Assembly (NCBI GenBank): GCA_021157525.1 | Contig: JAGGWK010000011.1 | Location: 1 to 37,125 of the forward strand | Source: Candidatus Cloacimonadota bacterium | GTDB taxonomy: Bacteria; Cloacimonadota; Cloacimonadia; Cloacimonadales; TCS61 | Reading direction: 5' to 3' | DNA length: 37,125 nucleotides | In this document: positions 1-37,125 of the stretch, piece by piece | Layout: each line of letters begins with the position of its first letter | Numbering within the stretch: position 1 is the first letter of the stretch | The notes under the pieces: model-generated | What the model saw: the letters and a program-made list of their open reading frames with translations, nothing else | Databases searched by the model: none | Told to the model about the DNA's origin: nothing | Made by a program: the position numbers and the translations under genes

Positions 1-402
1 CACACAAATCCTCATAACTTCTCCCGTTCAGTTCTTTTTTTGCTTAGCTGATACGAAGAAGCGCATTCGGTTTTTTTTTGTCAAACAGTTTTAGTAGTTT
101 TTTACATTCGGGATTATTTTGCACAAGTTTATCGATATATTGAGTTACCCATTCTTCTTCTGTTTTTTTGTACACTTTTCGTGTTCATTCGGGGTTTCTC
201 ACTATCGGCTCAGCTTATTGCATGTATTCGGCAAAGGCCGGAGAAGATGGGTGTTTTCCGCATATTCAGTGGTTTATATTACATGTTATTTTGCAGACTT
301 TTGGAAACATGCGGGGTTTTCTCTTCAATACCCCAGCGCCATGACTCACAACCCCATAGACCCGAGGCTGTTATGTGATAAGCTGAGAAAATTCCAAGGC
401 AC
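1..402. other. Intergenic, no protein gene
   Basis: No reading frame here has a ribosome binding site or recognisable protein family. The long plus-strand frame that begins at 119 runs on as the antisense of the prolyl isomerase gene and is rejected as a shadow. The stretch is T-rich up to about 180. From 209 to 387 it holds several nested inverted repeats, listed separately as a candidate structured RNA. Nothing else is recognised. Confidence 0.6.
209..387. ncRNA. Candidate structured RNA (unassigned family, strand unknown)
   Basis: A perfect 10-bp inverted repeat (CTCAGCTTAT at 209-218 with ATAAGCTGAG at 378-387) encloses about 160 bases. It can be lengthened by six pairs, three of them G-U on the plus strand (219-224 with 372-377). 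Inside it are compatible helices TTCGG/CCGAG (227-231 with 362-366), ATGGG/CCCAT (247-251 with 353-357), and two hairpins, CATGTT/AACATG (282-287 with 306-311) and GGGGT/ACCCC (313-317 with 330-334). The size and the long closing stem with an asymmetric bulge are reminiscent of 6S RNA, but I do not recognise conserved 6S, tmRNA, SRP or RNase P sequence elements. No promoter or U-tract terminator is obvious on either strand, so this is only a candidate. Confidence 0.22.
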
Positions 403-428
403 AAAAAAAGCCGGCTTTTCAGCCGGCT
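403..428 (-). terminator. Intrinsic terminator of the prolyl isomerase gene
   Basis: An 8-bp perfect stem (AGCCGGCT at 409-416 and 421-428) with a TTTC loop is followed on the minus strand by a run of seven T (A at 403-409 on the plus strand). It lies 20 bases past the stop of the minus-strand gene ending at 449. Confidence 0.9.
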
Positions 429-448
429 GTATCTATTGTGATCTGTGT

Positions 449-2230
449 TTAGTATCCAAATTGAGAGCGGTTATCCACGATATTGGCTTTTTCCATGATG
501 TCGCGGTACCATTCATTCAGATGATCTGTTTCAGCTTTTTCCTGAGCGGCTTTCATCAAGCTTTCTTTTTCAGCTTCGAATTTTTCCATATCTGGTTTTG
601 TACGCTTGGTTATGTAGGCGATATAGGCGCCTTTGTCGTCTTTTATGAGGGAGGTGAATTCACCTTCTTCTTTTTCCAGCATGGCGTTGTTCAGCTCATC
701 TACCCGTCGAATACGTGGGATGCTGCTGTTAAACTTCACATCGGTTGCTTCAACTATTTCCCATCCTTCTTTGGAAGCTGCAGCCATGTAGTTATCTGGT
801 GTGTTTGCGCTAATGAATGCTTCGGCCTTTTCGATAACGGCTTTTACCTGTTTTTCCCGTTGAGCCAGGTTATGGATGCGTTTTTTCAGATCTTCGAAGG
901 GCTGGTAGTGCTCACCCACTTTGTAGGAAACTTCAGGGATGAGGAAGTTGCCTTTGTGGTCTTCCACTACTTCGTGGAGGGTTCCCACTTTGTGGGTGAA
1001 GGCAAACTGCGTCATACCTTCGATTTTGTACATATTATTGGGGTATTGGCTGGACTCGTAGAATTCCATAGTCTCTTCTACCTGATATCCCAGCTCTTCA
1101 GCAGCCTTTTCCAGTCCTACTTCCTCGGCCCGATCATAGACATCCTGTGCAAGGATGGCAAGGTGTTCTTTGGTGATAGTGGAAGGTTCTTCTTTGAGGA
1201 GGATATGGCTGGCGTGAACTTCTTTTTCACCAGCGTCGTTTGTGCGGATGCCGAGAACCTTGATGATGTGCCAGCCGAATTGTGTGCGAACGGGAAGGCT
1301 GATATCGCCGACCTTCATAGAGAATGCTTTTTCCGCAAATTCGGGAACCATGCGGTTTTTGGTAAACCAGCCGAGGTCGCCGCCCTTTGCAGCAGAGCCA
1401 TCTTCAGAATATTCCCTGGCGATGTCCTCGAAAGGTATTCCGCTATAGATTGCCACTTCAAAGAGCGAGTCGATGCGGGCTTTCACCACATTTTTATCAG
1501 CGTCGCTGGCTTCGTTCACTATTTTCACAAACTTATATTTCCGTGCGGGATCTTTTTTGTATTCCTCTTTATGAGCATTATAGTAGGCCAGCTCGTCTTC
1601 TTCCGTGATGTCGAATTTGTCGATTTTGTTCATATCGAAGAAAATGATCTGAGCGTCGGCGCTGTTGTGCTGGTTTATGTACTGTTCTCTCACTTCATCT
1701 TCGGTGATTGTGGCTTCGGCTTTTACAGCGTCGAAGAGCTTTTCATAGGGAAGGCTTCCACGATAATAATCCTCCAGCATGGAAGCGAATTCTTCGTTGG
1801 AATACAATATTTCTTTGTATTTTGCTTCATCAAAGACGCCATCGGTTTGGAATCCGGGATTGCTTTTGATGTCGTCACCGGGGTTTTTCATCTTTTCCAG
1901 GACGTCTTCGGTAGAAACCTTGATTTTACGTGCTTTTATTTCTTTGTCATACACGGTTGACTGTACCAGTTTGTTCCAAGCTGAATCAACGATTTGCCCT
2001 TCGGTGTTTTCATCGATGGTAGCGTCTGGGTTTTGTTGTAAATACGTCGCATATTCGTTTTCTACATATTGCTGAAAGGCGTCGGCGGTGATTGTCTTTC
2101 CGGCAATTTCGCCCAAATGAACCTTTTTTTGAAATACTCCACTCACTCCCATCATTGCATAACCGATAATAAAAACCGCCGCAATCACGATAATGATCCA
2201 CGATGAATGTCTTCTTAAACCTTGAAACAT
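449..2230 (-). CDS. SurA/PpiD-like peptidylprolyl isomerase, membrane anchored
   Basis: Predicted envelope folding catalyst of 593 residues. A single N-terminal membrane segment (about residues 11-30) would anchor it in the inner membrane with the rest in the periplasm, as in PpiD. Residues 40-200 resemble the SurA/PpiD N-terminal chaperone region. A parvulin rotamase domain lies at about 225-330 and contains the typical stretch around GGDLGWF, the MVPEFAEKAF segment and FGWHIIKV. It runs straight into a second HASHILLK-type start at about 343, which suggests a second, poorly conserved rotamase-like unit, as seen in many PpiD proteins. The ATG at 2230 is preceded by a GGAGG ribosome binding site. 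It is a monocistronic gene with its own terminator, divergent from rpsU. The parvulin assignment is secure; PpiD versus SurA-like naming is less so. Confidence 0.85.
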   Translation of the reverse strand: MFQGLRRHSSWIIIVIAAVFIIGYAMMGVSGVFQKKVHLGEIAGKTITADAFQQYVENEYATYLQQNPDATIDENTEGQIVDSAWNKLVQSTVYDKEIKARKIKVSTEDVLEKMKNPGDDIKSNPGFQTDGVFDEAKYKEILYSNEEFASMLEDYYRGSLPYEKLFDAVKAEATITEDEVREQYINQHNSADAQIIFFDMNKIDKFDITEEDELAYYNAHKEEYKKDPARKYKFVKIVNEASDADKNVVKARIDSLFEVAIYSGIPFEDIAREYSEDGSAAKGGDLGWFTKNRMVPEFAEKAFSMKVGDISLPVRTQFGWHIIKVLGIRTNDAGEKEVHASHILLKEEPSTITKEHLAILAQDVYDRAEEVGLEKAAEELGYQVEETMEFYESSQYPNNMYKIEGMTQFAFTHKVGTLHEVVEDHKGNFLIPEVSYKVGEHYQPFEDLKKRIHNLAQREKQVKAVIEKAEAFISANTPDNYMAAASKEGWEIVEATDVKFNSSIPRIRRVDELNNAMLEKEEGEFTSLIKDDKGAYIAYITKRTKPDMEKFEAEKESLMKAAQEKAETDHLNEWYRDIMEKANIVDNRSQFGY

Positions 2231-2386
2231 ATTGTATCCTCCACTCTAATATCCGGAATTATCATTTGTGCAATAACTGAAAGGGATGTTTTTTATTCAA
2301 GTTTTTTTTTGGGAATGGTAAAAATAGACTGAAATCCGCAATTTTTCATCTTTGTCCGGATTATCTTTAATTCGGGGAATTCATGC

Positions 2387-2392
2387 TTGACA
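2387..2392 (+). promoter_or_regulatory. Candidate -35 box for the rpsU operon
   Basis: A perfect TTGACA lies 53 bases before the rpsU start codon, in the divergent region between the prolyl isomerase gene and rpsU. No good TATAAT follows at 16-18 bases; only an A/T-rich TTTAAATTTAA stretch (2406-2416). The -10 element is therefore unassigned. Confidence 0.4.
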
Positions 2393-2445
2393 CAAATGCC
2401 AGATGTTTAAATTTAAGCTCTTTAATAAAAGGGAGGTGATTGCGA

Positions 2446-2658
2446 GTGCCAAAAGTAATAGCACGTGATGGCGAACCATTTCAGGTTCTCTTGCGCCGTT
2501 TCAAAAAATCCTGCGAAAAAGCTGGGTTGTTGTCGGACATAAAAAAGAATAATTATTTTGAAAAACCGACGGTTGAACGCCGCCGCAAAGCAAAAGATGC
2601 ACGCAGAAAAGCTTTGAAGCTGATGCGTAAGCAGGCGCGGTTTAACCGCTCATTCTAG
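2446..2658 (+). CDS. rpsU: 30S ribosomal protein S21
   Basis: A 70-residue basic protein of the small ribosomal subunit that contacts the 3' end of 16S rRNA and helps initiation. The N-terminal MPKVIARDGEPF, the central RRFKKSCEKAG and the EKPTVERRRKAK segment are diagnostic for S21. A TTG at 2440 would add two residues, but GTG at 2446 gives the family N-terminus (MPKV) and sits nine bases after a strong GGAGG (2432-2436), so GTG is chosen. It is the first gene of an rpsU-yqeY-cvpA-mutS2-dnaG-rpoD cluster, the usual head of the macromolecular-synthesis operon. Confidence 0.95.
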   Translation: MPKVIARDGEPFQVLLRRFKKSCEKAGLLSDIKKNNYFEKPTVERRRKAKDARRKALKLMRKQARFNRSF

Positions 2659-2662
2659 CCCG

Positions 2663-3100
2663 ATGATCGCGCAGATTTCCAAAGATATTATTGCAGCACT
2701 GAAAGCCAAAGATAAAGCGTTGCTGACGGTGCTGCGATCCTTAAAATCTGCTGTCCAATATCAAGCAATTGAGAAGGGCACAGCATTGACCGATGCAGAA
2801 GTGATCTCTGTGTTACAGTCACAGGTGAAAAGCCGCATTCAGGCGATAGAGCTTTATCGTAAGGGTGGGCGTGATGACCTTGCAGAGCAGGAGGAACGGG
2901 AAGTCGCTATAATAAAGAGATATCTTCCCACTCCCCTTACTGCCGATGAGCTGGAGGCCGAAGTTGCTGCCATGGTGGCAGAGCTCCATGCATCCAGTAT
3001 GAAAGATATGGGCTCTGTGATGCGCGCGCTGAAAGAAAAACTGGGATCCCGGGCAGAGGGAAAAGCCCTTAGCTCTCTGGTGAGGGGCGCTCTCCAATAA
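2663..3100 (+). CDS. yqeY: GatB/YqeY domain protein
   Basis: A 145-residue YqeY-family protein, which corresponds to the C-terminal helical tail domain of GatB (the Asp-tRNA/Glu-tRNA amidotransferase B subunit) as a stand-alone protein. The TVLRSLKSA motif near the N-terminus, YRKGGRDDLAEQEEREVAII and RYLP at the middle, and the C-terminal MGSVMRALKEKLGSRAEGK are the typical family blocks. Free-standing YqeY is thought to bind tRNA, but its cellular role is not established. It begins four bases after the rpsU stop without its own clear ribosome binding site, so translation is probably coupled. The rpsU-yqeY pair is widely conserved. Confidence 0.9.
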   Translation: MIAQISKDIIAALKAKDKALLTVLRSLKSAVQYQAIEKGTALTDAEVISVLQSQVKSRIQAIELYRKGGRDDLAEQEEREVAIIKRYLPTPLTADELEAEVAAMVAELHASSMKDMGSVMRALKEKLGSRAEGKALSSLVRGALQ

Positions 3101-3131
3101 GTTTCTTTGACGCGTCATTATCGATCTTTAC

Positions 3132-3157
3132 AGGGGGCCCTTGAGTTCCCCTTTTTG
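3132..3157 (+). terminator. Possible weak terminator or attenuator between yqeY and cvpA
   Basis: AGGGG (3132-3136) can pair with CCCCT (3148-3152) and is followed by TTTTTG. The stem is only five pairs with an 11-base loop, so it may act as a partial terminator inside the operon and not as a full stop. Confidence 0.35.
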
Positions 3158-3194
3158 TCTTTAATAAAAGTGCAACCTCAGGTGGAGGCAGAGG

Positions 3195-3881
3195 ATGAAT
3201 ATTGTTGATATTATTCTAAGTGTGTTTCTCCTTTTACTTTTTTATCGTGGCTTCAGGCGGGGCTTCATCGGAAGCATCGTCTATCTTTTGGGGCTTTGGG
3301 GAACTATTTTTGTCATGAGGCAATATTCCTACCGTGTTGCACACCTGCTCTCTGCACATATTCGTCTGGATGCAACAGCCGCTTCGGTGTTGGGCTATGT
3401 TATCACCATTGTCCTTTGTCTTGTGGTTATCAGGTTGGTCATCAAGCTGATAAACAGCATACTGGACGCGATACATCTCAATTTGATCAACCGTATTTTC
3501 GGCGGTGTCTTTGCCTCATTCAACGGCGTGTTGCTGCTGGCTGTTATGTTGCTCATTATCGGGCTGTTTACCGGTGTAAATAAATTGGATATGGAAAGCA
3601 AAGCCAACAATGCCGGGGTCATTGCACAGGTTCAAGGATCGGTAAATGAGATAGTGGAAAGTGCTGGCGAAGACAATGCACTACTGAAGAAAACCCTGTC
3701 AGAGCTAAATCCTACCGGTGCAGCAACGGGGCTCAAAAGGATGTTGGTTGATGATGAAGATGTAAAGAAATCAAAAGAATTTTCCCGCAAAGTGTCGAAG
3801 TTTACTCAGGATTCTGTGATCTTGAGTTGGGCTCAGAAACTCACCGATCTGATAATCCGCAAAAGCAGTGTGGTGTACTAA
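3195..3881 (+). CDS. cvpA: CvpA family membrane protein
   Basis: A 228-residue inner-membrane protein with four predicted hydrophobic helices at about 4-24, 28-46, 65-86 and 100-124, followed by a soluble tail of about 100 residues. The N-terminal VDIILSVFLLLLFYRGFRRG is typical of the CvpA (colicin V production) family; YRGFRRGF is its hallmark. The family's molecular role is not settled; it is linked to envelope stress and, in Escherichia coli, to colicin V secretion. The start has a good GGAGG-type site (3182-3187). A cvpA gene directly upstream of mutS2 is a common arrangement in many bacteria, which supports both calls. Confidence 0.85.
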   Translation: MNIVDIILSVFLLLLFYRGFRRGFIGSIVYLLGLWGTIFVMRQYSYRVAHLLSAHIRLDATAASVLGYVITIVLCLVVIRLVIKLINSILDAIHLNLINRIFGGVFASFNGVLLLAVMLLIIGLFTGVNKLDMESKANNAGVIAQVQGSVNEIVESAGEDNALLKKTLSELNPTGAATGLKRMLVDDEDVKKSKEFSRKVSKFTQDSVILSWAQKLTDLIIRKSSVVY

Positions 3882-3895
3882 TAAAAAGATATATA

Positions 3896-6238
3896 ATGAG
3901 ATCATTTAAACAACTGGAATTTGACAAGATACGCACTGATATTGCATCAGAGTGCCACTCTGTTGCAGGCAGGATGCATGCTGCCCACATTACTCCCGGC
4001 ACCACTATTACCGCTATTCGCCGCAGTCTGGCTCTTCATGCCGAGATGCAGGCTTTGCTCCGGGAAAACCTTAGTTTCTCCTTTGAATATCTCACCGACG
4101 TCACCCCCCTGCTGTCTGCTCAACAGCACCAAACCTTCGATTTTGTCGAATTTCGCTCTATCATCTATTCTCTGGCTATCGCAAATAACATTCTCCACGC
4201 TGAAGCCGATTGGCAGGACTTCCCGGTTTTTAATCACCTTCGCAGCCGCCTTACTGCCTTTGACGATCTGGAACAACGTTTTAATAAGATTTTTTCTCCT
4301 GATGGCGAGGTGCTGGATTCCGCATCTCCCGAGCTCAAGCGCATCCGTCAAAGACATCGCAAAGTGCGCAAAGACATCTCTGCTGTGCTGCAAAAAAAGA
4401 TGGAAGACTATGATGCCGATAAATTGCTCCACGACCGTATTATCACCCAGCGAGACGGCCGCTTTGTAATACCGGTAAAAGAGGGTGCTCCTTCCTTCGT
4501 CTCAGGTATTGTGCATGGTCGCTCAGGCAGTAAGTCTTCAGTGTATATCGAGCCTCAGGAAGTGGTGAGCTACAACAACGAGATAGGGATGCTCAGCGAT
4601 GAAGAGAAACAGGAGATTTTCCGCATTTTCACCGAGTTTACCGCAGCCATTCGTCTGCGTGGGGATGCCATCATCACTACCACCGAACTGTTGGCAAGGA
4701 TGGATTTCCACTTTGCCGTTGGCCGTTTTTCAAATGCCATCGGTGCCAGCATTCCCGAGATTTCACCGGATCCGGTGATCAAGCTTTCCCGGGCCCGGCA
4801 TCCGTTACTCATCAAAAATCTGGGATCCATCAAAAAGGTGATTCCCTTCGATCTGGAGCTGGGAAGCGATTATCGGCTTCTGCTCATCTCCGGTCCCAAT
4901 ACCGGCGGCAAAACCGTTACTCTGAAATCCGTGGGATTACTTACCATGATGGCTCTTTCCGGCTTACCCATACCTGCCGACTCGGGTAGCGTTATCGGCA
5001 TCTTTCACCGGGTGTTTGCCGATATCGGAGACCAGCAATCTCTGGAAGATGCCCTCAGCACCTTCTCGTCACATATCAAAAACATCGAAGAAATGGTGAA
5101 AGTCGGGGATGTCCGCACGCTGGTGCTCATCGATGAAATAGGTGCCGCTACCGACCCCGAGCAGGGATCGGCTCTGGCTCAAGCCATCCTTGAAGAGCTG
5201 GTATCCCGCAATGTGTTGGGGGTGATCACCACTCACTACACCGCACTGAAAATCTACGCAGAGCAAAGTTCTCAATGCATCAATGCTGCCATGCAGTTTG
5301 ATCCTCAGAATCACATACCCACCTACCAATTTAAGCTGGGACTGCCGGGGAACAGTTTCGCCATAGAGGTTGCATCCCGTCTGGGACTGGATGCTGCGCT
5401 GATAAACCGGGCCAATGAGCTTACGGGAAATCAGAATGTGGAGCTCACGGAATTGTTGAAAAAAATGGGTGAGGAGAAGGCCAATCTTTCTCGGGAATAC
5501 TATCAATATCAGCTGAAAAACCGGCTTTTGGAGATGAAAGTAAGTGAGTATAAGGCAAAAATCGACGGCTTTGAGGCGGAGAAAAAACAGCTGAAAAAGA
5601 AATCTCTGAAGGAGGCCAGGGAATTTTTGACGACTTTGCAAAAAGAGCTGAACAAGGAAATCGAAAACATCCAGAGTGAAAACCGGCAAAAGCGGAAGCG
5701 GGGCCTCAGCCAGACCTTGAAAAAAGTGAATGACATGAATGTGCAGTATGGCGAGAAAATCCAGCAACTAAGCGGAACTGCATTGATGCCGGTGACCGAT
5801 CCTCAGGTGGGGATGACGGTGTGGATAAAGGATATCGAAGTCGAAGGGGACATCTGCGAAGTCTCACGAAATGCGGTAAAAATTGATTTAGGTGGGATGT
5901 ATTTCACCACCGATATTGCTCAATTGTATTATCCACGAGGGGAAAAGAGCTCTGCTAAGATGGCTGTCTGCACCACGGTTCCCGAGACAAAACAGGCGCG
6001 GCTGGAACTGAAACTTCTGGGGCTTACCTTTGACGAAGCGCGCCCTCTGGTGGATGAATTTATAGACGATGCGTTGGTGAATGGCCTGAAATTTGTGCGC
6101 ATCGTCCATGGCAAAGGCACCGGTGCATTGCGCAGTAAAGTGCGTATGCACCTACGCAGAAATAAGAAAATCCAGGATTTCTTTACTCCCGCCCCAGAAG
6201 CCGGAGGTGATGGTGTAACGGTAGTTACGCTGCTTTAG
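3896..6238 (+). CDS. mutS2: Endonuclease MutS2 (MutS family ATPase with Smr domain)
   Basis: A 780-residue DNA- and ribosome-associated ATPase. The core and lever helices occupy about 1-310, the ATPase about 320-520 with Walker A GPNTGGKT near 333 and Walker B LVLIDEIG near 408, a charged coiled coil about 520-620, a small KOW-like barrel about 637-680, and a C-terminal Smr nuclease domain about 700-780 with the HGKGTGALR signature. In known MutS2 proteins the Smr domain cuts nucleic acid; roles include suppressing homologous recombination and rescuing collided ribosomes. The ATG at 3896 matches the family N-terminus (MRSFKQLEFDKI); an in-frame upstream ATG at 3827 lies inside cvpA and is rejected. 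The ribosome binding site is weak. It lies 14 bases after cvpA and 8 before dnaG. Confidence 0.95.
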   Translation: MRSFKQLEFDKIRTDIASECHSVAGRMHAAHITPGTTITAIRRSLALHAEMQALLRENLSFSFEYLTDVTPLLSAQQHQTFDFVEFRSIIYSLAIANNILHAEADWQDFPVFNHLRSRLTAFDDLEQRFNKIFSPDGEVLDSASPELKRIRQRHRKVRKDISAVLQKKMEDYDADKLLHDRIITQRDGRFVIPVKEGAPSFVSGIVHGRSGSKSSVYIEPQEVVSYNNEIGMLSDEEKQEIFRIFTEFTAAIRLRGDAIITTTELLARMDFHFAVGRFSNAIGASIPEISPDPVIKLSRARHPLLIKNLGSIKKVIPFDLELGSDYRLLLISGPNTGGKTVTLKSVGLLTMMALSGLPIPADSGSVIGIFHRVFADIGDQQSLEDALSTFSSHIKNIEEMVKVGDVRTLVLIDEIGAATDPEQGSALAQAILEELVSRNVLGVITTHYTALKIYAEQSSQCINAAMQFDPQNHIPTYQFKLGLPGNSFAIEVASRLGLDAALINRANELTGNQNVELTELLKKMGEEKANLSREYYQYQLKNRLLEMKVSEYKAKIDGFEAEKKQLKKKSLKEAREFLTTLQKELNKEIENIQSENRQKRKRGLSQTLKKVNDMNVQYGEKIQQLSGTALMPVTDPQVGMTVWIKDIEVEGDICEVSRNAVKIDLGGMYFTTDIAQLYYPRGEKSSAKMAVCTTVPETKQARLELKLLGLTFDEARPLVDEFIDDALVNGLKFVRIVHGKGTGALRSKVRMHLRRNKKIQDFFTPAPEAGGDGVTVVTLL

Positions 6239-6246
6239 AGCGCATT

Positions 6247-7956
6247 ATGGAAGAATCGAAAATTAAAGAAATTATGGAGCGCAACAACATTGTTGATGTG
6301 ATCGGTGGCTATTTCCCACTAAAAAAAAGCGGAAACAGCTACAAGGCCTGTTGTCCCTTTCACGACGAGAAAACCGCATCCTTTGTGGTAAATGAAAAGA
6401 AGCAGATTTTTAAATGTTTTGGCTGTGGCAAAGGAGGAACGGTAATCACCTTTGTGCGGGATTATGAAAAAATCTCCTTCATCGATGCAGCCAAAAAGCT
6501 GGCTCAGCGGGCTGGGATTCCCTGGACCGATTCGCCCCAGCAGAAGAAGAAGCGTACCAAGCGGGATTTGATTTACCAGGTGTACGCCCTCACGACGCAG
6601 TTTTATCAGGAAAACCTCACAACAGGCGGGGATGCAGCGATGGATTATCTGCGGAGCAGAGATCTCTCACAGGAAACCGTGGAAAAATTTCAGCTGGGTT
6701 ACGCCATGGACAGCTTTGGAGGATTGAAGAACTTTCTGCTGAAAAACAGCATTAACGACAAGATTTTTGAATTAACCGGACTTTTCGGATTTAATCAACG
6801 GGGCAGCTACGATCTGTTTCGTCACCGTCTGATGTTTCCCATCCACGACTACACCGGGAGGGTAGTAGCCTTCAGCGGTCGTGTACTGGATGCAGATCAG
6901 CGGGGCGGGAAGTATGTAAATTCGCCCACCACGGAAATTTATACCAAGGGAAAGGAACTCTACGGTCTCTTTGCCACCCGCTATGAAATGGGGCGTAAAG
7001 GCTTTGCTCTGATTTCCGAAGGAAACCTGGATTTCTTGCGTCTGTATGAATGTGGTTTTGTGAATTCCGTGGCCTCTCTGGGTACAGCCTTCACCGATTC
7101 TCAGATTACCTTGCTGCGCCGCTACACGTCGAATTTCACCTTTATTTACGATGGTGACAAGGCGGGACGCAAAGCTGCTGTTCGGGCCGCCATCAGTTCA
7201 CTTCGGTTGGGATGCAATGTACGTATTGTGGAATTGCCCGCCGATGAAGACCCCGATTCCTTCTTGAAAAAAAATGGGTCCCAGGCGTTGCAGGGGCTTA
7301 TTGATGATGCTAAAACCCTGGCAGCATTTTTGAAGAAAGACAGCAGTTTGGGGTTATCGGACAGAGCCAAGATAGAGCAATTGGTAGAAGCGGCTGGTTC
7401 GATGAGCGATATGTTACAGCGAGACCTTTTTTTACGTACCATCTCTGAAGAATTTCGCATTCCGGAAAAAACCCTGCGATCCCGTATGAAACCAGTGAAG
7501 GCCACGGTTGAAGTGGGGGCACAAGCTCCTGCATCCAGCTATGAGCCAGAGCGGGAATTGCTGAAAATCCTCTTATCCAACAATTGCTTAGTGAAAAATG
7601 TTGCCGATCAAATCGATTCCTCTTACTTTTTAAAAAGGAGATATAAAGACATTTACGAGGTATTATTGGAAAATGAAGAAGCCCCGGATAGGATAGCAGG
7701 GCTGTTAAATGCAGAGGAGTTGAATGATACTACACAGCTCATTATCGAGCTTATGATGGAGCATGTGGCAAAGGCGGAGACGCTGGATGATCAGGTGCGG
7801 GAGATGCAGATTCGGAAGTATCTGCATGAGCTGGATGCTGTAAACAAGGGGATAGCCGCCGGGGAACCCCATCCTGAACTATATGAAAAAAAGAAAGAAA
7901 TACTACATACTCTGCGTGGGTGGGGTGTGAAAATCGTGAGAAAAACCTTATATTAG
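6247..7956 (+). CDS. dnaG: DNA primase
   Basis: Synthesises RNA primers for replication together with DnaB helicase. It has 569 residues, close to the usual 580-600. An N-terminal CHC2 zinc finger carries ligands C36, H39, C57 and C60. The RNA-polymerase core follows, with a TOPRIM fold: the acidic EGNLD motif near 257 replaces the commoner EGYMD but keeps the catalytic glutamate, and YDGDKAG near 300 supplies the metal-binding aspartates. A helical DnaB-binding region occupies the C-terminal 150 residues and is poorly conserved. The gene lies eight bases after mutS2 and ten before rpoD, with no strong ribosome binding site of its own, so coupling to mutS2 translation is likely. dnaG-rpoD adjacency is the classic core of this operon. 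Confidence 0.95.
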   Translation: MEESKIKEIMERNNIVDVIGGYFPLKKSGNSYKACCPFHDEKTASFVVNEKKQIFKCFGCGKGGTVITFVRDYEKISFIDAAKKLAQRAGIPWTDSPQQKKKRTKRDLIYQVYALTTQFYQENLTTGGDAAMDYLRSRDLSQETVEKFQLGYAMDSFGGLKNFLLKNSINDKIFELTGLFGFNQRGSYDLFRHRLMFPIHDYTGRVVAFSGRVLDADQRGGKYVNSPTTEIYTKGKELYGLFATRYEMGRKGFALISEGNLDFLRLYECGFVNSVASLGTAFTDSQITLLRRYTSNFTFIYDGDKAGRKAAVRAAISSLRLGCNVRIVELPADEDPDSFLKKNGSQALQGLIDDAKTLAAFLKKDSSLGLSDRAKIEQLVEAAGSMSDMLQRDLFLRTISEEFRIPEKTLRSRMKPVKATVEVGAQAPASSYEPERELLKILLSNNCLVKNVADQIDSSYFLKRRYKDIYEVLLENEEAPDRIAGLLNAEELNDTTQLIIELMMEHVAKAETLDDQVREMQIRKYLHELDAVNKGIAAGEPHPELYEKKKEILHTLRGWGVKIVRKTLY

Positions 7957-7966
7957 GGGAGAATAG

Positions 7967-9709
7967 ATGCAAAGTTACAACGAGCACATTAAAAAACTCA
8001 TTCAATTGGGCAGGAAAAACCAGAAGCTGCTCACCTTTAAGCAGATTAACGAAGTTTTGCCCAACAGTCCCATTTATCTTGATAGAATTGAGGACATCAT
8101 CAACGATTTGGTGGAAGCAGGAATCGAGCTTATCGATGAGACCCAGAAGAAGGTCACCAAAAGAACCGTCTCGGTGAAGAAGTCTAAAGTTACCAGGAAA
8201 TTTCAGAATAAACGGTACTATGATGATCCCGTGCGGATGTATCTTGGGGAAATGGGACGCGTGCCGCTGTTGGATCGCGAAGGCGAAGTACGCATAGCGA
8301 AGAAGATCGAGAGCGGTCAGCGCTACGTTAACAAATATGTGTTTATGAGTGGCAGCACGTTGCGGGAGATGGAGAACTTCCTGCATCGGTTCCAGGAAAA
8401 GCGGGTAAAGATCGACCAGATTTTTAAAATTGAGTATGGTACCTGGATGGATAAATCTCAGGAAGCCCATCTGATAAATAAATTTGAGCAGGTTATCAAA
8501 AATACCGATGTCATATTTGAAGAGATCGGCGAAATGCTGGATGAAGCAGAGCTCGATCCTACCGGGCATCTTCTGGATCAGGAAGTGATAGACCGTAAGC
8601 GTGAGAAGATTCTGGGAATATTCGACCAGCTCACCTACAACGAGAAAATGCTCAAACGGATGGTGTACCGCATCAGAAGTTTGGTAGATCGCATCAAAGA
8701 CAGCCAGCGCTCTATCCGTCATCTGGCCAAGATCAAGCGGTATAACATAGACGAAATTTGCGCTTATGGCCGTCGTGCAGGCAAGTCTGATATCGATTAT
8801 CAGGAAGTGCACGAGGAAACCAAGGTAGATCCTGAAGTATTCATCGAAACGTTGCGGAAGATCAAGAATGCCCGGCGCAAGATACGGCGTGTTGAGCTGG
8901 AAACCCGCATGACAGCCGCCGAGATGCTGGATCTGCTGAAAGAGATCGAGCGCGGCGAAAAGATGAAAGAGCGCAGTAAAAATGAGATGATCGAAGCCAA
9001 CGTGCGTTTGGTGGTTAGCATCGCAAAACGCTACAACAACCGTGGTCTGGATTTCCTCGACCTCATTCAGGAAGGTAATACCGGTCTGATGCGGGCGGTG
9101 GAAAAATACGATTATCGCAAGGGCTTTAAGTTTAGTACCTATGCCACCTGGTGGATTCGCCAGGCCATCACTCGTGCCATCGCCGATCAGGCCCGCACCA
9201 TCCGCATCCCGGTACACATGATCGAATCGATAAACAAGGTGAAACGCGCCAGTCGCAAATTATTGCAGGAGCTTGGACGTGAGCCGCATCCGGAAGAAAT
9301 CGCTGTGAAGCTGGATTTGCCGGTGGATAAGATCAAGAGTATCCTGGCCATCACCAAAGAACCGGTTTCATTGGATAAACCTATCGGGCATGACGATGAA
9401 GACAGTTTGCTCGGTGATTTTATCGAAGATAAAGGTACCATTTCTCCAGAGCGAATGGCAGAGCGCACGTTACTTAAGAAGCAGATGGATGAGATTTTAC
9501 GCACCCTTACACCTCGTGAAGAACGGGTGATTCGGCTGCGTTTTGGTATCGACGACGGGTATCATCGTACTTTGGAAGAGGTAGGCAATATTTTCAGCGT
9601 TACTCGTGAGCGGATTCGACAGATTGAAGACAAGGCCCTGAAAAAACTACGTCATCCCACACGTGCCAACGTCTTGATGAAGTTTATCGACAACTTCAAT
9701 GTGCAGTAG
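7967..9709 (+). CDS. rpoD: RNA polymerase primary sigma factor (sigma-70)
   Basis: Housekeeping sigma factor of 580 residues. Region 1.1 is present at about 1-65, region 1.2 at 83-115 ([17 protein letters not shown]), a non-conserved insert at about 120-330, region 2 at about 340-412 with the -10 recognition stretch ([17 protein letters not shown]), region 3 at 415-490, and region 4 at 510-575 with the helix-turn-helix ([20 protein letters not shown]) that reads the -35 box. The ATG follows a strong AGGGGAGA site. Presence of the insert and region 1.1 argues for a primary sigma, not an alternative one. The operon probably ends here, because a TTGACA and then a tRNA gene follow. Confidence 0.97.
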
Positions 9710-9726
9710 GCAGGGGAAGTAAATGC

Positions 9727-9732
9727 TTGACA
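9727..9732 (+). promoter_or_regulatory. Candidate -35 box for the tRNA-Met gene
   Basis: A perfect TTGACA lies 40 bases before the 5' end of the tRNA, the right distance for a -35 box. The -10 region (about 9748-9755, AATTCTTT) is a poor match to TATAAT. Confidence 0.4.
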
Positions 9733-9772
9733 CGGGAAAGGCGTGAAAATTCTTTTCACCAGACAATAAATT

Positions 9773-9848
9773 GGGCCTATAGCTCAGTTGGTAGAGCTTC
9801 CGGCTCATAACCGGATGGTCAGAGGTTCGACTCCTCTTGGGCCCACCA
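9773..9848 (+). tRNA. tRNA-Met (CAT anticodon, elongator type)
   Basis: A 76-nt tRNA with encoded CCA (9845-9848 is ACCA including the discriminator). The acceptor stem GGGCCTA/TGGGCCC pairs fully with one G-U. The D arm is GCTC/GAGC, the anticodon stem is TCCGG/CCGGA around a CTCATAA loop with CAT at 9806-9808, and the T arm is AGAGG/CCTCT around TTCGACT. The paired first base (G1-C72) rules out a typical initiator. CAT could also be a lysidine-modified tRNA-Ile2, but the whole sequence resembles elongator tRNA-Met. A terminator hairpin follows at 9858. Confidence 0.93.
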
Positions 9849-9849
9849 G
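9826..9849 (+). repeat. Direct repeat copy 1 (tRNA 3' end, att-like)
   Basis: The last 23 bases of the tRNA-Met gene (T loop to CCA) plus one base are repeated exactly at 10244-10267, 418 bp downstream. An exact 24-bp repeat of a tRNA 3' end flanking a nuclease gene is the usual footprint of site-specific integration into a tRNA gene. Confidence 0.85.
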
Positions 9850-9857
9850 ATATTCAG

Positions 9858-9888
9858 CCGCCTTGCAACAGCAGGGTGGTTTTTTTTG
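9858..9888 (+). terminator. Intrinsic terminator of tRNA-Met
   Basis: A 9-bp stem (CCGCCTTGC at 9858-9866 with GCAGGGTGG at 9871-9879, two G-U pairs, AACA loop) is followed by eight T. It ends only three bases before the ribosome binding site of the GIY-YIG gene. Confidence 0.85.
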
Positions 9889-9901
9889 TCAGGAGGGTTG
9901 T

Positions 9902-10177
9902 ATGGTTTACCTGTATGTTCTTCAAGGAACCATCAAGCGCTACATCGGTATCACCAACGACATCAAGCGCAGAATGGCAGAGCACAAAGCCAAAAGCTCC
10001 AAAGGGAGCCGGGTGATTGGAGAATTTTCGCTTTTGATGGTAGAGGAATATCCGGATTATGTAACAGCGCGACAGCGTGAGAAGTATCTCAAATCCGGTG
10101 CTGGCAGACGTTGGTTGAGGAACCTGGCGAGTGATCAGAGTCCACCCCTTTCTGCGGATGCAGAAACGGGCGGATAA
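9902..10177 (+). CDS. Small GIY-YIG nuclease-superfamily protein
   Basis: A 91-residue single-domain protein of the YhbQ/UPF0213-like GIY-YIG group. The two motif halves are YLYVLQ (residues 3-8) and RYIGITND (13-20). The expected downstream arginine and histidine are in KRRMAEH (23-29). A glutamate follows near EKYLK (58-62), and the family-typical GRRWLRNL is at about 66-73. The last 18 residues (SDQSPPLSADAETGG region) look unrelated to the family and read into the tRNA remnant, so the C-terminus may have been extended by recombination. The ATG at 9902 has a strong AGGAGG site (9891-9896); the frame is open further upstream through the tRNA, which is not credible coding. It lies between an intact tRNA and a partial copy of it, suggesting a mobile or homing origin. 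Confidence 0.85.
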   Translation: MVYLYVLQGTIKRYIGITNDIKRRMAEHKAKSSKGSRVIGEFSLLMVEEYPDYVTARQREKYLKSGAGRRWLRNLASDQSPPLSADAETGG

Positions 10178-10189
10178 AGCTGCGCATCC

Positions 10190-10264
10190 AACCGATGGTC
10201 AGATGCTTGTGCGCACGATTTCCCGCAGGGAAATGGCGGCGCATTCGACTCCTCTTGGGCCCAC
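10190..10264 (+). pseudogene. tRNA-Met remnant interrupted by about 40 bp
   Basis: Positions 10190-10203 (AACCGATGGTCAGA) match the anticodon-stem 3' strand and variable loop of the intact tRNA with one base missing. Positions 10244-10264 match the T loop, T stem 3' strand and acceptor 3' strand through CCA. Between them lie about 40 unrelated bases that replace the 5' strand of the T stem and hold a perfect palindrome (ATTTCCC GCA GGGAAAT, 10218-10234) and GTGCGCAC (10209-10216). No convincing 5' half of a tRNA precedes it, so this is not a functional tRNA. Confidence 0.75.
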
Positions 10265-10267
10265 CAG
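10244..10267 (+). repeat. Direct repeat copy 2 (tRNA 3' end, att-like)
   Basis: Exact 24-bp copy of 9826-9849. It is the outer boundary of the cassette containing the GIY-YIG gene. Confidence 0.85.
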
Positions 10268-10306
10268 TCTTCGCTCAATTTTCGCCTGGGCAGACAAAAT
10301 ACAAAT

Positions 10307-10329
10307 AAAGCCGCTCTATGAGCGGCTTT
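10307..10329. terminator. Hairpin between convergent genes, probable bidirectional terminator
   Basis: A 9-bp perfect stem (AAAGCCGCT at 10307-10315 with AGCGGCTTT at 10321-10329), loop CTATG. The T tract is short on both strands (TTTA on plus, TTTATTTG on minus). It separates the plus-strand GIY-YIG cassette from the minus-strand C25 protein gene. Confidence 0.6.
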
Positions 10330-10357
10330 ACACTAGTTATTGCGTTTACAATTATTC

Positions 10358-10427
10358 TATTTCATAAGGAAGGAAACGTTTCCCCGACACTTCCGCATCG
10401 GGGCGAAATTCCCTTATTTCATAAGGA
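10358..10427 (-). repeat. 13-bp direct repeat around the C25 protein stop codon
   Basis: TATTTCATAAGGA occurs at 10358-10370 and 10415-10427. The second copy contains the last codons (Leu-Met-Lys-stop) of the C25 protein; the first copy reads Leu-Met-Lys-stop again in the space beyond. Between them lie CCCCGA/TCGGGG (10382-10387 with 10398-10403) and the palindrome GGAAACGTTTCC (10372-10383). This may be the leftover tail of another sorting-domain gene. Confidence 0.5.
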
Positions 10428-13400
10428 TCATTTTTTTCGTCGAAGTAAATTTACCAGCACGCATCCTGTAGAAATAGATACCGCTGCCAGCAGTGCGATT
10501 ATGGTCATCATTACCATTCCAGGTTACGGTATGATAGGTTGCATCCATCATGCCGTTTACAAGGGTGCGTACTTTTTCACCTTTTACGTTATACACATCG
10601 ATGCGAACATTGCCCGGTTCACTCAGAGCAAAGCGAATCTCTGTGGTGGGGTTGAAAGGATTGGGATAGTTACCCATTAAGGCTGTAGCCACAGGCACAA
10701 GCGGCGTGGGAGCATCAGTGTGATCCAGGGTAACGCTGTTGGAAGGATCAGATTCAAACTGATCGCTGTAAATGGCTGTCACATAATAGGTATATGTGCC
10801 GGTGGGAACGTTTGCATCCACATAGGTAAGCTCTAATGTAGTGCCCAACGAAGAGCCATCACGATACACCGAATAGCCGGTAATAGCACGGTTTGCTACA
10901 GGTGCATCCCACGAACAGATGATGTCTGAACTGGCAGGGCCTTGGGATACTGCATTGAAGTTCTGAGGTGCAGACAATACAACCGTAATGGTATCGGTAT
11001 TGGATGGCATCGAAAGGCCTTCATCATACACAGCGACCACGTAGTAGCTATAATCTCCTGCTGGCAGTTCGCCATCTAAGAAGGTTGTTACTGCGGCGTC
11101 TGTCTGGCCTATCAACAGGCTATTGCGATACACCTGATATTCGGTGAGGGCCCTGGTGTTATCTGCATCCTTGCCAGTAGAGCGGGGTATCTTTTTTTGT
11201 ATGGATGCAGTAAATCCTGTTGCTTCAGCTGTGGTTTGAGGTGCATCCCAGGAGAGAGAGACGTCGTTTGCTACAGCATTTGCCACCAGATTTTGTGGTG
11301 GGTTGAGGGGAAGCATTGCATCAAGAGTGATGTTCAGGTTTGTGGTTTGTCCCTGAGTCACCGTGATATTTGGATAGGATGCGGGTTGGTATCCGGCAAG
11401 GGTCGCCGTAACTTCATATACGCCGGGAGTTGCAACCAGGGTATAGCTGCCGTCTGCCGCCGGGCTGGTAGTAAAGCTATCGGCGGAGATTACAACGTCT
11501 TCCACGTTTCCAGCGCTACCACTCAGGGTTACATCGCCAGAGATATAGCCCAGAGTTCCGCCACTGCCACCGCCCAGGGTGACGTCATCCACATACCAGT
11601 AGTTAATGTTGAAGGAGTTGCCATAAAAAGACCAGGCGATCTGGAAAGTTGCCGAGCCTACGTCAGGGGTTGTGATATCTTCAGTCACCACTTCCGGTCC
11701 GATATTTCCGTTGGGATTTATCGACAAAACGGTGTTCCAGTTCTGGCCATCACTGGTAGTTTCTACCCGAAGTTCATAGTCACCGTTATAGTCATTTATC
11801 ATGTGCTTAAATTCCAGAGCAAGGCTTTGAGAGCCCAGAGTGTTAATCACAGGAGAAATCAGACGCTGAGTTGCCGTAGTAGAGGGGCTCCAGTTAAATT
11901 CTGCTTCTGGTGCCGTACCGCCGGCATTGTTATCATTTCCCCCTTGCCAGTTGTTCCCGCCGGAGGTTGTCCAGCCGGTGGGTGGGAAGGTGTCGAAGTG
12001 TTCTTCCAGGGCTACGGGTACCTGAGAAATGGTAATGTTAGCGGCTCCTGAAGCGGTGTAATTGAAATCGCTGCTCAGATCCCAGTTGAGTGGAATCGTC
12101 GTTCCCACAGGTGCATTACTAGCAGCGGTAACGCTGATAATGGCTGTGTTTATGCCAGACGCTGGAATATTCCCCAGGGTGTAGGTTGGATCGTTGATGG
12201 TGAGATATCCCGATGTTGTAGCGATGGAGAACTGGGAGCCATAGGTTGTTGCAGATCCGATGTTTTCCAGGGAGATAAGCAGGTCTGCGGTTTCTCCGGG
12301 ATCCAGGATATTGTTGGCGCCATCATCCACCAGCACCGAATAGAGTTGAATATTGGGAGCATGAACCTCAATTGCTGAGGTGTATGTCCACGTGTCCTGA
12401 TCGCAGGTAACTTGAATTTCCATGGCGGCAATGTGGCCATCCGGGCAATCTTCTGCTATGGCAATGCCGATAGACTGGAGGCTGGATGACTGTGCACCAC
12501 CAGCAACATTATTGAAGCTTACCGCACTACCGGTGAAGGTTATGTAGGGATCGGTGGCGCTGATGGTCGCGCTGACGTTTGTGGCCATATCCTCGCCCAG
12601 ATTATTCAGGGTAAGAAACATATCCATTTCTTCTGCATATTCAGGGATGCCATTGCCATTTCCCACAGTTTCAATGAAGATCAGTTCGCCCAATACCAGG
12701 TAGGGCTCTTGCATCGGGATGGGAGGGCCGGTAAAGAGAATGGCGGTGCCATTGGTAATGGGTTTTGCCGCTGTGGGATATTCATTATTAAAGGTATATT
12801 GAATGCCACGGGTTGCAGTGTGATCTTCCAGGCCAACAGTGCTGTAGCATCCATGGCTTACATGATAGCTGAAGTAATCTCCCTGATCCACATTATTAAA
12901 GACCTTATACTGGAAGAGGATTTCGTTATCTCCATTGGATGTAGGGTAGTAAGCGGTGTCATAGATGATTACCTGGAAGGTTTCTTCCGCATCGTTGTAA
13001 TCATTGTGCATTTCACTCCACTCAACGATGTAGCGGTGTAAAGCAACATCGTTATATACCACCACGGTGCCGCCCATGTTTTTCAGATCATCCCAGAAGG
13101 GAGCGATGATGGGTGAAGGGCCGCCAGCACCGGGGATGATCCAGTTCATATAGGAGCGGTTATCGGTATCACCAGGAGACATCCAGCCATTGGAGCAGAT
13201 GGTCATCTCATCGTAGTTTTCACCATAAAATTGCAGGTTAAAGGGTAAATCAACATGCTGGATAACGCCTTGGTCACCGGTATCGTTCATGCTAAGTACC
13301 TGTCCGGCACCACCCTGACTGGGGGCGATTTCAGCCCAGTTGTAGGTAGGTGCTTTTATATAGGAAACGTCGCCGTCATCATAGCAATAGTAGCCATAGG

Positions 13401-16119
13401 CATCAGGGCCCAGTGGGTCTGTGATGCTTACTTCACCAACTTCAATCTGCAGAGGAACGGTGTCGTTGTAACCCAGGTCGTCGGTGAGCTGCAGATCCAG
13501 TACAAACTGTGTGCCGGGGATGATCTGTGCATTGGCCGTGATTTCGAAGGTATTTACCGTATTGGAGCCATAGGCGCCTGGCAGGATGTTTGTGAAATAG
13601 CCGTCTGCATCATCTATGGTAATGGCGGTATCATTGCTTATCAAAGTGCCGGTAACAGCGCTGATGGCAACGGTTCCGACATTTTGTAGAGTGACAGTCA
13701 TCTGTACCGTGTCACCAGGATCAAGGATGTTGTTACCGCCAATAACGGTGTAATCTGTGGCAGAGAGGTAGGCACCATACGTGTCCACATAGATTTTGGT
13801 ATTCCAGGCATTGGCTGCGCTGTCTTGGATAAGTAGATCAAAATCCAGGACTGTGCCCCCCAATAGAGAGCCATCCACGGAGAAGACAAAGGCATCCTGC
13901 GAACTGGCGGAAGTGCCGGGAGCTATGGTGCCAAAGGTTTCAGCATCATCACTGATGGTGATGGCCGGATTTGTGGTTGAAAGGGTGGCTGTAACGCCGA
14001 CAACCGAGCTGAGACCGAAGTTTTTCAGGTTTATGGGCATCTGAATGGTTTCGCCGGGATTTACCATACCGTTGTTGTTTCCCATAGAAGCACCGTTTGT
14101 GTCGTCATCAATGGTGAAGTCGTACACATCGACATAACTTTGAGCCTGGCCGATGGTGATGCTGCCCAGATGAGGTGCGTAGTTGTGGCTGGTAACGGTG
14201 AGGGTTGCGGTGCCGCTGGCTGTGGTTGCTATGGGCAACACAATTTCGCCGTTCCCATCGGTAAGACCAGTAGCATAGACGTCGTCATCTCCCAGGAGAA
14301 CGGTGACCCATGCGCCGGCAACTGGATTACCAAAGGGACCGGTAACGGTTACCGGGAGGTAGTTTGTTCCCTGCGCAACGGTGCTGTTGTAGGATACGTT
14401 CATGGTCTCGGGGGTATCCGTCCATACTTCCATACCGGGGTCGCCCATGAGGTTATTCCAATACATGAAGTGAGTGGTGTGGTTATTGGGGTTGCCCGGG
14501 TAGGTTTGATGCATATGCACCTTACCAAAGGCCAAAGCGCCACCCATGTTGTAAATGTCGTTGGCAAAGATTGCCTGGTAGGTTCCGCCGGAAACCGCAT
14601 TGTTAAAGCAGGTGTGGGTGGAGCTGGTAACGGTTCCGATGGCGGCGATAGCACCTTTGGGAGTGCTGGGTGTACCAGCCCGGAGAAACACTTCGTTACG
14701 GGCTTCGCTGTAGCTGTCGAAGTTACCTGTGGCGCAAGTGATAAACACGGCAACCGGCAATTTATAGCCGTTTGTCATGGCATTGATGTTGCTTACATCC
14801 CAGCCACTCATACCGATGTAACCACGATAATTGAAGTAGGAAACTCCAGCATTCAGGGCCGCAGCCATCTGGCTTTCGAAGGGGCTATTGTACACTTCTG
14901 TGCATTGGAAGGTGGGGTCATAGTTTTCTATCAGTTGTTTGATCTGCACGTTTGTGTCTATGGTTGATTGACCCGAAGAGGAGGGATCACCCACCAGCAG
15001 TGCTTTGTTATACCAGTCTGTAGCCCCCATAAAGGGTTGTTTTTCATAGTTGAGGATTTTGGAAACGATGGTCTGTAGCTCGAAGGTTGTGTCTATGGAT
15101 AGACGTCCGATAAACACTTCAGGCAGGAGGTCTGTACCATCAAGCAAAGTGTAATAATGGTCGCCATAACCCTGGTCTATAGAGTGAGTAGGGATGGAGA
15201 GAGAGCCCTCTGCGTCACCCACCAGCATGATAAAATCCGGTGCGTTATCCCAGGTGTCATAGGCTGTCTGGATGTAGCTTTTTATCGCGGTATCGGATGT
15301 CCCTGTTTCCAGCGTGGAAGCCATATGAACTTCAAAGCCCTTCTGGTGTTTCCAATCTGCCAGCACCTGCAGGATGGCCTGCACATCGGCATTGTTTGGG
15401 TAAATCATCAGGTAACAGGGGGGATCGAAGTCATCATCTTCCCGTGTATTTGTGTAGTTTATAGCGGCAGACTTCATAAAAGTATCGAAGGTCTTTGCCG
15501 AGGAATGAGCTGTGGTGATGGTATTCTCGCCGCCACGTCCCTGCACGGTAACATCCACATTCACTTCGGTGGTAATGGTTACTGACCTGGTTTGGGGATC
15601 GTATTGGAAGGGATTGATGGTAACGAAGACCACGCGATAATCCCGCATAATCATGGGCTGAGAAACTTCTACTATCTGCTGGGGATAAACGTGACCAGTA
15701 GCATAATAGTCTGCATCCATGGCAAAAGGTAATTCCTTTGGATCGCTTTCCACCTGCAATGGTTGAGCAGGATAGGGTATCGTGTTTTCTAATATCTGCT
15801 GCTGAGACGAGCGAATATATGTACTTACCTGCCCCTCATTGGGAATGATAATCATGCGTGAAAACTGGGGAAATCCCGGTTTGCCGATGGTGAGCAATTC
15901 GCCCTCATCGGCATAGGTAAAGACGGTGAACTCTGTTCCTTCTGCTTTCCGGGTTTCAGACTGGTATCCATCCAGTCGAAAATGAAGAGATGAAGTTGAA
16001 TAATCGGCTTGAGTTGACTCAAACACAAGGCTCGACACTTCATCATTAACTGCTTGCCAGGATGCCATCAGACTTCCAGCAAGGATAACACATAGTAACG
16101 CTAATACAATTTTTTTCAC
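10414..16119 (-). CDS. Giant secreted C25 (gingipain-like) protein with type A sorting domain
   Basis: A predicted cell-surface or secreted protein of 1,901 residues. A signal peptide at 1-19 is followed by a gingipain-type propeptide region (about 40-210) and a peptidase C25 fold (about 225-590). The catalytic cysteine is visible as ITCATG (C462), but the position where gingipains carry the histidine (YTGHG type) reads YRGYIG (Tyr434), so activity is uncertain. Then follow about four CARDB-like beta repeats with NILDPGE signatures, a nidogen-like module, a jelly-roll adhesion module of the choice-of-anchor kind (EHFDTFPPTGW start), a carboxypeptidase-regulatory-like unit, two Fn3 domains and a C-terminal Por-type sorting domain (NYPNPFNPTTEI to GIYFYRM). 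The GTG at 16119 is chosen: it follows AGGGTGG and gives a clean signal peptide; ATG at 16149 is the alternative. It is last in a minus-strand cluster of secreted proteins. Confidence 0.88.
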   Translation of the reverse strand: MKKIVLALLCVILAGSLMASWQAVNDEVSSLVFESTQADYSTSSLHFRLDGYQSETRKAEGTEFTVFTYADEGELLTIGKPGFPQFSRMIIIPNEGQVSTYIRSSQQQILENTIPYPAQPLQVESDPKELPFAMDADYYATGHVYPQQIVEVSQPMIMRDYRVVFVTINPFQYDPQTRSVTITTEVNVDVTVQGRGGENTITTAHSSAKTFDTFMKSAAINYTNTREDDDFDPPCYLMIYPNNADVQAILQVLADWKHQKGFEVHMASTLETGTSDTAIKSYIQTAYDTWDNAPDFIMLVGDAEGSLSIPTHSIDQGYGDHYYTLLDGTDLLPEVFIGRLSIDTTFELQTIVSKILNYEKQPFMGATDWYNKALLVGDPSSSGQSTIDTNVQIKQLIENYDPTFQCTEVYNSPFESQMAAALNAGVSYFNYRGYIGMSGWDVSNINAMTNGYKLPVAVFITCATGNFDSYSEARNEVFLRAGTPSTPKGAIAAIGTVTSSTHTCFNNAVSGGTYQAIFANDIYNMGGALAFGKVHMHQTYPGNPNNHTTHFMYWNNLMGDPGMEVWTDTPETMNVSYNSTVAQGTNYLPVTVTGPFGNPVAGAWVTVLLGDDDVYATGLTDGNGEIVLPIATTASGTATLTVTSHNYAPHLGSITIGQAQSYVDVYDFTIDDDTNGASMGNNNGMVNPGETIQMPINLKNFGLSSVVGVTATLSTTNPAITISDDAETFGTIAPGTSASSQDAFVFSVDGSLLGGTVLDFDLLIQDSAANAWNTKIYVDTYGAYLSATDYTVIGGNNILDPGDTVQMTVTLQNVGTVAISAVTGTLISNDTAITIDDADGYFTNILPGAYGSNTVNTFEITANAQIIPGTQFVLDLQLTDDLGYNDTVPLQIEVGEVSITDPLGPDAYGYYCYDDGDVSYIKAPTYNWAEIAPSQGGAGQVLSMNDTGDQGVIQHVDLPFNLQFYGENYDEMTICSNGWMSPGDTDNRSYMNWIIPGAGGPSPIIAPFWDDLKNMGGTVVVYNDVALHRYIVEWSEMHNDYNDAEETFQVIIYDTAYYPTSNGDNEILFQYKVFNNVDQGDYFSYHVSHGCYSTVGLEDHTATRGIQYTFNNEYPTAAKPITNGTAILFTGPPIPMQEPYLVLGELIFIETVGNGNGIPEYAEEMDMFLTLNNLGEDMATNVSATISATDPYITFTGSAVSFNNVAGGAQSSSLQSIGIAIAEDCPDGHIAAMEIQVTCDQDTWTYTSAIEVHAPNIQLYSVLVDDGANNILDPGETADLLISLENIGSATTYGSQFSIATTSGYLTINDPTYTLGNIPASGINTAIISVTAASNAPVGTTIPLNWDLSSDFNYTASGAANITISQVPVALEEHFDTFPPTGWTTSGGNNWQGGNDNNAGGTAPEAEFNWSPSTTATQRLISPVINTLGSQSLALEFKHMINDYNGDYELRVETTSDGQNWNTVLSINPNGNIGPEVVTEDITTPDVGSATFQIAWSFYGNSFNINYWYVDDVTLGGGSGGTLGYISGDVTLSGSAGNVEDVVISADSFTTSPAADGSYTLVATPGVYEVTATLAGYQPASYPNITVTQGQTTNLNITLDAMLPLNPPQNLVANAVANDVSLSWDAPQTTAEATGFTASIQKKIPRSTGKDADNTRALTEYQVYRNSLLIGQTDAAVTTFLDGELPAGDYSYYVVAVYDEGLSMPSNTDTITVVLSAPQNFNAVSQGPASSDIICSWDAPVANRAITGYSVYRDGSSLGTTLELTYVDANVPTGTYTYYVTAIYSDQFESDPSNSVTLDHTDAPTPLVPVATALMGNYPNPFNPTTEIRFALSEPGNVRIDVYNVKGEKVRTLVNGMMDATYHTVTWNGNDDHNRTAGSGIYFYRMRAGKFTSTKKMILMK

Positions 16120-16158
16120 ATTAACCACCCTTTCATTATTAATATACATTTAGCTTTA

Positions 16159-16178
16159 TGCATGGATTGTTCCATGCA
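16159..16178. repeat. Inverted repeat upstream of the C25 protein gene
   Basis: TGCATGGA (16159-16166) and TCCATGCA (16171-16178) form a perfect 8-bp palindrome with a TTGT centre, 40 bases before the C25 gene start. A looser pair, GGCTCT/AGAGCC, lies at about 16182-16213. It is not followed by a T tract, so it could be an operator or an mRNA leader hairpin. Confidence 0.4.
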
Positions 16179-16243
16179 CAGGCTCTGTACTTTTATTTTA
16201 CATAATGAGAGCCGTATCAATAAGATGCAGCAATTTATGATTG

Positions 16244-16713
16244 TTATTTCATCAAGATCATTTCCCTCACAGTATCGTAGTTTCCTGCCTTCATCCGATA
16301 AAAAAAGATGCCGCTGGCAGCCGGATTTTCCCTGGCGTCATCGCCATTCCACGGGATGTATGAGCATTTATCTGGCTGGATGCGGCCAGGTCGGGGGCTG
16401 CGGAGCGGATTGTTGCCATGCTCCAGCTCAGGGCCACGTCGTTGGTAATCGCTGTGGCTGAGAGGTTATGCGGTGCAGTCAGAGAGATTTCTTCTTCCAG
16501 GGTGGTGTCGATGTTTGTGGTAAGATCATCCTGGATGATGACATCCCGGAACGTCTGACTGGCATAGCCATCCAGAGAAAAGGCTACTTCGGTGACGGCT
16601 CCCCGGAAAGAGGTTAGCGAAAACAATGAATCGGAAGGATTTACCGAAATCCATTCGGCAAATAGTCCCATCGATAAAAAGACAAAAATCGTAACCAAAA
16701 TCCCCTTTCTCAT
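16244..16713 (-). pseudogene. Broken secreted protein with sorting domain (internal deletion and frameshift)
   Basis: An intact start (ATG at 16713, good GAGGTGAT site) encodes a signal peptide (residues 1-19), a short carboxypeptidase-regulatory-like piece ending TTNIDTTLEEE and the first strand of an Fn3 domain (APHNLSATAITNDVALSW). This frame then loses all similarity and stops at 16291. From about 16360 down to 16244 another frame encodes the tail of a type A sorting domain: PWNGDDARENPAASGIFFYR, then MKAGNYDTV, ending Met-Ile-Leu-Met-Lys-stop, matching the tail of the neighbouring C25 protein. The middle of a longer gene has apparently been deleted out of frame. A short secreted product of 140 residues could still be made, but without the sorting tail. 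Confidence 0.8.
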
Positions 16714-16736
16714 CCATCACCTCACTTCTATGGTTC

Positions 16737-17978
16737 TTAGTGAATGTTGATTTTAAATACGCCGGATTTTGTGCCGGCAAATACCATGTCTCCTTTCAAT
16801 GCTACCGAATAGGAGTAATCAATCAAGGCATCGATGTGATGCAGCAAAATCGGCGCTGTTGGTGCACTACGATCGAATACATATACGCCGCCGCCACCGG
16901 ATGCGATGGCAATGTAGTTATCGCTGACATCAATTTGCTGGGCATAGCCCTCTGTGTCTATGGAGGTGAGCAAAATTGGATTGGTTGGGTCGGAAACGTC
17001 TATCACCGAAAGACCCTGCGTTTTATCGGCGACGTAGGCAATTGTGTCAACAACCTTCACATCCAGCGCTTCTCCCGGGGTGTCTACTATGCCCAGAGTT
17101 TCTCCCCACTCATTGCCACAGATGTACAAGCCCATTTGCTCGGATGCGATGTAGAGATGGTCTGAGTCTTCATCCATGCCGTTTACTTCGAAATTGAAAG
17201 AAAAACTAAAACCCGAAGTCCATTCGTTTGAAGGAGTTAACACACCGTCGTAGTTGTACTTCCTACTGGATCCGTCATCATTGAGCCAGTTGATTCCCAA
17301 GTTGTTATTTGTCAGTGGTGTAACCACTATGTCCTGCACACCTACTATCTGGGAAATAATCTGGAAGACTGGTGCAGGAGCAGCAGGATCGGCGATATCG
17401 TACACATGGATGCCAGCAGCTGTGCCGTATTTGTTGTAAATTACCAATCGGTTTCTGCTTTCCGCTACTCTGATGAGTCGCACATTTTCAAACTGCGGAT
17501 TGTCAAACCAGCTTAGTTTCTGGTCGGTTACATGATTAAAAACAGAGAATCCAGCCTGATCTTCGGCAACGTAGAGCAGACTGTCAGAGACCTGCAAGTC
17601 CATGGCAAAGCCGATGGTTTCATAGTGATCTTCCACGATAATGGTGAGGGCAAAATCTATACTGTCAGTGGTCTGATCTGTTTGAACGGTAACATCCCGG
17701 CTCTGGCTATAGTAGCCAGCCAAGGATGCGGTAAGCCCATGGTCTCCGGCGGTAAGTTCCAGCTGATACGCTCCATTTGCGTCGGGATGGGTTTCGGCAG
17801 TTCCGGCTTTGATGGTAACCAACTGGACATCTGCCTGATTGTCACTTAAAGTTACAATTCCTGTGACCATACCCATTTCGTTATTGGCGTTTGCCGGATC
17901 GTTAGGCTGGGCGCAACGTATTAAAAGAAAAATAATAACAACGCTCATAGTTATAAAACGCAATTTCGTCTGTAGCAT
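16737..17978 (-). CDS. LVIVD-repeat envelope protein with N-terminal regulatory-like module
   Basis: A 413-residue exported protein. A hydrophobic N-terminus ends at LLIRC, which is lipoprotein-like although arginine before the cysteine is unusual for a lipobox. Residues about 35-115 form a carboxypeptidase-regulatory-like module (GIVTLSDNQADV to TTDSIDFALT). The remainder carries LVIVD-type repeats, such as IAYVADKTQGLSVIDVSDP and VYVFDRSAPTAPILLHHID, which usually fold as a beta-propeller. No enzymatic function can be assigned. Two ATG codons lie at 17984 and 17978; the second is chosen because AGAGG sits six bases upstream, while it abuts the first. It lies 23 bases upstream of the broken sorting-domain gene and is probably co-transcribed with it. 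Confidence 0.8.
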   Translation of the reverse strand: MLQTKLRFITMSVVIIFLLIRCAQPNDPANANNEMGMVTGIVTLSDNQADVQLVTIKAGTAETHPDANGAYQLELTAGDHGLTASLAGYYSQSRDVTVQTDQTTDSIDFALTIIVEDHYETIGFAMDLQVSDSLLYVAEDQAGFSVFNHVTDQKLSWFDNPQFENVRLIRVAESRNRLVIYNKYGTAAGIHVYDIADPAAPAPVFQIISQIVGVQDIVVTPLTNNNLGINWLNDDGSSRKYNYDGVLTPSNEWTSGFSFSFNFEVNGMDEDSDHLYIASEQMGLYICGNEWGETLGIVDTPGEALDVKVVDTIAYVADKTQGLSVIDVSDPTNPILLTSIDTEGYAQQIDVSDNYIAIASGGGGVYVFDRSAPTAPILLHHIDALIDYSYSVALKGDMVFAGTKSGVFKINIH

Positions 17979-18112
17979 ATCCATCCTCTTTCACATCATT
18001 TTATTAATTACCTTTTTCGCATTTTCTATTCCATGACTTTTGACAATATTTGATTGTAAAAAGCCACCGCCACAGGAAGAGGTATTGTCGGTGATCTGAG
18101 TAGTTGCATCCC

Positions 18113-18144
18113 CAAAAAAAAGGCTCCCCAAAAGAGGAGCCCGA
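18113..18144 (-). terminator. Intrinsic terminator of the P-loop ATPase gene
   Basis: GGCTCC (18122-18127) pairs with GGAGCC (about 18136-18141) and is followed on the minus strand by eight T (18114-18121 as A on plus). It lies 16 bases past the stop at 18160. Confidence 0.85.
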
Positions 18145-18159
18145 AAAAAAGGTGGGTCT

Positions 18160-18843
18160 TTAGATGCCTCTGAAAACCGGCATTTCCCACGGCTTATTGA
18201 GATAATAGGTCAGTACTTTTTTCTTTTTTCCCCCCAGATGATCGGGGATCTTGGCGTCAAAGGCCTGCATCACCAGGTAATTTTCAAAAATCAGATTTGT
18301 TGCTTTAGCCACGGATGAAACAATTTTCACACCCTCTTCTACAATAGCGGTATCGGTGTGCTGCATGAGGTTGGTGTTACATATCAGGTGTGTCACCTTC
18401 AATTTTGATGAGCTTTCCAGCATCATGATCATGTTTTCGATCTCTACCTGATCTGCGGTAAAGGGCCGTTTGGTGTTTATCACCAGATGCATCTCGTAGC
18501 CACGGTTGACGATGTTTGGTACGTAACGCGCCAAGGTTCGGCAACCGGCAGGATCACCACCCACATCCAGTATCACCGTTTTGTCATATTGCTGCACCGC
18601 ACCCATTATGCGGGGAGACAGCATGGGTAAATCGGCGTGTGAATATTCACCATCCGGCGCTATGACATCTATGCCTTCCTTGGCAAATTCTTCACGAACA
18701 TCCCGACTGCGAAAATAGGGATTTACCACATCTAAATCCACCAGCATAACCTCGTTCTTCCGGTTGCATTCTTTGGCCATATTGATGGCATACTCGCTCT
18801 TGCCACTGCCATAGGCTCCGATCACGATAATTATTTTACTCAT
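18160..18843 (-). CDS. P-loop ATPase of the CobQ/MinD/ParA-like class, role unknown
   Basis: A 227-residue cytoplasmic nucleotide-binding protein. The Walker A is GAYGSGKSE (residues 8-16), which lacks the signature lysine of true ParA/MinD deviant Walker motifs. VDLDVVNPYFRSRDVREEF (about 34-52) resembles the switch I stretch of this superfamily, and VILDVGGDPAGCRTLARY (about 88-105) the Walker B region. NTKRPF (about 121-126) is also typical. Similar stand-alone proteins occur in anaerobes near 2-oxoacid:ferredoxin oxidoreductase genes, but no such genes are in this window, so the role is left open. The start is supported by AGAGGA. Single gene with its own terminator. Confidence 0.7.
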   Translation of the reverse strand: MSKIIIVIGAYGSGKSEYAINMAKECNRKNEVMLVDLDVVNPYFRSRDVREEFAKEGIDVIAPDGEYSHADLPMLSPRIMGAVQQYDKTVILDVGGDPAGCRTLARYVPNIVNRGYEMHLVINTKRPFTADQVEIENMIMMLESSSKLKVTHLICNTNLMQHTDTAIVEEGVKIVSSVAKATNLIFENYLVMQAFDAKIPDHLGGKKKKVLTYYLNKPWEMPVFRGI

Positions 18844-18897
18844 TTTTCCTCTTTGTATACCTTACTCTCAAAAGCAAATCTGATGACGGAGCTGTTC

Positions 18898-18920
18898 TTG
18901 TCAAAAAATCTTTTTGACAA
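18898..18920. promoter_or_regulatory. Inverted repeat carrying divergent -35-like boxes
   Basis: TTGTCAAAAA (18898-18907) and TTTTTGACAA (18911-18920) form a perfect 10-bp inverted repeat around ATC. It contains TTGACA on the plus strand (18914-18919) and on the minus strand (18899-18904), each facing one of the two divergent genes. It could be a shared operator or two back-to-back promoters. Clear -10 boxes were not found. Confidence 0.45.
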
Positions 18921-18962
18921 CCGGTAGAATTCTGCGAAATCTACATCTCAAAGGAGATTCAT

Positions 18963-19703
18963 GTGCAAAAAGTAATACTAACTGTTTTGATCCTGATGTC
19001 AATCGGCCTGATGGCGGAGGAGACTATCGACCTCCATTTTGTGGTTGATCCACAGTTGACTATTCAGGACTCTCTTTTCACGGCGCAACTTGTCACCAGG
19101 ATGCAAAATGATTCCATCCCATCCTTTCGCTTTGTCTGCGGCGATATCGCCAAAACACCGGTTTCCGATAGCCTGGTGCTGGCTCACATCGCTGCTCTGG
19201 ATGCAGATTATGCATCGCCCACCGATTACTTTTTTACCCGGCTTCCGCAGGATGCAGCCTTTGATTTGCTGATGAGCAATGTCGATGCCGACTCTGTGCA
19301 AATTATCGATCGCGCCATTATCACCGGCGATTCCCTGCGCATCGGCGTGTTTGCTCTTCTCACACCGGATCTGGAGGTGCTGAATACCCTGGATCCCCGG
19401 GTGGATGTGCGAGCCGACGTCTTTGCCACAGCCGCACGCCTGGCCATTGCCCTGGATGCATCCTGCAATTATGTTATCATGCTCTCTTCCATGGGAAAGT
19501 TCATCGATGCCGATATCGTGAGGGGACTTCCCATCGATCGGGTCATCAGTTTCGATTATCAGGGAACCAGTGACGCCACTTTTAACGATGGGGCTACCAA
19601 ATTTAACAGTGTTCTGCTGAGCAAAGGATTGCTGGGGCGACTACGGCTTCACTGGGAAAACGGTGTCCTTTCCGACGAATGGAAATACACCCGGGTGAAA
19701 TAA
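18963..19703 (+). CDS. Secreted protein resembling a degenerate 5'-nucleotidase-type metallophosphatase
   Basis: A 246-residue protein with a signal peptide (about 1-18, cleavage after LMA). The order of blocks (FRFVCGDIAK, LLMSNVDAD, RIGVFALLTPDLEVL, NYVIMLSSMGKFIDADIVRGLPIDRVISFD) follows the strand-helix pattern of the N-terminal domain of UshA/5'-nucleotidases. The metal ligands of that family are missing: there is no DxH, no GNHE and no GHxH. It is therefore probably not a phosphatase, and the family call is an inference. GTG at 18963 is used, six bases after AAGGAG; the ATG at 18961 is out of frame and stops after four codons. The stop overlaps the start of the recombinase gene (TAATG). 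Confidence 0.6.
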   Translation: MQKVILTVLILMSIGLMAEETIDLHFVVDPQLTIQDSLFTAQLVTRMQNDSIPSFRFVCGDIAKTPVSDSLVLAHIAALDADYASPTDYFFTRLPQDAAFDLLMSNVDADSVQIIDRAIITGDSLRIGVFALLTPDLEVLNTLDPRVDVRADVFATAARLAIALDASCNYVIMLSSMGKFIDADIVRGLPIDRVISFDYQGTSDATFNDGATKFNSVLLSKGLLGRLRLHWENGVLSDEWKYTRVK

Positions 19704-20608
19704 TGCAACAAGCCATGGAAAATTTCCTTCGCACCCAGATGTCTCGAGGGCTTTCTTCACAAACCCTTCGGGCTTACCGCAGTGATCTGGCGCAACTCCA
19801 CGCGTTTCTGGGTCGCTATTTCTCCAATGGTGTGGTGAAGCTTCCAGGGATTTCCCGTCTGGGTTTGCGTGACTTTTTACGCCATCTCAATAGCGAAGGG
19901 CGTAGCAATCGCACTTTGGCGCGGAAAACCACCACCATCCGCGCATTCTTTCGGTATTGTCGCCAAAATAAACTCATCGAAAAAGATCCGGCCGAAGGGC
20001 TTCACATCCCTAAATTTGAAAAAAAATTACCCAAGCTCTTCAGTGAAGAAGAGATGACAGAGCTTCTCTCCATCCCCGATCTTACCAGTAAATTCGGCAT
20101 TAGAAACCGCGCCATCCTGGAGATGATTTATTCATCAGGGATGCGGATAAGTGAGGTGGCGGGAGTGCGTCTGGGAGACATCGATTTCACCAGAAAAATC
20201 ATATGCATTCTGGGGAAGGGAAACAAAGAGCGGCTGGTACCGGTGGGCTCTATGGCTGTGCGGGCGGTGCGGGAATATCTCAAAATCCGCTCCAGCTTTG
20301 AAGGATCCGAAAGTGGGGAATACCTGTTTTTGAGTAAAAGCGGAAAACCTCTGAGTGCCGATGAATTGCGGGAGATTCTCGATCGCTATATTCAGCTGGT
20401 GGCCCGCACAAAAGGCTACTCACCTCATGCTATCCGCCACTCCTTCGCCACCCACTTTCTTTCCCGGGGAGGAGACCTGCGGGCGGTGCAGGAAATGTTG
20501 GGGCACAGCAATCTTTCCACCACCGAGATCTACACGCATCTTTCATTGAAAGACCTCAAAGCGGCGTACAAATTCAGCCATCCCCGCAGTAAAAAAAAGA
20601 AGGAATAA
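19703..20608 (+). CDS. xerC: Tyrosine recombinase XerC/XerD family
   Basis: A 301-residue site-specific recombinase. The N-terminal SAM-like DNA-binding domain spans about 1-90 and the catalytic domain about 110-290. All six catalytic residues are visible: R148 (GMRISE), K172 (GKGNKER), H242 and R245 (HAIRH), H268 (LGHS) and the nucleophile Y277 (EIYTH). Size and the full motif set fit the chromosome-dimer resolvases that act at dif with FtsK, and not a phage integrase. The ATG at 19703 overlaps the upstream stop; an in-frame ATG at 19679 inside the upstream gene is less likely. Which of the two Xer proteins in this window is C and which is D cannot be decided by eye. Confidence 0.85.
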   Translation: MQQAMENFLRTQMSRGLSSQTLRAYRSDLAQLHAFLGRYFSNGVVKLPGISRLGLRDFLRHLNSEGRSNRTLARKTTTIRAFFRYCRQNKLIEKDPAEGLHIPKFEKKLPKLFSEEEMTELLSIPDLTSKFGIRNRAILEMIYSSGMRISEVAGVRLGDIDFTRKIICILGKGNKERLVPVGSMAVRAVREYLKIRSSFEGSESGEYLFLSKSGKPLSADELREILDRYIQLVARTKGYSPHAIRHSFATHFLSRGGDLRAVQEMLGHSNLSTTEIYTHLSLKDLKAAYKFSHPRSKKKKE

Positions 20609-20631
20609 AAAAAGGGGCACTGACGTGCCCC
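20607..20631 (-). terminator. Intrinsic terminator of the cyclophilin operon
   Basis: GGGGCAC (20614-20620) pairs with GTGCCCC (20625-20631), loop TGAC, with a minus-strand T run at 20607-20613. It lies 20 bases past the cyclophilin stop and directly downstream of the convergent recombinase gene. Confidence 0.9.
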
Positions 20632-20650
20632 TCAGATGATATCGACGTTC

Positions 20651-21451
20651 TTAGTGAACGGTTACTTTGGTGATGGTTGGCATTACATCTTTGGTCGGCC
20701 GATTGTTGGAGTCTGTTTTTACATTTTCTATTTTGTGTACCACGTCCATGCCTTTGGTTACTTTTCCAAACACGGTGTGCTTGCCGTTCAACCAGTCACA
20801 GCCATCTTTTTTGGTAACGATGAAGAACTGCGATCCGTTGGTGTTTGGGCCGCTGTTTGCCATGCAGATGGTGCCGTAATCGACGGTTGCTTTCAGCTTT
20901 CCATGTCCTTTCAATGGTTTGGAGTTTCCCGTCTTTTCCTGATAAAATTCCACGGTTTTCCCTTTGATAGGATCACCGCTGCGCTTTGCCCGGCAGGAAT
21001 CGACGATGGCCACAATAGCAGGGTCTGGATTGCGAGTGGATTGCAGGTAGGGTATTACAATGCTGGAATACACAAGATATGCATCATCATCGGATGTGAT
21101 AGTGCCGGAAAGAATCTCGCCACCTGCGTAACACTCATCGTCAAACTTGTATCCAGGACCGCCGGTTCCGGTTCCCAGTGGGCATCCAGCCTGAATCATG
21201 AAGTCGGGGATAACCCGGTGAAAGATGAGTCCGTCATAAAAGGGACGGGTAACTTTCTGGTGTGTTTTGGGGTCTGTCCATGGTTTGGTTCCCTGAGCCA
21301 GACCGACGAAATTTTCAACGGTGTTAGGTGCAATATCGGGCCACAATTCTATGGTGATATCGCCGTAATTGGTTTGCATTGTTACGATGGGATTAGCCGC
21401 CATCAGTATTCCTCCTGTGATCAGTAATATTAGGATCAAGGTTCTTTTCAT
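20651..21451 (-). CDS. Exported cyclophilin-type peptidylprolyl isomerase
   Basis: A 266-residue enzyme predicted to speed proline cis-trans isomerisation in the periplasm or at the surface. The signal peptide is residues 1-18 (ITGGILMAA end). Cyclophilin blocks are intact: PNTVENFVGLA, FYDGLIFHRVIPDFMIQAG with the catalytic arginine in FHRV, MANSGPNTNGSQFFI, and LNGKHTVFGKVTKGMDVV. About 70 residues are inserted after the FDDE segment, longer than in minimal bacterial cyclophilins. ATG at 21451 is chosen because a GGAGGAG site lies seven bases upstream; a TTG five codons earlier overlaps that site. The first 59 bases overlap the end of lpxH, so the two are probably translationally coupled. 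Confidence 0.92.
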   Translation of the reverse strand: MKRTLILILLITGGILMAANPIVTMQTNYGDITIELWPDIAPNTVENFVGLAQGTKPWTDPKTHQKVTRPFYDGLIFHRVIPDFMIQAGCPLGTGTGGPGYKFDDECYAGGEILSGTITSDDDAYLVYSSIVIPYLQSTRNPDPAIVAIVDSCRAKRSGDPIKGKTVEFYQEKTGNSKPLKGHGKLKATVDYGTICMANSGPNTNGSQFFIVTKKDGCDWLNGKHTVFGKVTKGMDVVHKIENVKTDSNNRPTKDVMPTITKVTVH

Positions 21452-22181
21452 CTGGTTCTCCTCCAAAGGTTTTTAGTTTCGCAGCACCATCGGTGATTTC
21501 CACGTAGGTGTGGTGCGTTATCCAATCTCCAGCGTTGTAATATTCCTTGTTTCCCTCTTTCAGTACTTTTGGGGCATGAGAATGGCCGAAGACAATGATG
21601 TCGTGAGTGGCAAAAAGCCGGCGGGCTACGGTATCCAGCCCTTGTTCCTTCTTCCGCATCAAGGCGGTGGGGATGGTGCGATTTCTGCTGGATCGAGAAA
21701 GATATTTGCCTATAGACAGGGCAAAGTCCGGATGCAGCAGTTCGAAGATGCTCATTATTATTTTGTTTCGGATGCATTCTCTGAAGAGCTTGTACCGCAG
21801 GTCATTGGAAGTATATTTATCTCCATGGGATACGAAGATTTTCTTCCCATCTATGGTGGCGGTGTAGCAGTCTGGATGCACATCCATCTGCAAATACTTC
21901 TGCAAAAATCCCCGGAACCAGAAATCGTGATTTCCCGCAATGAAGGTGAGTTTGCAGCCGCTCTCCTGCAGTGATGCCAGCTGGTGAAGCAGAGGGAAAT
22001 AGCCTTTGATAATCACATTATTCCAGGCAAACCACAGATCGAATATATCGCCGTTGAGAATAAGCTGGTCGCAGTTTCCCCGCAGACTTTTCAAAAAGCC
22101 AAGCACGGTTTCCCTGCGTCTGCGGTCTTCGGCGTTTTCGTGGAATTTCAGATGAAAATCCGAGGCGATGATAACCCGCAT
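21393..22181 (-). CDS. lpxH: UDP-2,3-diacylglucosamine diphosphatase-like metallophosphoesterase
   Basis: A 262-residue calcineurin-like phosphoesterase of the LpxH group, which in lipid A synthesis cleaves UDP-2,3-diacylglucosamine to lipid X at the inner membrane. All metal-binding motifs are present: DFH (D8, H10), GDIFD (D45), GNHD (N84, H85), SHGD (H119) and GHSH (near 203). The FDLW after the GD motif and the RYKLFRECIRNK insert are LpxH-like. The C-terminal 25 residues (from FGGEPDEKN) are unlike the family and overlap the cyclophilin start. The gene begins two bases after the DUF4159 stop. A related phosphoesterase with another substrate cannot be fully excluded. Confidence 0.85.
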   Translation of the reverse strand: MRVIIASDFHLKFHENAEDRRRRETVLGFLKSLRGNCDQLILNGDIFDLWFAWNNVIIKGYFPLLHQLASLQESGCKLTFIAGNHDFWFRGFLQKYLQMDVHPDCYTATIDGKKIFVSHGDKYTSNDLRYKLFRECIRNKIIMSIFELLHPDFALSIGKYLSRSSRNRTIPTALMRKKEQGLDTVARRLFATHDIIVFGHSHAPKVLKEGNKEYYNAGDWITHHTYVEITDGAAKLKTFGGEPDEKNLDPNITDHRRNTDGG

Positions 22182-22182
22182 C

Positions 22183-22839
22183 CTAACCTGCCAAAAGGTA
22201 ATAGAAGATGTTTACACCCATTTTAAAGGCGGCATCCTTGATAGAATCGGGGTCATCATGGGCATTGCTCCAGCCGTCGGAGATATTGGTTTCGTAGGTG
22301 TACAACACCAGGATGCGGCCGGTGTTATCCAGTATTGCCAAGGTTTGGGGGCGTTTGTCATTATGCTTGTGAATCTTGGGGGTACCCTTGGAAAAGGTGT
22401 AGTAGCAATGGAACAGTGGGTGTTGGGCAGGCAGCTCCACCAGCTGATATTCGGGGTAGAGAAGCGCCAGCTCACGGCGGATGGATGCATCCATGCCATA
22501 GTCATCATCGATATACAAAAAACCGCCATTTGCCAGATAGCGCCGCAGATTTTCCCGTTCCCGCTGATTAAATATCACATTGCCGTGACCCGTCATAAAG
22601 ATCACGGGATAGTCAAAAATGTTGGAATCACCGGGCTTTACCACGGCTTGGTCGGCAGAAAAATTGGTATGAAGCGTGGCGTTGAGTTTATGGGCAATAT
22701 TGGGAAGGATGTCCCTGTCATTGTACCAATCGCCGCCGCCATCATAATGCAGACGTGCCAGTTGTGGCTGGGCGACTATAAGGAGCCATCCGGCCAGCAG
22801 AAGGGCAGAAAACAGCACTTTTTTTCTTTGCAATATCAT
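22183..22839 (-). CDS. DUF4159 family exported protein
   Basis: A 218-residue protein with an N-terminal hydrophobic segment (about 8-24). The mature part begins LARLHYDGGGDWYND, the DUF4159 hallmark, followed by the FMTGHGNVIFNQRERENLRRYLANGGFLYIDDDYG stretch, which has a class-I glutamine-amidotransferase-like or ThuA-like fold pattern. DUF4159 has no established function; members often sit with MoxR/BatA-type and DUF4175 envelope genes. The DUF4175-like gene of this window is 4.6 kb away on the other strand. No strong ribosome binding site precedes the ATG. First gene of a three-gene operon with lpxH and cyclophilin. Confidence 0.82.
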   Translation of the reverse strand: MILQRKKVLFSALLLAGWLLIVAQPQLARLHYDGGGDWYNDRDILPNIAHKLNATLHTNFSADQAVVKPGDSNIFDYPVIFMTGHGNVIFNQRERENLRRYLANGGFLYIDDDYGMDASIRRELALLYPEYQLVELPAQHPLFHCYYTFSKGTPKIHKHNDKRPQTLAILDNTGRILVLYTYETNISDGWSNAHDDPDSIKDAAFKMGVNIFYYLLAG

Positions 22840-22976
22840 AGGCGGGAGATAATGAAGAGGCGGTTTTTATGGCAAGCAAAAAGTGAGGGTTTATGATCAA
22901 CGGCTTTTGCCACAGGTATATGCATCCAGATAAACAGAAAGACAGCCAGGAAAAGAGAAAAACTTCGTCAAACCAC

Positions 22977-22982
22977 TTGACA
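22977..22982 (+). promoter_or_regulatory. Candidate -35 box for the outer-membrane barrel gene
   Basis: A perfect TTGACA lies 66 bases before the start codon. TTAGCA follows after 17 bases but is a poor -10. A copy of the TGCATCC heptamer lies at 22921-22927 in the same intergenic region. Confidence 0.4.
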
Positions 22983-23048
22983 ACAACAACTACAGCTTTT
23001 TAGCAGGTAGTAATAAGTTAGGTAAAAAATACGAGAACAGGAGGAAGA

Positions 23049-23972
23049 ATGAAACGTTTTATTATGGTTTCAATCATTTTGGTGTTTGCTTTTGGTATGT
23101 TAGCTGCCCACGAAGTTAGCGCAAATCTCTCAGTGTCGGGAGATCCCGATGGCGATGGAAGCGATGCAAAGGGATTTTATGTTGGAAATTTGTGCCTTAC
23201 CTGGGCAGACAAGGACTATAATGTAGAGATGGATTTTACCAAATTCATCAATCAGGATGAAGACTTCTCATTAACCAAAGCATGGAAACGGGTTGATCTG
23301 TGGGGATTGGCCGATTTAACCATTGGTAAAAAGCAGAGTATCTTTGGCCGCATTCGTTCTTCTAAAGGCAGCAACAATGTGCAGATATTTAAACTTCCCC
23401 AATCCTATTCCGATTGGAGTGTAATGCTGGATCGCTCTTGGAAAAATGTGCATGCCTATGGTCAGGGAATGTGGCCTATGGTGGGTGCTGCTGACGTTGC
23501 AGGACGTCTGAGCTACGAAACTAAAGCCTTTACTGCCGGTGCGGCGATTAACGTCCGGAACATCAAGGGTGATGATGATGACATGGTAAACGGACGCTTC
23601 GATGACTGGGAAGTGGATGCAGAATGCACAATCGCCAAAGCCATTACCATCGCCAGCCAGCTTACCAACTGTGATGATAACAATGACGACACCGATGACA
23701 TGAATGTTTACGCCATCATGAGCATGACCAGAGGGTTTGAATTACCTTACATCAACAAACGCATGGGCCGCATGTTTTACGGCACTATTCACCCATATGC
23801 GGGCATTATCACCAAAGATGATGCTGATGGTGATGGAATGAAGGAAAATAACATTATCACCGGTTTGAAAATGGCCGCCTTTGAAGGATCCTATATCAAG
23901 GCTGAGCTCAATCTGGATTCTCTGGAAGATGTTGATCCCGGCGTTATCATGCAATTTGGCTATTGCTTCTAA
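23049..23972 (+). CDS. Predicted outer-membrane beta-barrel protein with acidic loops
   Basis: A 307-residue protein with a signal peptide (1-19, cleavage after LAA). Alternating-residue beta strands fill the whole length, and it ends in an aromatic residue (GYCF), as outer-membrane barrels do for BAM recognition. Five loops are strongly acidic and calcium-site-like: GDPDGDGSD, NQDED, GDDDD, CDDNNDDTDD and DDADGDG. I do not recognise a named porin family. The start has an excellent AGGAGGAAGA site, and an intrinsic terminator follows, so it is a single well-expressed gene. A porin or surface structural protein is most likely. Confidence 0.65.
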   Translation: MKRFIMVSIILVFAFGMLAAHEVSANLSVSGDPDGDGSDAKGFYVGNLCLTWADKDYNVEMDFTKFINQDEDFSLTKAWKRVDLWGLADLTIGKKQSIFGRIRSSKGSNNVQIFKLPQSYSDWSVMLDRSWKNVHAYGQGMWPMVGAADVAGRLSYETKAFTAGAAINVRNIKGDDDDMVNGRFDDWEVDAECTIAKAITIASQLTNCDDNNDDTDDMNVYAIMSMTRGFELPYINKRMGRMFYGTIHPYAGIITKDDADGDGMKENNIITGLKMAAFEGSYIKAELNLDSLEDVDPGVIMQFGYCF

Positions 23973-23992
23973 CAGTGGTTCAAAAAAATTTA

Positions 23993-24020
23993 AACCTCGC
24001 TTTGGCGGGGTTTTTTGTTT
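23993..24020 (+). terminator. Intrinsic terminator of the barrel gene
   Basis: AACCTCGC (23993-24000) pairs with GCGGGGTT (24005-24012) with one G-U, loop TTTG, then a T run to 24016. Confidence 0.9.
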
Positions 24021-24024
24021 GACA
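24019..24024 (+). promoter_or_regulatory. Candidate -35 box for the SPASM radical SAM gene
   Basis: A perfect TTGACA begins right at the end of the preceding terminator. TATGAT follows after 14 bases (24039-24044), which is short spacing for sigma-70, 16 bases before the ATG. Confidence 0.4.
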
Positions 24025-24060
24025 CCTTTGCTGGTGAATATGATTTGACGTTGAGGTAGT

Positions 24061-25083
24061 ATGAATTTTCAAGAACGGAAACGGTTTATAAAAAGCGTGA
24101 ATCTCCGGCGGCTGGTCAACGCCAGTGCCGTAATCAGCTCCTATCTGGCAGCCAACATTCTGCGCAAACCCATCATCTGGGGTGCACCACCGGTGGTGAT
24201 GATAGAGCCCACAAACATCTGCAATCTCAAGTGTCCACTGTGTCCGTCTGGTAACGGCACATTGAAGCGAGAGCGGGGTGTGATGAGCTTTGAAACCTTC
24301 AAAAAAGTGATCGACGAGATACGGCATTATGCACTGATGGTGGTGCTGTGGAATCAGGGTGAACCCTTTTTGAATCCCGATTTTTGCCGAATGGTGCGCT
24401 ATGCATCCGATGCCGGACTCTACACCCTCACTTCATCAAATCTCAACATCATGCCTTCGGCAGATGAGGTCATCGATTCCGGTCTGGATGCCATGATCAT
24501 CTCCCTGGATGGCACTACTCAAGAGACCTACAACCGCTATCGGGTGAACGGTACGCTGGAAAAGGTTCTGCAAAATGTACGGCAACTGGCATCCAGAAAA
24601 ACACAACGGGGTGCTAAAAACCCCATCCTGCGCTGGCAATTTCTGGTGATGAAACACAACGAACATGAGCTGGAGACGGTAAAGGCCATGGCCCGGGAAT
24701 ATGAGGTAGACAAGCTGGAACTGAAATCCGTGCAGATTTATCAGAAATCTGATATTGAAGAATTCTTACCCACCGATCCCAAATACCGACGCTACAAGGT
24801 TTCTAAGGGAGATTTTGAGCTGAAATATACTATAAAGAACAAGTGCAAACGACTTTGGGCAGAACCGGTGGTAAACTGGAATGGCGAAGTCGGGGTGTGC
24901 TGTTTTGACAAAGATGTGGAGTGGAAAGTGGGAAATATCCATGATGATTCTTTGCGGAACATCTGGCACAATGGCTCCTTTACAAAACTGCGCCGGCAGA
25001 TTCTGAAAAATCGCAGCGCCATTAAGATGTGTCGCAACTGTCTGGAAGGCTCCAAACTGCGGCTGGAAGAGAAAAAAGTATAG
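24061..25083 (+). CDS. Radical SAM/SPASM domain protein
   Basis: A 340-residue iron-sulfur enzyme. The radical SAM cluster motif CX3CX2C is C54, C58, C61 (CNLKCPLC), followed by the GEPFLNPDF SAM-binding stretch. The C-terminal SPASM region has cysteines near 262, in GVCCFD (about 279-281) and in MCRNC (about 320-324), enough for one auxiliary cluster. SPASM proteins modify peptides or carbohydrates; no precursor peptide gene is recognised next to it, so the substrate is unknown. An N-terminal hydrophobic and basic extension of about 40 residues precedes the core and could associate with the membrane. A GAGGT site lies just before the ATG. It appears to be a separate transcription unit. Confidence 0.85.
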   Translation: MNFQERKRFIKSVNLRRLVNASAVISSYLAANILRKPIIWGAPPVVMIEPTNICNLKCPLCPSGNGTLKRERGVMSFETFKKVIDEIRHYALMVVLWNQGEPFLNPDFCRMVRYASDAGLYTLTSSNLNIMPSADEVIDSGLDAMIISLDGTTQETYNRYRVNGTLEKVLQNVRQLASRKTQRGAKNPILRWQFLVMKHNEHELETVKAMAREYEVDKLELKSVQIYQKSDIEEFLPTDPKYRRYKVSKGDFELKYTIKNKCKRLWAEPVVNWNGEVGVCCFDKDVEWKVGNIHDDSLRNIWHNGSFTKLRRQILKNRSAIKMCRNCLEGSKLRLEEKKV

Positions 25084-25205
25084 CTCCACTATTGGGCCGA
25101 TGGCATCCTGATAAAAAATTTTCCTTATCATACTTCACTTTCAGGGGTAATTCTGCCGATTTTTAGTCAAATCCAAGGCTGTCAGCTTTTCTCATCGTCT
25201 GGCTC

Positions 25206-25211
25206 TTGACA
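25206..25211 (+). promoter_or_regulatory. Candidate -35 box for the 25243-33498 operon
   Basis: A perfect TTGACA lies 31 bases before the first start codon; the -10 at 17 bases would be CAAATG, a poor match. If used, the leader would be very short, in line with the missing ribosome binding site of the first gene. Confidence 0.3.
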
Positions 25212-25242
25212 ATCTTGTTCGCCTTCGGCAAATGTCGGTTCC

Positions 25243-26184
25243 ATGAAAAAACAACTGGAAGATCGGGTCTTTATGTATTCCCGATGGTTGCGTAAACGAT
25301 ACGGAACCAAAGTGTTTCGGGTGGGCTTGAGCACGGGTATTACCTGCCCGCATCGAATAGAAACCGGCGGTTGCATCTATTGCAATCCCCGCACTTTTAC
25401 CGGAGAATATCAGGATGCGGGACTTTCTATTGCCCGGCAGATGGCCCGGGCGATTCCCCGCATAAAAGCCAGTTGCGGCGATGTGAAGCTGTTGGCCTAT
25501 TTTCAGGATGAAACCTCTACCGCCGGGCCGATATCCTATCTACGGAAGTGTTTTCTGGATGCCTTAGTCCATCCCGACGTAGTGGGTTTGGTGGTTTCTA
25601 CTCGCCCCGATGCTGTACGCAGTGATGTGCTGGAAATGTTGAAAAGCCTGAAAATTCCTGTCACCATCGAGCTGGGATTGCAATCAATTCACGATAAGAG
25701 TTTGACATATTTGAACCGTGGTCATTCTTTCGCTCAGGTACAGGATGCGGTGGCGCGATGTGGCAAAGCAGGCATGGAAGTGGGAGTACATCTTATCATC
25801 GGCATCCCTGGCGAAACCGAAACGATGATGCGGGAAACCGTGGAATGGGTGGGAAATAATCCATGGATTACGCAGGTGAAGTTTCACAATCTGGTGATCT
25901 ACAAAGATACAAAACTGGCCAGGATGGCAGAAGCTGGCGAAGTAATGGCTTTTGGCATCCAAGACTACGTTCCCCTGCTGGCACGGTTGCTTACGTACCT
26001 GCCGGGGACCATGCCGGTGTTGCGGTTATTTACGTCTAATGTGCGGCGGGAACAGATTGCTCTGGGAGAATATCCGGGGAATAAAACCAAATGGATGAGT
26101 TTGTTAAGAAATGAAATGAATGAGAAAAATGTGGTGCAAGGGCAGCAGACGGCTGTTCCTTTTACCAAGGAGGACACATGTTAA
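25243..26184 (+). CDS. YtqA-like radical SAM protein (TIGR01212-type)
   Basis: A 313-residue radical SAM protein of the YtqA/YhcC group. The cysteine motif is C35, C44, C47 (TCPHRIETGGCIYC), spaced CX8CX2C, characteristic of this group and of the related Elp3-like proteins. IELGLQSIHDKSLTYLNRGH (about 146-165) and the VHLIIGIPGET stretch (about 184-194) are also family features. Substrate and reaction are not established with confidence; tRNA modification has been proposed for relatives. There is no ribosome binding site before ATG 25243, and no better start. The end overlaps the next gene by seven bases. Confidence 0.85.
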   Translation: MKKQLEDRVFMYSRWLRKRYGTKVFRVGLSTGITCPHRIETGGCIYCNPRTFTGEYQDAGLSIARQMARAIPRIKASCGDVKLLAYFQDETSTAGPISYLRKCFLDALVHPDVVGLVVSTRPDAVRSDVLEMLKSLKIPVTIELGLQSIHDKSLTYLNRGHSFAQVQDAVARCGKAGMEVGVHLIIGIPGETETMMRETVEWVGNNPWITQVKFHNLVIYKDTKLARMAEAGEVMAFGIQDYVPLLARLLTYLPGTMPVLRLFTSNVRREQIALGEYPGNKTKWMSLLRNEMNEKNVVQGQQTAVPFTKEDTC

Positions 26185-27431
26185 ATCCCTATAATGTTAT
26201 CAAAAATCTTGATTTTGAGCGTATCGCCGGCTCTGAAGGCGAAAAAAAAGCGTTGGAAGTAATAACCCATTATCTGGAACAATTTGGGATAACAGCTCAA
26301 TATGACGCCTTCGAGCTTTTTGGCTTTGATGCAGGGAATGCCGAAGTGGAATGCAACGGCCGTTATTTTGACGTCACCCCCTTTGGGTTGATAGAAAGTT
26401 GCACCGTAAAGGGCACTTTGGTAATGGTGGAAAATCCCGATATCATCACTGTGAACAGAGGTGCTTACCGGGGAAAAATTCTCATGGGGTACGGCTATCC
26501 CGGAAAAATCGCATCTCAGCTTGAGGAACAGGGTGTGGTGGCATACATCGCCATCGGACGGCCTCAGCGGGAAGCCAGCAGCCTTTCCATCCGGCAAAAA
26601 AATTACCAGGAAGGGTATGTCCCTTCGGTTTCCATCAGTCACGAAGAAGCCCTGAAGTTAATGCGATTTACCCAGGAAGAGGTGACGTTGCGGATAAAGC
26701 AGGCTATCGAACGGCGGGTGGCAAACAACATCGTGATAGACATCCTCGGCAAAGGCCTGGATGACAATCTGACTGTGGCGGTAGGTCACTATGACACGGT
26801 TGCCCACTCCTGCGGTGCATCGGATAACGGTGGCGGCATCGTGGCACTGCTGGCTCTGGCCGAGCATTTTGCCAAGCATCAGCCGCAGCGGGATTTGCGG
26901 ATCATTTTCTGTTCTGGTGAAGAGCTGGGTCTTTTGGGTAGTAAACATTATGTAGAAGAAAATCTGGATGAGATAAAAAAACGGGTTGGATTGGTGGTAA
27001 ATATCGACGTTTCGGGAGATTCCATCGGTACTGACCGTTTCATCGTGACGGGATGCAAGGAGCTCTGCGGTTATGTGGATGGCTCTGCCCGGGAAGCCGG
27101 TTTGTTCTTCAAAACTGATGTGGATATCTACAGCAGTGACAGCATCCATTTTGCCAAACACGGGATTCCAGCAGTGAATATCGCTCGCTTTGGCGGACGC
27201 GCCAGCAATCTCATCCACACGCCGGGGGATAACCTGAAAAACGTATCCCGTAAAGGATATCTGAGCACCATGAATGCTTCGATAAATCTGTTGGATCGGG
27301 TACTGAACAGTCCTATCTATCCCGTGAAAGAGGGTATGGACAGCTCGTTACAAGAAAAGATGGAAAAATATCTTTGGAACTCTACCGGCGAAAAACCAGA
27401 ACTGGATTGGACACCAAAATATAAACAATAA
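26178..27431 (+). CDS. M28 family zinc aminopeptidase
   Basis: A 417-residue metallopeptidase. The two-zinc ligand set is complete: H204 (GHYDT), D216 (ASDNGGG), catalytic E248 and ligand E249 (SGEELG), D277 (NIDVSGD) and H347 (LIHTPGD). A PA-like insert occupies about 70-150. No signal peptide is seen, so a cytoplasmic location is likely, unlike many secreted M28 enzymes. AAGGAGGACAC before the ATG is a strong ribosome binding site inside the end of the upstream gene. The following gene starts two bases after the stop. The exact substrate cannot be read from the sequence; amino-terminal peptide hydrolysis fits a proteolytic, amino-acid-fermenting lifestyle. Confidence 0.92.
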   Translation: MLNPYNVIKNLDFERIAGSEGEKKALEVITHYLEQFGITAQYDAFELFGFDAGNAEVECNGRYFDVTPFGLIESCTVKGTLVMVENPDIITVNRGAYRGKILMGYGYPGKIASQLEEQGVVAYIAIGRPQREASSLSIRQKNYQEGYVPSVSISHEEALKLMRFTQEEVTLRIKQAIERRVANNIVIDILGKGLDDNLTVAVGHYDTVAHSCGASDNGGGIVALLALAEHFAKHQPQRDLRIIFCSGEELGLLGSKHYVEENLDEIKKRVGLVVNIDVSGDSIGTDRFIVTGCKELCGYVDGSAREAGLFFKTDVDIYSSDSIHFAKHGIPAVNIARFGGRASNLIHTPGDNLKNVSRKGYLSTMNASINLLDRVLNSPIYPVKEGMDSSLQEKMEKYLWNSTGEKPELDWTPKYKQ

Positions 27432-27432
27432 C

Positions 27433-30400
27433 ATGCAGGAATTTCAACACCTCCTGAGGCAGATTCGCCAGCGCCAGAACAGCGTGATTGGATTGCGCTA
27501 TTTTCTTGCCTTTCTGGCAGTGGTACTGATGGGATTTTTCCTCTTTTTCAGCGTGTACCTACTGGCACCGCAGCAACCGAATCTGCTGTTTTTGCTGGCC
27601 CTTACTCTCAAGGTATCCATTGCCCTCTTTGGCCTCTATAGCGTTATGCAGGGGATACGATGTTGTATCGATGAAACCCGGGCTGCGCGGATGTTAGATC
27701 GGCGTCGAGGCGATGAAAACGACACGTTCCAAAATGCCGTAGAATTGAGTAAGCAGGACATCGAGCCGGAATTTTTGTCTCGCATCCTGGCACAAGCCAA
27801 TGCTGAAGCGGCCGAACTGCAAGCCTTTACGGATTTTGCGCCGGTGAAACATATCTGGATGCCGGTGGCTGCAATGGCGCTGCTGGCGGTTGCGTTGTTT
27901 GGCTTTTTCAGGCAGGATGCATCCACTGCTTACCGCTATTTTACCCTGCGTTCCATACCTGCCATTGAGCACAAAACCACAGTGGAAGTTGCGCCGGGTT
28001 CGGTGCAGATTCCCCGCCTTAGCGACCTTACCATAGAGGTGCTGAATCCCGAAGAAAAGGTAGAGCACTTGCTCTATTACCGGCGGGATGCAGTGTGGCG
28101 GCAGGAACCCCTCAAAGAGGGTAAACACCGTTTTGCGGCGCTGGACTTTTCTTTTGATTATCAGGTGCGCACACCCTGGGCTGCCTCCGATACCTTTCGG
28201 GTGGAGGTGTTTGAAAAACCAATGATTACTTCTCTGGATCTGCGCTACGATTACCCTGCCTACACCGGCCTGCCGTCCCGGCATCTGCCGGATGCATCCG
28301 GCGTGATACAAACCCTGCAGGGAACCACCGTTGGATTTCGCTTTGAGGCGAATAATCCGTTGCAAGACGCTCTCTGCATCTTCGATGATGGGGAAGTTGT
28401 GCATCCCCGCCGCATCGGCAGGCAGAGCTATGAAGGTGAATTTATAGTGCAGCACAGCGGCGGATACCAGCTTAAACTGACCGACGTACTGGGCTCGGAA
28501 TCTCACCCGGTGATGAAATCCATCACAGCCCTGCCAGATAAAATCCCCGTTGTGGAGATCGTGATTCCCGGCCGGGATACCGTCATCACCCAAAATATGG
28601 TGTTGCCGCTGCGCATCGATGGTGCTGATGATTTTGGCATTACCGACGTCACACTGCATTTTATGGTCGATGGGACAGAGGAACAGCGGGCGCCACTGCT
28701 GGCATCCATCCCTGAAACCATGTTTTCTCTGGATCATCTTTTCGACCTCTCCACATTGCGTCTCATTCCCGGCGATGAAGTGGTGTACTGGGTGAGTGTA
28801 ACGGATAATCGGCCGGAACCACAAACCGGCGAGAGCCGGCGTTATCGGGCTCGCTTTCCCTCTATCGAAGAAATCTATGAAGAGGTGGCAAAAGCCGACG
28901 AAGAGCGGCAGGCTGGCATGATGAAAACCCGGGAAGAAGCCGAAGAACTGAAGCAGGATGTGGAGGAGAAACGGCGTGAGCTGATGCGCAAAGAGGATGT
29001 ATCCTGGGAAGATAAAGAGGATGTGAAAGCCCTGCTGGAGCGTCAGGAAGCGATGCAGAAAAATGTGCAGGAGATGAGCCGGGAATATCAGCAGATGGTA
29101 AAGAAAATGGAGGAAAACCGAGCTCTTTCGGAGCAGACCCTGGAAAAGATGCAACGGATACAGGAGCTGATGGAGGAGATACATTCCGACGAATTGATGA
29201 AGGCCATGGAAGAGATGCAGAAGCGCATGGACTCCATGAATCCTGAAGAGATGAAAAAAGCCATGGATCAGATGAAGTTTTCCATGGATGAATTTTTGGA
29301 AAAACTCGATAACACGTTGCAGATGCTGGAAGACATCAAAAAAGAGCAGGCAGTGCAAAAGGCTTTGAACATCGCCAAAGAGATGGAGCGAATGCAGCAG
29401 GAGCTCAACAAGCAAACCGAGGCCGGTGAGGATATGGAATCCCTGGCCGAAGATCAGCAGCAGATAAATGACAAGCTGGAAGCGTTGCAGGATCAGTTGA
29501 TGAAGATGGAAGATATGATGTCGTCACCCAAGGATGCAGCATTGCAGGACAGTTTGCAGGCCGCCATGGAAACCGCCATGGATGACAGTTTGCAGCAAAA
29601 CATGGAGCAAAGCGCTCAAAGCATGAAGAATGGTGATCGTCAGCAGGCATCCAGCCACCAGCAGCAGGCATCCAGAACTTTGAAGCGGTTGCGGGAACAG
29701 CTGGAAAACATGCAGTCCATGATGAATTCCTCGATGCAGATGGACACCGGCGCCGCCATCGATGCAGCCATCCGCCGATTGCTGATTTTCTCTGACATCC
29801 ATGAAAACATTTCCAGCCGCTATGTCCAGGATCCCTTTGTTATTTTGCCCGACCTCATTGCCACTTTTGAAGGGATGAACCTCACCTTGCAAGATCTCTA
29901 TCGTACCCCTATGATCATCCTCACCCTGGGACCGAAATTTATGTATGATGCATCGGCTGTGGCTCGGGTGTATCGCGAACTTTTTACCCAGATCAACGAT
30001 GCTCAGAACAGCATGGTTGCCACCCATTTATCAAACATCCAGAAGGGACTGAACCTGATGATCTTTGACTTGATGCAATCCAAAAGTAACTCGCAGCAGG
30101 GGGGAGGTGGCGGCATGCAAAGCCTTATGCAGAGCTTGAAGCAGATGGGCCAGCAGCAGATGATGATGAACATGATGACCCGGCAAATGATGCAGCAGAT
30201 GATGAGAGGCGACGGAAAAATGAGCCGGGAAATGCGTCAGCAGGCGCAGCGTCTCGCACGGCAGGAAGAGCAGATGGCCGAGAATTTGCGAAGAATGCTG
30301 CAAACCAATAAAGCTGCCCAGAAGCAAACCGGCGCGTTGCGAAAAATGGCTGACGATCTGGAAGACATCGCCCGTAATTTGCGGAGGAATCGTATCGACC

Positions 30401-30672
30401 AGAACCTTATCGACACACAAGAACGCATCCTGTCCCGATTGCTGGACGCCCGGAAATCCATACATAAACGAGAATTCAGCAAAGAGCGCAAAGCCGAAAC
30501 CAGCGATAAAGAGTGGACGCTGCCCCAGGAGCTGAAGCGACAGTTTGATACGTTGCAACACAAAGCGCTGTTGAAGGAAGATTTGCAAAATTATCCACCG
30601 GAATATCGGGAGCTTATTCAGGAATATCTCCAAAAACTCAACGATAAAATCAACAACCAGGAGCGTCCCTGA
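27433..30672 (+). CDS. DUF4175-like membrane protein with long coiled coil and Met/Gln-rich tail
   Basis: A 1,079-residue inner-membrane protein. Two hydrophobic helices lie at about 20-45 and 52-70 and a third at about 138-155; the rest is predicted periplasmic. Residues about 180-470 contain beta-rich, Ig-like stretches. From about 475 to 790 a charged heptad-rich coiled coil extends, very rich in Met, Glu, Gln and Lys. The segment about 880-935 is extreme in Met and Gln (for instance QQQMMMNMMTRQMMQQMM), and a further basic coiled coil follows to the end. The architecture matches DUF4175-type proteins, which occur with MoxR/BatA and DUF4159 genes; function unknown. It begins two bases after the M28 stop without its own ribosome binding site and overlaps the next gene by one base. 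Confidence 0.7.
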   Translation: MQEFQHLLRQIRQRQNSVIGLRYFLAFLAVVLMGFFLFFSVYLLAPQQPNLLFLLALTLKVSIALFGLYSVMQGIRCCIDETRAARMLDRRRGDENDTFQNAVELSKQDIEPEFLSRILAQANAEAAELQAFTDFAPVKHIWMPVAAMALLAVALFGFFRQDASTAYRYFTLRSIPAIEHKTTVEVAPGSVQIPRLSDLTIEVLNPEEKVEHLLYYRRDAVWRQEPLKEGKHRFAALDFSFDYQVRTPWAASDTFRVEVFEKPMITSLDLRYDYPAYTGLPSRHLPDASGVIQTLQGTTVGFRFEANNPLQDALCIFDDGEVVHPRRIGRQSYEGEFIVQHSGGYQLKLTDVLGSESHPVMKSITALPDKIPVVEIVIPGRDTVITQNMVLPLRIDGADDFGITDVTLHFMVDGTEEQRAPLLASIPETMFSLDHLFDLSTLRLIPGDEVVYWVSVTDNRPEPQTGESRRYRARFPSIEEIYEEVAKADEERQAGMMKTREEAEELKQDVEEKRRELMRKEDVSWEDKEDVKALLERQEAMQKNVQEMSREYQQMVKKMEENRALSEQTLEKMQRIQELMEEIHSDELMKAMEEMQKRMDSMNPEEMKKAMDQMKFSMDEFLEKLDNTLQMLEDIKKEQAVQKALNIAKEMERMQQELNKQTEAGEDMESLAEDQQQINDKLEALQDQLMKMEDMMSSPKDAALQDSLQAAMETAMDDSLQQNMEQSAQSMKNGDRQQASSHQQQASRTLKRLREQLENMQSMMNSSMQMDTGAAIDAAIRRLLIFSDIHENISSRYVQDPFVILPDLIATFEGMNLTLQDLYRTPMIILTLGPKFMYDASAVARVYRELFTQINDAQNSMVATHLSNIQKGLNLMIFDLMQSKSNSQQGGGGGMQSLMQSLKQMGQQQMMMNMMTRQMMQQMMRGDGKMSREMRQQAQRLARQEEQMAENLRRMLQTNKAAQKQTGALRKMADDLEDIARNLRRNRIDQNLIDTQERILSRLLDARKSIHKREFSKERKAETSDKEWTLPQELKRQFDTLQHKALLKEDLQNYPPEYRELIQEYLQKLNDKINNQERP
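29641..29682 (+). repeat. Short tandem repeat inside the coiled-coil gene
   Basis: CAGCAGGCATCCAGCCACCAG is followed by a near copy, giving the residues QQASSHQQQASR. It lies in the coiled-coil region and is in frame. Confidence 0.6.
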
Positions 30673-32375
30673 TGAAAAAGCGTATTTTTTTACTGCTTCT
30701 TGTGGCGGTTTCGGTAGCACTGTGGAGCGAGTATGACGAACGTAACGTGCTGCGGCAGCAGGCACAGCGGGCTGCGGCGCAGCGTAATTACGAGCAGGCC
30801 GATGAAATTTATCGGGATATGCTGAAGCGGGATCCTTCGGATTATCAGATAGTGGAAAACTTTGTGCGCAATCTCTTTGCCCAGCAGAAACTCACCGAAG
30901 CCCAGGCCACACTGGATCAGTATGCATCCGTGCTGCCACCCATCGTTATGCAGCGATTGAAGTTACAGCTGCTTTTGCAACAGGGCAAAGACGATGAAGC
31001 CGAAAAATCCGTTGAAGAATTTTTGAAAGCTTATCCCAATCGCATGAATTTTTATCCTGCTCTGGCAACGGTGTATCAAAGCTATAAGCGGCTGGACAAC
31101 GCAGCAAATCTGCTTTTGCGCGCCAGAAAATATGCCAATAATGACCACGCCTATTCCTATCAACTGGCCAACATCTATTTCTCCGCAGAAAAATATCCCC
31201 GGGCCATCGCCGAATATTCCGATCATCTGAGCCAAAACAAAGCCTATATCCACTTTGTCTTCAATCGTTTCAAAACCATGCTGGATGCAGATCCCAGTCT
31301 CATCGATGTGATTTTTGCATCCCGCCAGACCTATGGCCAGCCTCAAAATGCCGAGGTTATTGCCCGCTGCCTGGCCTACGCAGGACGCCTGGACGAAGCT
31401 CTGGCGATGTATCAGAACCTGGCGCCGCAACAATTGCTCTATTTTGCCGATGAACAGTTTTCCGCCGGAAATTATACCATTGCTCTGGATGCTTACAGTC
31501 AGTATGAAGCCCGCGCATCTGAGCTGTTTCGTAAGGCTGATGCCCGCTTAAAACAGGCGGAAGTTCTGATGAAGATGGAAGAGTATCCGGCGGCAAAAAA
31601 AGCGCTGGAGAGCATCTACAACTGGAAAGATATTCAGAAAGGAAATACCCGCAATCGCACCCGGGCAAACCGGCTTTGCCGCGCCCATCTGGCGGAGATC
31701 GAGCTGCGCACAACGGGCGATGTGGCTGCGGCCATCCAACTTTTGCAGGAAGCCGTCACCTTTGCGTACAATGGCCGGCAGCGGCAGGAATTGCAGATGC
31801 AGGTGGTGGATTATCTCATTTTAGACAAACAGTTTGACCGTGCCCAGCAGGAGCTGGCTTCTCTACGAAACAACGACGAGCCGGGCAGCGATACTTACAA
31901 TCAAAGCTATTTTTCAGGCTTTTTGCTTTCCCTCTACCGGCAGGATGGCCAGACCGACAGCTTGCTGGTCGACCTTTTGGTGCACCTTCCCCAAGATCCC
32001 CGCACCAACGATGCCCTCTCGCTGGCGATTTTTTCCGAAGCACTCAGCGACAGTTTGCGTCCTGTTTTCCTGGATGCCTATCGTCAGCGGCAACTGTTTC
32101 GTCATGGCCCGGCCCGTGATGTTCTGCGCCGTGTGGCGCAACAGGGGGGCACCGAAGAAGTACGCATCCTGGCTGTGGAATGGGCGCTGGAAGACAATGA
32201 ACCCCAGGAAGCACTCGAGCTTCTGAACTACGAATATGCCGACACCACCTACGCCGATTATGCTGCAGTATTGCGGGCAGAGCTGGCAAAGGACAAGGGT
32301 GCGGCGGTGCGGGATGAGCTGACCCGACGGGCAGACTCGGTTTTTGCACCACTTTTGCGAAGGAGATTACAATGA
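30672..32375 (+). CDS. Exported TPR-repeat protein
   Basis: A 567-residue protein with a signal peptide (about 1-19) and a chain of tetratricopeptide-like helix pairs along the whole length, for example NYEQADEIYRDMLKRDP at about 36-52, EKYPRAIAEYSDHL near 176 and EYPAAKKALESIY near 300. It should act in the periplasm as a protein-binding scaffold; no catalytic motif is seen. Its ATG overlaps the stop of the DUF4175-like gene (TGATG), and GGAG precedes it, so the two are likely made together and may interact. Start and signal peptide are convincing; the partner is unknown. Confidence 0.8.
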   Translation: MKKRIFLLLLVAVSVALWSEYDERNVLRQQAQRAAAQRNYEQADEIYRDMLKRDPSDYQIVENFVRNLFAQQKLTEAQATLDQYASVLPPIVMQRLKLQLLLQQGKDDEAEKSVEEFLKAYPNRMNFYPALATVYQSYKRLDNAANLLLRARKYANNDHAYSYQLANIYFSAEKYPRAIAEYSDHLSQNKAYIHFVFNRFKTMLDADPSLIDVIFASRQTYGQPQNAEVIARCLAYAGRLDEALAMYQNLAPQQLLYFADEQFSAGNYTIALDAYSQYEARASELFRKADARLKQAEVLMKMEEYPAAKKALESIYNWKDIQKGNTRNRTRANRLCRAHLAEIELRTTGDVAAAIQLLQEAVTFAYNGRQRQELQMQVVDYLILDKQFDRAQQELASLRNNDEPGSDTYNQSYFSGFLLSLYRQDGQTDSLLVDLLVHLPQDPRTNDALSLAIFSEALSDSLRPVFLDAYRQRQLFRHGPARDVLRRVAQQGGTEEVRILAVEWALEDNEPQEALELLNYEYADTTYADYAAVLRAELAKDKGAAVRDELTRRADSVFAPLLRRRLQ

Positions 32376-32599
32376 ACCGATTTCGATGGATTTCAGGGCT
32401 TATTGTGTTTTTGATAATTATGCGATTTGCCCTGGGTTTTGTGGTAATGCTGGTGGTCCGATTCTGGTACGTATTCCTCATTCTGGCAGCCATTCATCTG
32501 CTCTTTTATCGCAAGAAACCCCGGCCGGTTAAGCCTGACGAACTGGACCCCGATAAGGAAATCAAGGTCTATCCGCCACCAACCATTGAGGACGAATGA
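32372..32599 (+). CDS. Small membrane protein, unknown function
   Basis: A 75-residue protein with two closely spaced hydrophobic helices (about 7-28 and 32-45), followed by a basic RKKPRP turn and an acidic, proline-rich tail ending PPPTIEDE. ATGA overlaps on both sides (with the TPR gene and the recombinase gene), and a clear AAGGAG site at about 32360 supports it as a real gene. I do not recognise a family. It may be an accessory of the membrane complex suggested by its two upstream neighbours. Confidence 0.7.
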   Translation: MNRFRWISGLIVFLIIMRFALGFVVMLVVRFWYVFLILAAIHLLFYRKKPRPVKPDELDPDKEIKVYPPPTIEDE

Positions 32600-33498
32600 C
32601 CCGGGAGAGTATTTCTGCGCACAATCTGGCCTATGTTCACAGCTTTAAGTATTTTTTGCAGGTAGAAAAAGGGCTTTCCAACAATACGGTGGATGGCTAC
32701 ATCCATGACGTGAAGGAGTTTCTGGTCTGCATCGGAAAGGATGCCGAATCCTTTGTAGCCCAGGATGTTATCGATTTTTTCGTGAGCTTGCAGGAGATGG
32801 GCCTTACCAATACCTCTGTAGCCCGCAAGCGCAGTGCTTTGAAGGGCTTTTTTGATTTTCTTATCGCCGAAGATGTGCCCTGCTCCATAGAGTTTGATAA
32901 CGTGCCTGCGATACATTATTCCCAGCTTTTACCGGATATTTTGAACAAAGATGAGATGGCGTTTTTTCTGGATTCCATCGATACTTCCACGCCTTTGGGA
33001 TTGCGCAACAAAGCCCTGCTGGAGCTGATGTATGCCACTGGCATCCGGATATCGGAAGGTATCGGCATGCAAACCCATGATGTGATGTGGTCTGATGAGA
33101 TGATCCGTGTGATGGGGAAGGGAAGCAAGCAACGGGTGGTGCCGGTGGCAGAGAGTTCATTGAAATGGCTGGAGCGCTATTACCTCACGGCGCGTCAGGT
33201 GCTGTTGAAAGAAAAGCAGACTGCGGTGCTGTTCCTTAATAACAGAGGTGGCGGCCTGAGCCGGATGGGGGTGTGGAAGATTATTCAGAAGCATCGTGAA
33301 CAGATCGGCCTGAAGAAACATGTGTCACCCCATACCTTCCGTCACTCCTTTGCCACGCACCTTCTGGAAAACGGCGCAAACCTGCGGGTTATCCAGATGT
33401 TGTTGGGGCATGCAAGTATCAATACTACCCAGATTTATACCAATATCGACACGAAGTACATTGTTGCACAGCATAAAAAATACCATCCCCGTGGATAG
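32596..33498 (+). CDS. xerD: Tyrosine recombinase XerC/XerD family (second copy)
   Basis: A 300-residue recombinase with intact catalytic residues R151 (GIRISE), K175 (GKGSKQR), H246 and R249 (HTFRH), H272 (LGHA) and Y281 (QIYTN). Domains are as in XerD: SAM-like N-terminal about 10-95, catalytic about 115-295. It is clearly diverged from the recombinase at 19703-20608, so the two could be the XerC/XerD pair acting at dif. It is the last gene of the operon that starts at 25243 and overlaps the small membrane protein gene by four bases. The xerD symbol is tentative. Confidence 0.85.
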   Translation: MTRESISAHNLAYVHSFKYFLQVEKGLSNNTVDGYIHDVKEFLVCIGKDAESFVAQDVIDFFVSLQEMGLTNTSVARKRSALKGFFDFLIAEDVPCSIEFDNVPAIHYSQLLPDILNKDEMAFFLDSIDTSTPLGLRNKALLELMYATGIRISEGIGMQTHDVMWSDEMIRVMGKGSKQRVVPVAESSLKWLERYYLTARQVLLKEKQTAVLFLNNRGGGLSRMGVWKIIQKHREQIGLKKHVSPHTFRHSFATHLLENGANLRVIQMLLGHASINTTQIYTNIDTKYIVAQHKKYHPRG

Positions 33499-33564
33499 CA
33501 GGAAAATGCTGTCTCTTTGGGGTAAGTAGCTGATTTTTCAGATTGCTATGGACTAAGAGAATAG

Positions 33565-33570
33565 TTGACA
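33565..33570 (+). promoter_or_regulatory. Candidate -35 box for the 33624 TPR gene
   Basis: A perfect TTGACA lies 53 bases before the ATG. A TGCATCC heptamer (33579-33585) sits in the spacer between this box and the A/T-rich -10 area (AAAAAATATG). Confidence 0.4.
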
Positions 33571-33623
33571 TGAGAGTATGCATCCAAAAAATATGTCACG
33601 AATACTATAAACGGAGGTTTTAG

Positions 33624-34610
33624 ATGTATAAAAAAGCATCAGTCATTATGATAATTCTGAGCATATGCCTTATCGGGTCGCTCACCGCACAAGACAAATC
33701 ACTGGAACGAATCGCTAATGAAACAGCTCAGGCAGGAAACGATGCATTTCAAGCAAAAGACTTTTCCCTTGCCGGCCAGAAATATGAGGAAGCCGTTACA
33801 AAATTGAACGAAGCTACCGAAAAAGAAGGCATCCCTCTGGATAAAGCCAAAGCCCAACAATGGCTGAACATTGCCTATAGTTCCTTTGTAAAAGCAAAGC
33901 AATTCGGTGATGCTGTACGCATCCTTGAAAAAAGAAAAGCTATGGATCCAGGTAACTATAAATTGGTGAAGGATCAGGCGCTGATTTATAAGAAATATTT
34001 GAAAGATACTCCCAAAGCTATTGAAGTTCTGAAAGTCTATGATGATGCCAGGCCTTCATTCAAAGCTCAGAAGAAGATCGCTGACTATTATGTGGGTATG
34101 AATGACTTGCAAAATGCTCTGCAGTGGTACGAAAAAGCCTATGATTTGAAAAAGGATTCCAATGTCATCAAGCAGATCGCTGTGATCCATAACAAGTTGG
34201 GACAAAACGGCGAAGCGGTGAAAGCCTATGAAGATTTCCTCAAAACAAACCCATCTCAAGCTGTTTTGATAAAAACCTACAAGAACATGGCTTCCCTGTA
34301 TAGCACCATGAATAACGAAGCCAAAGCGGTTGAGTACTTTGAAAAAACCATTGAACTGAAATACGACGAAGCCGTTGCGATTGTCTTAATGACAAAATAT
34401 TTCGATCAGGAGAACTTTGATGCATCCTTGGCAAAAGCGAACCTGATTTTGAGCAAGAATGCGACTCAGCAGGATGCGATTTACTACAAAGGTTTAAATT
34501 TGTATAAAAAAGGCGATAACGCCAATGCGAAAATCTATTTAGCCAAGGTAACTGACAGCAAGTACAAAAGCTCTGCCAGCGGATTTATCAAATCAATCGA
34601 ATCTCGCTAA
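33624..34610 (+). CDS. Secreted TPR-repeat protein
   Basis: A 328-residue protein with a signal peptide (1-22, cleavage after LTA) and about seven tetratricopeptide-like units. Clear ones are NDAFQAKDFSLAGQKYEEAV (about 39-58), QNALQWYEKAYDL (about 163-175), GEAVKAYEDFLKTNP and AKAVEYFEKTIEL. It has no catalytic motif. It is lysine- and alanine-rich. The strong GGAGG site at 33613-33617 fixes the start. It is followed after 11 bases by tpiA, so it probably shares a transcript with it. A periplasmic scaffold or cell-envelope assembly role is likely but unproven. Confidence 0.8.
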   Translation: MYKKASVIMIILSICLIGSLTAQDKSLERIANETAQAGNDAFQAKDFSLAGQKYEEAVTKLNEATEKEGIPLDKAKAQQWLNIAYSSFVKAKQFGDAVRILEKRKAMDPGNYKLVKDQALIYKKYLKDTPKAIEVLKVYDDARPSFKAQKKIADYYVGMNDLQNALQWYEKAYDLKKDSNVIKQIAVIHNKLGQNGEAVKAYEDFLKTNPSQAVLIKTYKNMASLYSTMNNEAKAVEYFEKTIELKYDEAVAIVLMTKYFDQENFDASLAKANLILSKNATQQDAIYYKGLNLYKKGDNANAKIYLAKVTDSKYKSSASGFIKSIESR

Positions 34611-34621
34611 AAGGAGAGACT

Positions 34622-35383
34622 ATGCGTAACGTGATCATTGCCGGGAATTGGAAAATGAATAAGACCTTTTCGGAGGTTGAAGATTTTCTGGATGACTTTG
34701 TTGATGAACTGGAAGGAACCGACCATGCCGGTGTGGAAGTTGTGATTTGCCCTCCGGCACTGTATCTGGAGCTCGCTTCTGATTATGCTCAGGACAGTAC
34801 TTTTTTTACCGGTGCTCAAGATGTGAGTGCCCACGAATCGGGAGCCTACACCGGGGAAATCAGCGCGTCGATGTATTCCTCCATGGGGATTACCCATTGC
34901 ATTATCGGTCACTCGGAGCGGCGTAAGTATCATCATGAAAAGGATAGCCTGATTCATGAGAAATTGCAGAAGTTGCTGGCGGAAGAAATCGTGCCCATCG
35001 TCTGTGTGGGGGAAACTCTTGAGGAACGGGAAGCCGGCATTACCCGGAATGTCATTCTGGATCAGCTGAAAGGTGTGTTTGAGGGGATCAGTTTCAACGA
35101 TCCCATCGTGATTGCCTACGAGCCGGTTTGGGCTATCGGCACTGGCAAAACCGCATCACCCGAGCAGGCGCAGGAGATCCATGCCATCATCCGTCAATGG
35201 GTGAAAGCTCATGTTTCACCTGCCGCGGCGGAAAATGTTCCCATCCTGTATGGTGGTAGCATGAAGCCGGAGAATATCGCCGAACTGATCAGTCAGCCAG
35301 ATATCGATGGTGGCCTTATCGGCGGTGCATCCCTGGATGCAAAAAAGTTTATCGCCATGGTCAAGACAGCTGTTGAAATGTAA
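34622..35383 (+). CDS. tpiA: Triosephosphate isomerase
   Basis: Interconverts dihydroxyacetone phosphate and glyceraldehyde 3-phosphate in glycolysis and gluconeogenesis. At 253 residues it is full length. The substrate-binding N9 and K11 (GNWKMN), electrophile H97 (IGHSERR), catalytic base E167 (AYEPVWAIGTG), flexible loop 6 right after it, and the phosphate-binding YGGSMKPEN and GGLIGGASL segments are all intact. The AGGAG site lies just upstream of the ATG. Confidence 0.98.
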   Translation: MRNVIIAGNWKMNKTFSEVEDFLDDFVDELEGTDHAGVEVVICPPALYLELASDYAQDSTFFTGAQDVSAHESGAYTGEISASMYSSMGITHCIIGHSERRKYHHEKDSLIHEKLQKLLAEEIVPIVCVGETLEEREAGITRNVILDQLKGVFEGISFNDPIVIAYEPVWAIGTGKTASPEQAQEIHAIIRQWVKAHVSPAAAENVPILYGGSMKPENIAELISQPDIDGGLIGGASLDAKKFIAMVKTAVEM

Positions 35384-35411
35384 TTTAGAGAGACAAACTA
35401 TTGACAAAACT

Positions 35412-35446
35412 TGCTGCTCGATTGATTCGGGCAGCATGTTTTTTTT
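35412..35446 (+). terminator. Intrinsic terminator after tpiA
   Basis: TGCTGC (35412-35417) pairs with GCAGCA (35431-35436) around a 13-base loop, followed by eight T. A TTGACA (35401-35406) lies just before it; with the terminator directly downstream it is unlikely to be the serS promoter. The 80-base gap is too short for a T-box leader. Confidence 0.75.
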
Positions 35447-35464
35447 ATAAGGAAGTGAGTAACT

Positions 35465-36727
35465 ATGTTAGACGTTCGATTTATCAGAGATAATGCCGCG
35501 CTGGTAAAAGAGGCGGTGCACAATAAGAATGAAAAAGCCGACATCGACCGCATCCTGGAATTGGATGCACAAAAACGCAAACTGCAATTTGATTATGATA
35601 CTAAGCGAGCCGAGCAAAACCGTGTTTCCAAGCAAGTCCCGATTTTAAAGAAACAAGGTTTGGATGCCAGTGGTCTGATAGCCGAGATGCAAAAAATCGC
35701 TGCGGAAGTAAAGGCTATCGGGCAAACCCTTGGGGAGATCACCGCTCAATTGGATGCAGCATTGCTGGTTGTTCCCAATGTTCCCCATCCCAGTGTACCC
35801 ATTGGACGGGATGAAAGTGACAATGAGCTGGTGCATGAATGGGGTGAAAAGCGGAAATTTGATTTTGTTCCCAAGGATCATCTGGCTCTGGCCGATGGTA
35901 AATTGCTGGATTTTAAGCGTCCGGCTAAACTCACGGGATCTGGTTTTGCCGGTTATACCGGCGTAGGTGCTTTGCTGGAACGGGCTCTCATCAATTTTAT
36001 GCTGGATTTTCATGTGCAGAAACATGGCTATAACGAAATTTCATTACCCTATATAGTTAGCCGCACTACCATGACAGGTACCGGACAGTTGCCCAAGTTG
36101 GAAGATGATATGTATCATATTTCCGAGGACGATCTGTTTTTGATTCCCACAGCGGAAGTGCCGGTTACCAATTATTACGCCAACGAGATTTTGAAGAATG
36201 ATCAGATACCTCAGAAATTCGTGGCATACAGCCCCTGTTTCCGCAGAGAAGCCGGTAGCTATGGAAAAGATACCAAAGGACTTCAGCGACTCCATCAGTT
36301 TAACAAAGTTGAGATGGTTCGTTTCAGCGAGCCGGATGTCTCTTATGATGTATTGGAAGAGATGGTACGGGATGCAGAGGACCTTTTGCAGGCATTGGAA
36401 CTTCACTATCGCGTGGTGACACTGGCCACGGGAGATTTGAGCTTTGCCTCGGCCAAAACGTATGACTTGGAAGTGTGGGCTCCGGGAACGGGGAGATACC
36501 TCGAAGTTTCGTCGGTAAGCAATTTTGAAGCATTTCAGGCTCGGCGAGCAAACATCCGATACCGTGATGCCAACGATAAAGTAAGCTATGTTCATACCCT
36601 CAATGGTTCAGGATTGGCCACCCCACGAACCTTTATCGCACTGATAGAGACGTGGCAAAATGCTGACGGAAGCATCAGCATACCGGAAGCATTGCGTCCG
36701 TACCTGTATGGGATGGAGCAAATTTGA
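35465..36727 (+). CDS. serS: Seryl-tRNA synthetase
   Basis: Charges tRNA-Ser with serine, a class II synthetase. At 420 residues it is full length. The N-terminal antiparallel coiled-coil arm that holds the tRNA long variable arm occupies about 25-105. Motif 1 lies near 175-195, motif 2 is FRREAGSYGKDTKGLQRLHQ (about 258-277) and motif 3 is GLATPRTFIALIE (about 379-391). TGTGQLPKLEDDMYHI and PTAEVPVTN are also family signatures. GGAAGTGAG precedes the ATG. The gene follows the tpiA terminator by 18 bases. Confidence 0.97.
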   Translation: MLDVRFIRDNAALVKEAVHNKNEKADIDRILELDAQKRKLQFDYDTKRAEQNRVSKQVPILKKQGLDASGLIAEMQKIAAEVKAIGQTLGEITAQLDAALLVVPNVPHPSVPIGRDESDNELVHEWGEKRKFDFVPKDHLALADGKLLDFKRPAKLTGSGFAGYTGVGALLERALINFMLDFHVQKHGYNEISLPYIVSRTTMTGTGQLPKLEDDMYHISEDDLFLIPTAEVPVTNYYANEILKNDQIPQKFVAYSPCFRREAGSYGKDTKGLQRLHQFNKVEMVRFSEPDVSYDVLEEMVRDAEDLLQALELHYRVVTLATGDLSFASAKTYDLEVWAPGTGRYLEVSSVSNFEAFQARRANIRYRDANDKVSYVHTLNGSGLATPRTFIALIETWQNADGSISIPEALRPYLYGMEQI

Positions 36728-37125
36728 TACTGTTTTTTGCCCAGTGATACACTCGGGGAAAAGCTGGCCTTGAGGGGTTATAAACCGACGGTTGAAAAGT
36801 TTTCTATGTGTTAAAAACCCCTTATACCATCTGTTATCCGTTTGGGTTGTCCAGTGTAGAGATGTAGAGAGGGAAAAAGGGATTGACACGAGAATGGCAG
36901 AAACGATTTATGTCCAGCGTGTTCATTGTAAAGGGGAATAGTGAGAGATTGGGATTGCAGAGGTTGACTGGTTGGGAAGCCAATCGGGAAGCCGGAATTT
37001 TTTTTGAAGAGATTCAAGAAAAGGGTTGACGGAAAAACCTGAGATTTCAGTTTTGCAAAACCCCATGCAAATGAGGGTGTTTTTGAGAGTTCATTAAAAG
37101 CAAGTAAGATAGATGTGAATGGTGA
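36728..37125. other. Intergenic, no gene seen
   Basis: No open frame has a ribosome binding site or recognised family. The stretch holds a 7-bp inverted repeat AGGGGTT/AACCCCT (36773-36779 with 36816-36822) enclosing a smaller AACC/GGTT hairpin (36783-36786 with 36790-36793), without a T tract, and a TTGACA at 36883-36888. The last 100 bases are A/T-rich and may lead into a gene outside the window. Confidence 0.55.

Follow-up and report, generated by a model that had tools for sequence, protein, structure and literature searches.

A stretch of 37,125 nt from a Candidatus Cloacimonadota genome (assembly GCA_021157525.1, contig JAGGWK010000011.1, forward strand; hereafter the window) contains a unit that is best explained as a miniature homing-type mobile element of ∼418 bp residing in tRNA and tmRNA genes, a reading to which we give a probability of about 0.68. 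It appears likely that such units represent a little-noticed kind of mobile DNA aimed at a universally conserved part of tRNA. In the open-access literature searched, which did not cover most subscription journals, we found no account of such elements on chromosomes.

The anatomy of the unit is plain from the window locus, where all features described are on the + strand unless stated. The order is rpoD, an intact tRNA-Met, a 91-aa stand-alone GIY-YIG gene and a second copy of tRNA nt 54–76. The rpoD-type sigma factor (7967–9709, from the ORF list) is the conserved left neighbour of the tRNA-Met locus, its end lying upstream of tRNA-Met in several relatives, both empty and filled. The intact tRNA-Met(cat) (9773–9848; ARAGORN, with 72.6 bits in Rfam), which we interpret as the restored host tRNA on the attL-like side, was not found in a further copy in the window genome; the sole other match, at 76%, overlaps a tRNA-Val gene. 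Its nt 54–76, from T54 to CCA (9826–9848), form the left end of the inferred unit, being an element-borne copy that is repeated exactly and whose 3' flank differs from that of empty sites. It is followed by a terminator-like hairpin with a T-run (9858–9887) and a ribosome-binding-site-like AGGAGG (9891–9896) placed 5 nt before the ATG, both read from the sequence, and then by the GIY-YIG ORF (9902–10177), whose C-terminal codons overlap the tRNA-derived T-stem and the first hairpin of the right end.

The second, altered tRNA 3' portion begins with TGATCAGAG (10132–10140), which on comparison with the tRNA is an 8/9 copy of nt 44–52 (variable loop and 5' T-stem), and continues with hairpin P1 (10141–10174), a conserved TAAAGC (10175–10180) whose AAGC can pair with the GCTT 3' of P2, hairpin P2 (10184–10206) and hairpin P3 (10210–10243). 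P3 abuts T54 of the displaced original tRNA nt 54–76 (10244–10266; attR-like side), an exact repeat whose 3' flank matches empty sites. The terminator-like hairpin of the host tRNA (10307–10329) now comes after the displaced copy; one almost identical to it stands behind tRNA-Met in an empty-site relative (G032). Convergent with the element, the minus strand at 10414–16149 encodes a 1911-aa protein with a C-terminal sorting signal of the NPFNPTTEIRF type. No recombinase gene was found in the 418-bp unit, the GIY ORF being the only supported gene between the repeats. Because 418 bp leaves no room for a recombinase, the criterion for an integrative element with a tyrosine or serine recombinase is not met. 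A group I intron core was likewise without a match, both in the window region and in the 12 related loci examined.

A first-pass annotation, made from sequence alone, had claimed that the last 24 bases of the tRNA-Met recur exactly 418 bp downstream, with a small GIY-YIG gene between the repeats. Both claims held: the 24-mer at 9826–9849, comprising tRNA nt 54–76 and one flanking G, is repeated at 10244–10267, and the gene product matches PF01541. Its near copy of the anticodon-stem/variable-loop segment also held, in that GCGCATCCAACCGATGGTCAGA within ∼10182–10203 resembles GCTCATAACCGGATGGTCAGA of the tRNA; only 1 of 2000 shuffles was as good, and chance is thus an improbable source of the likeness. 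This anticodon-arm-like segment sits in P2 and shows no conservation among relatives. What it called ‘about 40 unrelated bases’ is mostly hairpin P3 of a conserved three-hairpin module. Its proposal of a minimal mobile or homing-like element of under 500 bp is supported, whereas its alternative, the scar of a larger element, is not, all closely examined loci carrying a one-gene unit of ∼400 bp. Its suggestion that the nuclease may target the tRNA gene remains an inference. It had missed the tRNA-derived TGATCAGAG, the structured right end and the T-loop breakpoint.

The window protein fulfils the criteria for the GIY-YIG superfamily, with a PF01541 match (E = 1e-11) and the conserved catalytic residues (Tyr, Tyr/Gly, Arg and Glu); Y5, Y14, G16, R23/R24 and E60 are invariant in the protein alignment. 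In five pairs of relatives dN/dS was 0.07–0.15, and values of about 0.1 show that the gene is under purifying selection. Neither a domain other than GIY-YIG nor any known DNA-binding domain was recognized in the window protein, and the nearest solved chain is UPF0213 BH0048 (1zg2, E = 6e-4). Close homologues were absent from the phage and plasmid collections; tblastn against the phage collection gave no match at E ≤ 1e-3, although no profile comparison with SegB itself was made, and a search of viral contigs gave three weak or partial matches. The tree of these GIY proteins follows tRNA type in part (a Val pair and a Met clade), with switching, and is poorly supported, the protein being of only 80 aa.

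In the second tRNA copy, nt 52 and T54 of the T-loop are typically separated by a module of the form P1-TAAAGC-P2-TTG-P3. In 26 extracted right ends, P1 is CCCGCC-N3-GGCGGG or a compensated version of it, and is followed by TAAAGC, P2, GCTTG and then P3, which is TGCGCC-N3-GGCGCA or a compensated version and which, in nearly all the loci aligned, directly precedes the second TTCRA (T54). The breakpoint is thereby shown to be precise, and its position in the T-loop sequence GTTCRANTC meets the criterion of insertion at or near a conserved target. Structural covariation is also shown. Over 21 sequences, pairing holds in 96.3% of cells of the drawn structure, and both-side changes in P1 and P3 occur in 38 cells as compared with 12.0 in shuffles, while slid structures are only about 40% paired; RNAalifold recovers P1 and P3 unaided. 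The nine nucleotides left of P1 match nt 44–52 of the tRNA at the same locus at a mean of 7.3 of nine positions (n = 20 loci), as compared with 4.67 under shuffled pairings, none of 20000 of which was as high as observed. Since P1 is preceded by a copy of nt 44–52 and P3 is followed by T54, the module stands in place of nt 53 in a local tRNA copy.

A covariance model of the module gave strong matches almost exclusively at such loci; a few (L209, L228) lack a GIY gene in the stretch available. The module had no Rfam match in the loci tested, and a lax threshold gave only weak chance matches near the right end. At Pro, Glu and His sites (L157, L158, L164, L175, L176 and L179) an additional hairpin, in many cases CCGCC-N3-GGCGGATAA-like, follows TTCRANTC in the displaced copies.

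A search of 148 genomes gave close homologues (56–66%) in eight besides the window genome, all of the same family. Seven are found at the rpoD locus, after tRNA-Met sequence; the eighth (G060) is on a contig without an intact tRNA and has kept the 3' fragment after the gene. One genome (G013) has two tandem 395-bp units, another (G016) has one ORF-deleted and one ORF-bearing unit, and in a third (G001) the hairpin module interrupts even the tRNA-Met of the locus. Empty sites, with an intact tRNA-Met and no second copy, are common among the relatives. The 3' flank of copy 3 in G013 scores 178 against the empty site of G023, while copies 1 and 2 score 47; the corresponding scores for last and earlier copies are 120 and 27 in G059, 86 and at most 42 in G022, and 53 and 22 in the window. 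As the flank after the last copy matches empty sites and that after the first copy does not, or does so much less, it is the last copy that represents the original end, with the unit placed ahead of it. The flank comparison thus shows that the element brings its own tRNA 3' end and displaces that of the host. Patchy presence, together with empty cognate sites at the tRNA-Met locus, satisfies one of the criteria for a free-standing homing endonuclease element.

Recurrence of the unit is not confined to the relatives. A scan of 84,980 species genomes yielded 37 named loci encoding proteins with 43–68% identity to the window protein over the aligned stretch. Their phyla, named as in the genome records and mostly represented by metagenome-assembled genomes, number about a dozen: Cloacimonadota, Planctomycetota, Deltaproteobacteria (Desulfobacterota, Myxococcota), Zixibacteria, Hydrogenedentota, Lentisphaerota, Kiritimatiellota, Verrucomicrobiota, Sumerlaeota, Nitrospirota, Bacteroidota, Neomarinimicrobiota and Ignavibacteriota. 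All 37 loci adjoin tRNA or tmRNA genes or fragments, 28 of them next to a tRNA gene called by ARAGORN or a tmRNA identified with Rfam (some truncated at contig ends) and nine next to fragments. A tRNA was called nearby at 20 loci (Met, Glu, Val, Lys, Leu, Pro, Gly, His, Cys or Ser), and tmRNA was found at eight. Most have tRNA, GIY gene and interrupted 3' copy in that order on one strand; in a few (L169, L182 and L183) the order is reversed, with the altered copy first and the intact tRNA last. Wherever loci were examined closely, in many phyla and tRNAs, the unit is of ∼400 bp and has GIY as its one gene. The first-pass annotation had asked for empty sites in relatives and for genes of the same subfamily near tRNAs, and both were found. 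It would have been refuted by the same gene in place without a tRNA repeat, or by the gene at many sites never near tRNAs; neither was met.

More widely, 33 of 71 surveyed GIY-YIG genes from Cloacimonadota and other phyla are no more than 500 bp away from a tRNA gene or fragment, against our rough expectation of a few per cent (assuming about 45 tRNA genes per genome). The distant cases were picked by similarity ranking and are not an unbiased census. No Rfam RNA was present at twenty distant GIY loci without a tRNA, and not all GIY-YIG genes are therefore tRNA-linked. Distant subfamilies adjoin an altered tRNA copy in which the interruption falls in the anticodon loop or arm (Asn, Ser, Pro) or in the D-loop (Ser-gga), which suggests the possibility that GIY subfamilies differ in the tRNA arm used. 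The second GIY-YIG gene of the window genome (L114; G000:C17:43500-43730) is downstream of tRNA-Asp and has on either side a tRNA-Asp 3' fragment, two copies in all, with the T-arm interrupted by TCCCGACGAGTCGGGA.

A separate observation concerns a 16-nt palindrome, TCCGGCARYTGCCGGA, which is dispersed in Cloacimonadota (L082–L109 and other loci) in up to 80 copies per genome. It is found more often than by chance at the tips of longer hairpins (29 copies; mean stem score 2.9 versus 1.36, the maximum of 2000 re-pairings being 2.38), a terminator loop among them, and it interrupts tRNA anticodon loops; possibly it inserts into hairpin loops. Between rpoD and tRNA-Met, several genomes (loci L026, L031, L033 and L058) have extra 5' half-copies of tRNA-Met (nt 1–42) with the palindrome in the anticodon arm, and at L062, L076 and L113 GIY-YIG genes adjoin tRNA-Asn copies, some interrupted by it in the anticodon loop (37/38). 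We rejected the palindrome as a part of the element, as it is a dispersed repeat that is absent from the window genome.

We propose that the mobile unit would run from T54 of the T-loop through the element-borne tRNA 3' end, the terminator and the GIY-YIG gene to the three-hairpin right end. The nuclease would make its cut in a tRNA gene not yet occupied, at the T-loop (GTTCRANTC), which is universally conserved. Repair from a donor copy would install the unit, with homology provided by the T-stem common to both and by the 23 nt that extend from T54 to CCA. If an empty tRNA gene recombined with a donor and the two were joined within nt 54–76, the arrangement seen would be expected: an intact tRNA with its 5' part from the host and its 3' part from the element, followed by the unit and, behind the hairpins, by the displaced 3' end of the host. 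A T-loop cut by the nuclease would be its natural trigger. The element-borne 3' end would keep the tRNA functional, while the host 3' end would be pushed downstream behind the hairpins, in an interrupted T-loop that is presumably no longer recognized. T-loop cleavage, movement by break repair, promotion of inheritance by the cut and the role of the hairpins are all inferred, no cleavage or transposition having been observed.

Several points count against the homing reading. A protein consisting of hardly more than the domain leaves site specificity unexplained, and self-immunity is unexplained because the intact tRNA keeps the presumed target. No circular or donor form was seen and there was no phage or plasmid match, so that the vehicle between phyla is also unexplained. 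Finally, most loci come from metagenome-assembled genomes.

One rival reading is that the hairpin module rather than the protein sets specificity: transcribed, or extruded as single-stranded DNA, its flanks (the 5' half of the T-stem and the T-loop/acceptor) would direct the nuclease to the matching tRNA gene. In favour, the module is flanked on both sides, exactly at the junction, by sequence of its own host tRNA, its structure is conserved across phyla without an Rfam match in the tested loci, and the protein shows the GIY-YIG domain alone. However, the flanks may match merely as displaced tRNA, no transcription data stand behind the idea, and palindrome insertions are found without the gene too. 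We consider it unlikely. The same holds for its bolder form, in which widespread bacterial mini-elements would encode a domain-only GIY-YIG nuclease brought to tRNA and tmRNA genes by its own three-hairpin module with matching tRNA flanks, the module acting either as RNA or as single-stranded DNA in folded form; this would be homing guided by a nucleic acid, unrelated to IscB/TnpB.

We also doubt that a structure-specific (Slx1/UPF0213-like) GIY-YIG enzyme acts on DNA hairpin loops, such as tRNA arms and palindromes, the loci being debris of palindrome insertion and tandem duplication. The interruption of anticodon or D-loops beside distant GIY genes, the above-chance presence of the dispersed palindrome at hairpin tips and the nearest solved chain speak for it, but the window-type clade holds one exact breakpoint and one module in many phyla, too ordered for debris. 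Still less probable is a scar of a larger integrase-type element (prophage or ICE) at the tRNA 3' end with a leftover GIY gene. A repeated tRNA 3' end is the classical sign of attL and attR; nevertheless, GIY-only units with conserved right-end hairpins occur in many phyla and tRNAs, and no integrase-sized relative was seen. A host-serving gene, with the nuclease working on RNA or as a toxin and the interrupted tRNA copies serving as decoys or regulatory RNAs, would suit the strong purifying selection and conserved RNA-like folding, but is very improbable, since patchiness, empty sites in close relatives and the many tRNAs used fit a selfish element better.

If the homing reading is true, bacterial chromosomes across many phyla harbour mobile elements that are among the smallest to bear a gene, and which attack a universally conserved site in essential genes and yet leave those genes intact. 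It would also provide a compact nuclease (about 80–90 residues) of unexplained specificity together with a new structured nucleic acid, and would connect phage SegB, the introns of the tmRNA T-loop and the islands that integrate into tRNA genes by a common target, the T-loop.

UPF0213 and stand-alone Slx1-like proteins (1zg2; PMC1564403) share the minimal GIY-YIG domain without accessory domains, but tRNA-gene insertion is not described in the relevant passages of PMC1564403. SegB is a free-standing GIY-YIG homing endonuclease of phages T4/T6, without an intron, whose gene adjoins those of many different tRNAs (PMC13096335; Brok-Volchanskaya 2008, cited there). The T6 enzyme has been mapped to cut inside tRNA genes, 23 of 83 sites having the motif RAWTSGAAC, and tandem amplification of the tRNA locus depends on its activity (PMC13096335). 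By our own reading, the reverse complement of this motif, GTTCSAWTY, fits the T-loop. SegB is nevertheless a phage gene, and the relevant sections of PMC13096335 report neither 3'-end replacement nor a three-hairpin right end. Integrase-type islands and prophages in tRNA and tmRNA 3' ends likewise restore the gene with their own 3' end and displace the original; unlike them, the window-type element has no integrase and consists of ∼400 bp with a nuclease gene only. Group I introns in tmRNA interrupt the same T-loop in many phyla, and a few encode homing endonucleases, but they are self-splicing and these endonucleases are of the LAGLIDADG type (PMC11915505), whereas in the window element it is a duplicated 3' end, and not splicing, that restores the gene.
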